Shown: positions 1-49,441 of the stretch, piece by piece
How the letters are laid out: every line of letters begins with the position of its first letter
How positions within the stretch are numbered: the stretch's first letter is position 1
Assembly (NCBI GenBank): GCA_017436325.1
Contig: JAFSDI010000015.1
Coordinates: 1-49,441 of the forward strand
Length of the DNA: 49,441 nucleotides
Direction of reading: 5' to 3'
From: Alphaproteobacteria bacterium
GTDB lineage: Bacteria > Pseudomonadota > Alphaproteobacteria > Rs-D84
Notes under the pieces: model-generated
What the model was told of the DNA's origin: nothing
The model's input: only the letters and a program-made list of their open reading frames with translations
Database searches by the model: none
Translations under genes and position numbers: made by a program

Positions 1-152
1 TGATTCGCTTTCAGGTCTAGTGATGTGCTGAGTGCGTATTCTGTTAATTTTTCGTCTAAAAATCCGCTTGATACGATTGATGCGTTTGCAGTGCCTGTGC
101 TAACAATTCCTAATATCGTGCCGAATATGCCGGCGGTTAAGAGTCTTTTCAT
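1..152 (-). CDS. Exported protein with SIxSxxFxDE N-terminus (partial, runs off the left edge)
   Basis: The first 50 codons are present. A lipophilic signal peptide ends at about TANA (residue 24) and is followed by SIVSSGFLDEKLTEYALS. That stretch closely matches the start of the exported protein at 28452 (SIISRGFFDEAIAKYALK) and more loosely the one at 15697 (SIPSSAYMREEVASQIA). The ATG at 152 follows an AGGGG ribosome site. The gene lies about 30 bases beyond the terminator of a structured leader RNA, as its two relatives do. The function is unknown. An N-terminal stub leading into a coiled coil or fibre-like surface protein is my inference. Confidence 0.8.
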   Translation of the reverse strand, partial: MKRLLTAGIFGTILGIVSTGTANASIVSSGFLDEKLTEYALSTSLDLKAN

Positions 153-183
153 TTTCGTTGCCCCTTTGGTTCCGTGTGTTAAA

Positions 184-214
184 CTAAAAAACCGCAATGA
201 AAATCCAATGCGGT
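184..214 (-). terminator. Intrinsic terminator inside leader RNA copy 1
   Basis: On the minus strand a CCGCA/TGCGG stem with an inner TG/CA extension is followed by a run of T. The first two stem bases overlap the pseudoknot strand CCCCGACC, so full pairing of one should weaken the other. The exported-protein gene starts about 30 bases further on. Confidence 0.7.
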
Positions 215-422
215 CGGGGAGTTCGAAAATCACCTAAAAGTCTGATTCCGCCAGCCTTCGGGAAACCCTGTTGTATAAACTGACGGCCCCCCGACCTGAT
301 GGCTGGTGGGGAAACAATAAAAGACGCATACGCGCCCTTTTGTCGCGGATTCAGTATCGTTTTGCGATACCGCTTTTAGGTAAGGCTTTCGACAGCCCCG
401 AACCGGATTCCCATCCAGTTCA
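184..422 (-). promoter_or_regulatory. Structured leader RNA, copy 1, of a three-member family
   Basis: Read on the minus strand, the RNA starts near the promoter at 429-458. P1 hairpin: GAACTGG (421-415) with CCGGTTC (406-400), loop ATGGGAAT. A small GGCT/AGCC hairpin follows. P3: ACCTAAAAG (381-373) with CTTTTAGGT (240-232). Inside P3 lie a GTATCG/CGATAC hairpin and P6, CCGTCAG (286-280) with CTGGCGG (254-248), enclosing ATACAACAGGGT. P5 pseudoknot: GGTCGGGG (296-289) with CCCCGACC (219-212), which lies outside P3. The last CC of P5 is also the first CC of the terminator stem. The same helices with other bases occur at 15501 and 28181. The ligand or signal is unknown. Confidence 0.75.
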
Positions 423-428
423 TTTTTT

Positions 429-458
429 ACTATAACACAAATCGCGGTTTTTTGTAAA
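429..458 (-). promoter_or_regulatory. Promoter of leader RNA copy 1
   Basis: On the minus strand, TTTACA (458-453) and TATAGT (434-429) are separated by 18 bases. They place the transcription start at about 422, exactly at the P1 hairpin of the leader RNA. Confidence 0.65.
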
Positions 459-508
459 TATAAAAATTATTCTTTGGGTTAAATTAGGTTGCTTAAATTC
501 TTTAAAAA

Positions 509-537
509 TTGACTTTTTGTTGTTCGGGCGGTATTAT
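509..537 (+). promoter_or_regulatory. Promoter giving a leaderless transcript of the DUF2155 gene
   Basis: TTGACT (509-514), 17-base spacer, TATTAT (532-537). The predicted start of transcription is base 544 and the ATG is at 545. There is no ribosome-binding site. Confidence 0.65.
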
Positions 538-544
538 TTATGAT

Positions 545-886
545 ATGAAAAAATTAATTGCTGTGTTGTTTGCTGTTATGCCTGTGTTGGCAAATGCCTA
601 TGTTGATAAAACATCTGCGGTTGTTCGCGTGATGAATAAAGACGCAGGTAAAGTTCAAGAACTGGTTATCCCAGTAGGACAAAATATGAATTTTGAAAAA
701 TTGAATATTACAATTTATGCATGTAAACAAACGGATCCATTTGATGCAGAAAATTTTTTCGCGTTTGTAGAAATTGTAGAGCAAGATGAAGGAAAAGTCT
801 TTTCAAATTGGATGAATCGTAATGAGCCGGGTCAGCACCCATTGCAACATGCTGATTACGATTTGTGGTTGGTGAAATGCGAGTGA
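545..886 (+). CDS. Exported DUF2155-family protein
   Basis: A 113-residue protein with signal peptide MKKLIAVLFAVMPVLANA. The mature part has the features I know from DUF2155 (PF09923): a GKVQELVIPVGQ strand, ITIYACK with a conserved Cys, VFSNWMNRNEP, and a C-terminal YDLWLVKC. The family is typical of alphaproteobacteria and is periplasmic with no established biochemical role. I chose ATG 545 rather than an upstream start because the signal peptide begins there and the promoter puts the mRNA 5' end at about 544. It heads a rightward operon with short gaps or overlaps through tsaD. Confidence 0.8.
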   Translation: MKKLIAVLFAVMPVLANAYVDKTSAVVRVMNKDAGKVQELVIPVGQNMNFEKLNITIYACKQTDPFDAENFFAFVEIVEQDEGKVFSNWMNRNEPGQHPLQHADYDLWLVKCE

Positions 887-896
887 TACAGGTTTT

Positions 897-1280
897 ATGA
901 TGAAGATAAAAAACTTTACTGGATTTATGTTAGGTAATGAAAACGCAATTCATAAAATTGGAGCGTCATGGTTGCAAACTGATTCGCGTGTGTGGGTTTG
1001 TCCTAATTTGCCCAAGGCAAAAAATATTTTAGAAGAATCACAAAAATTAAAGATTCTTAATCCAGGGCCAATATGGACAACAATTTATCAGGTTTCTGGA
1101 CATAATGTTGTGTTCGATTGTGCTAATAGCGGTTTGTTGTATACTGATACACCAACAAAGTTATATGTTAATCGTATTGTGTGTGTGAAAATGCCTGAGG
1201 TTATAACCGAAGAAATGTTATTGGATAATGCAAAGCAAATTTCTGATTATTATAGGTTCTTGAATAGGAGAGAAAAATGA
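897..1280 (+). CDS. Hypothetical protein, 127 aa
   Basis: Not recognised. A soluble-looking protein beginning MMKIKNFTGFMLGNENAIHK with a central LNPGPIWTTIYQVSGHNVVFDCANSG segment. There are tandem ATG codons at 897 and 900. An AGG at 890-892 is better spaced for the second, so the true start may be 900. It lies 10 bases after the DUF2155 gene and its stop overlaps the next start (ATGA), so it is co-transcribed with its neighbours. No membrane segment is evident. Confidence 0.7.
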   Translation: MMKIKNFTGFMLGNENAIHKIGASWLQTDSRVWVCPNLPKAKNILEESQKLKILNPGPIWTTIYQVSGHNVVFDCANSGLLYTDTPTKLYVNRIVCVKMPEVITEEMLLDNAKQISDYYRFLNRREK

Positions 1281-1585
1281 ATTTTATAAAAAAATATTTT
1301 AAGATTTTTATTGGTGCAGCGGTTTTGGTTTTGTTTATAGTGGTGTTCTTTTTTTCGCAACGCGGCACTTCGTTAGAGGTTGGAATGTTAAAGGATTGGC
1401 GGGGGGCAACTGTCGAAAGACGAATCGCGGCAACACAAATATTGACAGGCGCAGATGAAAATATAGATGTCTTGGTTGCCTGTATTGATAAGATGGCGAC
1501 ATTGCCAGATAGTGGCGAAATGCCTGTGCGTGATGCAGCGGCGCTGTGTTATACAGGAATTCAGTTAAAAGAAAGTCTGTACTAA
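1277..1585 (+). CDS. Small single-pass membrane protein, 102 aa
   Basis: Not recognised as a family. Residues about 11-27 are a hydrophobic segment after a KKYFK basic stretch. The 75-residue remainder carries the helical text GATVERRIAATQILTG and VRDAAALCY, which could be short HEAT-like helices. The start overlaps the previous stop (ATGA) and has a good AGGAG site. The next gene begins 2 bases after its stop. Likely an inner-membrane protein with the globular part outside. Confidence 0.65.
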   Translation: MNFIKKYFKIFIGAAVLVLFIVVFFFSQRGTSLEVGMLKDWRGATVERRIAATQILTGADENIDVLVACIDKMATLPDSGEMPVRDAAALCYTGIQLKESLY

Positions 1586-1587
1586 TA

Positions 1588-2283
1588 ATGTATAAATTGT
1601 TTATTATTATATGTGTGTTTTTGTGCGCCTGTGTTGGACGGGCGCACAATTATATCGGTGATGAATTTGTCGGTATGCCATATGTGAATTCGCCATTGGG
1701 TGAAGAAGTGCTGCCAGATTTAGATCCGCTTGTTCGTTATGATGCGTTTGACTGTACAACGTTTATAGAAACTGTGATGGCGGATGGTGATGTTGAAAAG
1801 TTGAATAAAATTAGATATAAAGATGCAAAAATTGATTTCTTGTATCGTAATCATTTTATAGAATCTGATTGGTTGGTCAATAATGCGAATCTTGTAAAAA
1901 ATATTACTGCAGAATATGGAAATGTTGCACAAAGAATTGTTAAAATTGATAAAAAAAATTGGCTGAAAAAGGTTCATAATATCGATGCAGATTTTGCACC
2001 AATTGTTGTGAAACTTGATTATTTGCCCTATTCTGCATTTGAAAAAATTAACAATAAAAATGAATTGATTGTATTGTTTGTTGCTGACAATCCGATATTG
2101 CGTGATAAAATAGGAACGGATTTGGCGATTGTGCATATGGGACTGCTGTTACCAAATGGGGTTCTTAGGCACGCGTCAAGTGAACACGGTTGTGTGATAG
2201 ATGTCGATTTTTATGAATATATAAGGCAGCGCACGCAATCAAAAGTTAATTTGGGAATAATATTGTTGGAAATGCTAAAATGA
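1588..2283 (+). CDS. Exported DUF1460-like (NlpC/P60-type) putative peptidoglycan amidase
   Basis: 231 residues with an N-terminal export signal (MYKLFIIICVFLCACVGRA). The LCAC could act as a lipobox or cleavage could follow GRA. It resembles DUF1460 (PF07313), the N-acetylmuramoyl-L-alanine amidase-like family. Matching text is GMPYVNSPLGEE, then the nucleophile motif DCTTFIE (Cys56), then FIESDWLV, and a C-terminal IVHMGLLLPNGVLRHASS that supplies the catalytic His. It is expected to cleave or sense cell-wall peptides in the periplasm. Start 1588 is 2 bases after the previous stop and its own stop overlaps tsaD. The family match is from memory of motifs. Confidence 0.65.
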   Translation: MYKLFIIICVFLCACVGRAHNYIGDEFVGMPYVNSPLGEEVLPDLDPLVRYDAFDCTTFIETVMADGDVEKLNKIRYKDAKIDFLYRNHFIESDWLVNNANLVKNITAEYGNVAQRIVKIDKKNWLKKVHNIDADFAPIVVKLDYLPYSAFEKINNKNELIVLFVADNPILRDKIGTDLAIVHMGLLLPNGVLRHASSEHGCVIDVDFYEYIRQRTQSKVNLGIILLEMLK

Positions 2284-3401
2284 GTGATGAAAAAATAATT
2301 CATATTGATATGGGTGCTTTGGATTCTAAAAAGCACAGTGATAATTCTGTGTTGTGTTTGGGTATAGAATCGTCTTGTGATGAAACGTCTGCAGCAATTG
2401 TTGATTCTGATAGAAATATATTATCACATATAATTTATTCGCAAATTCCAGAACATCAAAAGTTTGGTGGTGTTGTTCCTGAATTGGCTGCGCGTGCGCA
2501 TATATTGGCAATTGATGATGTTATAAATCGCACCTTAAACAAGGCCGGCAAAACAATAGATGATATTGATGTTATCGCGGCAACTGCGGGCCCAGGACTT
2601 ATCGGTGGGGTCTTGGTCGGTTGGATGACTGCAACTGGTATCGCGCAGGCAACAAATAAACCGCTGGTTGCGGTTAATCATTTAGAAGGTCATGCCTTGG
2701 TTCCGCGTCTGTGTGCAACATTGGCAGATGGATCGAACGATAATGTAAATGTGGATTTTCCTTATTTGTTGATGCTGGCATCTGGTGGGCATTGCCAAAT
2801 ATTGTTAGTGCGCGGTGTGGGACAATATGAATTAATAGGTCAAACTTTGGATGATAGTGCGGGTGAAGCATTTGATAAAGTTTCAAAAATGTTGGGATTG
2901 GGATATCCAGGGGGGCCAATTGTTGACGCGCGTGCAAAAAATGGAAATCCAAAAGCATTTGATTTTCCACGCCCGCTGTGTGATAAAGGCGGTTGTGACT
3001 TTTCGTTTAGTGGAATTAAAACTGCGGCGCGTACGTTTGTTAATCGTGAAAATCAGCCTTTGTCAGATGATTATATTGATGATTTTTGCGCATCGTTTCA
3101 GGCAGCTGTTGTAGATTGTATTGTTAATCGATTGAAAAACGCATTGGCGGATGTGCGTGTCCGTGATGCAAAAGTAAAAACTTTGGTCGTTGCGGGGGGA
3201 GTTGCAAAAAATAGCGCTATTCGTGCAGCAATGGAAAAACTGTCGGCGGAAAATAATATGCAATTTGCAGCGCCACCAATGAATTTGTGTACAGATAATG
3301 GCGCAATGATTGCGTGGGCAGGATTGGAAAACTTTAAAGTCGGCAAGGTTGTGAAAGAACCTGTTGCACCAAGACCACGTTGGCCATTAACTGAATTGTA
3401 A
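2280..3401 (+). CDS. tsaD: tRNA N6-adenosine threonylcarbamoyltransferase TsaD
   Basis: Transfers threonylcarbamoyl to A37 of ANN-decoding tRNAs together with TsaB, TsaE and TsaC. The ASKHA fold is clear: LGIESSCDETSAAIV in the N-lobe, FGGVVPELAARAH, and the iron-binding NHLEGHA motif. The C-lobe has GGPIVDARA, DFSFSGIKTA and VVAGGVAKNSAIR. At 373 residues it is about 25-30 longer than usual. The extra residues are an N-terminal tail (MSDEKIIHIDMGALDSKKHS) that lies before the conserved core and starts on ATGA overlapping the upstream stop. Its partner tsaB lies in another operon at 42014. Confidence 0.96.
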   Translation: MSDEKIIHIDMGALDSKKHSDNSVLCLGIESSCDETSAAIVDSDRNILSHIIYSQIPEHQKFGGVVPELAARAHILAIDDVINRTLNKAGKTIDDIDVIAATAGPGLIGGVLVGWMTATGIAQATNKPLVAVNHLEGHALVPRLCATLADGSNDNVNVDFPYLLMLASGGHCQILLVRGVGQYELIGQTLDDSAGEAFDKVSKMLGLGYPGGPIVDARAKNGNPKAFDFPRPLCDKGGCDFSFSGIKTAARTFVNRENQPLSDDYIDDFCASFQAAVVDCIVNRLKNALADVRVRDAKVKTLVVAGGVAKNSAIRAAMEKLSAENNMQFAAPPMNLCTDNGAMIAWAGLENFKVGKVVKEPVAPRPRWPLTEL

Positions 3402-3424
3402 AAAACTTTGTTTTGTGATATAGT
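3396..3424 (+). promoter_or_regulatory. Promoter with start of transcription at the next ATG
   Basis: TTGTAA (3396-3401), 17-base spacer, TATAGT (3419-3424). The predicted start is about 3431 and the ATG is at 3433. No ribosome site is present. Confidence 0.55.
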
Positions 3425-3432
3425 ATTGTCTG

Positions 3433-3948
3433 ATGGACAAAAAGGAAAAAGAAATCTTATTTGAAACAGCAACGCGTAAATTAATAAATCAGCTAGATTT
3501 TATGAATTTAAAGCCGTTGTCGCGTATGCAGGCAAAAAACTTTGTCTTGCTGTTGCGCGATAGTTTTAAGTTGGAAACCGTTAAAAAAGCAACTTTTTAT
3601 AGCGAAATTGGTGATGATTATAAGTTGTTACCATACGATTCATATGGATTTTGCAAGGCGGCAAGTTGTTCTTTTGTTCTGATGATGAATGAACCAAAAG
3701 AATGGCGATTAATGTATATTGATGATGTGTGGAAATATGGGCCGCATTATTTTGTGCAGAATATTAAATCAAAACAAGTCTTTGATTTGAGGTATGATCA
3801 ATATGTTTATGATGGTATAGATGTGCCATATTATATGGGACGTCCTATAAAAATAGATCAGCAGGCACAGGATACTGTTGTGCGATTTATGCATTCGATG
3901 GGTGTGAATTTTATGGACTTTATAAAAAATAATAATCCGAAAGAGTAA
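3433..3948 (+). CDS. Hypothetical protein with possible Cys-His-Asp centre, 171 aa
   Basis: Not recognised. The N-terminal 50 residues are helical and charged. The C-terminal part has YGFCKAASCSFVLMM (Cys74), YIDDVWKYGPHYFVQN (His105) and KQVFDLRYDQYVYDG (Asp118). The order Cys, His, Asp with this spacing is what transglutaminase/NlpC-like papain folds show, so a peptidase or acyltransferase fold is possible; this is inference only. The promoter puts the mRNA start within 2 bases of the ATG. xseA follows after 4 bases. Confidence 0.65.
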   Translation: MDKKEKEILFETATRKLINQLDFMNLKPLSRMQAKNFVLLLRDSFKLETVKKATFYSEIGDDYKLLPYDSYGFCKAASCSFVLMMNEPKEWRLMYIDDVWKYGPHYFVQNIKSKQVFDLRYDQYVYDGIDVPYYMGRPIKIDQQAQDTVVRFMHSMGVNFMDFIKNNNPKE

Positions 3949-3952
3949 AATT

Positions 3953-5185
3953 ATGCAAAATGCGATTCCTTTGATTAATTTGAATAATGTCTTTAGTGTT
4001 TCAGATGCGTCTGCATTGTTGAAAAATGTTGTCGAAACAGCCTTTCCGCGTATAAAAATTCGTGGTGAATTATCACAAATTACACGTGCAACATCTGGAC
4101 ATATTTATATGACAATAAAGGATTCTGGGGCTGCGATTTCTGTTATCGTGTGGCGCGGTACACCAATCGCGTTTAAGCTGGAAGAAGGGATGGAGGTTGT
4201 TTTAACAGGACGTTTTACAACGTATCCTGCGCGTAGTAATTATCAAATAATTGCCAGCGAAATAGAATTAGCTGGTATAGGTGCGATTCTTAAAATGCTG
4301 GAAGAGCGTAAGCAAAAACTAGCACGAGAGGGTTTGTTTGATGAATCTAGAAAAAAGCCCCTGCCCCGATTGCCACAGACAATTGGCGTGGTGACCAGTC
4401 CAACAGGGGCGGCATTTCAGGATATACAAAATAGATTGCGCGAACGTTTTCCAGTAAAGGTTTTATTGTATCCTGCAACTGTTCAAGGTGTTACGGCAGC
4501 AGCAGAAGTTGCAGCAGGAATTGAATACTTTAATAAAATGAATAATGTCGATGTGATAATTGTTGCGCGTGGGGGCGGATCGCTGGAAGATTTGTTGCCT
4601 TTTTCAGAAGAAATTGTTGTGCGTGCCGCCGCAGCTAGTCATATTCCATTGATTTCGGGGGTTGGGCACGAACCTGATTGGATGCTGATTGATTTTGCAG
4701 CGGATTATCGTGCACCAACACCAACAGGTGCGGCAGAGGCAGTGGTGCCGACACGATTGGCATTGTTACAAGAACTTGATAATTTATGGGTGCGATTGTC
4801 TGGTAATTTTACAACGCGATTAATAAATGCAAAACAGCGAATAGAAGCGATAAATATTAAAAGCCCAAAACAGGTCTTGATGGAACACCAACAGCGATTA
4901 GATGATTTGGGGCGTACAATGAATATTATTGTTGGCGCAAAAATAGCTAATTTGCATCAGCGTATAGAGGCTTTGTCGGCGCTGCCGAATATATTACAAA
5001 ATCGTATGACTGTTTTAAATCAGACGATTTCTCATTTGGGACAAATGCTGGGGTCGCTTAGTTATAAAAGCGTGTTGGCGCGTGGTTATGCCATTGTGCG
5101 TGACAAAGATAATAAAATTATTAGTCGCGCAGATGCAGGTGAGCCTGCAATAATTGAATTCGCAGATGGTGTAAAGGTTTTGTAA
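3953..5185 (+). CDS. xseA: Exodeoxyribonuclease VII large subunit
   Basis: 410 residues. An N-terminal OB-fold (FSVSDASALLKNVVETAFPRI, RIKIRGELSQ) binds single-stranded DNA. The central catalytic region has GVVTSPTGAAFQDI, IIVARGGGSLEDLLPF and SGVGHEPDWMLIDFAAD, typical of XseA. A long coiled coil precedes the C-terminal ARGYAIVRDKD segment. With XseB, not in this window, it degrades single-stranded DNA to oligonucleotides. The start follows a GAAAGAG site, 4 bases after the preceding gene. Confidence 0.95.
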   Translation: MQNAIPLINLNNVFSVSDASALLKNVVETAFPRIKIRGELSQITRATSGHIYMTIKDSGAAISVIVWRGTPIAFKLEEGMEVVLTGRFTTYPARSNYQIIASEIELAGIGAILKMLEERKQKLAREGLFDESRKKPLPRLPQTIGVVTSPTGAAFQDIQNRLRERFPVKVLLYPATVQGVTAAAEVAAGIEYFNKMNNVDVIIVARGGGSLEDLLPFSEEIVVRAAAASHIPLISGVGHEPDWMLIDFAADYRAPTPTGAAEAVVPTRLALLQELDNLWVRLSGNFTTRLINAKQRIEAINIKSPKQVLMEHQQRLDDLGRTMNIIVGAKIANLHQRIEALSALPNILQNRMTVLNQTISHLGQMLGSLSYKSVLARGYAIVRDKDNKIISRADAGEPAIIEFADGVKVL

Positions 5186-5210
5186 AAAAAAATTCTTATG
5201 TTTGGTGCGG

Positions 5211-5615
5211 TTATATATGTGTTCTTAGATTAAGTAATAATATTAAATTGGTAGTTTTATTTAATGCGGATTTGATGCCTTGTCCGTGCAAGGCTTGTTT
5301 TATGTCGTAATTTAGTTGTATGCAATCAATGTATGTTAGTCTGTTCCAAAAGTTGTGTTTTATGCCATATTTTGTAATTGGTTGGTGTGCAATATTAACA
5401 AATCGCCTGCCGTTGATTTTGTATGAATGTGCCAGTGATAATGGAAATGGTTCTTTGTTTGCGGTTTGGTATACTTTAAATTTTGTGCCAATTGGAATTT
5501 TGGGGATTGAATGATTAAGTGTTACAGTTTCTGTTTGTCCTTGTCTATTTTTTAGTGTTACAATCTGACAGAACGGTTCGTGGGATTCGACATCTGTTAC
5601 ATAATATTTTTCCAT
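5211..5615 (-). CDS. Hypothetical protein, 134 aa
   Basis: Not recognised. The N-terminal 60 residues look like a small beta-barrel (YYVTDVESHEPFCQIVTLKNRQG, TVTLNHSIPKIPIGTKFKVYQ). The rest is basic and Asn-rich. Its ATG is 3 bases after the recN stop, so it is the last gene of the recN transcript. No membrane segment or signal peptide is seen. Confidence 0.6.
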   Translation of the reverse strand: MEKYYVTDVESHEPFCQIVTLKNRQGQTETVTLNHSIPKIPIGTKFKVYQTANKEPFPLSLAHSYKINGRRFVNIAHQPITKYGIKHNFWNRLTYIDCIQLNYDIKQALHGQGIKSALNKTTNLILLLNLRTHI

Positions 5616-5618
5616 TTT

Positions 5619-7271
5619 TTAACCTTTTATTAATGTTTTTGCCATTGTTATGGATTCGGGGGTGATTTCAGCGCCACTGATTATGCGGGCAATTTCATTA
5701 ATTCTGTCGTCACCTGTTATTTCGCGGACGCTGGTTGTTGTTTTGTTGTCTGAAACGGATTTTGAAATCTTGAAATGTTTGTCGGCAAAACCCGCAACCT
5801 GTGCAGAATGTGTGATAACCAATGTTTGCGAATTTGTGGCCAAACGATTAAGACGGGCACCAACTGCAGATGCGGTTGCGCCACTGATTCCTGTGTCGAT
5901 TTCATCGAAAACAAAAGTGTGTGAGTTTTCGCTGTCTGATAAGACTACACGCATTGCCAGCATTAGTCGTGCAAGTTCACCACCTGATGCAGCACTGTGT
6001 AATGGGGCAAACGGAGAACCAGGGTTGGTCTTTATCATAAATGTAATGTTGTCTGTACCTGTTGATGATGGGGCGGATTGAGTGAAATCAACCGCGAAAT
6101 CCGCATTGCCAAGTTTTAAGTCAGGTAATTCTTGTAATAGATTTGTGCGTAATTTTTCAGCAGCCTTGTGACGCAGGTTTGATAGTTCTGATGCGGCATT
6201 ATTAAAGTCTGTGCGATATTGTATAATTTGTGTTTTTAATTTTTGTAATTCTGTATCTGAATTATCTATTTTGCGTAGCTGTTCGGACATTTCGGATAGT
6301 TTTTTTGGCAGTTCATCGGCCTGAATACGATGTTTTCGTGCGGCAGCGCGTATTGCAAAAAGACGCTCTTCAATACTATCCATATCGTCAATATCCGTGT
6401 TTTCTGGTTTCAGGGTTTGAATAATTTCTGATATGTCTGATGCGATATCGTATAATTTGTCTATTTGTTCTTGGTATGGATTTGGTTCGCCTTTGATGCG
6501 CTGTAAAATGTGCGCAACAGAAAATATTTGCGAATCTAATGAATTGCCGTGTGGTGATAAGGATTCGATTGCATCGGATAAAATCGCGGTGTTTTTTTCC
6601 GCGTTTATCATTGCTGTGCGGCGTGTTGATAAATCTTCTTCTTCGCCAATTTGTACATTCAATGCTTCAAGTTCTGATACGTTGTGTGCCAGAAAGTCAC
6701 GCTCTGCAATCAATCGTTCCAGTGTTTCTTGTAATGTTTCCAGTCGTGTTTGTGCATCGTGATATTCTTTATAAGTTTGTTTAACTTTATGTAAAATCTT
6801 GTTGAATTCACAAAAATTATTTGATGCAAAATTGTCAAGGGTGCTTTTATGATTTGATTGGTTTAATAGTGTATGATTCGCAAATTGACCGTGTATTTCA
6901 AGTAAGATGTCGCCAATCTGTTTAAGTGTTTTTATAGATACGGGCGTGTCGTTTATCCATGCGCGACTTTTTCCGTCTGTGTTTAATGTGCGGCGTAAGA
7001 TTAATCCGTCATTACAATCAATTTCAAATTCTGATAATAAATTAGATATAGTATGATTGTGTGTGTCAAATTCCGCAATGACAGATGCGGTGTCGCAACC
7101 GTGCCTTATTAATCCAATATCAGAACGCGCGCCAAGAGCCAAAGATAGCGCGTCCAGCAAGATGCTTTTTCCGGCGCCGGTTTCGCCAGTTAGAATATTT
7201 AAACCATTGCTGAATTCAAGGTTCAGTTTTTCAATTAATACAATATTTGAAATTTGTAAATTGGTTAACAT
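5619..7271 (-). CDS. recN: DNA repair protein RecN
   Basis: SMC-like ATPase that acts at double-strand breaks. The Walker A GETGAGKSIL lies near residues 30-40 and ALGARSD follows. The middle, about residues 150-360, is a long coiled coil. The C-terminal lobe has the ABC signature SGGELARLMLA, Walker B TFVFDEIDTGISG, and the H-loop TLVITHSAQVA. The 550-residue length is normal. A TATAAT at 7286-7281 on this strand, inside the stop region of the upstream nuclease gene, would start the transcript about 3 bases before the ATG. No clear ribosome site is seen, so a leaderless mRNA is likely. Confidence 0.95.
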   Translation of the reverse strand: MLTNLQISNIVLIEKLNLEFSNGLNILTGETGAGKSILLDALSLALGARSDIGLIRHGCDTASVIAEFDTHNHTISNLLSEFEIDCNDGLILRRTLNTDGKSRAWINDTPVSIKTLKQIGDILLEIHGQFANHTLLNQSNHKSTLDNFASNNFCEFNKILHKVKQTYKEYHDAQTRLETLQETLERLIAERDFLAHNVSELEALNVQIGEEEDLSTRRTAMINAEKNTAILSDAIESLSPHGNSLDSQIFSVAHILQRIKGEPNPYQEQIDKLYDIASDISEIIQTLKPENTDIDDMDSIEERLFAIRAAARKHRIQADELPKKLSEMSEQLRKIDNSDTELQKLKTQIIQYRTDFNNAASELSNLRHKAAEKLRTNLLQELPDLKLGNADFAVDFTQSAPSSTGTDNITFMIKTNPGSPFAPLHSAASGGELARLMLAMRVVLSDSENSHTFVFDEIDTGISGATASAVGARLNRLATNSQTLVITHSAQVAGFADKHFKISKSVSDNKTTTSVREITGDDRINEIARIISGAEITPESITMAKTLIKG

Positions 7272-7281
7272 AGTGTCATCA

Positions 7282-7737
7282 TTATAGTATCTTTACAGGT
7301 ATGTTTTCCAGTAAAAAGTTGTTAGTCCATAGTATGTATGCGTAAATTTTGTATTCTGGATATATTTGGTGTAATAGCTGTGCGTATTCATTTAATTGTA
7401 TAATATATTTGCTTTTGTGTTTATGTGGTGTGACATCTGTTTTATAATCTAAAATTTTTATATGTTTGTTTGCGTGGTCTATTAACAGGCGGTCAATGCG
7501 GCGACTGATAAAGCGCTTTTGGATTGTTCCGGCGATTGGGACTTCTGTTAAAGAATTTTGTGAAAACAATGATGTTAGTTCTTTGTTTTTATAAATTAAT
7601 TCAATTGTTTTTTTGTCGCCCCTGTCACCATTCGCAGACAATCTTATTTTGTTTAGTTGTGTATGTTTGTTTGTGCCGATGTCGGTTGCGATTTTTGTTT
7701 GTTCTATGTCCGATATGATTTTATGTAAGCGTGTCAT
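7282..7737 (-). CDS. AddA nuclease domain encoded as a separate protein
   Basis: 151 residues carrying the PD-(D/E)XK exonuclease that is normally the C-terminal domain of AddA. The active-site residues look intact: Glu65 in EVPIAG, Asp82 in RRIDRLL, Asp97 and Lys99 in DYKTD, and Gln114/Tyr118 in QLNEYA. The closing text IYAYILWTNN matches the end of AddA proteins. It overlaps the 3' end of the helicase gene by 17 bases in another frame. It has its own ATG preceded by AGGA at proper spacing, so separate translation with coupling is more likely than a broken gene. The two polypeptides probably reassemble. Confidence 0.75.
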   Translation of the reverse strand: MTRLHKIISDIEQTKIATDIGTNKHTQLNKIRLSANGDRGDKKTIELIYKNKELTSLFSQNSLTEVPIAGTIQKRFISRRIDRLLIDHANKHIKILDYKTDVTPHKHKSKYIIQLNEYAQLLHQIYPEYKIYAYILWTNNFLLENIPVKIL

Positions 7738-10336
7738 TTGTTATCCTGATAAATTCTGTGTCTGTGTCATTTGCAAGATTGGCCCATAATTGATGATGCC
7801 AGGAATCTTCTTTGCTGGTTTTGTTAGTTGTGTAGCCGTATATATATAGTTCATCACGGGCGCGTGTCATTGCAACATATAACAGCCTGTAATATTCTTC
7901 TAGGTGGGCTTGTTGTGCGATGTTAGATGCGTGCTTGCGAAGCGCACTGTTGTCACTGCGTGGCGCCCATAGCCATACGGGTAAGTTTTTGTGTGGTATT
8001 GGGATTATGTTTTCGGGCTTTGGTGTGCTGGTTGTGTCAATCAGAAATACAACCGGCGCTTCTAATCCTTTGCTGCCGTGTACGGTTACAATTCGAACCC
8101 CATCAGCAGCATCAAGATCGCGTTTGATTTCGCTGCCGCCTGTGATAAACCATTTTAGAAAGTGGTGTAAAGTGCCGGCTTGAGTGCGCTCATACGCAAG
8201 GCATATTGTCATAAATTCTTCGATTGGGTCAATTACATGTTGACCAAGTGCAGAAATGAATTTTTTTCTGGAGTCATTTAGTTTAAAAAGTTTGGAAAAA
8301 AATGAATAAGGCCCCAAATGTTTTGACCATTCTAGAACAGTTGATAATTCTGTATGGATGTGCGGGTGTGTGTTTTTTAGTATGTCGAAAATAGTTGTTT
8401 TTTTTGTGCCCGTTGTGTCTGGGGTCTGGGTGTTATTGATTTTATTTTGTTCTGAACATAAATTAAAAATAATTCCTTGATTCATAGAATAGAATGGGCT
8501 TCTTAAAGTACAACATAAACTAAAGTCGTCTGATTGATTTAGGCACCAGCGTACAAGATTTAACATATCGCGAATTGCCGGAAAGTTTGGTAGTTTTATC
8601 CTGTCGCTGCCTGCGACATTTATATTTTGTTTTTTTAATTCGGTTGTTAATGGTATTGCCATCGGATGACGTTGTTGCAGCAAAATCATAATGTCAGACG
8701 GTGCACGATTAGTTGTGCTTATAATGTGTTTTATCTTTGTTGCAATTGTTTTTATATAGCTATTTAAATCTATTTCTGTTTCGGCCTTGGAAACAAGTTT
8801 GTGAATTTCAACACAACCGTCAATGTTTTGACGAAAGCATTTGTGTGGATTGTTTGAAAAATTGAATTTTTCTATAATGCTTTTAGTGGAAAAAAACCTG
8901 TCTACTGTATTTAATATTGGTGCGGTCGATCGAAAACTTTGTGTTAAAGGTATTTCTTGGATTGTGCGGATATTATTTTGAATTTGCGCGGATATTTCTT
9001 CTCTACTTTTTGTAAATGCGGATGGGTCGGCACCTTGAAACCCGTATATAGATTGTTTGGTGTCGCCAACAACAAATAACGAATGAGGCAAGTCAGATGT
9101 GTCGCCATCTGTAAAAAAATCACCTGACAACATACGTAAAATATCCCACTGCATAGGTGACGTGTCTTGTGCTTCATCTACTAAGATATGCGATAACGAC
9201 AAATCAAGTTGCGATAGTACCCAGCCCATATTTGCGCGGTTGGAAAATAGTTTGCGCGTATATAATATCAAGTCTTCGAAATCTAAAAGATTGCGGGCGT
9301 GTTTTATTTGTTTGTATTCTGTGGCGAATGCGGCCGCTAAATCAAATAAGGCGACACTGTCGTCAAGTATCGTTTTGTTAATATTTTGTTGATTCTTGTT
9401 GTAGACCCTGTCTAATTCATCGGATAAAAATTCCTTTTTTTGCAGGATGCTTTTTTTGACACCTTCGGATGTTAGGTATGTTAATTTATATTTTTCAAAA
9501 TCTAATGTATTGTCAATGTATTGTTTGGTGTTATTTATAATTTCGTCAAGGTACTTTGCCGGCTTTTTTGATGAATTTTGTTCTTGTTGGGCCCAAACAA
9601 TGATTTTTTTTAGTGATTCTTTATCAAAAGTATCGTGTTCGGTTGAATTTAAATTTAAGAAATCTTTAATTGTATCAATAAAATATTCACGATATTTAAC
9701 AATGTTTTCAACCTGGAAAAAGTTTTTATATTGGCTGCTTAATATTTCCAGTAAATCATCCATATAGTTTTCTGAAACCCTGTTAACTAAATGAAAAAAT
9801 GCAGGCAGTATATACTCGTTTTTCGTTGGTGAATTTATTAGCGATGAAAATGCGTCTTGTAATAAAACACGTTGCGCAGAATCAGAAATCAGTGTCCATG
9901 ATGGCGATATGCCCGCTTCTAGTGGAAAGCGATGTAGAATTTCTTCGCAAAAGCCATGAATGGTTTTTATTTTTAGCAAATCTGGATTGTCGATATATTT
10001 AAAAAATATTTCGCGTGCATGAACGATATCTTTAGATGTAATAGACTGATTAGTCGAAATGCCGTATAAGATATCTGCCAGTTCTTTGTCATCTGACATT
10101 GCCCATTCGCGTAATGCACGTAAAATTCTGTTGCGCATTTCGCCCGCACCGGCATTTGTATATGTTAAACATAAGATACCAGAATTTGAACAGTTGTGTG
10201 ATCTGAACAAAATACGTAACAAACGTTGGGTTAGAACACTGGTTTTTCCGGTTCCTGCATTTGCCTGAACCCATACGTTTTGTGTTGGGTTTGCCGCAGA
10301 ATCTTGTTCAAGTGAAAGAATGTTTTTTTTTGTCAT
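7721..10336 (-). CDS. addA: AddA helicase subunit lacking its nuclease domain
   Basis: 871-residue UvrD/RecB-like superfamily 1 helicase for double-strand break end processing. Walker A is NAGTGKTSVL near residue 30. Further motifs are IKTIHGFCEEILHRFP, Walker B LVDEAQDTSPMQW, VVGDTKQSIYGFQGADP, LTQSFRS, IVTVHGSKGLEAPVV and YVAMTRARDELYIYG. A typical AddA runs on for a further 250 or so residues into a nuclease. Here the frame stops shortly after SWHHQLW and the nuclease is the next, overlapping gene. An AAGGG site precedes the ATG. The partner addB is not adjacent, unlike the usual addB-addA arrangement. Confidence 0.9.
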   Translation of the reverse strand: MTKKNILSLEQDSAANPTQNVWVQANAGTGKTSVLTQRLLRILFRSHNCSNSGILCLTYTNAGAGEMRNRILRALREWAMSDDKELADILYGISTNQSITSKDIVHAREIFFKYIDNPDLLKIKTIHGFCEEILHRFPLEAGISPSWTLISDSAQRVLLQDAFSSLINSPTKNEYILPAFFHLVNRVSENYMDDLLEILSSQYKNFFQVENIVKYREYFIDTIKDFLNLNSTEHDTFDKESLKKIIVWAQQEQNSSKKPAKYLDEIINNTKQYIDNTLDFEKYKLTYLTSEGVKKSILQKKEFLSDELDRVYNKNQQNINKTILDDSVALFDLAAAFATEYKQIKHARNLLDFEDLILYTRKLFSNRANMGWVLSQLDLSLSHILVDEAQDTSPMQWDILRMLSGDFFTDGDTSDLPHSLFVVGDTKQSIYGFQGADPSAFTKSREEISAQIQNNIRTIQEIPLTQSFRSTAPILNTVDRFFSTKSIIEKFNFSNNPHKCFRQNIDGCVEIHKLVSKAETEIDLNSYIKTIATKIKHIISTTNRAPSDIMILLQQRHPMAIPLTTELKKQNINVAGSDRIKLPNFPAIRDMLNLVRWCLNQSDDFSLCCTLRSPFYSMNQGIIFNLCSEQNKINNTQTPDTTGTKKTTIFDILKNTHPHIHTELSTVLEWSKHLGPYSFFSKLFKLNDSRKKFISALGQHVIDPIEEFMTICLAYERTQAGTLHHFLKWFITGGSEIKRDLDAADGVRIVTVHGSKGLEAPVVFLIDTTSTPKPENIIPIPHKNLPVWLWAPRSDNSALRKHASNIAQQAHLEEYYRLLYVAMTRARDELYIYGYTTNKTSKEDSWHHQLWANLANDTDTEFIRITNDTLT

Positions 10337-10420
10337 TTATGCCCTTGCATTATTAAACGGATTTTAGTATAAATCCAAAAGAACTGCAAGTTTTTATAAT
10401 TATTATAGAAGGGAAAAGGA

Positions 10421-12346
10421 ATGGAAATTTCACAGGTTTGGTTTTATGTCGGTATTGCCTTGTTTGGATTGGCATTTGTTGCGTTATTGATGGTGTTCTT
10501 GATATCAAGAAAATCACAAAAAATTATGGGGTCTTTGTTGACTGTGATGACACGACCAGAACGTGCAAAAGTTGCTGATGCCGCACGCGTGTTAAATACA
10601 ATTCTGGCAGATGAGATTAACAAGATTGAACAGTCTTTTCAAATTATGCGAAATACTTTGAACGAACAAATTAATGCAGCGGTTGAATTAAAACAGGCGC
10701 TGGGTGTGCAAAATGAAAAATTGGTCGAATTGGCAGATGATGCTACAAAAAAATTAGCAACTATGTCAGGACGTTTGGATAACACTGTTTCTGGTCTAAG
10801 TCAGATTGTGGATTCTAAATCATGGAAGGATGTAGAGGCTTCAACAGATAGATTTAATGGTGTTGTTAATGATTTATTGGCAAAAATCGATTCAACATCA
10901 CAGGACACAATGGATAAAACTATACAAATCCAAACACAAATAAATACTTGGATTGAAAAAGAAAAAGAACTTAGTGAATTGCTGCAAGCTGAATTTGATA
11001 AAAATGATGCACAATTGAAAAATATATCAACAGAAACTGTAAATACTCAGACAAAGTTGTCTGAATTGTCTGTGTCTGTGGCCGGTGGATTTAATGATGT
11101 AAAAGAAGCCGCAACAAATTATGAAGAAATAATGATAAGAAATGATAGGTTGTTAGATGGATATTTAGAAAAGTTAGATTTGTTTGGAAAACAATCAAAA
11201 AAACAACTTACAGGTCAAATGAATGCATTGACAAATACAGCAAATGTTGTCGCAGGTCAAGTCCGTTTGGCAGAAGCATCGATTGATAAACAAAATAAAA
11301 AATTAACAGATGCAGTTGATGCCTTGATGCGTTCTGCGACAATGACAGAAGAATCTGTACGGGGTATATCGTCAGAATTGGCAACACTGACAAATAGGTT
11401 CGATAGTGAAATCAAGGAGTTTGCAACAGGTGTTGTTTCGGAATTAAAAACTGTATCGGGCGTTGCAAATGCAACCTTAGAAAATACCAGAAGTGCTGCG
11501 GGTGCATTTTCTGAATCAGTTAAAGCAATGGCAACAGGTGTACGTGAAACATTGATTGAAATGAATACCGCGCATACGCAATTGTCAGGTCAATCTGCAA
11601 ATCTAATAAAAATGTCAAGTGAAACAACAGCACAGTTGCAACCACTGTCCGCTTTAATCGAAAGATATTATTCTGCCCTGCCTGATTTGTCACGGGGCAG
11701 CGCGGAAACAAGTGAAAAATTAGAAAAAATTGTAAACGGATTGAATGAAAAACTAATTCAGATGAAAACAACTGTTTCAGAATCGACAGATGCAATTTCT
11801 GATTCGGCTGTTAAGTTAGAGGATTTGGCGGGTGCATCAAGACAACAAATGATTGATTTAATGTCTGACTATGCAAAGGCTGTTAATACAATGCAAACCT
11901 TAAATAAACAGATGATGGTTGCGCGCGCTACGGCGCCAATGGATGCAATAAAATCTGCACCATCAGAAGGTTTTGGCTTGATTAGTTCAAAGGATTTTAT
12001 GGCGCAAAGCGAGAAAATGATGGAAAAATTACACGAGCTGTCTATGGATTTAACGCGCGCTTCTGGGGCGGAAATACCAGATGTTATTTGGAAAAAGTAT
12101 CACAGTGGTGAAACAAATGTGTTTTCAAGGTGGTTGGTGAAAATGTTGGGCGCAACGAATAAAAAGGATTTGCGCGAAATGATGAAGGCGGATGCTGTAT
12201 TTCGTTCGCAGGCAATGCAATTTGTTCGCAGTTTTGACAAGATATTAAACGCAGCAAAACAAGCAGATGATAGTGATAATTTGTCCGCAACATTAATAAA
12301 GACTGATTTGGGGCATATTTATATAACTTTAAAAAATAATTTGTAA
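10421..12346 (+). CDS. Membrane-anchored coiled-coil protein, 641 aa
   Basis: One transmembrane helix at about residues 7-28, then some 450 residues of almost unbroken alpha-helix/coiled coil rich in Ala, Thr, Ser, Glu and Lys. A compact C-terminal domain of about 100 residues follows (IPDVIWKKYHSG, VFSRWLVKMLG, FRSQAMQFVRSFDKIL, LIKTDLGHIYITL). I recall similar C-terminal text in large alphaproteobacterial helical membrane proteins with no assigned function. A role in envelope or cell-cycle architecture is guesswork. A strong AAGGGAAAAGGA site precedes the ATG. It is transcribed away from addA. Confidence 0.75.
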   Translation: MEISQVWFYVGIALFGLAFVALLMVFLISRKSQKIMGSLLTVMTRPERAKVADAARVLNTILADEINKIEQSFQIMRNTLNEQINAAVELKQALGVQNEKLVELADDATKKLATMSGRLDNTVSGLSQIVDSKSWKDVEASTDRFNGVVNDLLAKIDSTSQDTMDKTIQIQTQINTWIEKEKELSELLQAEFDKNDAQLKNISTETVNTQTKLSELSVSVAGGFNDVKEAATNYEEIMIRNDRLLDGYLEKLDLFGKQSKKQLTGQMNALTNTANVVAGQVRLAEASIDKQNKKLTDAVDALMRSATMTEESVRGISSELATLTNRFDSEIKEFATGVVSELKTVSGVANATLENTRSAAGAFSESVKAMATGVRETLIEMNTAHTQLSGQSANLIKMSSETTAQLQPLSALIERYYSALPDLSRGSAETSEKLEKIVNGLNEKLIQMKTTVSESTDAISDSAVKLEDLAGASRQQMIDLMSDYAKAVNTMQTLNKQMMVARATAPMDAIKSAPSEGFGLISSKDFMAQSEKMMEKLHELSMDLTRASGAEIPDVIWKKYHSGETNVFSRWLVKMLGATNKKDLREMMKADAVFRSQAMQFVRSFDKILNAAKQADDSDNLSATLIKTDLGHIYITLKNNL

Positions 12347-12351
12347 AAAAA

Positions 12352-12377
12352 TACACCCAAAAGGGTGTAATTTTTTT
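12352..12377. terminator. Bidirectional terminator between convergent genes
   Basis: TACACCC (12352-12358), AAAA, GGGTGTA (12363-12369), followed by a T run rightward and by a T run when read leftward. It serves the coiled-coil gene and the HTH gene. Confidence 0.8.
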
Positions 12378-12394
12378 ATATTTAAAATTAATTT

Positions 12395-12817
12395 TTATTG
12401 ATTCTGCCCATTTAATGCTTTTAATAATTTCATAACCGTTTCGCGTTGTTCATCAGTTGGCAACTTCCAATATAGATTTATTAATTGTAATGATTCATTT
12501 TTGGACAGCGGATCTGATGCACTTTGATCGCTGACGTGCATTTTTGATATATGACCGTTTCGCGGTTCGCGTTCGATGTATCCAGGAAGTCCAGAAAAGA
12601 AAAACGATACCGGCGTTTCAAGGGCAGTACTAAGTTCAAAAAGACGAGAGGCAGAAATTCGATTGCCTGCACTTTCGTACTTTTGAATTTGCTGAAATGT
12701 TACGCCGCATATTTTTGCTAAATCCTTTTGCGACATCCCCATCATAACACGACGTAGTTGCATACGCTGACCGATGTGTTCATCAATAGAACTTGGTATA
12801 AATGAATGCTTGCTCAT
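12395..12817 (-). CDS. XRE-family helix-turn-helix transcriptional regulator
   Basis: 140 residues. The Cro/CI-type HTH occupies roughly residues 10-65 (IGQRMQLRRVMMGMSQKDLAKICG, then VTFQQIQKYESAGNRISASRLFELSTAL). It is followed by a linker and a C-terminal helix LYWKLPTDEQRETVMKLLKAL. The layout resembles the short alphaproteobacterial XRE regulators that act as dimers. I chose the start at 12817 (MSKHSF) because AGGGGA sits 7 bases upstream of it; a longer reading to 12835 would put that site inside the gene. It is divergent from gpmI across an AT-rich 126-base gap. Confidence 0.85.
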   Translation of the reverse strand: MSKHSFIPSSIDEHIGQRMQLRRVMMGMSQKDLAKICGVTFQQIQKYESAGNRISASRLFELSTALETPVSFFFSGLPGYIEREPRNGHISKMHVSDQSASDPLSKNESLQLINLYWKLPTDEQRETVMKLLKALNGQNQ

Positions 12818-12878
12818 TTTTTTATCCCCTAACATTAAGACCTATTTCCTATATGTTATATTTTATACAATTTTTCTT

Positions 12879-12912
12879 TTGATTTTGCAAATAAAAAACG
12901 GCTATGATAGCC
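12879..12912 (+). promoter_or_regulatory. gpmI promoter with palindrome over the -10 box
   Basis: TTGATT (12879-12884), 18-base spacer, TATGAT (12903-12908). The -10 lies inside the perfect palindrome GGCTATGATAGCC (12900-12912), a possible operator. The divergent HTH regulator is a natural candidate to bind it. Confidence 0.5.
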
Positions 12913-12943
12913 AGTGAATTATAAAAACAAGAAAGGAAAAATT

Positions 12944-14419
12944 ATGAAAAAACCACTGTTATTATGTATTATGGATGGAGTTGGTATAAATCAAACCCCT
13001 GAACACAATGCTGTTGCAATGGCAAAAATGCCTTATTTTAATGAATTGTTGGAAAAATATCCACATTCTGTCTTGAACGCAAGTGGAACGGCGGTTGGAT
13101 TGCCCGAAGGTACAATGGGAAATTCAGAGGTAGGCCATATTACAATTGGCGCAGGACGCGTTGTGAATCAATTCTTGCGCAGATTTCAAATAGAAAATTG
13201 GGACAATAATGTTATGTTGCAAAAATTTATTTCTGATGTGTCTGCAGATGGTGGAATTGTGCATTTGGCCGGATTGATGTCTGACGGACGTGTGCATTCA
13301 GATATAAATGATATTTTAACCATTGCAAAATATATTTTAGATAAAGGTTTGAAAATTTGTTTGCATTTTATTGCAGACGGTCGTGATACCCTGCCCCAAT
13401 CTGCGCCAAATTATATAAAGTTGATTCAACAGAACTTAGGTGGATATTTTGATAATGGGCGTGTTGTTTGGGGAACTATATCTGGGCGTTATTATGCGAT
13501 GGACAGAAATCAAAATATGGATAGAACCAAGATAGCCATAGATGCAATTGCGAATGCAGAGTCTAAATATGTGGCAAATAATATAGAAGACGCCTTGCAG
13601 GATGCATATGCGCGCGGGGAAACAGATGAGTTTATTTGGCCGACTGTTATAAAGGGCGATGTTCCAGTTACGAAAAAAGACGGCTTTTTATTCGGGAATT
13701 ATCGCAGTGACCGTGCGCGTCAAATAATGCGTGAAATATTAAAGACTAATGCACATATTTTATGCTTTTCACAATATGGCGAGGGCTTAAATGAATTGTG
13801 CCCTGCGTTGTTGCCTGATGAAGCTGTATCGAATACATTAGGCGATGTTTTGGAAAAAAATGGTAAATCACAATTACGTATAGCAGAAACAGAAAAATAT
13901 AATCATGTGACTTATTTTTTTGATTCAGAAAGAAATATCGATTATGAAAATGAAAAAAAAGTCTTGATACCATCACCTGATGTTGCGACCTTTGACTTAA
14001 AGCCAGAGATGTCCGCAATAGAAATAACTGATTCGCTGTTGCCAATTTTAGGACAGTATGATGTCGTTATTTTAAATTATGCAAATGGCGATATGGTTGG
14101 ACATACTGGAAATGAAAATGCAGCAGTTCGTGCAATGGAATTTTTAGATGCACAGTTGGCACGTTTAATCCCAGCAGTTTTGGACTTAGGTGGAATCGCA
14201 TTGATTACCGCAGATCATGGTAACGCTGAAAAAATGTGGGATGATAAGAATAATTTGCCGTGGACTGCGCATACAACGAATCCTGTAAATTTGATTGTTG
14301 TGTCAAATGGCGATATAAAAAGTGTTCGTGATGGCGGCTTGGCGGATATTGCGCCGACTATGTTGAAAATACTTGGAATAAATCAACCAGATGATATGAC
14401 AGGACATTCATTGATATAA
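12944..14419 (+). CDS. gpmI: 2,3-bisphosphoglycerate-independent phosphoglycerate mutase
   Basis: Glycolytic interconversion of 3- and 2-phosphoglycerate using two manganese ions. 491 residues, near the usual length. Diagnostic text: MDGVGINQ with the first metal-binding Asp, the phosphoserine motif MGNSEVGHITIGAGR, IADGRDTLPQSA, FGNYRSDRARQI, the metal-binding ADHGNAEKM near the C-terminus, and AHTTNPV. I chose ATG 12944 because AAGGAAA lies 5-10 bases upstream and MKKPLLLCIMDGVG aligns with family starts. A terminator follows directly. Confidence 0.97.
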   Translation: MKKPLLLCIMDGVGINQTPEHNAVAMAKMPYFNELLEKYPHSVLNASGTAVGLPEGTMGNSEVGHITIGAGRVVNQFLRRFQIENWDNNVMLQKFISDVSADGGIVHLAGLMSDGRVHSDINDILTIAKYILDKGLKICLHFIADGRDTLPQSAPNYIKLIQQNLGGYFDNGRVVWGTISGRYYAMDRNQNMDRTKIAIDAIANAESKYVANNIEDALQDAYARGETDEFIWPTVIKGDVPVTKKDGFLFGNYRSDRARQIMREILKTNAHILCFSQYGEGLNELCPALLPDEAVSNTLGDVLEKNGKSQLRIAETEKYNHVTYFFDSERNIDYENEKKVLIPSPDVATFDLKPEMSAIEITDSLLPILGQYDVVILNYANGDMVGHTGNENAAVRAMEFLDAQLARLIPAVLDLGGIALITADHGNAEKMWDDKNNLPWTAHTTNPVNLIVVSNGDIKSVRDGGLADIAPTMLKILGINQPDDMTGHSLI

Positions 14420-14424
14420 AATAG

Positions 14425-14449
14425 TGCGCCAATGGCGCATTATTTTTTT
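14425..14449. terminator. gpmI terminator
   Basis: TGCGCC (14425-14430), AAT, GGCGCA (14434-14439), then TTATTTTTTT. The T run overlaps the last codons of the convergent tadA gene. Confidence 0.8.
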
Positions 14450-14886
14450 CGCCTGATTGCAAAAAAAGCTTTTAATAAATCTGCTGATTCTGATGCGTAT
14501 TCTGTCATTTGATGTACTTTCGGATGCCACAGATGACGGTCTGTTTCAAAAATACGTGCGTTTGATGTTATGCCGCCGCCTTTGGGGTCTGATGCAGCAA
14601 AGTATATGTTACGGATTCTGGCAAAGGATATTGCTGTGGCGCACATTGCGCACGGTTCAAGCGTTATGTATATATCGCATTCGTCTAAAAATTTTGTCCC
14701 CAGTTTTTTACAAGCACGATTAATTGCAATGATTTCTGCGTGCAGGGTTGGATTCTTTTTTTGTTGAACTTGATTTTCCCCGCGGGCAATTATTTTATTG
14801 TTATGCACAATTACTGCCCCAATTGGAACATCGTCATGGGAAAAAGCGCGCTGCGCACAAACAAATGCTTGATTCATAAATTTCAT
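14440..14886 (-). CDS. tadA: tRNA-specific adenosine deaminase TadA
   Basis: Converts A34 to inosine in tRNA-Arg(ACG). 148 residues with the zinc deaminase motifs HAEIIAINRAC (His and catalytic Glu) and LEPCAMCATAISFARI (two zinc Cys), plus DVPIGAVIVHNNKIIARGEN at the start of the fold. The C-terminal VLKAFFAIRRKK-like tail is usual. No ribosome site is seen before ATG 14886; a second Met lies three codons in. The divergent rsmD gene begins only 17 bases away, so the two promoters must overlap. Confidence 0.93.
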   Translation of the reverse strand: MKFMNQAFVCAQRAFSHDDVPIGAVIVHNNKIIARGENQVQQKKNPTLHAEIIAINRACKKLGTKFLDECDIYITLEPCAMCATAISFARIRNIYFAASDPKGGGITSNARIFETDRHLWHPKVHQMTEYASESADLLKAFFAIRRKK

Positions 14887-14896
14887 ACTTTATACT
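14869..14896 (+). promoter_or_regulatory. rsmD promoter, leaderless
   Basis: TTGATT (14869-14874), 16-base spacer, TATACT (14891-14896). The predicted start of transcription is about 14903 and the ATG is at 14904. It is embedded in the first codons of the divergent tadA. Confidence 0.5.
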
Positions 14897-14903
14897 TTAT
14901 AGT

Positions 14904-15464
14904 ATGGATTCTAAATTGCAAATAATTTCAGGTAAATATGGCGGACGGCGCTTGGCAGTGCCAGAATCAGCACGACCAACACAAAATATGGCACGAATCG
15001 CGTTGTTTAATATGTTGGAATCTGGGATTATTAATAATATGTCCGAATTGGTTGTATGGGACGCGTTCGCAGGCAGCGGTGCATTGGGGATTGAGTGCGT
15101 TTCACGATATCCGCATTCGCGCGTTTTGTTTTCAGATGTTGCATATTCTTCTATAAGGGTTATTCGTGAAAATTTATCAAAATTAGATGTGGGCGGATGG
15201 GCAAAAACTATTCGTGGCGATGCAATTGCAATGATTCCACAATATGCACATATGATGAACTTGATATTTGTAGATCCACCATATGCGGCGGCGAATTTAG
15301 GGTGTGCGTTTGTTAAGCGTCTTGCCCGTGAGGTGCGTAAAGGAACGATTGTTGTCTGGGAACAAGAAGCGGTAAATTCCACAGATGCAGATTTGAAAAA
15401 ATGGAATGTTTTGCGCGATAAAGTTTATGGGCGTGCGCGTTTTATGATTTTGCAAAAAAATTAG
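14904..15464 (+). CDS. rsmD: 16S rRNA (guanine966-N2)-methyltransferase RsmD
   Basis: 186 residues. LQIISGKYGGRRLAVPE and RPTQNMARIALFNML are the RsmD N-terminal signature. VWDAFAGSGALGIECVSR is the S-adenosylmethionine loop, VLFSDVAYSSIRVIREN follows, and IFVDPPYA is the catalytic (D/N)PP(Y/F) motif. No ribosome site is visible and the promoter places the mRNA 5' end at the ATG, so translation is probably leaderless. Confidence 0.95.
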   Translation: MDSKLQIISGKYGGRRLAVPESARPTQNMARIALFNMLESGIINNMSELVVWDAFAGSGALGIECVSRYPHSRVLFSDVAYSSIRVIRENLSKLDVGGWAKTIRGDAIAMIPQYAHMMNLIFVDPPYAAANLGCAFVKRLAREVRKGTIVVWEQEAVNSTDADLKKWNVLRDKVYGRARFMILQKN

Positions 15465-15465
15465 A

Positions 15466-15494
15466 TTGCATTAGTTATCTTGATTATGTATAAT
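15466..15494 (+). promoter_or_regulatory. Promoter of leader RNA copy 3
   Basis: TTGCAT (15466-15471), 17-base spacer, TATAAT (15489-15494). Transcription should begin at about 15501, the first base of the P1 hairpin. Confidence 0.75.
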
Positions 15495-15500
15495 TGTCGT

Positions 15501-15672
15501 GATGTCAGAGAAGTCTGTCATCGGGGGCGTCGAAACCCTTGAAACCAGAGTTCGAGTTGTCGAACAAAAGTCTCCAACCTTTGGTTGGAGGGCGGTGAAT
15601 ATATTGAATAAGCCCGCTATACTGGTTTATAGTTTCGAACCTCCAACCGCAGTTATTTATCGCGGTTTTTTT
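15501..15672 (+). promoter_or_regulatory. Structured leader RNA, copy 3
   Basis: P1: GATGTCAG (15501-15508) with CTGTCATC (15515-15522), one mismatch. Then the conserved CGGGGGCGTCGAAACCCTT hairpin. P3: AAACCAG (15542-15548) with CTGGTTT (15622-15628). P4: GTTCGA (15550-15555) with TCGAAC (15560-15565). P5 pseudoknot: GGTTGGAGG (15583-15591) with CCTCCAACC (15640-15648). Every helix keeps pairing while its bases differ from copies 1 and 2. This copy also has CTCCAACC at 15572-15579, which can pair with the same GGTTGGAG and so compete with the pseudoknot. The terminator starts within the pseudoknot strand. Confidence 0.75.
15645..15672 (+). terminator. Intrinsic terminator inside leader RNA copy 3
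   Basis: AACCGC (15645-15650) pairs with GCGGTT (15662-15667), followed by a run of T. Its 5' arm shares bases with the pseudoknot strand CCTCCAACC. Confidence 0.7.
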
Positions 15673-15696
15673 AGTAAAACAATAATGGAGGTTAAA

Positions 15697-15939
15697 TTGA
15701 GAAAATATATTTTACTTGTTGTATTATGTTTTGTAACTATGCCGGCATTCGCCAGTATTCCATCCAGCGCCTATATGCGCGAAGAAGTCGCATCGCAAAT
15801 AGCAACAGCATTATCAACCAAGGTTGATTCCAGCGAAACTGCAAATCAGACACTGGCAGGAACCTATACGGTCAGCGGTTCTATAACTATAACCGGTGTC
15901 GGTTATGCGCCAACTGCTGAATTGCCAAGTGCGCAATAG
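15697..15939 (+). CDS. Small exported protein, TTG start, 80 aa
   Basis: TTG at 15697 is the likely start because TGGAGG sits 5 bases upstream; the in-frame ATG at 15685 would lie before that site. A signal peptide (RKYILLVVLCFVTMPAFA) is followed by SIPSSAYMREEVASQIATAL, which resembles the N-terminal motif of the proteins at 152 (minus strand) and 28452. The tail is Thr/Ser/Ala-rich (AGTYTVSGSITITGVGY), reminiscent of short fibre or adhesin repeats. The gene lies directly behind leader RNA copy 3 and 19 bases before the repeat protein, likely in one operon. Confidence 0.7.
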   Translation: MRKYILLVVLCFVTMPAFASIPSSAYMREEVASQIATALSTKVDSSETANQTLAGTYTVSGSITITGVGYAPTAELPSAQ

Positions 15940-15958
15940 CCTGTGGAGGATGCTGAAT

Positions 15959-17305
15959 ATGAAAAAGTTATTGTCTGTATTGTTGGGCTTGTTGTGTGTG
16001 GTTGCTGCAAATGCAGCACAAATCGCCAACGTAGAATATGTGCATAAAATGATAGAGCATAAATGGGATATATCTGTACCTTATAATCCAAATTTGTCAG
16101 ATGTGCGAAAAATTGCGAATATGAAATACTTGCTGACGGCGATTGATGTTGCAAATGAAATTTTAAACGGCGAAAAGACAACTGATTATGGTAATGGCGA
16201 ATTTGCAACAACCCAAATTGCCGACACAGTCGCCACAAACACCGCGGTGGAAACGTTGGTGAAGAAAATTGATAAAGGTCCAGAATTCACCCTGACAACG
16301 ACGCCCGATACCAACAGTTTTGAATTTTCAATCAGTGCGGCGGGTGAATTTGTGGTTGACTGGGGCGATGGCACAGTTGAAACGATAACAAAACCCGATA
16401 CAACAAACACAACATATTCGCACAATTATTCCACCGCTGACGAATACACAATCGGCCTCAGTGGTCAGGCTACGGCATATAATACCAGCACATCCACCGC
16501 TGCGATAAGTTTTTATGTCGGTTCTAACACAAGTGCGAAAGAAACCAACGTAAAAAAAATCGCATCGATTGATGGCTCACTGGGTGCAATATTTGGAACA
16601 CTCAGCAGTGATACAAATAACCAACCAAGATTTTATTATACATTTTCTGGTGCAACCAATATGACCGGTTCAATACCCGCAAACCTATTTACTGGCATAT
16701 CTGGCGCACCAGCAAGTCGTATGTTCGACAGCACCTTTTATAAATGCAGTGGTTTGACTGGCGCAATTCCCGATGGATTATTTGGTAATCTAACTGGCGC
16801 ACCTGCAAGTTATATGTTCAACTACACCTTTTATAAATGCAGTGGTTTGACTGGCGCAATTCCCGATGGTTTATTCGCTGGCATCTCTGGCGCACCAGCA
16901 GAGTATATGTTCAGCAGCACCTTTTCTGGTTGCAGTGGTTTGACTGGTGCGATCCCCGCTGGATTATTTGCGGGTATATCTGGCGCACCAGCATATGCTA
17001 TGTTCGACAGCACCTTTTATGGTTGCAGTGGTTTGACATCAATCCCAGAAAACCTGTTTGGTGATATTTCTGGTACGTTATATGGTCATGAGTTATTTGC
17101 AATGTTTGCGGGATGCACATCCTTAACTGGGCCGTCTGCGCGTATAAATGGGCAATACTTGTATGAAATATGGCCTGATGCACTTTTTCTCAATGCTACA
17201 GGTTCTTATGACATTGGGCCTTATTATCATTGTACAGGTCTGTCAGATTACAATCAGATACCCCATCAATGGAAAGGGTATGTTGACTACATAGGTGGTT
17301 TGTAA
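15959..17305 (+). CDS. Exported BspA-like repeat surface protein
   Basis: 448 residues. Signal peptide MKKLLSVLLGLLCVVAANA, then a short IANVEYVHKMIEHK stub. A beta-rich region with FVVDWGDGTVETI follows, a PKD-like or surface-domain motif. Four tandem 31-residue repeats come next (about residues 249-371) of the form GAPAxxMFxxTFxxCSGLTG with AIPDGLFAGIS, like the MF..CSSLT repeats of DUF285/BspA surface proteins. The DNA period is 93 bp and copies are nearly identical, so copy number may vary. GGAGGA sits 8 bases before the ATG. Probable role: exposed adhesin or matrix protein (inference). Confidence 0.75.
   Translation: MKKLLSVLLGLLCVVAANAAQIANVEYVHKMIEHKWDISVPYNPNLSDVRKIANMKYLLTAIDVANEILNGEKTTDYGNGEFATTQIADTVATNTAVETLVKKIDKGPEFTLTTTPDTNSFEFSISAAGEFVVDWGDGTVETITKPDTTNTTYSHNYSTADEYTIGLSGQATAYNTSTSTAAISFYVGSNTSAKETNVKKIASIDGSLGAIFGTLSSDTNNQPRFYYTFSGATNMTGSIPANLFTGISGAPASRMFDSTFYKCSGLTGAIPDGLFGNLTGAPASYMFNYTFYKCSGLTGAIPDGLFAGISGAPAEYMFSSTFSGCSGLTGAIPAGLFAGISGAPAYAMFDSTFYGCSGLTSIPENLFGDISGTLYGHELFAMFAGCTSLTGPSARINGQYLYEIWPDALFLNATGSYDIGPYYHCTGLSDYNQIPHQWKGYVDYIGGL
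16703..17073 (+). repeat. 93-bp tandem repeats inside the surface protein gene
   Basis: Four successive units, the first two starting at 16703 and 16796, keep the reading frame (31 codons). Each encodes a GAPA..MF..TF..CSGLT unit. The first and second share long identical stretches, pointing to recent duplication or unequal recombination. The last unit is degenerate and one codon shorter. Confidence 0.85.
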
Positions 17306-17328
17306 GTGATAATATTTTATGTTTTTTC

Positions 17329-17388
17329 TTGATTTTTTGGTTTTTTTGGGTAATAATGTTGCCCGCACAACACCCTTGGAGGTTGTGC
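17329..17388 (+). promoter_or_regulatory. rplY promoter and 5' UTR hairpin
   Basis: TTGATT (17329-17334) and TAATAA/AATAAT (17351-17357) put the start near 17364. The UTR opens with a 7-bp hairpin, GCACAAC (17365-17371) with GTTGTGC (17382-17388), about 30 bases before the ATG. It may be a binding site for feedback by L25, or only protect the 5' end. Confidence 0.45.
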
Positions 17389-17420
17389 ATACGTCAAAAA
17401 AACAATAAAAGGAATTAAAA

Positions 17421-18002
17421 ATGGCAATTAATTTAAATGCAGAAATTCGCAATGTTGCTGGCAAGGGGGCCGCACGTAGCATCCGCAAAAATAAAAATAT
17501 CCCTGCTGTTATTTATGGGGAAAAGAAAGCACCTGTTTCAATTGAATTGAATGGTCGTGAATTCGAATTATTGTTGAAAACCCCAGGGTTGCGGACAAAA
17601 TTATTCCAAATCAAAACCGCAGAAGGTACAGAGGATGCAATGTTGATGGATGTTCAATATAATCCTGTGTCTGATGCCGCAATGCATGCTGATTTTAAAC
17701 GTATCGATGTTAAAAAACCAGTTAACGTTGTTGTGCCGGTCGAAGTTATTAACGCAGAAATTTCTAAAGGATTGAAATTGGGCGGTACATTGAACTTTGC
17801 AGTACGTAAAGTTGCTTTGCGCGGTTTGGTTGATGTTATTCCAGAAAAAATTATCATTGATTTGGCAAACTTGTCAATTGGTGATGTGGTTCACGGAACT
17901 GATTTAGTTTTGCCAGATGGCGTTGAATTAGGCTTGCATCAGGCAGATTTAGCATTTGCAATCATTGGTGGTAAAATGCCAGATGAAACAAAAAATGCAT
18001 AA
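17421..18002 (+). CDS. rplY: 50S ribosomal protein L25/general stress protein Ctc
   Basis: Binds 5S rRNA in the central protuberance. 193 residues, the long two-domain (TL5/CTC) form. The N-terminal L25 domain has GKGAARSIRKNKNIPAVIYGEKK and VQYNPVSDAAMHADFKRID. The C-terminal domain has PVEVINAEISKGLKLGGTL and LANLSIGDVVHGTDLVLPDG. An AAAAGGA site precedes ATG 17421. The usual partner pth is not next to it. A strong terminator follows. Confidence 0.96.
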   Translation: MAINLNAEIRNVAGKGAARSIRKNKNIPAVIYGEKKAPVSIELNGREFELLLKTPGLRTKLFQIKTAEGTEDAMLMDVQYNPVSDAAMHADFKRIDVKKPVNVVVPVEVINAEISKGLKLGGTLNFAVRKVALRGLVDVIPEKIIIDLANLSIGDVVHGTDLVLPDGVELGLHQADLAFAIIGGKMPDETKNA

Positions 18003-18011
18003 TTGATATTT

Positions 18012-18037
18012 AAACCGTCCGTTTGGACGGTTTTTTT
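18012..18037 (+). terminator. rplY terminator
   Basis: AAACCGTCC (18012-18020), GTTT, GGACGGTTT (18025-18033) and a seven-base T run. Confidence 0.9.
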
Positions 18038-18109
18038 GTTCTAATTTATAATTTTCGTGCTTGCTTTTATTTTTAGGTTTCTATATAATAACCTTCGCGA
18101 AAGCAAAAT

Positions 18110-18197
18110 GGAGCGTTGGCAGAGTGGTAATGCAGCAGATTGCTAATCTGTGACCGAAATTTTTGGTCCATAGGTTCGAGTCCTATACGCTCCGCCA
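18110..18197 (+). tRNA. tRNA-Ser(GCT)
   Basis: 88 bases with CCA encoded. The acceptor stem is GGAGCGT with ACGCTCC. The anticodon loop within CAGATTGCTAATCTG gives anticodon GCT (reads AGC/AGU). A long variable arm and a GGTTCGAGTCC T-arm are typical of serine tRNA. Confidence 0.96.
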
Positions 18198-18205
18198 CAA
18201 ATTCA

Positions 18206-18229
18206 ACCCACCTTTTGGTGGGTATTTTT
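18206..18229 (+). terminator. Terminator after tRNA-Ser(GCT)
   Basis: ACCCACC (18206-18212), TTTT, GGTGGGT (18217-18223) then ATTTTT. Confidence 0.85.
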
Positions 18230-18234
18230 GTTGC

Positions 18235-18264
18235 TTGACTTTTGTCGCGGGCTTGTGGTAAACT
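18235..18264 (+). promoter_or_regulatory. cysS operon promoter
   Basis: TTGACT (18235-18240), 18-base spacer, TAAACT (18259-18264). The predicted start, about 18271, is 3 bases before the ATG of the poly-Cys leader peptide. Confidence 0.65.
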
Positions 18265-18273
18265 GAAATCGTT

Positions 18274-18312
18274 ATGACAATTAGGTTTATTAATTTTTAC
18301 TGTTGTTGTTAA
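18274..18312 (+). CDS. Poly-cysteine leader peptide MTIRFINFYCCC upstream of cysS
   Basis: A 12-codon open frame ends in three consecutive TGT Cys codons and TAA. It lies 89 bases before cysteinyl-tRNA synthetase and starts about 3 bases after the predicted transcription start, so it would be read without a ribosome site. A hairpin, GCAAAC (18323-18328) with GTTTGC (18335-18340), follows the stop. By analogy with leaderless polycysteine uORFs that act as cysteine-responsive attenuators in mycobacteria, low charged tRNA-Cys would stall the ribosome here and raise cysS expression. There is no T run after the hairpin, so the control could act on translation or through Rho rather than an intrinsic terminator. 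Confidence 0.7.
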   Translation: MTIRFINFYCCC

Positions 18313-18401
18313 TTTTTATTTTGCAAACTTTTTTGTTTGCCCTGTTCTCATAAAATCATATATCATATTCAATACTAACTATTAATCGAGAGGAATGCAT
18401 T

Positions 18402-19826
18402 ATGGCAATAAGACTATTTAATACAATGACACGAAAACTAGAAGAATTTAAGCCTTTGGTCGAAGGAAAAGTCGGGTTCTATTCATGTGGCCCAACGGTT
18501 TATCATTATACTCATTTGGGTAATTTGCGTACGTTTTTGCATAATGATTTTTTAAAGCGGATGTTCTTGGCCAATGGTTATGATGTTAGACACGTGATGA
18601 ATATTACTGATGTTGGACATTTGACTAATGATGAAAATGATAGTGGTGAAGATAAAATGGAAAAAGGTGCCGCACGTGATAATAAATCTGTGTGGGAAAT
18701 TGCACAATTTTATAAAAATGAATTCTTGCGTGATTATAATGACTTGAATATGTTGCCACCAACTGTTATGCCACACGCAACAGACTATATAAAAGAACAA
18801 ATTGAATTGGTTCAGAAATTAGAAGAAATGGGGTATACATATGAAATACCAAATGATGGTATTTATTATGATACTTCAAAGTTTGTTAATTATGGTGCGC
18901 TGACAGGTGGCAGTTTGTCAGGTAATCGTGCGGGGGCACGTGTTGACTTTAATGATGAAAAACGTAATCCATACGATTTTGCACTGTGGAAATTTTCACC
19001 CAAAGATGTAAAACGACAAATGGAGTGGGACAGCCCATGGGGGGTCGGATTCCCAGGCTGGCACGCGGAATGCAGCGCGATGAGTATGAAATTGCTGGGG
19101 AATCACTTTGATATTCATACAGGTGGTGAAGATTTGTCGCGTGTACATCATGCAAATGAAATTGCACAAAGCGAACCTATTACCGGTGCGCCATGGGTGA
19201 ATTTGTGGTTGCACTATAGTTTCTTGTTGGATAAGTCAGGTGAAAAAATGGCTAAATCCAAAGGCGAATTCTTGGGGATGGATGCAGTGCGTACACGCGG
19301 ATATGACCCGATGGTTTATCGCTATTTTGTTGCAATGGGGCATTATCAATCACAATTGGCTTTTTCGTGGGAAACAATGGATGCAACCGCAAAAAGTTAT
19401 GCTAATTTGGTGCGCCGTGTTGCAGACTTGTTGTCGGCAAAAGATGAAACCGTAGATACGGATGTTTATAATAAATGGCGCAATGATATGATTGCGGCTA
19501 TGTCGGACAACTTGAAAACAGCAAGCGTTTTAGTATTAGTCCAAGATTTTGCGAAGTCTGATGAAATAAATAATGCAACTAAACTGGCGCTGATGAATTT
19601 TGTTGATGAATTACTGGGGTTGCAGTTTGTTGACCGCGCAAAAAAATTGGTCTTGTTGGAACAGGAAGCTGCCCCAGATGAAATTGTTGCATTGGCACAA
19701 CAACGTGCAGAAGCTAAAACAAACAAAGATTGGGGAATGGCAGATAGCTTGCGGGCACAAATCGATGCAGCTGGTTGGACAATATTGGATACTAAAGATG
19801 GCTATAAAATCGTAAAAAAGGTATAA
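18402..19826 (+). CDS. cysS: Cysteinyl-tRNA synthetase
   Basis: Class I synthetase, 474 residues. YSCGPTVYHYTHLGNLRTF holds the zinc Cys and the HIGH motif (HLGN). NITDVGHLT, GWHAECSAMSM, HTGGEDL and HHANEIAQSE supply the zinc site and active-site pocket. The KMSKS loop is KMAKSKGEF. The C-terminal helical domain ends in WTILDTKDGYKIVKK. ATG 18402 follows GAGAGGA. The preceding leader of about 130 bases holds the poly-Cys uORF. Confidence 0.97.
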   Translation: MAIRLFNTMTRKLEEFKPLVEGKVGFYSCGPTVYHYTHLGNLRTFLHNDFLKRMFLANGYDVRHVMNITDVGHLTNDENDSGEDKMEKGAARDNKSVWEIAQFYKNEFLRDYNDLNMLPPTVMPHATDYIKEQIELVQKLEEMGYTYEIPNDGIYYDTSKFVNYGALTGGSLSGNRAGARVDFNDEKRNPYDFALWKFSPKDVKRQMEWDSPWGVGFPGWHAECSAMSMKLLGNHFDIHTGGEDLSRVHHANEIAQSEPITGAPWVNLWLHYSFLLDKSGEKMAKSKGEFLGMDAVRTRGYDPMVYRYFVAMGHYQSQLAFSWETMDATAKSYANLVRRVADLLSAKDETVDTDVYNKWRNDMIAAMSDNLKTASVLVLVQDFAKSDEINNATKLALMNFVDELLGLQFVDRAKKLVLLEQEAAPDEIVALAQQRAEAKTNKDWGMADSLRAQIDAAGWTILDTKDGYKIVKKV

Positions 19827-19861
19827 ATCATATCATAAAGCAAAAAAATGATAAAAATATC

Positions 19862-19895
19862 TTGAAATTGGGGCAATATTAGTGTATATTGCCCC
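19862..19895 (+). promoter_or_regulatory. trcR promoter overlapped by a 10-bp inverted repeat
   Basis: TTGAAA (19862-19867), 17-base spacer, TATATT (19885-19890). The perfect inverted repeat GGGGCAATAT (19870-19879) and ATATTGCCCC (19886-19895), 6 bases apart, fills the space between the boxes and covers the -10. This is the arrangement of a repressor operator. It is too early in the transcript to be a terminator. Confidence 0.7.
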
Positions 19896-19917
19896 ACGTT
19901 AACAAGAGGAAATTTCC

Positions 19918-20478
19918 ATGAACTATCCATATATGCCTAAATCTACTGCGCTGTGGTTGATTGAAAATACAGCACTTACATTTGAACAAATCTCAGATTT
20001 TTGCGGTCTGCATGAACTTGAAGTAAAAAATATTGCTGATGCGGAAACATATAAAATTCAGCCGCTAAATCCAATTTTAAGTGGTCAATTAACACGCGAA
20101 GATATCGAAAGATGCGAAGCAGATGAAAATGCACGTCTGGTGTTGCGCGATGCTATTGTAACAGCGCAAAAAGCACAAAATAAACGCGGTGTTGGTTATA
20201 CGCCAAAATTGCATCGTCAAAATCGTTTGGGTGGTATTTTGTGGATTCTTAAAAACTATCCTGAATTATCTGATGGTCAGGTTGCACGCTTGATGCGCAG
20301 CACAAATGTTACTGTTGCAGCAGTTCGTAATAAAACACACGCGTCATATTCTATTATACAAATTCAAAGTCCAATTGTTTTGGGGTTAGTGTCAGAATCT
20401 GCAATTCACGATGCGGTCGCAAAAGCGCAGAAAATGGCAAGTACACCAAAAGTTAAAAAGAAGAAAAAAACAAAATAA
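19918..20478 (+). CDS. trcR: DUF1013/TrcR-type cell-cycle regulator
   Basis: 186 residues matching DUF1013 (PF06242), a family I know only from alphaproteobacteria and named TrcR for a cell-cycle transcription role. Text includes MPKSTALWLIENTALTFEQISDFCGLHELEVKNIAD, IQPLNPILSGQLTREDI, and the helix-turn-helix-like RLGGILWILKNYPELSDGQVARLMRSTNVTVAAVRN. The tail is Lys-rich. A good AGAGGA site precedes the ATG. rpoD follows closely. The promoter carries a strong palindromic operator, so self-repression is possible. Confidence 0.88.
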   Translation: MNYPYMPKSTALWLIENTALTFEQISDFCGLHELEVKNIADAETYKIQPLNPILSGQLTREDIERCEADENARLVLRDAIVTAQKAQNKRGVGYTPKLHRQNRLGGILWILKNYPELSDGQVARLMRSTNVTVAAVRNKTHASYSIIQIQSPIVLGLVSESAIHDAVAKAQKMASTPKVKKKKKTK

Positions 20479-20513
20479 CTCGTAGTTAAACCTTTACTAA
20501 AAAGGGCGCTTTG

Positions 20514-22592
20514 ATGGCTAGAAAATTGGATGAAGCAACGCGTTTGTTGATAGAAACTTTGCCTGAAAATTTGCAAAAGTTGGCTTTTAATGCGATGGAT
20601 GTTGGTTATATGTCAAAGTTTGACTTTGATGCAGCAACCGAAGCAGACGAAGTTCCAGAAGAAGAACATGAAGAAGTTCTTGATTTTTTTCAGCAGGATT
20701 TAGAATTAGAAGTTCTGGAAACAGATTCTTATCCGCAAGATTTAGGACGCTATTATGATGATGGCGATGATGAACCACGCGATAAAACACGTAATTTGCT
20801 GAATGCTGATGCAGAACAAGTCGATGTTAATGATGATGATTATGAGCATTATGCAAAGCAACTGGAACGAAGTCAGACAGGGTCTTTGGTGCTGGGGGTG
20901 CAAGATTCTGTTCAATCTTATTTAAAGCAAATTGGTACAGTACAATTGTTAACAGCCGCCGGTGAAGTTGCAATCGCACAACGTATTGAGGCGGCATCAC
21001 GTCTGATGGTATATGGATTATGCGAAAGTCCAATGACTATTCAGGCAATGTTAGATTGGTATCAACAATTGTTAAATGAAGATATTCGTCTGAGATATAT
21101 TGTTAATCTTGAGGTTATGTATTCCAGTGAATCAGAACAAAAATCTTTGGCCGCATTATCTGAAACATTGAAATCTAAAGGCGTTGAGCATGTAGATGAC
21201 TTAGACGATGATGATTTGGATGATTTAGAGGATGCGACTGTTTCTGAAGAAGATGAAGAAGAAATGGAAGATGACGAAGATGGTGTAAAAAAAGAAGATA
21301 CACCACGCAGTACATCGGGTGTCCCTATTCCGGTGATGGAAGATGCTTTGATGCCAATGGTTTTGGATTTGTTTGCAAAAATTAAACGTACATTTAATAG
21401 TATGCAAAAACTGCAGGCAAAGCGTTTGGATAACTTGCTGACATCAGATAAACCAGATGAAGTATTGGAAAAGAAATATACAAAAATGCGTCTGGAATTG
21501 TTTGAACACGTTAGTAAAATTCGCTTAAACGATGACAGAATCGCAGAAATTTTGGAACAATTGACTAAACGCGACCAGTTGTTGATGGGGCTTGAAGGAA
21601 AGCTGTTGCGCCTTGCCATGGCAAATAAAATTAAGCGCGAAGATTTCTTGGCCGAGTATACTGGTAATGAACTGAACCGTAATTGGGTCAAAAACTTGTC
21701 TAAACGCAAGGATTCAGTCTGGGGTAAATTCGCAGAAAAACACGAAGCGGATATTTTGAAGATTCAAGAAGATATTACAGCAATCGCAAATGAAACAGGA
21801 CAGCCTACGTCTGAATATAAAAAAGTTGTAGAATTGGTTCGCCGTGGTCAAAGCGAGGCAGCGCGTGCAAAACGTGAAATGATAGAAGCTAATTTACGAT
21901 TAGTTATTAAATTTGCAAAAAAATCAAGCAATCGTGGATTGGGGTTGGATTTTTCAGATTTAGTCCAAGACGGTAATATCGGATTAATGAAGGCAGTTGA
22001 TAAGTTTGATTATCGTTTGGGAAATAAATTTTCAACATATGCGACAAACTGGATTCAGCAAGGTATTTCACGCAGTATTGCAGATCAAGCGCGAACAATT
22101 AGAATCCCAGTTCATATGATTGATAATATTCATAAAATCCAACGTGCTTCACGTCAATTTATGCATAAGTATGGCCGTCAACCAACTGCAGAAGAATTGT
22201 CAAAGATTATCTATTTGCCTGTTGATAAAATACACAAGGCAATGAAAGTTAATCTGAAGCCAATATCTTTAGAAGCACCTGTCGGAACAGAAGATGACAG
22301 TTCACGATTGGAAATTATTGCGGATGAAACTGCAAAAAATCCTTTTACGTCAGCGGCACAAAAAAATTTACGCAAAATTGTTACTCAGATTTTATCTGAA
22401 TTAGATCCAAAAGAAGAAACTGTTTTGCGCCAGCGATTTGGTATGAGCACTAATAAAACCAGTACATTGGAAGAAGTTGGTGAATATATCGGGGTTACAC
22501 GCGAACGTATTAGACAGATTGAACAAAAAGCACTTAATAAACTGAAACATCCAACACGCGCAAGAAAATTACGCAGCTTTTTGGAAGATTAA
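20514..22592 (+). CDS. rpoD: RNA polymerase primary sigma factor (sigma-70)
   Basis: 692 residues. The N-terminal region 1.1 is followed by an acidic non-conserved region with long Asp/Glu runs (about residues 225-270). Region 2 has GLDFSDLVQDGNIGLMKAVDKFDYRLG, FSTYATNWIQQGISRSIADQARTIRIP. Region 3 has HMIDNIHKIQRASRQF. Region 4.2 has TLEEVGEYIGVTRERIRQIEQKAL for the -35 box. I chose ATG 20514 after AAGGGCG rather than the TTG just before it. In many alphaproteobacteria rpoD follows dnaG; here it follows trcR. Confidence 0.97.
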   Translation: MARKLDEATRLLIETLPENLQKLAFNAMDVGYMSKFDFDAATEADEVPEEEHEEVLDFFQQDLELEVLETDSYPQDLGRYYDDGDDEPRDKTRNLLNADAEQVDVNDDDYEHYAKQLERSQTGSLVLGVQDSVQSYLKQIGTVQLLTAAGEVAIAQRIEAASRLMVYGLCESPMTIQAMLDWYQQLLNEDIRLRYIVNLEVMYSSESEQKSLAALSETLKSKGVEHVDDLDDDDLDDLEDATVSEEDEEEMEDDEDGVKKEDTPRSTSGVPIPVMEDALMPMVLDLFAKIKRTFNSMQKLQAKRLDNLLTSDKPDEVLEKKYTKMRLELFEHVSKIRLNDDRIAEILEQLTKRDQLLMGLEGKLLRLAMANKIKREDFLAEYTGNELNRNWVKNLSKRKDSVWGKFAEKHEADILKIQEDITAIANETGQPTSEYKKVVELVRRGQSEAARAKREMIEANLRLVIKFAKKSSNRGLGLDFSDLVQDGNIGLMKAVDKFDYRLGNKFSTYATNWIQQGISRSIADQARTIRIPVHMIDNIHKIQRASRQFMHKYGRQPTAEELSKIIYLPVDKIHKAMKVNLKPISLEAPVGTEDDSSRLEIIADETAKNPFTSAAQKNLRKIVTQILSELDPKEETVLRQRFGMSTNKTSTLEEVGEYIGVTRERIRQIEQKALNKLKHPTRARKLRSFLED

Positions 22593-22605
22593 TGTTTGTT
22601 TTTGC

Positions 22606-22628
22606 GCCCCACCGTGTTGTGGGGCTTT
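22606..22628 (+). terminator. rpoD terminator/attenuator
   Basis: GCCCCAC (22606-22612), CGTGTT, GTGGGGC (22619-22625), then TTTGTTT. It lies before the kinase-like gene, so that gene may be expressed by read-through. Confidence 0.75.
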
Positions 22629-22651
22629 GTTTAAAACACAAAGGATATAAA

Positions 22652-23245
22652 ATGAAAAAGACTTTATTATTTTGCTTAGGTGAATCAGGTAGTGGAAAGT
22701 CTTATTTTATAAAGAATACTTTACCCGATGGTTTGTTTTATAATTTGCGTTCTGCAACTACGCGCCCAATGCGCAACGGTGAATCCGAAGGCAATCCTTA
22801 TTTCTTTCGTAATGAAGAATATTTTGATACGACACCGTTGGTTACGCGTTTGTGGGTTAATAAAGATTTTTGGTGTGCTGGAAAACCAAAATGGTTGTAT
22901 GGTGTTCCTGAAACAGAGGTTTTAAATCATTTGGGACAAAATCTAATCTATGATGTAATAGAACCAAAGTATGCGCGTCAGATGATTGATTGGTTTGTAC
23001 AAAATGATTTGGCATGCGCATACAATTTTCGTACTGCGTATTTTTTGTCACCGGAAAACAATTTGAAAATCGCTGCAAATCGCGCAAATATGCCAAACGA
23101 TATTGATGTTAGAAAGAATAATACCTGTACACCAGATGATTTTTTAGACGCTGGTTTGCAGATAGATTTTATTTTAAAACCAATTAATAATGTATACGAT
23201 TCGCGATTAATAGAGCATATCGCATTTTTGCAAAAGTATAAATAA
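22652..23245 (+). CDS. Guanylate-kinase-like P-loop protein
   Basis: 197 residues. It begins MKKTLLFCLGESGSGKSYFI with a Walker A and continues RSATTRPMRNGESEGNPYFF, which follows the guanylate kinase nucleotide-binding lobe (the family has S.TTR..R.GE..G..Y.F). After that the protein diverges: FWCAGKPKWLYGVPETEV and NLIYDVIEPKYARQMIDWF replace the usual lid and core. It may be a degenerate or specialised kinase rather than the housekeeping Gmk. ATG 22652 follows AAAGGA. Confidence 0.7.
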   Translation: MKKTLLFCLGESGSGKSYFIKNTLPDGLFYNLRSATTRPMRNGESEGNPYFFRNEEYFDTTPLVTRLWVNKDFWCAGKPKWLYGVPETEVLNHLGQNLIYDVIEPKYARQMIDWFVQNDLACAYNFRTAYFLSPENNLKIAANRANMPNDIDVRKNNTCTPDDFLDAGLQIDFILKPINNVYDSRLIEHIAFLQKYK

Positions 23246-23266
23246 AATCCCCAGATGGGGATTTTA
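23244..23266. terminator. Bidirectional terminator between convergent genes
   Basis: AAAATCCCC (23244-23252), AGAT, GGGGATTTT (23257-23265). The A/T-rich arms let it serve both the kinase-like gene and accDA. Confidence 0.8.
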
Positions 23267-23267
23267 C

Positions 23268-25013
23268 TTAATCATGCTCTGAATTATGTTCTGGTTGATA
23301 TATTTCAACATCACGCGTCATCGCCAGAAATTTATCAGAACGCATTGTTGGTAAATCAGCGATTGGAATTTGCTGTAGTTCTGTCAGATGTTCTGTAACA
23401 GATTTTGCTAATAATTCCATTGTTGTTTGCCAGTCTGTGTGTGCACCACCTGCTGGTTCGTGAATAACCTCATCAACGATATTTAAATTTGCCATATCAC
23501 GGGCAGTTAATTTCATCGCAGCCGCAGCAGTTGCCTTGAATTTGTTATCTTTCCACAATATACTTGCACACGATTCAGGGGCAATAACAGAATAAATGGC
23601 ATTTTCAAGCATTAGAACCCTGTCACCTGTACCAATAGCGATTGCACCGCCTGAACCACCCTGTCCTACATTTACCGCAACATATGGTGTTTTGATAGAT
23701 AATCCAGTTGCAATAGAAGATGCAACAGCCTGGGACTGACCGCGTTCTTCGCCTTCGCGACCCGCAAATGCACCAGCGGTATCAAATAATGAAATTAATG
23801 GTAAATTGAATTTTTCAGCCAGTCGCATCATTCGTTGAGCCTTGCGATAGCCGTCTGGATTTACCATACCGAAACGATGTTTTTGTCGTGATGATATGTC
23901 GCGTCCTTGTTCTTGGCCGATAATGACGGCCGGTATTCCGCGCCAAAAACCGATTCCAGAACCCATTGCCGGATCTTCTGCAAAAAGTCTGTCGCCAGCC
24001 AAGTATGTCCAATCGTCAACAATTCCATTAATGTAATCTAAAAAATGCGGACGATTTTCATGACGTGCTAATAAAACCTTATCATAAGCCTCTGTTTCGC
24101 CCATACCACGTATCTTTTTAGAAATATCATGTGTGGGGGTCGAAACATTTATTTGCTTTGGTGTGCGTTCTTGTTTGGTTAGAACGGATAAAATCTTGGC
24201 AATTGCATCGTGTAAATCACCACGCGCAACAACCATATCAACCATTCCATGCTCGTACAAATATTCTGCAGTTTGAAAGTTAGACGGCAATTTTTCGCGA
24301 ATGTTTTGTTCTATGACACGCCGGCCAGCAAATCCGATTCGCGCCCCCTTTTCTGCAATATGAATGTCGCCAAGCATTGCAAATGACGCTGTTACACCAC
24401 CAAATGTTGGATCGGTCAATAGTACAATATATGGAATGCCGTTGGCGTGTAATTTATTAACAGCCGCAGTCGTGCGGGCCATTTGCATTAACGATAGTAT
24501 ATTTTCTTGCATACGTGCGCCACCGCTGGATGTGACCATAATAAACGGTTGTTTTGTGTCAATGGAATGCTCTATTGCCGCAACTATTGCATCACCGGCA
24601 GCACGTCCCATAGACCCCATCATAAACAAGCCATTTAGTACGCATACAGTTGTTGGAATTCCCCCGATTTTACCATCTGCTGTTGTTATTGCATCGTAAC
24701 ATCCTGTTTCAGAACGCGCATCAGATAATCTGTCGCTATAAGATATTCTGTCAGTAAAAGATAGCGGGTCATCAGATACTGATGGTGGCGTTAAACGTGT
24801 CCACGAATTGTCATCAAATAGTAAATCAAAACGTTGCTTTGGCGTCATAATAAATGCACGACCACAACTGGGACATATGTATTTGTTTTCTTTATAATCC
24901 TTGTAATAAACAAGTTTACCACACGATTCACATTTAATCCATAACAGACGGCGCACACGTTCATAACGTTCGCGATTTCTGTTCTTGATTCCAGATTTTC
25001 TGCCAAACAACAT
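23268..25013 (-). CDS. accDA: Fused acetyl-CoA carboxylase carboxyltransferase, beta plus alpha (AccD-AccA)
   Basis: 581 residues joining both carboxyltransferase halves. The N-terminal AccD half has a zinc ribbon (Cys28, Cys31, Cys47, Cys50), GYDAI-like and SSGGARMQENILSLMQMA, DPTFGGVTASFAMLGDI, and GRRVIEQ. After a linker near residue 290 the AccA half starts (HENRPHFLDYINGI) and has GRDISSRQKHRFGM, DTAGAFAGREGEERGQS and the oxyanion motif VGQGGSGGAIAIG. Most alphaproteobacteria encode these as two genes. It makes malonyl-CoA for fatty acid synthesis with AccB and AccC, which are not in this window. It follows the HU-family gene by 6 bases. Confidence 0.93.
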   Translation of the reverse strand: MLFGRKSGIKNRNRERYERVRRLLWIKCESCGKLVYYKDYKENKYICPSCGRAFIMTPKQRFDLLFDDNSWTRLTPPSVSDDPLSFTDRISYSDRLSDARSETGCYDAITTADGKIGGIPTTVCVLNGLFMMGSMGRAAGDAIVAAIEHSIDTKQPFIMVTSSGGARMQENILSLMQMARTTAAVNKLHANGIPYIVLLTDPTFGGVTASFAMLGDIHIAEKGARIGFAGRRVIEQNIREKLPSNFQTAEYLYEHGMVDMVVARGDLHDAIAKILSVLTKQERTPKQINVSTPTHDISKKIRGMGETEAYDKVLLARHENRPHFLDYINGIVDDWTYLAGDRLFAEDPAMGSGIGFWRGIPAVIIGQEQGRDISSRQKHRFGMVNPDGYRKAQRMMRLAEKFNLPLISLFDTAGAFAGREGEERGQSQAVASSIATGLSIKTPYVAVNVGQGGSGGAIAIGTGDRVLMLENAIYSVIAPESCASILWKDNKFKATAAAAMKLTARDMANLNIVDEVIHEPAGGAHTDWQTTMELLAKSVTEHLTELQQIPIADLPTMRSDKFLAMTRDVEIYQPEHNSEHD

Positions 25014-25019
25014 TTTTAT

Positions 25020-25298
25020 TTATCCGTTCATCTTTTTGGTTAATTCACGACTGGGTTTAAACAATATTGTTGTGCTGGCCGGTAATGGCATTGGCTGACC
25101 AGTGCAAGGGTTATAACCAACCTTGGTTGCACGGGCGCGTGGTTGAAATGTACCAAAACCGCGAATTTCAATGCGATCGCCATTTGCAACCGATTCAATC
25201 ATCTGATCTGAAATTGTATCTAGTATCGCAGCAGCATCTGTTGCGCGCATACGTTTGAATTTAACTTGCATAGAGCGAACTATATCTGAACGTTTCAT
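25020..25298 (-). CDS. HU/IHF-family DNA-binding protein
   Basis: 92 residues. MKRSDIVRSMQVKFKRM starts like IHF beta, and VANGDRIEIRGFGTFQPRARA is the family core. The beta-arm is KVGYNPCTGQPMPLPAS with the intercalating Pro in NPCTG; the usual Arg-Asn at the arm base is replaced by Gly-Tyr. The tail ILFKPSRELTKKMNG is also IHF-like. Probably IHF beta or an HU variant that bends DNA. AAAGGA precedes the ATG. It heads the transcript leading into accDA. Confidence 0.9.
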   Translation of the reverse strand: MKRSDIVRSMQVKFKRMRATDAAAILDTISDQMIESVANGDRIEIRGFGTFQPRARATKVGYNPCTGQPMPLPASTTILFKPSRELTKKMNG

Positions 25299-25445
25299 CG
25301 TTTTATTCCTTTGTTTGTTTCTACATATTATTTATATCTTAACATATTTTATCAAGAATAAAGTTTTTATTTTTTCAGAATACGTTCCTGTCCATAAAAT
25401 ACGCAGAATATGATAACCTGAATTTAGCGCAAGGAGAATAATATT

Positions 25446-26168
25446 ATGGATGATTTTTTTGAAATTTGTGAAACAGATAATTGCTGTGATACAAAAAGAA
25501 ATATACCGCTTATTGGTGATGTTGCGCCAGAATTTACAGCCAGTACAACAAATGGTAAAATTAAATTTCCCGATGATTTTGTTGGCAGTTGGGTTGTTTT
25601 CTTTTCACATCCTGCGGACTTTACACCAGTGTGTACAACGGAATTTGTTGCCTTTCAGAAAAATATGCGTGAATTTGAAAAAATAAACACAAGGTTGTTA
25701 GGGCTTTCTATTGGTGGATTAACCTCTCATTTAGGGTGGTTTGATGCAATTTCAAAAATGCCAGATGGGATTGATATAACTTTTCCACTAATAGATGATT
25801 TAAATATGAAAGTTGCAAAATTATACGGGATGTTACAGGCTGGCGCATCAGATACCCACGCAGTACGCGCAGTATTTATTATTGACCCAAATGGAATTGT
25901 CAGAACAGTTTTATATTATCCTGCAAGTCTGGGACGAAATATGTCAGAAATATGGCGGATACTGGTTGGATTACAAACTGCAGATGAATTTGGGGTTGCG
26001 TTGCCGGCTAATTGGGCCCCAGGCGATAATGTTTTGTCCCCTGCCCCGACAACAAGTGCTGAAATGCGTGAAAAAAATAATAAAAACACTTGGTTTATGA
26101 ACTATAAAAAATTAGATAAAAAGGATATCTATGAGAAAATTTGTAAAAAAGACACAGATAAAAAATAA
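25446..26168 (+). CDS. Peroxiredoxin, Prx6/AhpC type
   Basis: 240 residues reducing peroxides with peroxidatic Cys63 in HPADFTPVCTTEF. PLIGDVAPEFTA is the family opening and VRAVFIIDPNGIVRTVLYYP the later core. The long C-terminal part (GLQTADEFGVALPANWAPGD) marks the Prx6-like group shared with archaea and anaerobes. An unusual pair of Cys residues (DNCCD) lies at residues 13-14. AAGGAG sits 10 bases before the ATG and a TATGAT box lies upstream. Confidence 0.93.
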   Translation: MDDFFEICETDNCCDTKRNIPLIGDVAPEFTASTTNGKIKFPDDFVGSWVVFFSHPADFTPVCTTEFVAFQKNMREFEKINTRLLGLSIGGLTSHLGWFDAISKMPDGIDITFPLIDDLNMKVAKLYGMLQAGASDTHAVRAVFIIDPNGIVRTVLYYPASLGRNMSEIWRILVGLQTADEFGVALPANWAPGDNVLSPAPTTSAEMREKNNKNTWFMNYKKLDKKDIYEKICKKDTDKK

Positions 26169-26188
26169 TAATTCTGTTGTGTTTTGGT

Positions 26189-26548
26189 TCAGAATACCAG
26201 CGGAAAATCACGAATGTCTACAGGCGCATTGTCACGTTCAGGGTCCCACTGAAATTCAGACATAATAACAGTGTTATCAGAATTAAATTTTATTCCTTCG
26301 GCACATAAAGCACGATATTGTGTTTCTGGCATACCAGGATTTAAAACACCATTCTTGAAAACAACACGATGCCACGGCAAGTGCCAATAGTCGCGGTTGT
26401 TAGACGCATAACCAACAAACCGTGCACATCGCGGACGACCAATCATCGCGGCAATTTGTCCAAAGGTCGCAACCCGACCATATGGAATACGCGCAACAAC
26501 ATCATAAACTTGTTCATTAAATGTTTTTTGATTTTTTATGTCTGACAT
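26189..26548 (-). CDS. Alkyltransferase-like protein (ATL, Trp in place of active Cys)
   Basis: 119 residues of the O6-alkylguanine-DNA alkyltransferase fold. VYDVVARIPYGRVATFGQIAAMIGRPRCARFVGYA is the DNA-binding helix-turn-helix and Arg finger. The active-site PCHR motif is here LPWHRVV with Trp59 replacing the acceptor Cys, as in Atl1/eAtl proteins. Such proteins bind alkylated guanine and recruit nucleotide excision repair instead of repairing it directly. A longer than usual C-terminal tail (EFQWDPERDNAPVDIRDFPLVF) is unfamiliar. No ribosome site is obvious. Confidence 0.9.
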   Translation of the reverse strand: MSDIKNQKTFNEQVYDVVARIPYGRVATFGQIAAMIGRPRCARFVGYASNNRDYWHLPWHRVVFKNGVLNPGMPETQYRALCAEGIKFNSDNTVIMSEFQWDPERDNAPVDIRDFPLVF

Positions 26549-26632
26549 ACTTTATATGGTAATATTTGAATGTGAAAAGTCAAATTTTTACTCTTGCAAA
26601 ATATTCTTAAGCTATTTATAATGGCAAGCGCC

Positions 26633-26722
26633 GGAGACGTGGCAGAGTGGTTGAATGCGCACGACTCGAAATCGTGAATACGGGCAACTGTATCAAGGGT
26701 TCAAATCCCTTCGTCTCCGCCA
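26633..26722 (+). tRNA. tRNA-Ser(CGA)
   Basis: 90 bases with CCA encoded. The acceptor stem is GGAGACG with CGTCTCC. The loop in CGACTCGAAATCG gives anticodon CGA (reads UCG). A long variable arm is present. It lies 80 bases before murA. Confidence 0.95.
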
Positions 26723-26802
26723 GATTATTTGCTTTATATTTTTATAAATTTTCATTGAATTTTACTTTTTGTGTGTTAGCCTTGGAATCAAAAGGATTCC
26801 AC

Positions 26803-28092
26803 ATGGATAAAATAAGAATTGTGGGTGGTATACCTCTTTATGGTACAGTGAATATTAGTGGCGCAAAAAACGCTGTGTTACCGTTGATGTGTGCATCTTT
26901 GCTGACAGATAAGTCTGTTGTGCTAACAAATGTTCCATTATTGTCAGATGTGACTTATATGAACAGTATTTTAGGGGGTTTAGGAACAGAAGTATTCAAT
27001 GGCAGTGATATTATTAATGGTAATGTTTGTAAACGATATACATATAAAACAACAGATATTCTAAGCACAACTGTACCGTATGATTTAGTTCGAAAAATGA
27101 GAGCTTCTTATTATGTCTTGGGGCCGTTATTGGCAAGAAAAGGCGAAGCAAAATTTTCTTTGCCTGGGGGATGTACCATTGGTGTAAGACCAATTGATAT
27201 TCATTTATCTGCACTGGAACAAATGGGCGCAAATATAAAAATTCAAAATGGATATATAATCGGTAAAGCACAAAAAGGATTAAAAGGTGCAAACCTGAAT
27301 TTTCCAAGCCCGTCTGTTGGGGCCACATGTAATGTAATGATGGCGGCAACATTGGCAAAGGGTAAAACTGTTATAAATAATGCGGCACGTGAACCAGAAA
27401 TAAGCGACTTAGCAAAGATGCTAAATTCAATGGGCGCAAAAATATCTGGTGCAGGAACAAGTGTTGTAAAAATAGACGGTGTAAACGATTTAGGTGGCAC
27501 AATACATAATGTGATTTCAGATAGAATTGAAGCGGGTTCATATGCGATTGCTGCGGCGGTTACTAATGGCAGATTGGAATTAATAAATGCAGAATATGAT
27601 ACGCTAGTAAAACCAATTGATATTTTGCGCAAATGTGGTGTTTCTGTTGAAATTGCAAATAATTCTTTGATTGTTGATGCAACAAACCAAGAAATAACAG
27701 CGCACAATATTATCACAGCCGGGTACCCAGGATTTCCAACTGATTTACAAGCGCAATTTATGGCAATGTTAACACTGGCAAATGGTGTGTCTGAGATTAC
27801 AGAAACTATTTTTGAAAATAGATTTATGCATGTGCCTGAATTAATTCGTATGGGTGCAAAAATATCTGTAAAAGATAAAAATTCTGTGATTGTTAATGGC
27901 GTAAAGAATTTATCTGGCGCATCAGTTATGGCCAGTGATTTACGCGCTTCGTTTGCTTTGGTGTTGGCCGGACTGGCCGCAGATGGCGAAACCGAAATTA
28001 ATCGTGTCTATCATTTGGATAGAGGATATGAAACCGTAGAAAAAAAGTTGCAACAAATCGGTGCAAATATACAAAGAATAAAAGAAAAATAG
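26803..28092 (+). CDS. murA: UDP-N-acetylglucosamine 1-carboxyvinyltransferase MurA
   Basis: First committed step of peptidoglycan synthesis, transferring enolpyruvate from PEP. 429 residues with GGIPLYGTVNISGAKNAVLPLM (catalytic Lys22) and LPGGCTIGVRPIDIH, whose Cys124 is the fosfomycin target. The EPSP-synthase-like repeats end in LRASFALVLAGLAADGET and YHLDRGYE. I placed the start at ATG 26803 after AAAGGA; an earlier in-frame start would run through the tRNA-Ser gene. Confidence 0.97.
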   Translation: MDKIRIVGGIPLYGTVNISGAKNAVLPLMCASLLTDKSVVLTNVPLLSDVTYMNSILGGLGTEVFNGSDIINGNVCKRYTYKTTDILSTTVPYDLVRKMRASYYVLGPLLARKGEAKFSLPGGCTIGVRPIDIHLSALEQMGANIKIQNGYIIGKAQKGLKGANLNFPSPSVGATCNVMMAATLAKGKTVINNAAREPEISDLAKMLNSMGAKISGAGTSVVKIDGVNDLGGTIHNVISDRIEAGSYAIAAAVTNGRLELINAEYDTLVKPIDILRKCGVSVEIANNSLIVDATNQEITAHNIITAGYPGFPTDLQAQFMAMLTLANGVSEITETIFENRFMHVPELIRMGAKISVKDKNSVIVNGVKNLSGASVMASDLRASFALVLAGLAADGETEINRVYHLDRGYETVEKKLQQIGANIQRIKEK

Positions 28093-28144
28093 TTATTCAT
28101 TATATTTTGTTTATAATATAACCCAATTAGTGGCAAAATTTCTG

Positions 28145-28174
28145 TTGAATTATAATCGATATTTTTGATATAAT
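28145..28174 (+). promoter_or_regulatory. Promoter of leader RNA copy 2
   Basis: TTGAAT (28145-28150), 18-base spacer, TATAAT (28169-28174). The start would be about 28181, again the first base of P1. Confidence 0.75.
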
Positions 28175-28180
28175 TTATTT

Positions 28181-28418
28181 TGAACCTGATGGGAATTAGG
28201 TTCGGGGCTGTCACAAGCCTTATTCCATTCGATGCAGATATATTAATTGTGTCGTAATCCGACAATAATTTTCCGTATTTGCATCGCTATCTTTTTAACC
28301 CTGGCTGAAAAAGTCGGGGGGCTGTGTGTCATACAACAGGGTGCTACCTAAAAACACACAGAATCAATAATGGAATGATTTGTGAACTCCCCGACCGCTA
28401 ATTCTTGTAGCGGTTTTT
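28181..28418 (+). promoter_or_regulatory. Structured leader RNA, copy 2
   Basis: P1: GAACCT (28182-28187) with AGGTTC (28198-28203), loop carrying ATGGGAA. Conserved GGGGCTGTCACAAGCCTTA hairpin. P3: ATTCCATT (28222-28229) with AATGGAAT (28369-28376). P4: GATGCA (28231-28236) with TGCATC (28280-28285). A CTTTTT/AAAAAG hairpin (28291-28313). P5 pseudoknot: GTCGGGG (28313-28319) with CCCCGAC (28389-28395). P6: CTGTGTGT (28322-28329) with ACACACAG (28354-28361) enclosing ATACAACAGGGT. The terminator begins at 28394, inside the pseudoknot strand. It occupies most of the 360-base gap after murA. Confidence 0.8.
28394..28418 (+). terminator. Intrinsic terminator inside leader RNA copy 2
   Basis: ACCGCTA (28394-28400), ATTCTTG, TAGCGGT (28408-28414), then T run. 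The outer two base pairs compete with pseudoknot P5. Confidence 0.8.
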
Positions 28419-28451
28419 ATATTAAGAAAAAATAAATAAAGGGAGTCTGTT

Positions 28452-28964
28452 ATGAAAAAAATTTTAATAAGTGCTGTTTTTGGATTTGGAATGATTATCA
28501 CTGCAAACGCATCGATTATTTCACGAGGTTTTTTTGATGAAGCAATTGCAAAATATGCCCTGAAATCTGATGTTGGTGATGTATCCAGCCTGCAGAGCAA
28601 GATTGGGGATTTTACTGGTTATAATGTACCTGAAAATATGTGGGATAACATTTATACTGCAGATCTAAGAGAACCTGGGCTGGGCGCGTTTTTGACTGGA
28701 CGTGATTGGCAAGCGCCGACAACTATTAGTGATGCAATAAGCGTTTTGTTGGGGTCCCCAGATGATGTTGCGGATGGTGTATTAAATAAGGCATTTAGTA
28801 CAGTTGCCGGCCGTTTAAGAGACCTAGAAATAAGCCGTTTTGGAAATAAATTGCCAAGCACATCAGAAGATGGACAATATGTTTTAACCGCAAAAAAGGT
28901 GGGAAATAATATCACTTATACGTGGGTAAAAATGGATTTGACCAGCGAAGAACAAAGCCAATAG
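28452..28964 (+). CDS. Exported protein with SIxSxxFxDE N-terminus, 170 aa
   Basis: Signal peptide MKKILISAVFGFGMIITANA, then SIISRGFFDEAIAKYALKSDVGDVSSL. This is the same start as the minus-strand gene at 152 (TANASIVSSGFLDEKLTEYAL). The remainder is unfamiliar: GLGAFLTGRDWQAPTTISDAI, then a helical stretch, ending in a strand-rich YVLTAKKVGNNITYTWVKMD. GGGAG sits 6 bases before the ATG. Expression is presumably set by leader RNA copy 2. No function can be assigned; a surface or fibre-like protein is inference. Confidence 0.8.
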   Translation: MKKILISAVFGFGMIITANASIISRGFFDEAIAKYALKSDVGDVSSLQSKIGDFTGYNVPENMWDNIYTADLREPGLGAFLTGRDWQAPTTISDAISVLLGSPDDVADGVLNKAFSTVAGRLRDLEISRFGNKLPSTSEDGQYVLTAKKVGNNITYTWVKMDLTSEEQSQ

Positions 28965-29020
28965 ATTTATACTATAAATACGCCCCCCTAATTGGACTGT
29001 ATCCCAAAAAGTGGACAGAT

Positions 29021-29062
29021 AAAAAAACACCCTGGGGGTCGGTTCAGTTGGGGTGTTTTTTT
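29021..29062. terminator. Long bidirectional terminator
   Basis: Twelve-base arms (29021-29032 and 29051-29062), AAAAAAACACCC with its complement, around an 18-base loop. It closes both the exported-protein gene and the convergent amiC. Confidence 0.85.
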
Positions 29063-29063
29063 A

Positions 29064-30221
29064 TTATACTTCGAAATTATAGTTTTTAACTGATTTTACT
29101 ATGGCATCTACCAGTTTATTTTGATGTTTATCAGTTCTTAATAATTTTTCTTCGGACTGGTTTGATAAATGCCCCAGTTCTAATAATGCACCCGGGATTG
29201 TAGAGCGCAATACTGCAAAAGGTGCATGACGAACGTCAGGCCCAGGTTGTTGTTCGATACTGGCACGTTTAAATGATTTTGCGCAACCGTTTGCGTATTC
29301 TTCTGACATTTCTGCAACTGCGTGTTGTTGTAATGATGATAATGCCATACGAATATTTTCTTCGAATTGTGTGAAACCTTCTACCCCGATTTTATCAGCG
29401 GCATTTTCAGCCTCAGCCAATTTTCTGGCTTCTTCGTCAGATGCTTTTTCAGATAATGTATAGATTGAAAATCCCTTCATTTTGCGACTGGGGTTTGCAT
29501 TTGCGTGTAAGGATATAAACAAATCTGCCTTGCGTTTTTCTGCAATCGATGCACGTTCGGCAAGTTTTAAATATGTGTCATCGCTGCGTGTCAAATATGT
29601 TTTAAAACCCGCAGAATCAAGTTTGTTTTTTAATTTTTTCGCAACAGATAATACAATATCTTTTTCGCGTGTGCCACCCTTGCCAATGCAACCTGGGTCT
29701 TTGCCACCATGACCCGCGTCAACAACGATGATATATTTACGCGATGCAGTTATTGCAGTTGTTGGGGCAACTGTTGATGTGGTATACGTTGCGTTTGGTG
29801 TACCGGCCTTGAAATCAAGCACCAGACGATAATCATTGTCGCCGTTTGGTTCCAGCAGTAATATTGATGATTTTTCAATTTCTGAAATTGGCTTCTTTAG
29901 GTTTGCGACAATTTGTAATTTGTCGCCATTTTGTGTTTGTGTAATTGAATTTACCAAGGCATCGGATGCCAACTTAGCGGAAATATTATTGTTTGCAGAT
30001 GTATTAGACAATGTAACAACCAACTGATTGGTGGGGTATGATAATGAATACGATGGGCGATTCGCCGTTTCAATCACCAAACGAGTTTTGTTGCCAGGTT
30101 GAACACCTGTGCGCAGGCCACGCAAACTGTTACGTGCAGCAAATGCAACACGTGGCAATGCAGCCACTGCAACAATCGAAAAACCGGTTATTTTTAAAAG
30201 CCCACGTCTGCTTAATTTCAT
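29064..30221 (-). CDS. amiC: N-acetylmuramoyl-L-alanine amidase, AmiC type, Tat-exported
   Basis: 385 residues. The N-terminus MKLSRRGLLKITGFSIVAVAALP is a twin-arginine signal. An AMIN domain (about 45-145) targets the septum. Amidase_3 follows with zinc and catalytic residues in VDAGHGGKDPG, GGTREKDI, FISLHANANPS and ALLELGHLSN. It also has EKASDEEARKLAEAENAADKIG, the regulatory helix region seen in division amidases activated by EnvC/NlpD. It splits septal peptidoglycan. The promoter on its strand places the transcription start 3 bases before the ATG. Confidence 0.95.
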   Translation of the reverse strand: MKLSRRGLLKITGFSIVAVAALPRVAFAARNSLRGLRTGVQPGNKTRLVIETANRPSYSLSYPTNQLVVTLSNTSANNNISAKLASDALVNSITQTQNGDKLQIVANLKKPISEIEKSSILLLEPNGDNDYRLVLDFKAGTPNATYTTSTVAPTTAITASRKYIIVVDAGHGGKDPGCIGKGGTREKDIVLSVAKKLKNKLDSAGFKTYLTRSDDTYLKLAERASIAEKRKADLFISLHANANPSRKMKGFSIYTLSEKASDEEARKLAEAENAADKIGVEGFTQFEENIRMALSSLQQHAVAEMSEEYANGCAKSFKRASIEQQPGPDVRHAPFAVLRSTIPGALLELGHLSNQSEEKLLRTDKHQNKLVDAIVKSVKNYNFEV

Positions 30222-30230
30222 ATCTGTTGT

Positions 30231-30260
30231 ATTATATCATAAAATACAATGTTCATTCAA
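30231..30260 (-). promoter_or_regulatory. amiC promoter, near-leaderless
   Basis: On the minus strand TTGAAT (30260-30255), 18-base spacer, TATAAT (30236-30231). The predicted start is about 30224 and the ATG is at 30221; no ribosome site is seen. Confidence 0.65.
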
Positions 30261-30273
30261 CACTATTTAAATT

Positions 30274-30296
30274 AAAAAAACCGCCAGTGGCGGTTT
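30274..30296 (-). terminator. Terminator of the Cys-rich exported protein gene region
   Basis: On the minus strand AAACCGCC (30296-30289) and GGCGGTTT (30285-30278) followed by T run. It lies just downstream of the gene ending at 30309. Confidence 0.85.
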
Positions 30297-30308
30297 GGTT
30301 CAAGATAT

Positions 30309-31556
30309 TTAGTGACTAAAACAACTGGCATAAGTCTGGGCGACTAATGATTGTTCTGAATCAGTTAATGGCGCAACAGGGATTATATAACAACGTGCAC
30401 TGTCGCGCATAATAAACACTTTGGTTCCGCGGGTATATGCAGTTTGCATATTATCCATCTGTGCGCTGTTTAAAAATGCATTCGGTGTTGTTGACGGATT
30501 AGATAATGCAGCCATTACAACCTGATAAGCATCATCAAATTTATACAGTTCTGACAAGGATGTAACCTCTAGCCAGATGGACTGATTTGCATATGGATTA
30601 GCTGACGGTGTGCTGACCGTTGGAAAAGTTGTTCCAACCGCCATTGCAGCAACGGTCTGTAACGCGCTTGGTGCGCCAGTGTTCGACCCATGCGAAACAG
30701 TATTTAATTGCATATTATCGCCACACGCCAAGTTCATACGATTCGTATAACCCGCCAATACTGCATCTATGGCCGCCTGCCAATCTTCACCTTTCTTGTT
30801 TAAATCAAGACTAACAATTTTTTCTGCCCAGCCCCAAATATTTGCCCCAACATTACCAGCATTTGAAAAGCGCGTTACCATTTCTGCACTGCCCCCAGGA
30901 ACACCCGCGCCACAATAATCAGTTAAATACGATGTTAATTTACTGCTGGTTTCATTACCGTATGCCAGTGCAACCGCATGACATGCCATCGCAGCTTCTA
31001 ATTCTTGGCGGCGCTTTAGACACAAATCAGAGTGTGACTTAGATAATTGATTTGCCATATTTGCCATAGATAAGTATGACATTAATTCTTGCTGAACATA
31101 CGATGGACAAAGTTGGGCGGCGGTATTCATTCCACCAACATAGTTCTTGGTGTTTGCACCATACTGAGGTAGCAAAATTTCGGTATCGCGTTGTAAACAC
31201 AATAAGGTATAATTATACAATTCGCTTTCTGTTGCATATTGACACTTTGTGGTTGGAACCCCAGAAACAACCGTTGTGTCGTCACAATAATCAGTTAAAC
31301 ATTTAAATATTTTTTCACGACATGCCGTGTCAACATCAGGCTGATTTACTATGAAATATGTATTGCGCTGATTGTTCTTGTATGAATTAGCAACCGCAGC
31401 ATTCCCACGTAACTGATTATTATTTTTTGCAGGCGCTTGGATTATCATTGCGCGATTCTTGTCAGATGCACCAACAGTGCCAGCAGACACAGCAAACGCA
31501 CCACAAAAAGCAAAATAAGCACCTAAAAATCCACAAATACAAGAAAAATATTTCAT
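30309..31556 (-). CDS. Exported Cys-rich protein, 415 aa, unknown
   Basis: Not recognised. Signal peptide about residues 1-25 (FSCICGFLGAYFAFCGAFA). The mature part has about a dozen Cys residues in short motifs such as DTACREKIFKCLTDYCDD, LCLKRRQELEAAMACHAVA and LTSYLTDYCGAG, suggesting disulfides in the periplasm or outside. TACREKIFKCLTDYCDDTT and the later ACGDNMQ stretch look like a lineage-specific surface or secretion-linked protein. AGAGGGA sits before the ATG at 31556, which fixes the start; longer upstream reading has no signal. It is divergent from prfB. Confidence 0.7.
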   Translation of the reverse strand: MKYFSCICGFLGAYFAFCGAFAVSAGTVGASDKNRAMIIQAPAKNNNQLRGNAAVANSYKNNQRNTYFIVNQPDVDTACREKIFKCLTDYCDDTTVVSGVPTTKCQYATESELYNYTLLCLQRDTEILLPQYGANTKNYVGGMNTAAQLCPSYVQQELMSYLSMANMANQLSKSHSDLCLKRRQELEAAMACHAVALAYGNETSSKLTSYLTDYCGAGVPGGSAEMVTRFSNAGNVGANIWGWAEKIVSLDLNKKGEDWQAAIDAVLAGYTNRMNLACGDNMQLNTVSHGSNTGAPSALQTVAAMAVGTTFPTVSTPSANPYANQSIWLEVTSLSELYKFDDAYQVVMAALSNPSTTPNAFLNSAQMDNMQTAYTRGTKVFIMRDSARCYIIPVAPLTDSEQSLVAQTYASCFSH

Positions 31557-31618
31557 TTGTTCCCTCTCGCTTGTTGTGCATATGATATCATATTCGTAAA
31601 AAAAAGGCAAACATTCAT

Positions 31619-31646
31619 TTGATAAAATAAAAATAAATGATATAAT
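31619..31646 (+). promoter_or_regulatory. prfB promoter, leaderless
   Basis: TTGATA (31619-31624), 16-base spacer, TATAAT (31641-31646). The start of transcription falls at about 31653, with the prfB ATG at 31654. Confidence 0.65.
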
Positions 31647-31653
31647 TTGCCAT

Positions 31654-32725
31654 ATGATTATAGTAAATGATGTTTTATCGCAAATCGCAGACGACATTTC
31701 CGCCGTCAGGGGGTTTCTTTGACATCGAAAAAATCCAAAAAGAAATTTCTTGTTTAACCGAACAGGCAAATAATCCAGAGCTGTGGAATAATCCTGATAA
31801 TGCACGGCAAATCTTGCAAAAAAAATCTGGTCTGGAAAAAATTGTTAACGATTTGCATCAAATGCAAAGCGATTATGAAACCTTGGTTGAGCTATATAAA
31901 ATCGCCCCAGATGATAATGATATAGTCGCAGACATTGAACGTTTGGCAGATGTTGCACATAAAGCAAAATTTATAACGCTTTTTCGTGAGCCTGCGGATA
32001 ATAATGGCGCATTCTTGTTTATTCAGGCGGGCGCAGGCGGAACCGAGGCACAAGATTGGGCGCAAATGATGTCGCGTATGTATACACGGTGGGCAGAAAG
32101 ACATGGATTTACGTATGAGGTTATCGAAGAACACGAAGGTGATACCGCAGGTATAAAAAATATAACATATCGTATTTCTGGCGACAGGGCTTATGGTTGG
32201 CTAAAAAATGAAATCGGTGTTCATAGATTGGTCAGATTTTCACCTTTTAATGCAAACGGAAAGCGTCAAACAAGTTTTGCGTCTGTTGATGTGTGGCCAG
32301 ATATTGATGACGCAATAGAAATCGAAATTAATGACAAAGATTTACGTATCGATACATATCGTTCTTCGGGTGCAGGTGGTCAGCACGTTAATAAAACAGA
32401 TTCTGCCGTGCGAATAACACATATCCCAACAAACACTGTTGTGACATGTCAAAATGAACGTAGCCAAATTCAAAATAAAGAAATGGCAATGAAAATGTTG
32501 CGCAGCAGACTGTATGAGCTGGAACTTAAAAAGCGCGCAGAAGAGGAAGATGCCGCAAAGGCTATGCAAAAGAAAATCGAATGGGGCAGCCAAATAAGAA
32601 ACTATGTTTTATATCCGTATCAATTAGTAAAGGATGTTCGTACGAATGTAGAAAAAACAGATTCTGATGCGGTCTTGGACGGGGATTTAGATGATTTTAT
32701 GTTGGCGTGTTTGCAACAAAATTAA
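31654..32725 (+). CDS. prfB: Peptide chain release factor 2, with programmed +1 frameshift
   Basis: Terminates at UGA and UAA. The gene starts at ATG 31654 and reads 22 codons to CTT (31717-31719), then meets TGA (31720-31722). An internal ribosome-like AGGGGG at 31708-31713 is at the E. coli spacing. A +1 slip on CTT T resumes at GAC 31721 for 334 more residues. The joined protein of 356 residues has the stop-reading SPF motif (VRFSPFNANGKRQTSF) and the GGQ motif (SSGAGGQHVNKTDSAVRITH). Low RF2 raises frameshifting, so the gene regulates itself. A start at 31667 in the downstream frame would lack promoter and ribosome signals. Confidence 0.95.
31708..31723 (+). promoter_or_regulatory. prfB programmed +1 frameshift site
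   Basis: AGGGGGTTTCTTTGAC: internal Shine-Dalgarno, three-base spacer, slippery CTT, in-frame TGA and following C. It differs from the E. coli site only at two bases in the spacer codon. Confidence 0.95.
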
Positions 32726-32783
32726 TCTGCTTGACTTTTACAAAAATTGACATAAGATGTTTTTTGGCAACAGGAATACATCT

Positions 32784-33593
32784 ATGGATAATAAATTATT
32801 TTGCATTCGAAAAAATATAATTAAAAGTATTTATCCAAATATAACAAATGTTCAAACGCCCGTTATATCTGGTGCACAAGATAATATTTTAATTGCAAAT
32901 TTAGATGGTGCTGATACTGTTTTTAAATTTAGTGATGTTAATTTATCTAAAAAAAATGCCGCAGTATCCAAATTGTATGCAGAATATGGAATTCCTGTAC
33001 CTGCAATATCCGCAAAATATGCCGATGGTATTTATTTTGAACAATACACAAAAATAGCAGGAAAAACATTGTTCGAAGCAATCAATGACGGTATGCCGAT
33101 AAATCAAATCAAACAGGTATATCACGAAATCTTGATTAATTTTGAAAAAATGTCGCATATTTCACCAACCTGTATCAGTACGCACTTAAAAAGCAAAGTT
33201 CACGAAATCGCACGAATAAATGTATCAAACGCAAATGATAAAGTACTGGCAAAAATCTGTATTTTGATTGTATATATGTTAAATATTGGTAAAAAATCAA
33301 GTATCGGCCTGTATCATTCTGATATCACACCAAAAAATGTTATCATATCCGAAGATGGACATTTACAAGGCTTTATAGATGCAGATAATATATGTATATG
33401 CACAAAAAACCACGCGTTTGGTATGATGGCTGCAAAATACGAAGAAATGGGGTTTGATATAAATGATTTGATGACGGATTATTATAAAATCTCGTCTGAA
33501 CGTTTGCCTGTAAATAATATCACAAGTCGTGTTAAGGTTGCAAATATTGGAAAAAAATTATTGTGGAAACATTCACAAAACAAACGCAAGTAA
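32784..33593 (+). CDS. Aminoglycoside-phosphotransferase-fold kinase
   Basis: 269 residues of the APH/choline kinase fold. The N-lobe holds DTVFKFSDVNLSKKNAAVSKLYAEYGIPVPAI. The catalytic loop is LYHSDITPKNVIIS (Asp base, Asn for magnesium) and the metal-binding motif is GFIDADN. The substrate is unknown: small alcohols, lipid A sugars or antibiotics are all possible for the fold. I chose ATG 32784 after CAGGA; the promoter TTGACT-16-TAAGAT (32731-32758) starts the mRNA after the earlier ATG at 32757. Confidence 0.8.
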   Translation: MDNKLFCIRKNIIKSIYPNITNVQTPVISGAQDNILIANLDGADTVFKFSDVNLSKKNAAVSKLYAEYGIPVPAISAKYADGIYFEQYTKIAGKTLFEAINDGMPINQIKQVYHEILINFEKMSHISPTCISTHLKSKVHEIARINVSNANDKVLAKICILIVYMLNIGKKSSIGLYHSDITPKNVIISEDGHLQGFIDADNICICTKNHAFGMMAAKYEEMGFDINDLMTDYYKISSERLPVNNITSRVKVANIGKKLLWKHSQNKRK

Positions 33594-33642
33594 TGTACCC
33601 TGCCCTTGCAATTTCATATAAAAAAATATATAATGTCGGCGT

Positions 33643-33719
33643 GTGCCCATAGCACAACTGGATAATGCGCCGCCCTCCGAAGGCGGAGATTGTGGGTTCG
33701 AATCCCGCTGGGCACGCCA
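33643..33719 (+). tRNA. tRNA-Arg(CCG)
   Basis: 77 bases with CCA encoded. The acceptor stem is GTGCCCA with TGGGCAC. The anticodon loop CTCCGAA gives CCG (reads CGG). The T-arm is GGGTTCGAATCCC. Confidence 0.96.
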
Positions 33720-33759
33720 AAGAATATATTAACCGCCCGCAGACGGTATTGTTTTGTTA

Positions 33760-34536
33760 TTACTTAATCCTAAGTTTTGACTTTATTTCCGGATATTCCA
33801 TTAATACGTTATTTATTGCGGTATTGTTTGGGCTGTCTTGCGCACTGTTAATAGAACACCACAGACCGACACTTTGCGCGTCTTGGATTGTACGCCTGCG
33901 CAGGTTATAACCACGTGCAGTTGGAACTATTTTTCTGTTGTTTTTTACAGCCATCGCCCAAAACCAAACATCGTCTTGATGTTGACATAGTTTAGTGAAC
34001 CGTTCCGTGTTTGTAACATCAGAATCCAACGAATACGCAGGATATAAAACACCACCGCCGCCGCCAAGTAAATTATTGTACGCACAACGAAATCTGAAAT
34101 TTAATAAACCGCGCCTTTCAGATAATGTCCATTTTCTGTACGGTAATATTTTGTTGTTTTTAACTTTTATTTTTCTGACCCTGTGGGCGCAAATATCATT
34201 TGGATATTTGTTGTGGGTTTTTATCAATTCTGCCAGCATATTTGACGGATATAAGATGTCGTCATCAACTGTAATGATGTTATCATCTGGAAACATTTCA
34301 AGTGCAGGAACTAATTTTTTATACGATTTTATATCGGGATACCATGCAATGGTTAGACCACGTGCAGTCATATCCAACAGTGTTTTTGGCAGGTCTTGTT
34401 CACGTTTTGGAAACTGTTCGGGCGCCAGCCACAAAATAATCTTGTCAGCCGGCACAGTTTGGGCAAACAATGTTTCGATAACACGGTGTACAATATTAAT
34501 GCGTGCAGGAAATGTTGTAAGTGATATTATGTTCAT
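33760..34536 (-). CDS. GT-A fold glycosyltransferase
   Basis: 258 residues. MNIISLTTFPARINIVHRVIETLFAQ and ADKIILWLAPEQFP form the nucleotide-binding half. IITVDDDILYPSNMLAEL supplies the DDD metal-binding motif of family 2-like enzymes. AYNNLLGGGGGVLYPAYSL and HQDDVWFWAMAVKNN are acceptor-side text. It likely adds a sugar to a surface polysaccharide. It stands alone between tRNA-Arg and a divergent lipoprotein gene, so the pathway is unknown. Confidence 0.8.
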   Translation of the reverse strand: MNIISLTTFPARINIVHRVIETLFAQTVPADKIILWLAPEQFPKREQDLPKTLLDMTARGLTIAWYPDIKSYKKLVPALEMFPDDNIITVDDDILYPSNMLAELIKTHNKYPNDICAHRVRKIKVKNNKILPYRKWTLSERRGLLNFRFRCAYNNLLGGGGGVLYPAYSLDSDVTNTERFTKLCQHQDDVWFWAMAVKNNRKIVPTARGYNLRRRTIQDAQSVGLWCSINSAQDSPNNTAINNVLMEYPEIKSKLRIK

Positions 34537-34638
34537 CTGTTGTTCCTTGGTTTAATAATATACAACATAGGTACAAATAGGCAAGGCAAATATTAATTCT
34601 TCTTGTGTTTTGTATCTTTGTTTGCTTTAATTTGGTTT

Positions 34639-35109
34639 ATGAGAAGTAAAATTTTATCTATCGTTGCCTTGTTTATCCTAGGTGCGTGCAACAGCATAAA
34701 TTATAAGCCGGAATCACTTGATAAAAACAAGCCCGTTTATACTAGCCGTGGCGGATATACCCTGCGCCCAGCCGTAAAGAAACTGATGAAAGAACGCGGG
34801 TATAATATAAAAATTGGCAAAATTAAAAATACAAATACTATTTTTGAAACGGGAAGTTTTGAAAGCGAAATATCTGAAATACCTGTGAATGCACAATATT
34901 TATTGCGCGTTTCTGAAAGCAGAGAAACATTCCGTCCAATATGGTGCGTTTTTAATGGTTTTTGGTGGTGGCGATTCTATGTTTCTATTGTTGATCAACA
35001 TAACGGAGATGAAATCTTAACATGGACAGGACGCGGTTGCGCAAACAGTACGTTACGAAAAATGGATAAAATTTTAGACAAACTGGAAATAAAGGAAAAA
35101 AATGAGTAA
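34639..35109 (+). CDS. Lipoprotein, 156 aa, unknown function
   Basis: MRSKILSIVALFILGACNS is a lipoprotein signal with lipobox LGAC (Cys17). The mature part has GGYTLRPAVKKLMKERGYNIKIGKI and a strand-rich RPIWCVFNGFWWWRFYVSIVDQ followed by GRGCANSTLRKMD. Two Cys could form a disulfide. A TTGTGT-17-TTTAAT promoter (34603-34631) puts the mRNA start at the ATG and there is no ribosome site. The fold resembles small envelope lipoproteins, but I recognise no family. Confidence 0.7.
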   Translation: MRSKILSIVALFILGACNSINYKPESLDKNKPVYTSRGGYTLRPAVKKLMKERGYNIKIGKIKNTNTIFETGSFESEISEIPVNAQYLLRVSESRETFRPIWCVFNGFWWWRFYVSIVDQHNGDEILTWTGRGCANSTLRKMDKILDKLEIKEKNE

Positions 35110-35284
35110 GACATATACAGAAAAATACACTATCAGTCAACATGATTACAATATGGTTATCGTTAAATTGTGCGATATAAAAAGTATGCTGTTTTGTAAT
35201 GAAAATCCCGCATTTATTGAAAATTCTGTGGATGATTTAATAAAAATGTTGCGCACGGCAATTCAGTCTGAAAAACAAAAATAA
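35102..35284 (+). CDS. Small hypothetical protein, 60 aa
   Basis: Not recognised. A soluble, largely helical protein starting MSKTYTEKYTISQHDYNMVIVKL. It overlaps the lipoprotein gene by 8 bases with AAAGGA before its ATG, so translation is probably coupled. No transmembrane or export signal. Confidence 0.6.
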   Translation: MSKTYTEKYTISQHDYNMVIVKLCDIKSMLFCNENPAFIENSVDDLIKMLRTAIQSEKQK

Positions 35285-35359
35285 AAAAATATTGTTGAAT
35301 AATTTTTTATAAATCTGTATTCTGTAATTATAAATATATAGGGAATGAGATTAGAGAAT

Positions 35360-36661
35360 ATGAAAAAAATAATTTTCATTTTATCGTTGGTTTTTTATGC
35401 TCAACCGATTTTGGCAGATATATTGTTTAATGACCCTGCAACCTGTGCGGTTGATACAGAGGGGCAAAATACATTTTATATTTGCAGTGGCGGTATAAAT
35501 CAAGGTGATTCATGTGCAGGAAGAACGTTTCGCCCAGCTTTGGGACATAGCAGGGTTTCGGCAAAAAAAGGTGATACATTTAATTTTAATGATGAGACAT
35601 ATCTTTGTAATGGCGTGGTGTTTGAATCACTGGGTGTATCAGGGGTATTGTTTAACAATCCGGCAACATGTGCGGTTAAATATGTAAAAGCAACGGATGT
35701 TTTTTATATTTGCAGTGGAACTGTAGATACGAATAATCCATGTGCAGGGCTTAATTATAATCCTGATATGGGGGATAGCAAAATCCAGATGACCGCCGAT
35801 TCCATGGAAAATATTGGCGGTGTTAATTATACATGTAAAGATGGTATTTTGCAAAAGAGTGTATCGACAACAGTCGGTTATCTTTGGGGCGATAACAACT
35901 GGTGTGCGGTTGAAAACAAACTGATAAACAAAAAATTTTATTTATGCGGCGATGATGGCTCTGGTAATGACCTTAAATGTAATAAGAAAAATTATACATC
36001 ATGGCTTGGTGATAACAGGAATTTTTATAAAAATAATGATGAGGTAGATATTGGTGATAAGAACTATACGTGTTGTATAAAAACTGGAAGTACCGGAAGT
36101 TTTAAGAACACAACGGATTTAGTAGATGTTCCAACCACGGTAAATGTTGATAACGGAACATGTACATACTATCAAAAGAAAAATGTGTGTGATAATATCG
36201 TTGATAAAGGTACGCCGTGCACAGTCCCGACAAAATGTAATGATGGATACAAACTGGTGAACAATAAATGTATTTCGATAAGTGCGCCAGCAGGCGCATC
36301 AGCAAGCGCTGGTGCAAGCGCCGCTAACAATTGTCCAACAACAGATACACAGGGGATTGATAGAGATGGTATTTGTCAAAAATGTACGGGTGCAACACCA
36401 AAATGGGATAAAAAACAACGCAAATGTGTGGCGAATTCATCCACAAGCACACAACAAAGCGGTTCGACATCATCTGGGGCATCAAGTGGCAGTACACAAC
36501 AATCATCATCTGGGCCATCTGAACCAGAAATCATAGAGATAACAAAAGAAGATATGGAAAAATGTTGGTTTTGCAGAAAAAAAGAGGCATTTCTTGAGTG
36601 CATGAAATCAAAGGGCAATCCAACAAATTCAGCCTATAGAAAAGATTGTAAGTTAGACTAA
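35360..36661 (+). CDS. Exported Cys-rich repeat protein, 433 aa
   Basis: Signal peptide MKKIIFILSLVFYAQPILA. Three internal repeats of about 80-90 residues follow, each of the form LFNxPATCAV, YICSG, CAGxxYxPxxGDS, and xNYTCxxG (starting near residues 21, 95 and 175). Each has four Cys in the same order. Then come a Cys-rich region (CTYYQKKNVCDNIVDKGTPC), an Ala/Ser hinge (SAPAGASASAGASA) and a Ser/Gln/Thr-rich linker. The C-terminus is charged with CWFCRKKEAFLECMKSKG. Likely a disulfide-rich surface or secreted protein. Promoter TTGAAT-17-TATTCT (35295-35323). Confidence 0.7.
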   Translation: MKKIIFILSLVFYAQPILADILFNDPATCAVDTEGQNTFYICSGGINQGDSCAGRTFRPALGHSRVSAKKGDTFNFNDETYLCNGVVFESLGVSGVLFNNPATCAVKYVKATDVFYICSGTVDTNNPCAGLNYNPDMGDSKIQMTADSMENIGGVNYTCKDGILQKSVSTTVGYLWGDNNWCAVENKLINKKFYLCGDDGSGNDLKCNKKNYTSWLGDNRNFYKNNDEVDIGDKNYTCCIKTGSTGSFKNTTDLVDVPTTVNVDNGTCTYYQKKNVCDNIVDKGTPCTVPTKCNDGYKLVNNKCISISAPAGASASAGASAANNCPTTDTQGIDRDGICQKCTGATPKWDKKQRKCVANSSTSTQQSGSTSSGASSGSTQQSSSGPSEPEIIEITKEDMEKCWFCRKKEAFLECMKSKGNPTNSAYRKDCKLD

Positions 36662-36696
36662 AGCAACTAATTGATTATTAAAAGAAAATACATTAG

Positions 36697-36729
36697 AAAA
36701 ACCCCAAAGCTAAATCTGTGGGGTTTTAT
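36697..36729 (+). terminator. Terminator of the Cys-rich repeat protein gene
   Basis: AAAACCCC (36698-36705) and GGGGTTTT (36720-36727) around a 14-base loop, followed by ATTT. Confidence 0.75.
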
Positions 36730-36742
36730 TTAGTCTGTTGTA

Positions 36743-36767
36743 TAAAAAAACTTCCCTTTACGGGAAG
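36743..36767 (-). terminator. Rubrerythrin gene terminator
   Basis: On the minus strand CTTCCC (36767-36762), GTAAA, GGGAAG (36756-36751), then seven T. Confidence 0.85.
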
Positions 36768-36772
36768 ATTTT

Positions 36773-37396
36773 TTAATCATCGATTGCGGCATATTCACAG
36801 AAACCTTCGTTTGTGTCACAGCGGGAAATTGTGCCTTCGCTGATGAAATAGCCTTGGTCATGCAAGCACGCAGGGCATACTTTTGGGGCCTCAGTCCCGA
36901 TGTGCCACATACCACAATTTGTGCAGCGCCACATAACGATATTATCTTGCTTGAACAAAGTGCCGTTTTCAATTGCATCAATCAATGCGCGAAAACGTGA
37001 TTCGTGATAACGTTCTGCATAACCGATATTTTTCAAGATTTCTGCAATTGCTGGGAAACCCTCTTGGGCGGCAATTTGTGCGAACTTTGGATACATATCT
37101 GTATTTTCTTCGTGTTCGCCGTATGCCGCAGCCTGCAAGTTTTCTAATGTTGTACCAACCTTGCCCGCAGGAAATGCAGCAGTAATTTCCAGTTCGCCAC
37201 CTTCTAGGAATTTAAACAAACGTGATGCGTGTTCTTTTTCCTGGTCCGCTGTTTCCAGAAAGATTTTTGCAATTGCCTGATAGCCTTCTTTCTTAGCCGC
37301 AGATGCAAAAAATGTATAGCGATTGCGTGCCTGAGATTCACCAGCGAATGCAATTAACAGATTTTTTTCAGTCTGTGTACCTTTTAATGATACCAT
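36773..37396 (-). CDS. rbr: Rubrerythrin
   Basis: Diiron peroxidase that removes hydrogen peroxide in anaerobes and microaerophiles. 207 residues. The ferritin-like four-helix domain has AGESQARNRYTFFASAAKKEG, ADQEKEHASRLF, AAYGEHEENTDMYPKFA and YAERYHESRF with the iron-binding Glu and His residues. The C-terminal rubredoxin-like domain has WRCTNCGMW and CPACLHDQGYF for one iron. AGGAG precedes the ATG at 37396. Its presence beside the peroxiredoxin suggests a low-oxygen lifestyle. Confidence 0.95.
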   Translation of the reverse strand: MVSLKGTQTEKNLLIAFAGESQARNRYTFFASAAKKEGYQAIAKIFLETADQEKEHASRLFKFLEGGELEITAAFPAGKVGTTLENLQAAAYGEHEENTDMYPKFAQIAAQEGFPAIAEILKNIGYAERYHESRFRALIDAIENGTLFKQDNIVMWRCTNCGMWHIGTEAPKVCPACLHDQGYFISEGTISRCDTNEGFCEYAAIDD

Positions 37397-37549
37397 GATA
37401 TTTGTTCTCCTTTATTGGTTAGTTGTTTTTCCAAACAAGATATTAACAGATTTATACCAAAATGCAAAAAAAATTAACGTGTCAATTGATTGTTTTTATA
37501 TAAAGGCGCTTTTGGTATGTTCAAATTTATCGTATTTAAACCTGTATTT

Positions 37550-39129
<1,580 letters not shown>

Positions 39130-39137
39130 TTAAAAAC

Positions 39138-39166
39138 TTGCAATTTCCAGTCTAAAAGACTATAAT
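39138..39166 (+). promoter_or_regulatory. tmRNA promoter
   Basis: TTGCAA (39138-39143), 17-base spacer, TATAAT (39161-39166); start near 39173. Confidence 0.75.
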
Positions 39167-39172
39167 ATATGC

Positions 39173-39530
39173 GCTGCACAGCAGTGATGATTCTGAATCC
39201 GTTGTGAAATAGTCATTTTGGACTGGGGGGCGGTACCCCACAGCTCCACCATTTTTTGATGTGATTGTGTGTTATATCTGAAAATGGGGCTGACATAGAT
39301 TCGACAGATGATGAAAGACAAATTGGGTGAATCTGACATGGTGTCATTAAAAACCACTAAAAAAATGAATGGCGATAGAATCGCTGCGAACGACAATGTT
39401 CGCCTTGCAATGGCTGCCTAAGATGGCGTTGAGCGGGGTTGGCAATTGTTAACCTTGTTCGTTTAAGTTATTGCGGGGTTTGTCGGGTACCTGGCACCAG
39501 AAACCCGACACTTGAAGTTAAGTAAGTAAT
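39173..39530 (+). ncRNA. ssrA: Circularly permuted two-piece tmRNA
   Basis: Rescues stalled ribosomes. The acceptor piece comes first and ends in CAGCTCCACCA at 39251, after the T-arm TGGGG, GGCGGTA, CCCCA. An intervening segment of about 34 bases follows. The coding piece starts GGGGCTGACATAG at 39286. GGGGCTG pairs with CAGCTCC to rebuild the acceptor stem between the pieces, and ATGAT/GTCAT plus ACAA/TTGT can form the joining helix. The tag frame is AANDNVRLAMAA and stop (39383-39421). A nested hairpin at 39481-39510 closes the 3' part. The exact 3' end is uncertain. The permuted form is characteristic of alphaproteobacteria. Confidence 0.92.
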
Positions 39531-39555
39531 AATAATTAGTAAAAAGGAACTTAAA

Positions 39556-39780
39556 ATGTTTGGAAAAGTAAAAAAAATATTCTTTACCGGTATGTTCGGT
39601 GTTTTATATTTGGCTTTTGTCGCACAGTTAGTTTATGTATTGGGATGGGTTGCCGGTTTTGATAATAAATTAGTTTGCTTAGGTTTGTTGTCTTTGGAAT
39701 GGTTGGTGTTGATTGCAGCACGTTATCTGTCAAAACGTTCCAGCAACAGTGTACAGCATAATTCTTTCCGCCGCCGTTAA
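39556..39780 (+). CDS. Small membrane protein after tmRNA, 74 aa
   Basis: Not recognised. Two hydrophobic segments (about residues 9-33 and 38-56) and a basic tail ending FRRR. AAAGGAAC lies before the ATG. It lies about 25 bases after the tmRNA with no clear terminator between, so it may be transcribed with it. Confidence 0.65.
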   Translation: MFGKVKKIFFTGMFGVLYLAFVAQLVYVLGWVAGFDNKLVCLGLLSLEWLVLIAARYLSKRSSNSVQHNSFRRR

Positions 39781-39804
39781 TTTATGGTTGCGTGTATGTT
39801 TTTT

Positions 39805-39832
39805 AATGCCGTGATATTTACGGCATTTTTTA
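39805..39832 (+). terminator. Terminator after the small membrane protein
   Basis: AATGCCGT (39805-39812), GATATTT, ACGGCATT (39820-39827), T run. Confidence 0.85.
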
Positions 39833-39857
39833 TATTCAATAATATATTTTATAGCGC

Positions 39858-39885
39858 TTGAAAATTTGTGAAAAAGTCTTATATT
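39858..39885 (+). promoter_or_regulatory. Promoter of the Lon-like operon, near-leaderless
   Basis: TTGAAA (39858-39863), 16-base spacer, TATATT (39880-39885). Start about 39892, 3 bases before ATG 39895. This favours that ATG over the upstream GTG at 39868, which would lie before the transcript. Confidence 0.6.
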
Positions 39886-39894
39886 TATTTCGCT

Positions 39895-41658
39895 ATGAAA
39901 AATTATATTCTTCCTTTTCGTGATTTTGTCGTTTCGCCAGAAATGACTGTGCCGGCATTAATCGATAATATGTCGTCTGTTAATTGTATCAAAAGTATTG
40001 TCGCCGCAGGACATCAAAAAATTGTTCTGGTGCCACAACACAGCTGGGGATACCCAACAAGTGTTGATGATATCTATGACGTTGGAACAATTGGCGATAT
40101 TGTTCAGGTGTTGACAATGCCAAATGGCGCTGTCCATTTGCTGATTAAAACGACCGCAGCGGTTAAACTTAGCAACATAAATGTACAAGATGGTATATTT
40201 TCGGCAGATGTCGAACAAATACAATGTGCCGATGATAAATCTGATGAAAAAACATTAATGCTGCGCGATATTTTGGCTGATAATATGCAAATATTAGGAC
40301 AGGCATCAAGAAAATTTAAATCTGATAAATTGCGTACTGTTGTGTCTGAATATCCCTTGCCCGCGTTTATCGATTCGATTATACAAACAGCGGATATAGA
40401 AATAGATGTCGCAGTAAAGGTCTTGTGCGCAAATAGTTGGTATGATAAGTTGGCTATATTGCTGGAAAAAATTAAGCTGATGGTAGAATCTGTAAAAATT
40501 GAAGAAACTATTAATAAGCGAATTCACCAACAAATGGAAAATGGTAGACGTGACGCAATCTTGCAAGAAAAAATGCGCGCGATACAAAAAGAAATGGGTG
40601 ATGATGATGGCGAAATAGATACCGCAAATATTCGTAAAAAAATACAAAAATCAAGTATGCCGACCGAGGCGAAAGAAAAAGCAATGTCAGAATGGAAAAG
40701 AATGCGCTCTATGTCACCAATGTCTAATGAGGGCGGATTGCTAAAAACATATCTGGATGAACTGCTGGCGATGCCATGGGGAAAGTCTGATAAAAAATCA
40801 ATCGATTTACATAAAGCACGCGAAATACTTGATTCACAACATTCTGGTATGGATGCAGTAAAAGAAAGAATCTTGGAACATATTGCTGTAATGAAAAAGA
40901 CAAAATCTAGCTGTGGCAGTATATTGTGTTTTGTTGGTGCGCCTGGGGTTGGAAAAACATCGCTGTGCAAATCTATTGCAGATGCATTGGGACGCAAATA
41001 TCAACGCATATCACTGGGGGGGATTTCAGACGAAGCACATTTCCGCGGGCATAGAAAAACCTATATCGGTGCGCAGGTTGGCCGTATTATGGATGCATTA
41101 AAACGATGCAAAACTAATAATCCTGTTATCGTTCTGGATGAAATAGATAAAATGGGACGCGATTGGCGTGGTGACCCAGAATCTGCATTGCTGGAAATTT
41201 TAGATCCAGAACAGAACAAGACTTTTCGCGATCATTATCTGGAAGTGGATTTTGATTTATCTAATGTATTATTTATCGCAACTGCAAATAGCCTGAATAT
41301 GTCAAACGCGTTGAAAGACCGTATGGAAATTATTGAAATCCCAGGTTATTCATTGGATGATAAAATTAAAATCGCACGTGAACACTTAATTGAACGCGCA
41401 GCACACGATACAGGATGGAACGTCAATGATATTGTAATGTCAGATGATGCGCTGAGGCATATTATTCAAAATTATACTTCTGAACAAGGTGTGCGTCAGG
41501 CACAGCGCGAGATAACTGCAATATTACGGCGTTCTTTGCTAGAAAACGACTGCGAAGATGTGAAAACAGAATTTACACCGGAAAAAATTGACTCGCTGTT
41601 GTCGTTACGTAAATCTGCTGGGTTTGCCAAGAAAATAGGATTTGGGGTACAGTTATGA
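39895..41658 (+). CDS. Lon-like AAA+ ATPase lacking the protease domain
   Basis: 587 residues against about 780-800 for Lon. The N-domain (LPFRDFVVSPEMTVPAL) and the helical linker (GRRDAILQEKMRAIQKEMGDDDG) are Lon-like. Walker A GAPGVGKTS is at about residue 348, GGISDEAHFRGHRKTYIGAQVGRI follows, Walker B VIVLDEIDKMG is near 410, sensor 1 is ATANS, and GVRQAQREI holds the sensor 2 Arg. The frame ends at KKIGFGVQL, just where the Ser-Lys protease domain should start. Downstream DNA does not encode it in any frame: another gene starts there on an overlapping ATGA. A pure unfoldase or remodeller is inferred. Confidence 0.88.
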   Translation: MKNYILPFRDFVVSPEMTVPALIDNMSSVNCIKSIVAAGHQKIVLVPQHSWGYPTSVDDIYDVGTIGDIVQVLTMPNGAVHLLIKTTAAVKLSNINVQDGIFSADVEQIQCADDKSDEKTLMLRDILADNMQILGQASRKFKSDKLRTVVSEYPLPAFIDSIIQTADIEIDVAVKVLCANSWYDKLAILLEKIKLMVESVKIEETINKRIHQQMENGRRDAILQEKMRAIQKEMGDDDGEIDTANIRKKIQKSSMPTEAKEKAMSEWKRMRSMSPMSNEGGLLKTYLDELLAMPWGKSDKKSIDLHKAREILDSQHSGMDAVKERILEHIAVMKKTKSSCGSILCFVGAPGVGKTSLCKSIADALGRKYQRISLGGISDEAHFRGHRKTYIGAQVGRIMDALKRCKTNNPVIVLDEIDKMGRDWRGDPESALLEILDPEQNKTFRDHYLEVDFDLSNVLFIATANSLNMSNALKDRMEIIEIPGYSLDDKIKIAREHLIERAAHDTGWNVNDIVMSDDALRHIIQNYTSEQGVRQAQREITAILRRSLLENDCEDVKTEFTPEKIDSLLSLRKSAGFAKKIGFGVQL

Positions 41659-42011
41659 CTAAAATAGATTCTGATAATGTATGGACCATTGGAAATGGTG
41701 ACGAACAAGTAAAATTATTTAAAGAAATAAAACAATATTGCAGAAAAAATGAATTCTTAATCGAATACGATTCAAAACCAATAATTAATGCAAAATATTT
41801 GGACAGAATTGTGATTAGTTCCAAAGATTTCTATGTGTGCATTTCCAAGGTATATATCAAAAATGCACCACGTCAATTATTTATTGCACCAAATCATATC
41901 GCAAAAATAATAAACAAACAAACTGGACAAAACTATCTATTTCGTGGTGCTATGCCAGAAGAATTGTTCGAAATGTTTTTTAAAATATATAATATGCAAA
42001 ACGGACGGTAA
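41655..42011 (+). CDS. Hypothetical protein, 118 aa
   Basis: Not recognised. Overlaps the Lon-like gene by 4 bases (ATGA) and precedes tsaB by 2 bases, so it is translationally coupled in the operon. It has a strand-rich middle (DRIVISSKDFYVCISKVYIKNAPRQLFIAP) and no export signal. It contains no Ser-Lys protease motif, so it is not the missing Lon domain. Confidence 0.65.
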   Translation: MTKIDSDNVWTIGNGDEQVKLFKEIKQYCRKNEFLIEYDSKPIINAKYLDRIVISSKDFYVCISKVYIKNAPRQLFIAPNHIAKIINKQTGQNYLFRGAMPEELFEMFFKIYNMQNGR

Positions 42012-42013
42012 AA

Positions 42014-42559
42014 ATGATTCTGATTATAAATACATCTGGCAAAGACTTGGAATTTGTATTAGATGATAAATACAAATCTGTAGCAGTTGAAAAACAATCT
42101 GTGGCATTGCCAATAGAATGTGAAAAATTTATAACAGAATGTGGTGCTGCCTGGCGCGACATTACCACAATTGGTGTAATTGTTGGCCCAGGAAGTTTTA
42201 CAGGAATTCGTTTGGGTATCGCATATGCTAAAGGGGTGGCGATGGGATTGAATATACCGGTTGTTGGAATCAGTGCATTTGACCTGTATTTGGCGGCAAC
42301 CCCAGACGCATTTGTTGCAATTGATTCTGGGCGTGGTGATTTCTTTGTTGCGGCAAACGGATTAAATCCGCAGACAATGTCTATTGATGAAATTGAAACC
42401 AAGCAAATGGAATGGCCACGTACTGTTGGGCATAAACCATTTGATTTGAAATTAGGTGTTGATATTATAAAACAAAAAATCGCAAGTGGCAACATAGCCC
42501 CCGTTGTACCAATGTATTTGCGCCTAAGTTATGCAGAACAGAATAAAAAGGATATATAA
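42014..42559 (+). CDS. tsaB: tRNA threonylcarbamoyladenosine biosynthesis protein TsaB
   Basis: Partner of TsaD in t6A synthesis. 181 residues of the ASKHA fold: MILIINTSGKDLEFVL, IGVIVGPGSFTGIRLGIAYAKGVAMGLNIPVVGISAFDLY and FVAIDSGRGDFFVA. The second lobe is short compared with E. coli TsaB. It lies 2 bases after the preceding gene and 2 bases before the next, in the operon that ends with rimI, a common tsaB partner. Confidence 0.93.
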   Translation: MILIINTSGKDLEFVLDDKYKSVAVEKQSVALPIECEKFITECGAAWRDITTIGVIVGPGSFTGIRLGIAYAKGVAMGLNIPVVGISAFDLYLAATPDAFVAIDSGRGDFFVAANGLNPQTMSIDEIETKQMEWPRTVGHKPFDLKLGVDIIKQKIASGNIAPVVPMYLRLSYAEQNKKDI

Positions 42560-42561
42560 TT

Positions 42562-42924
42562 ATGATTGAACTGTGTCGGAATTGGTTTAGACCTGCATAT
42601 ATGGCGACATTGATGAATATGGCGCACGACTGTGATATTGCAAATCAAACACTGGTTGTAAATGGCGAGGCTTTGAAATATGCATATGAGATTTATACAT
42701 TAAATCATAATGGCGTATCTGTGATTGCACGTTATAACGACGACGTTTCACTGATACGACCGATACCGCGGTCATATATAGTAACGGTACAAAATAATAA
42801 TTCAACGTTACAAATACCAACATATAAACGCTATGAAAATACCAGTTTTGCAAAACAAATATTTAATCAAATGAAAGAAACATATCAACGTCAACAAAAA
42901 ATAAAATTGGTGCATGCTAAATAA
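42562..42924 (+). CDS. Hypothetical protein between tsaB and rimI, 120 aa
   Basis: Not recognised. Starts MIELCRNWFRPAYMATLMNMAHDCD, with a strand-rich middle (VSVIARYNDDVSLIRPIPRSYIVTVQ) and a basic helical tail. It overlaps rimI by 11 bases. No membrane segment or signal. The context suggests a link to tRNA or ribosomal protein modification but nothing in the sequence proves it. Confidence 0.6.
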   Translation: MIELCRNWFRPAYMATLMNMAHDCDIANQTLVVNGEALKYAYEIYTLNHNGVSVIARYNDDVSLIRPIPRSYIVTVQNNNSTLQIPTYKRYENTSFAKQIFNQMKETYQRQQKIKLVHAK

Positions 42925-43300
42925 TCTGGCAAATCTTCACGCAAAATGTTTTCCGAACAAGCCTTGGTCGGCCAACGATTTTGCAGACTTAAAAAAATCA
43001 GGCTGCGAAATTATCGCCAGTCAAAATGGTTTTATCGTTTGGCGCGCGGTGGCAGATGAAGCAGAAATCATTTCTGTTGGGGTTGCACCTGATGCAAGAC
43101 GTGCCGGTATCGCAGCCGCGATGTTGGGAATTATGGAAAATGAATTGAAAAAAAATGGTATAAAAAATATTTTCTTGGAAGTCGCAGAAAATAACCAACC
43201 TGCCCGTCAATTATATAAAAACAACGGATATAATGAAATTGGTGTTCGACCAAAATACTATGATGGTGTGGATGCTATAATGATGAAAAAAGAATTATAA
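42914..43300 (+). CDS. rimI: RimI-like GNAT N-acetyltransferase
   Basis: 128 residues. The GNAT acetyl-CoA motif A is ISVGVAPDARRAGIAAAMLGIME (R/Q-x-x-G-x-A form). IFLEVAENNQPARQLYKNNGYNEIGVRPKYYDG is the RimI signature with the EVxxxNxxAxxLYxxxGF pattern. It is expected to acetylate the N-terminal Ala of ribosomal protein S18. It overlaps the preceding gene, and its 3' end overlaps the convergent helicase gene by 6 bases. Confidence 0.92.
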   Translation: MLNNLANLHAKCFPNKPWSANDFADLKKSGCEIIASQNGFIVWRAVADEAEIISVGVAPDARRAGIAAAMLGIMENELKKNGIKNIFLEVAENNQPARQLYKNNGYNEIGVRPKYYDGVDAIMMKKEL

Positions 43301-44566
43301 TTCATTAATAAATTCAATAACACGATTATCAAAAATAACATCGCGTGAACGTAACGGTGCAGTTATGTGCATATCTGATGCATTACGTGTGCGCGACAGC
43401 GCAACATACAATTGACCATGCGTGAAACAGCCACGTGAAACATCGACAATTACAGATTCAAGGGTTTTACCCTGCGCCTTGTGTATAGTCATCGCATAGC
43501 CCAGATTTAATGGAAATTGCTTGTATGAACCAACCTCGTTTTCAACCAACCTGTCATTTTCATCGCGCGAATATTCAATCTTTTGCCATTTTTCAGGCTT
43601 TACAGATACGGTTTCACGACTGTCCGATAATAACTGAACTGTTATATCACGCGCAGACATTGCGCGAACAATTCCTATTGAACCATTATGCCATTTATCA
43701 CTGTTCTTGACAAAGACAACCAATGCACCAACTTTTAGAGTTAAATTTAATGGGGCTGGGGTGTCCCGCTCTGAAAATGTGCCGGTTAAAATCCCATTGT
43801 ATACATATTCTGGGGCAGCAATTTGCGCCAAACGTGTTGCATTTATTCGTTCTGCCACTGCACGAAATGGGGTTATCAACACTGCATTTTCACGACGCGT
43901 GATATCTTCTATTTTGCAGCCATTGAAAAAATCAAGGACAGATACGTCATTGCCACGCAAACGCACCAGATTTTCCAATAATTCAATATCGCTTTGACGA
44001 TACACAAAGTCAAAGTTAAACCTGATGAAATCAGCACGATGATAAACATTGCTGTCAAAAAAATAAGAGTTTGGATGACCGTATTCGCGTTCATAATACT
44101 GCATTGCTTCACGCGTTATCACAGGTGGCAATTGAAATAAATCACCAATCGCAACGACCTGAATACCACCAAACGGTTCGTTGTTGCGGCGGGCATAGCG
44201 CGCCAAAATATCAATCGCATCCAATAAATCTGGGGCAACCATCGAAATCTCGTCAATAATTAAAACATCAGTGGCGGTTAAAATGTTTCTGGGCTTTGCC
44301 TTTAGTTTTAATAATTCAGGCATAATGAAATCACGTGGCTGAATCTGAAACAGCGAATGTATCGTTTGGCCACCGACATTTAGTGCCGATACAGCCGTTG
44401 GACAGGCGCAAATAATTCGCTTTTTTGATGCGCCTTTTAAGTAATTTATGAATGTGGATTTACCTGTACCAGCCGGCCCCATTATTAGCAAATTAGAATT
44501 CGTCTTTTCAATTGCGTCAAAAGCCGCCATTTGTGTAGAATTTAAAATCGGTACGAAATTATTCAT
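43295..44566 (-). CDS. Pif1/RecD-like superfamily 1B DNA helicase
   Basis: 423 residues. Walker A is LIMGPAGTGKSTFI at about residues 27-40. CPTAVSALNVGGQTIHSLFQ, DVLIIDEISMVAPDLLDAI (Walker B) and VVAIGDLFQLPPV are Pif1 motifs. The C-terminal motif VI block is GYAMTIHKAQGKTLESVIVD and QLYVALSRTRN. Probably a 5'-3' helicase for replication or recombination intermediates. I chose ATG 44566 because a TATAAT at 44576-44571 on this strand would start the mRNA about there; the preceding in-frame stretch reads like an intergenic hydrophobic run. Confidence 0.85.
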   Translation of the reverse strand: MNNFVPILNSTQMAAFDAIEKTNSNLLIMGPAGTGKSTFINYLKGASKKRIICACPTAVSALNVGGQTIHSLFQIQPRDFIMPELLKLKAKPRNILTATDVLIIDEISMVAPDLLDAIDILARYARRNNEPFGGIQVVAIGDLFQLPPVITREAMQYYEREYGHPNSYFFDSNVYHRADFIRFNFDFVYRQSDIELLENLVRLRGNDVSVLDFFNGCKIEDITRRENAVLITPFRAVAERINATRLAQIAAPEYVYNGILTGTFSERDTPAPLNLTLKVGALVVFVKNSDKWHNGSIGIVRAMSARDITVQLLSDSRETVSVKPEKWQKIEYSRDENDRLVENEVGSYKQFPLNLGYAMTIHKAQGKTLESVIVDVSRGCFTHGQLYVALSRTRNASDMHITAPLRSRDVIFDNRVIEFINEL

Positions 44567-44606
44567 ACCGATTATAATGCCAGAAATTATTACAGTTGGC
44601 AATATT

Positions 44607-45146
44607 TTAATATTCACGAGTATGTTCGTAATCGCGCTGAATCGAATGTGATGATTTTTCCTGATACACTTGCTTGAAAACAGGTGTTAAGTCAGGGGTC
44701 GCGGGCTTGCGCGGGGTGGCGGTGGAATATTCCGCGATTTTACGCTGTAAAATTTCCACCCCGTTCTTTATCTTGGTTTCTGCGTCAGCCTGCCAGACGG
44801 GACGTTGCAAATCAGAACACTGAATCTTTTCGTTCACGTGCAAGGTTAAATTAATTTTGTTTAACCATTTTGCACGATGCTTGAATGTTATTGCGCGCGC
44901 ATATTTGCTGGCAACGTTATCAATAGATATCGAAAATACCATATCACGCAATTTATCCAGCGCAGCAGACCACGCATCACCCAGTGTGCCACCGGATAAC
45001 CAATTACGCAAAGACAAGCCCGAAAACAAAACATCAATTGCATTTTCAATTTGCGCCCTGTCTGCGTCTGTTAATTGGGTCATCTCATAATCGGACGGTG
45101 ATTGACCGTTAATCAACGCAAGTGTTTTATCTAAACCTGAATCCAT
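44607..45146 (-). CDS. Paralogous small protein with LFSGLxxxNWLSGG motif, 179 aa
   Basis: Not recognised as a named family. Residues about 35-60 read IDVLFSGLSLRNWLSGGTLGDAWSAALD and match LKLFSGFAWVNWTGGHSLGRAW in the neighbouring protein encoded at 45165-46469. The tail is basic and Pro/Thr-rich (ATPRKPATPDLTPVF). AAAGGAA lies before its ATG, 18 bases after the upstream paralogue, so both share a transcript. No export signal. Confidence 0.65.
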   Translation of the reverse strand: MDSGLDKTLALINGQSPSDYEMTQLTDADRAQIENAIDVLFSGLSLRNWLSGGTLGDAWSAALDKLRDMVFSISIDNVASKYARAITFKHRAKWLNKINLTLHVNEKIQCSDLQRPVWQADAETKIKNGVEILQRKIAEYSTATPRKPATPDLTPVFKQVYQEKSSHSIQRDYEHTREY

Positions 45147-45164
45147 TTTTATTTCCTTTATGCG

Positions 45165-46469
45165 CTATGCCACACGCTGATTAAAGTTTTTGAACAACAT
45201 CATATTCATATTGATACGATGCGGTACTTTTGCCACAGTATTCGGGCGAGATTGCAATTTCGCAATACTTGCAACACGTGGTTTCGGTTGCGCGCGATTT
45301 TGCACCAATCCAGACAATTGTGGTTTTGGTTTCGCGGTTTGAACCTGTGGTCTTGCAACTTGAATCTGCGGCTTGCGCGAAACTGGGGTCGTAATTTGCG
45401 ATTGCAATTTTGCAATACTTGCAACACGTGGTTTCGGTTGTGCACGATTTTGCACCAATCCAGACAGTTGTGGTTTCGTAACCTGCGTTTGAGGTTTCGC
45501 AACTGAGGTATGTGGCTTTGGTTTCGCGACTTGTTGTGCTGCGCTGTTATGCAACGCAGATTCTTTTTGTTTCGCGATTGCAGGTTGCATCTGTTTTAGT
45601 TTTTCTGTGGCGTGCGTTAATACCTGTTTGTGTGCATTCGCTGAAACAGCGCGTTGCAGGGTCTTTACAGGTTCTGCCAGCGCAATTTGTTGCGATTGTT
45701 TCTGTGACTGGGTTGTGGCATTTTGTTTCGCGCCAGTCGATTGAGCCATCGCTTGTTGTTGTGCAACCGCTTGTTGTTGTGTCGCCACTTGTTTTGGCTG
45801 GGATTGGTTTGCTTGTTGCGCAATCGCCGACTGTTCTGTGGCTGGCTTATTCGCGCGCATCGGTTGCGCATTTGTGTTTCCTGTATTTTGCGCTTTTTCT
45901 ATTTGTTCGCTGCCCTGACTTGGTTTTGAATCAGCGGTGTTGATTGCGCTGGTGGAATGTATCACCGTACCAGATGTATGTATATAAGTGGCAGTATAGC
46001 CCTGTGCGTTATGTTGTTCCATACCCAATTCTTCGATACGTTCATTATAACGCGCCAGTATCAAATTTATTTTATCCATCGCCTGACGTATCAAATGCAT
46101 ACCATATGCACGCATTTGCGCAACACTATTCGCAGTTTCAGCAATATTTGCCCCACTGTCACGATGAGTCATTATTATGCGTGACCAATATTTTTTGTGC
46201 GAGTTAAACACATTACGAAGATGCTTTAAGGCGGGATTGTTGCTGTTCTTGGTATTAATAAATGATTCACATTGCGTCAATGCTGTTTGCCACGCACGAC
46301 CCAGCGAATGGCCGCCAGTCCAATTTACCCACGCAAAACCTGAAAATAATTTTAAATAGCAATCTGCAAGAATTTTTCTGTCACGTTCATCAACAATCTT
46401 GGCAATGTTTGCAGGTACAGGCACAACGAATTTTTCTTGAAATTCTGCAATGTTTTTTTGTTTTTCCAT
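45165..46469 (-). CDS. Paralogous protein with long Gln/Ala/Pro/Lys low-complexity tail, 434 aa
   Basis: The N-terminal ~150 residues form a helical domain with LFSGFAWVNWTGGHSLGRAW, shared with the next gene. From about residue 190 the protein is low-complexity (Gln, Ala, Lys, Pro) and looks disordered. The tail contains a near-exact 26-residue repeat, PQLSGLVQNRAQPKPRVAS with IAKLQS, present twice. AAAGGAG fixes the start at 46469; the longer frame upstream runs through the promoter region. A scaffold or nucleic-acid-binding tail is conceivable; no function is known. Confidence 0.7.
   Translation of the reverse strand: MEKQKNIAEFQEKFVVPVPANIAKIVDERDRKILADCYLKLFSGFAWVNWTGGHSLGRAWQTALTQCESFINTKNSNNPALKHLRNVFNSHKKYWSRIIMTHRDSGANIAETANSVAQMRAYGMHLIRQAMDKINLILARYNERIEELGMEQHNAQGYTATYIHTSGTVIHSTSAINTADSKPSQGSEQIEKAQNTGNTNAQPMRANKPATEQSAIAQQANQSQPKQVATQQQAVAQQQAMAQSTGAKQNATTQSQKQSQQIALAEPVKTLQRAVSANAHKQVLTHATEKLKQMQPAIAKQKESALHNSAAQQVAKPKPHTSVAKPQTQVTKPQLSGLVQNRAQPKPRVASIAKLQSQITTPVSRKPQIQVARPQVQTAKPKPQLSGLVQNRAQPKPRVASIAKLQSRPNTVAKVPHRINMNMMLFKNFNQRVA
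45244..45486 (-). repeat. Intragenic repeats in the low-complexity tail
   Basis: Two copies of a unit of about 75-80 bases, encoding PQLSGLVQNRAQPKPRV and following residues, lie near 45244-45325 and 45403-45480, with PQxQVAxPQ-type spacers between. Their near identity at the DNA level suggests recent duplication. Confidence 0.75.
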
Positions 46470-46710
46470 AATGAACTCCTTTTGATTTTGAAGTTCTGTG
46501 AGCATCCCCACAGCAATTTTATATAGTGAGATTTTTTTCTTTTTCAACCCCTGTCAAGAAAAAAGATTTTTTGACATTCTTCCTAACATAATGCAAAATA
46601 GTTTTGTTCTTGTCATAAAGACACACTGTTGCCAAGAATGGGCGGTGTGGACACGAACAATGGTCTTGCCAATAATGGGGGCCATAAATTCATCGAAAAC
46701 AAGGAGTTAA

Positions 46711-47700
46711 ATGATGAAAAAAACTTTAAGCGCAGCGGTTGCAATGTCTGTAATCGGGGCATCAGCATTTGCTGCAAATCTGGAAAACCCATTGTATATG
46801 CCACAACGTGGTGAGGGTTATTCTAAAACGTCTGCAGGTGTTATGTACAAAATTGCAGATGATTCAGATGCACATGTAAAAAAACAACATAATGGTGCAA
46901 CAGAATTCCCAATCTGGCGCGTTCACGAAGAATTGGGCTATGGTATCTTGGATAATCTGGAAGCATATGCTAAGTTCGGTTATACTCACGATGGTGATAT
47001 TGACCGCAAAGGTATGCATCTGGGACGCGCAGGATTGAAATATCGTGCAATTGATTCCGTTGATGGTTGGGCATGGGACTTGTATGCAGACGCACAATTG
47101 GGTGGTGTCAGCGAAATGTCCGGCTCTTATACCGCGACTGGATTCAATTATGATAACTATTCAAATGGTCGCTGGGGCTTTCATGTTGGAACACAGTTCG
47201 GCAGACAATGGTCAAAATTTAGCACCGCTGCATTCGTAGAAGCATTGCGCACATTCGGCAATGACAATAATACGATAGATGTGTCTGCAATTGCGCCTAT
47301 GTTTGGTGGTGCGTTGCCAAATGAAATTTCAGTTAACTTGAAATCAACAACAGAAATCAATGCGGGATTAAAGGCGTTTTATCAAATCGATGATCGCTGG
47401 TCCATTGGTGGTGGATTTACATTCAAACATCATTCCGACAATGGTGTAGAAAGCCTGTCAACCACTGTAAATCCTGCGTTATTGGCGAATCCTTATTTCC
47501 AGGGTTTCTTGGCCAGTGTGGCAGATATGGAAGATGGGTTTGATGAATATGTATTAAACCTGACTGGCGCATATCAACTGAATGACAAAATGCAAGTTGC
47601 TGTTTATGGCGAATATACATTTGACGAATCCCATAAACAATCCCAAAATGGCACAGATGTTAAGGCTGAATTGGGTGTGCGCTTGAACGTTCAGTTCTAA
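46711..47700 (+). CDS. Outer-membrane beta-barrel protein
   Basis: 329 residues. Signal peptide MKKTLSAAVAMSVIGASAFA after tandem Met codons. The mature part alternates amphipathic strands (LEAYAKFGYTHDG, WAWDLYADAQLGG, RWGFHVGTQFGRQWS, FYQIDDRWSIGGGFTFKHHS, MQVAVYGEYTFDES) and ends in LGVRLNVQF with the C-terminal Phe recognised by BAM. It is likely a porin-like or small channel protein. AAGGAG precedes the ATG; a TTGACA box lies at 46571. A strong terminator follows. Confidence 0.8.
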   Translation: MMKKTLSAAVAMSVIGASAFAANLENPLYMPQRGEGYSKTSAGVMYKIADDSDAHVKKQHNGATEFPIWRVHEELGYGILDNLEAYAKFGYTHDGDIDRKGMHLGRAGLKYRAIDSVDGWAWDLYADAQLGGVSEMSGSYTATGFNYDNYSNGRWGFHVGTQFGRQWSKFSTAAFVEALRTFGNDNNTIDVSAIAPMFGGALPNEISVNLKSTTEINAGLKAFYQIDDRWSIGGGFTFKHHSDNGVESLSTTVNPALLANPYFQGFLASVADMEDGFDEYVLNLTGAYQLNDKMQVAVYGEYTFDESHKQSQNGTDVKAELGVRLNVQF

Positions 47701-47734
47701 ACTTTAAAATAAAATTAATTATATATTGGACATT

Positions 47735-47761
47735 TTCCCACCATTTGGTGGGAATTTTTTT
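47735..47761 (+). terminator. Terminator of the barrel protein gene
   Basis: TTCCCACC (47735-47742), ATTT, GGTGGGAA (47747-47754), T run. Confidence 0.9.
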
Positions 47762-47809
47762 GATTGCAAATGGACTTTTGTAAATAAAATGATAAACTAA
47801 ATAACAGAA

Positions 47810-48955
47810 ATGAAAAATTACGACATTATTATTATCGGCGCTGGCGCAGCGGGCTTGTTTGCAGCACGCAGTGCATTGGCAGTCGGAAAATCAGTCTTGA
47901 TTTTGGAAATGGGGGGCGAACCAGCACGTAAAGTCGCAATTTCTGGTGGCGGACATTGCAATATTACTAATTCTGCTGCAAAATTCGACAGATATTTTGG
48001 TCGAAATCCAGATTTTGTTCGTGGGGCACTTAGTCGCTTTACACCAGAAAGTATGCTTAATTGGTGTTATGACCATAAATTGAAATTAGAAGAAAAAACA
48101 TCGGGCCGATATTTCTGTGCTGATGGTGCAAGTGCAGTTGTACGCGCGCTGAGGCACGATACACAGAATGCAGACATTCAATATAATACGCTGATTACAA
48201 ATATTGAAAAACAGAATGATATGTTCGTCATAAATGAATTTTGCGCACCATCTGTTATTCTTGCAACCGGTGGAACGTCTTGGGGGACAGTGGGGGTGTC
48301 TGACGCAGGGTATAAAATTGCAAAAAAATTCGGGCATAGTATTGTACCTGTGCGACCTGCCCTGTGTGCGCTAAAAATCGCAGGGGCAGACGCAGATATG
48401 GCTGGGATTACACTAAATGCCGAAATCGTAATTGGAAAACAGAGTTTGCAGGACTCTTTGTTATTAACACACTTTGGTATTGGTGGCCCATTGGCATACA
48501 GGGTCAGCCTGTACGATTTAAACAATGGAATTTACATAAATCTGATGCCAAATACCGATGTTGCACAATTGTTGAAAAACAAAAAGAAAACCGCAGGAAA
48601 ACGATCTGTTACGTCAATCTTATCTGAATATTTACCAAATAGGTTGGCAAAAAAAATTACAGATAACTGCACAAAAAATATCGCAGATGTTTCAGATAAA
48701 GATATAGAAAAACTAGCAACCAGAATATCCAAAATCTTTATACCAAGCGATAAAATCAATTTGCATGGGCTAAGCGCGGCGGAGGTTGTACGTGGCGGTG
48801 TCGATACAGATGATGTATCATCAAAAACAATGGAATCAAAGTTGTGTAAAGGACTGTTCTTTGCGGGCGAGGTTTTAGATATCGCAGGTGATTTAGGTGG
48901 ATTTAACCTGCACTGGGCATGGGCAAGCGGTTATGTTGCCGGAATGAATGCCTAG
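47810..48955 (+). CDS. HI0933/YhiN-family FAD-dependent oxidoreductase
   Basis: 381 residues. It starts with the Rossmann FAD motif IIIGAGAAGLFAARSAL, then the family signature ARKVAISGGGHCNITNSA. SVILATGGTSWGTVGVSDAGY is the second nucleotide motif and the C-terminus has LFFAGEVLDIAGDLGGFNLHWAWASGYVAG. The family's substrate is unsettled. A TAAACT box at 47793-47798 puts the mRNA start about 5 bases before the ATG and no ribosome site is present. Confidence 0.92.
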   Translation: MKNYDIIIIGAGAAGLFAARSALAVGKSVLILEMGGEPARKVAISGGGHCNITNSAAKFDRYFGRNPDFVRGALSRFTPESMLNWCYDHKLKLEEKTSGRYFCADGASAVVRALRHDTQNADIQYNTLITNIEKQNDMFVINEFCAPSVILATGGTSWGTVGVSDAGYKIAKKFGHSIVPVRPALCALKIAGADADMAGITLNAEIVIGKQSLQDSLLLTHFGIGGPLAYRVSLYDLNNGIYINLMPNTDVAQLLKNKKKTAGKRSVTSILSEYLPNRLAKKITDNCTKNIADVSDKDIEKLATRISKIFIPSDKINLHGLSAAEVVRGGVDTDDVSSKTMESKLCKGLFFAGEVLDIAGDLGGFNLHWAWASGYVAGMNA

Positions 48956-49013
48956 TGTTTTTATTTTATTGGCGAAAGATAAAAACACCGATGTGTGTGG
49001 GCAGATACGATGC

Positions 49014-49072
49014 TAGCCGCCAGCGCCCCGCGAAATTGAAAAAATTTGTGGGTGATATAAAGGGCAGCGGCT
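49014..49072. repeat. Long imperfect inverted repeat downstream of the flavoprotein gene
   Basis: AGCCGC...GCCC on the left and GGGC...GCGGCT on the right enclose CCCGCGAAATT and AATTTGTGGG, giving a stem of over 20 pairs with interruptions. A smaller inverted repeat, GTGTTTTTAT with ATAAAAACAC, lies at about 48957-48988 and may be the flavoprotein gene's terminator. The 486-base tail of the window has no gene I can support. Confidence 0.55.
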
Positions 49073-49236
49073 TTGTTTTAACAATTTTTTTGTAAAAAAA
49101 AATTGTCATTCCATGGCTTGACCATGGAACCTAGGTTATGTATTCCTTATTATCGGCACTACCTGGGTCCTGTGGGGCATTCACCCACAAAAATTTACAA
49201 TTTTTGCGGGGGTCGAAAAAGCCACAGGAATGACAA
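49071..49236. repeat. Palindromic repeat element, copy 1
   Basis: Preceded by an A/T tract. The core 49103-49236 has perfect terminal inverted repeats TTGTCATTCC/GGAATGACAA. Inside are the palindrome CCATGGCTTGACCATGG and CCTGTGG...CCACAGG, the latter split by about 45 extra bases relative to copy 2. The first 66 bases (49071-49136) recur at 49318. It is REP- or MITE-like and resembles the GTCATTCC-type repeats dispersed in Rickettsiales and other small alphaproteobacterial genomes. Confidence 0.75.
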
Positions 49237-49317
49237 CACTTCGTTAAAACTTCGTGTTGCAGGCGGGTTTTGTTAAAAATTCGGGGTGTGGGTGATGGGT
49301 ATGGTTGGTTTTGTTTT

Positions 49318-49441
49318 CTTTGTTTTAACAATTTTTTTATAAAAAAAATTGTCATTCCATGGCTTGACCATGGAACCTAGGTCATAGAATCATTTTTTAT
49401 TTGCAAAACCTGGGTCCTGTGGTCAAGCCACAGGATGACAA
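49318..49441. repeat. Palindromic repeat element, copy 2 (touches window end)
   Basis: The first 65 bases repeat copy 1 almost exactly. The core 49349-49441 starts TTGTCATTCC and ends GGATGACAA, and contains the compact hairpin TCCTGTGGTCAAGCCACAGGA. It is shorter than copy 1, so it looks like the basic unit. No coding sequence is present. Confidence 0.75.

Follow-up and report, generated by a model that had tools for sequence, protein, structure and literature searches.

The window analysed here is a stretch of 49,441 nucleotides from an Alphaproteobacteria bacterium of the GTDB lineage Rs-D84 (contig JAFSDI010000015.1 of GenBank assembly GCA_017436325.1), and it raises the question of what kind of RNA is encoded by three similar stretches within it and what that RNA may do for the genes that follow. 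An earlier note, made from the letters alone, had described these stretches as three copies of an undescribed leader-RNA family whose helices stay paired although their bases change. All three were recovered at the places given there by a covariance model, R1, built from the nested helices only, with P3 and P5 left out, and the P3 pairs quoted for them (ACCTAAAAG/CTTTTAGGT, AAACCAG/CTGGTTT and ATTCCATT/AATGGAAT) were all located in the sequence (Table 1). The fold was compared to dinucleotide shuffles and gave z-scores of -9.3 for copy 3, -7.0 for copy 1 and -6.0 for copy 2. Homology between copies 1 and 3 is plain (86% identity across the first 42 nt), so the description of the sequences as unrelated holds only for parts such as P3 and P5. 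P6, thought to be weaker in copy 3, is in fact strong there (CTGTGTG/CACACAG, 7 of 7 pairs). Copy 2 is a short, divergent form that was not among the matches of the BLAST searches with two copies as queries.

Table 1. Positions of the leader copies, their parts and neighbouring features in the window.
Feature	Position	Strand	Details
Predicted promoter-like site of copy 1	458-429	minus	sequence scan
Leader RNA copy 1	187..423	minus	R1 hit
Start codon after copy 1	152-150	minus	exported-type gene, cut by window edge
Leader RNA copy 2, short form	15499..15670	plus	R1, 68.4 bits
Gene after copy 2	15685..15939	plus	84 aa, signal-peptide-like start (ASIPSSAYMRE type), no Pfam family
Predicted sigma70-type promoter of copy 3, TTGAAT-18-TATAAT	28145..28174	plus	1 found vs 1.8 expected in shuffles
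Leader RNA copy 3	28180..28418	plus	R1, 226.6 bits
P1 hairpin, conserved GAUGGGAAUC loop region	28182..28203	plus	94.7% paired
P2 hairpin GGCU/AGCC, loop carries P5 5' strand	28206..28219	plus	96.3% paired
P5 5' strand UCACA (variable barcode 1)	28211..28215	plus	partner 28381-28385; 97% paired
P3 5' strand AUUCCAUU (variable barcode 2)	28222..28229	plus	partner 28369-28376; 91.7% paired
P4 long hairpin CGAUGCAGAUA / UAUUUGCAUCG	28230..28286	plus	90.7% paired
Strand A CCCUGGC, alternative partner of strand B instead of C	28299..28305	plus	
sRNA-Xcc1-like module	28313..28403	plus	RF02221, 32 bits, model positions 1-87, cut-off 53
Strand B GUCGGGG, pairs with strand C	28313..28319	plus	100% paired
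P6 hairpin, conserved AUACAACAGG / AAA internal loop	28322..28361	plus	87.7% paired
P7 hairpin AAUC/GAUU, loop carries P3 3' strand	28362..28380	plus	97.4% paired
P5 3' strand UGUGA	28381..28385	plus	
Strand C CCCCGAC, final two bases also in terminator stem	28389..28395	plus	
Intrinsic-terminator-like hairpin ACCGCT...AGCGGTTTTT	28394..28418	plus	
Gene after copy 3	28452..28964	plus	170 aa, signal-peptide-like start, no Pfam family

BLAST with two copies as queries returned dozens of further copies in the organism's own genome (1.04 Mb, 42 contigs); 40 of the 44 copies listed were aligned, the other 4 being cut by contig ends. Pairs were counted on an explicit structure including both pseudoknots (63 pairs, 2432 cells). 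Across the 40 copies 93.5% of cells were paired, 41 of the 63 pairs showed double changes (all 8 in P3), and 303 double-change cells were found; none of 500 shuffles reached any of five covariation measures, and slid structures, used as a control, paired in only 30-42% of cells. This covariation shows the fold, and bears out the claim that the leader RNAs form a family whose pseudoknotted structure, with its compensating helices, is under selection. The covariance search envisaged in the earlier note likewise found many further copies, with 53 R1 hits in the own genome at E<=0.01, the weakest three (31-45 bits) being less sure. Of 55 stretches picked up when the whole genome was scanned for the pattern, five (L103, L116, L123, L146 and L148) were confirmed by the model; the rest are probably due to chance. 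What had been noticed in the window is therefore real, and larger than first described.

The family also extends well beyond this genome. R1 hit at least 25 of 30 genomes of relatives, own genome included, and all 18 same-genus genomes searched were positive, with 52 copies in the own genome and at least 1-26 in each of the other 17 (E<=0.001). Hits were found in at least 23 of 289 genomes across the class and at least 10 of 398 across the phylum; 5-71 candidates were scored per genome in these multi-genome searches, so that the counts are lower bounds. Similar DNA was widespread on alphaproteobacterial plasmids (249 and 308 of 72,556 records for two queries), and was present in loci of Neisseria, Aeromonas, Pasteurella, Providencia and Arsenophonus and in a few phages. 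BLAST of the core of locus L162 against phages and E. coli genomes gave no match.

The family was compared with Rfam. At curated cut-offs nothing was found on the leaders, and the riboswitch models had no match in the stretches scanned, which to that extent supports the earlier note, in which no known riboswitch class was recognised. The word undescribed does not stand for the whole RNA, since a relaxed scan (up to E 5) placed a sub-threshold match to sRNA-Xcc1 (RF02221) on the 3' half of copy 3, with all 87 model positions co-linear (E 6e-4). Among 32 other own-genome copies scanned, 17 matched this model at the corresponding position (27.7-42.1 bits, E<=1), giving a full-length co-linear match in 18 of 33 overall; the remaining 15 had no match at E<=1, and none of the copies scanned reached the curated cut-off. 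Eight loci drawn from the groups with similar DNA and from two genomes belonging to other classes were scanned with RF02221; seven of them gave eight sites of 59.1-73.4 bits and L167 gave 48.9 bits, and the leader-type 5' module stood upstream of the RF02221 core in all of these save at one of the two L162 sites. The presence of the same 5' module upstream of sites above the cut-off indicates that the Rfam entry covers the 3' half of a longer arrangement. Judged from these matches, the family is neither a known riboswitch nor wholly undescribed, its 3' part of ~90 nt being RF02221-like. It shares with sRNA-Xcc1 the closing stem, a P6-like hairpin with an AUACAA loop, a P7-like hairpin and the trailing strand, in the same order, and most relatives above the cut-off also carry the upstream P2/P3 module. 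It differs in that Rfam describes only the 3' ~87 nt, and in that the own-genome copies are below the cut-off, lack a match to the ribosome site, and have a terminator before mostly exported-type genes. sRNA-Xcc1 itself was observed as an 88-nt RNA (PMC2996969), has been reported in integrons and upstream of symE in Xanthomonas (PMC12444791), and is described in the literature as having targets presumed to lie in trans.

A candidate target for the 3' part emerged from the phage-type relatives (17 rows from 16 loci, L162 counted twice, including L168, in which no gene follows the RNA). Words of the upstream module recur there ahead of the start codon, which gives that stretch complementarity to the P7 loop and the strand that follows it. 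The ribosome-site match was 5.82 for P7, compared to 4.22 for mismatched partners, and 6.06 for the trailing strand, compared to 4.37 (0/500 permutations each); in 11 of 17 rows, hand-picked for a clear target, the P7-loop target ends 4-12 nt before the ATG. Ten downstream proteins, chosen from 15, all carried antirepressor-type Pfam domains (P22_AR_N, KilA-N, ORF6N, Bro-N, pRha, AntA). The upstream module of these loci often ends in a stem and T-run (8 of 16 loci, e.g. L174, L172 and L176), and in loci of this type a GCGG..CCGC hairpin, identified by eye, could replace that stem, suggesting attenuation before the core. The candidate role of P4 as a terminator was considered and set aside: a simple rule was satisfied in 8 of 16 phage-type loci (0.38 expected), the own-genome copies gave no such showing, where one scan listed a single P4 stem of copy 1; another scan, with loops <=8, found none in L171. 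In most of the plasmid loci L087-L099 a second conserved hairpin, GCGGGGGCGYACCGC-like, separates the core from the small gene that comes next, at the place taken by the terminator in the window's organism.

The same complementarity was present in loci that were not chosen for target match. RF02221 hit at least 55 of 398 genomes of the phylum, at least 39 of them over the cut-off, and 0 of 14 control genomes; the 20 best-scoring loci, one per genome, were taken as the sample, which has one site in common with the phage-type set (L217, identical to L160). An upstream match of >=6 nt was found for the trailing strand in 20 of 20 loci (mean 7.65, compared to 4.97 for mismatched loci) and for the P7 loop in 18 of 20 (mean 7.00 and 5.50), and a ribosome-site match in 15 of 20 (5.95 vs 4.03) and 12 of 20 (6.35 vs 4.45); 0/2000 permutations equalled the result in each of the four tests. 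Ten of the 18 downstream proteins were scanned and gave Bro-N in three (one near the cut-off), KilA-N in one, a SymE toxin in one and no domain in five. L208 has an RF02221 site above the cut-off immediately ahead of a SymE-family gene whose ribosome site is complementary to it, an arrangement that may explain the Xanthomonas symE/sRNA-Xcc1 integron cassette (PMC12444791).

With two variable loops that match the upstream module and often the ribosome site, sRNA-Xcc1 looks like a two-site antisense RNA of the C4 type, and is predicted to belong to phage repressor circuits. In C4 RNA one loop covers the ribosome site and the other binds upstream, as outlined in PMC5320573, and the family resembles the C4 RNAs of phages P1 and P7 (RF01695) and their Acinetobacter relatives in both features, and also in the presence in one genome of many copies that differ in the specificity loop (PMC5320573). 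The likeness alone is claimed and no homology, since the Rfam C4 models had no match in the loci scanned, save a sub-threshold c4-2 match in L160 (2899-2967, minus strand; 34.8 bits, cut-off 41), ~1.3 kb from the RF02221 site. The closing stem is followed by ACCA in several relatives, which for C4-type RNase P processing from a longer transcript is suggestive only. Among the papers searched, none was found to mention both sRNA-Xcc1 and an antirepressor, and one table in PMC12189769 lists C4 and sRNA-Xcc1 in separate rows. Complementarity of the two loops to both ribosome site and upstream stretch, found in many sRNA-Xcc1 and phage loci, does not extend to the own-genome copies: in the same test on 40 copies the match to the 5' half was clear (0/500 permutations) and the match to the ribosome site was at chance (90/500 and 47/500), so that direct C4-like repression does not transfer to the window's organism. 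Among 66 hits outside the own genome the ribosome-site match was weak (7/2000 and 28/2000 permutations), a few cases carrying the signal.

Transcription attenuators and T-box or riboswitch leaders combine alternative strands with an intrinsic terminator before the ribosome site. The leaders described here have both of these elements, and differ in that specificity appears to reside in variable self-complementary barcodes rather than in a conserved ligand or tRNA site. Taken with the phage and related loci, which point to the 3' part being an antisense RNA like phage C4 RNA, this comparison suggests an antisense or attenuator function rather than a ligand riboswitch. The best reading, with a probability of roughly 0.55, is that the leader, ~170-270 nt long with two parts complementary via P3 and P5, acts as a self-specific attenuator of the following, mostly exported-type gene and derives from an antisense immunity RNA. 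In phage and related loci the P7 loop and the strand after it, which match the upstream module and the ribosome sites of antirepressor genes and of one symE gene, would silence these genes. In the window's organism, which has lost the ribosome-site match and has a predicted terminator between leader and gene, the 3' part may instead dock in cis on the 5' part of the same leader, or a completed leader may dock on one still being transcribed from that locus. Strand B could pair with A in a local hairpin or with C in the closing stem, and docking would decide among these states, and hence between termination and read-through. Antitermination as such is a guess, since strand C shares only two bases with the terminator stem.

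An orphan ligand-binding riboswitch, with the P6 internal loop as its site, A:B against B:C pairing as its switch, and P3 and P5 shaping the fold only, is an unlikely alternative. The unpaired AUACAACA/AAA of P6 is strongly conserved and would suit a ligand or a protein, which counts against the attenuator reading. Alternative strand pairing is common, the A:B hairpin lying below the 5th percentile of shuffles in 39 of 40 own-genome copies and 47 of 58 other copies, compared to only 6 of 15 phage-type copies, and the genes after the leaders of this genome form one regulon type, as judged by their signal-like starts. Against a riboswitch stand the downstream genes, which vary widely among genomes, the ribosome-site matches of the RF02221 and phage-type relatives, the lack of any Rfam riboswitch match in the stretches scanned, and a turnover of P3 and P5 in close copies that is far faster than that of other helices and is unexpected for a mere scaffold.

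This turnover was measured in 32 pairs of copies at least 85% identical outside P3 and P5, which derive from two clusters and so are not an independent sample. Differing positions made up 51% of P3 and 32% of P5, compared to 5% of P1, 4% of P4 and 12% of all other columns together; of the changed P3/P5 pair-cells, 173 were compensated on both sides, 11 on one side, and 6 were broken. Complementarity of the two parts was confirmed independently of R1 in other genomes, where 24 of 28 hits were usable (the other 4 rows were not): cognate complementarity averaged 6.2 nt for P5 and 7.75 nt for P3, compared to 3.2 for mismatched partners (0/2000 permutations), and cognate pairing was also found in the 66 distinct hits outside the own genome, a set that overlaps the 28. 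A full fit (P3 at least 7/8, P5 5/5) was obtained by 31 of 36 copies with themselves and by 9 of 1260 ordered non-cognate pairs, rising to 141 of 1260 when one more mismatch was allowed per helix. Orthogonality is thus partial and the barcodes are largely private. P5 words of ten types common to several copies count against privacy, and three copies around copy 1 of the window have P3 in common (4% difference) and differ in P5. Most copies hold a matching set of pairing sequences of their own, so a leader probably acts chiefly on the gene that it precedes. The barcode turnover among near-identical copies suggests selection against cross-talk or for private pairing, as would be sensible if one leader can encounter another in trans. 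That the RNA is a purely structural cis leader, in which P3 and P5 drift freely while pairing holds, is less probable than a riboswitch. It would account for the lack of a third match at own-genome ribosome sites, for compensation, which is expected of any helix, and for the partial fits between copies, which are not rare at 141 of 1260; against free drift stand the P1 and P4 helices, which change so little where P3 changes by half.

In 31 of 40 own-genome copies the start of a -10 box stands 12-13 nt ahead of P1, and TATAAT was matched at five or more places in 36 of 40, compared to 54% in shuffles; from the position of this box, transcription probably starts at P1. Within the window the promoter-like sites of two stretches were hardly above shuffles (1 vs 1.8 and 1 vs 0.5), and the site of copy 3, found once where shuffles give 1.8, is weak evidence taken alone. 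The terminator-like hairpin, also predicted from sequence, had 98.1% of its stem cells paired in the 40 copies. The aligned 3' ends were set by a terminator rule that held for 41 of 44 copies (two were cut by contig ends and one variant stem was added by hand), so that the ending in a terminator is partly by construction; the final terminator of copy 1 was not picked up by a simple terminator scan.

An ORF on the same strand starts within 160 nt in 42 of the 44 BLAST-listed copies, the other two being contig-cut, and 38 of these ORFs start 20-50 nt after the terminator. By a simple rule, signal-peptide-like starts were found in 38 of 41 readable downstream products, compared to 7 of 39 window ORFs of at least 150 aa; for two of the three exceptions the start may have been misassigned, and the count excludes nine further model hits, two of which precede the same start of an unsecreted 66-aa ORF and two of which have no clear gene. 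Ten downstream products were searched against Pfam, with one glycosyltransferase and no family in the other nine. At C8:32534-32786 (minus strand) of the own genome a copy precedes a small membrane protein with no Pfam match, which we take to resemble a VirB2/TrbC-type pilin. On contig C4 (L181) two near-identical copies stand 0.5 kb apart, each before the same 66-aa unsecreted ORF start, the second copy being cut by the contig end. Elsewhere in the window, an alpha-type tmRNA (RF01849, 151.6 bits) was identified at 39134-39512 on the plus strand, with the permuted tmRNA model also matching and a tag of AANDNVRLAMAA predicted by ARAGORN; its type points to Alphaproteobacteria.

That the RNA is an independent trans-acting sRNA with a promoter and a terminator to itself, placed merely before these genes and acting elsewhere as sRNA-Xcc1 is presumed to do, must be rated slightly lower again. 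Both signals are predicted for the leader, and sRNA-Xcc1 was observed as an RNA of 88 nt (PMC2996969); against it, the short distance from terminator to ORF, mostly 20-50 nt, would hardly accommodate a second promoter. A DNA-level element for recombination or mobility is most improbable, for although relatives occur on plasmids and phages, sRNA-Xcc1 in integrons (PMC12444791) and several own-genome copies at contig ends, the frequent G-U pairs, the promoter placement and the terminator point to RNA. The contig-end copies lie within a few hundred bases of the ends of contigs C3, C6, C9, C15, C29 and C32, near-identical gene starts follow some of them, and repeated leader-gene units probably break the assembly.

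Self-specific attenuation has a wider form, to which we give slightly less than an even chance. A phage-type antisense immunity RNA would have been domesticated and multiplied within this 1.04-Mb genome, such that ~50 promoter-leader-terminator units, each with a private barcode in two parts, serve as independent, self-recognising switches for dozens of surface-protein genes, and the whole sRNA-Xcc1 family would be a three-site antisense system, composed of upstream mimic, core and ribosome-site target, that silences antirepressors and SymE-type toxins. The analysis gives sRNA-Xcc1, known since 2010 with guessed targets, a specific, testable target and logic, and offers an explanation for its standing before symE in Xanthomonas integrons. 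The ~50 largely privately barcoded leaders of this small alphaproteobacterial genome are a natural library for the origin of orthogonal antisense pairs.
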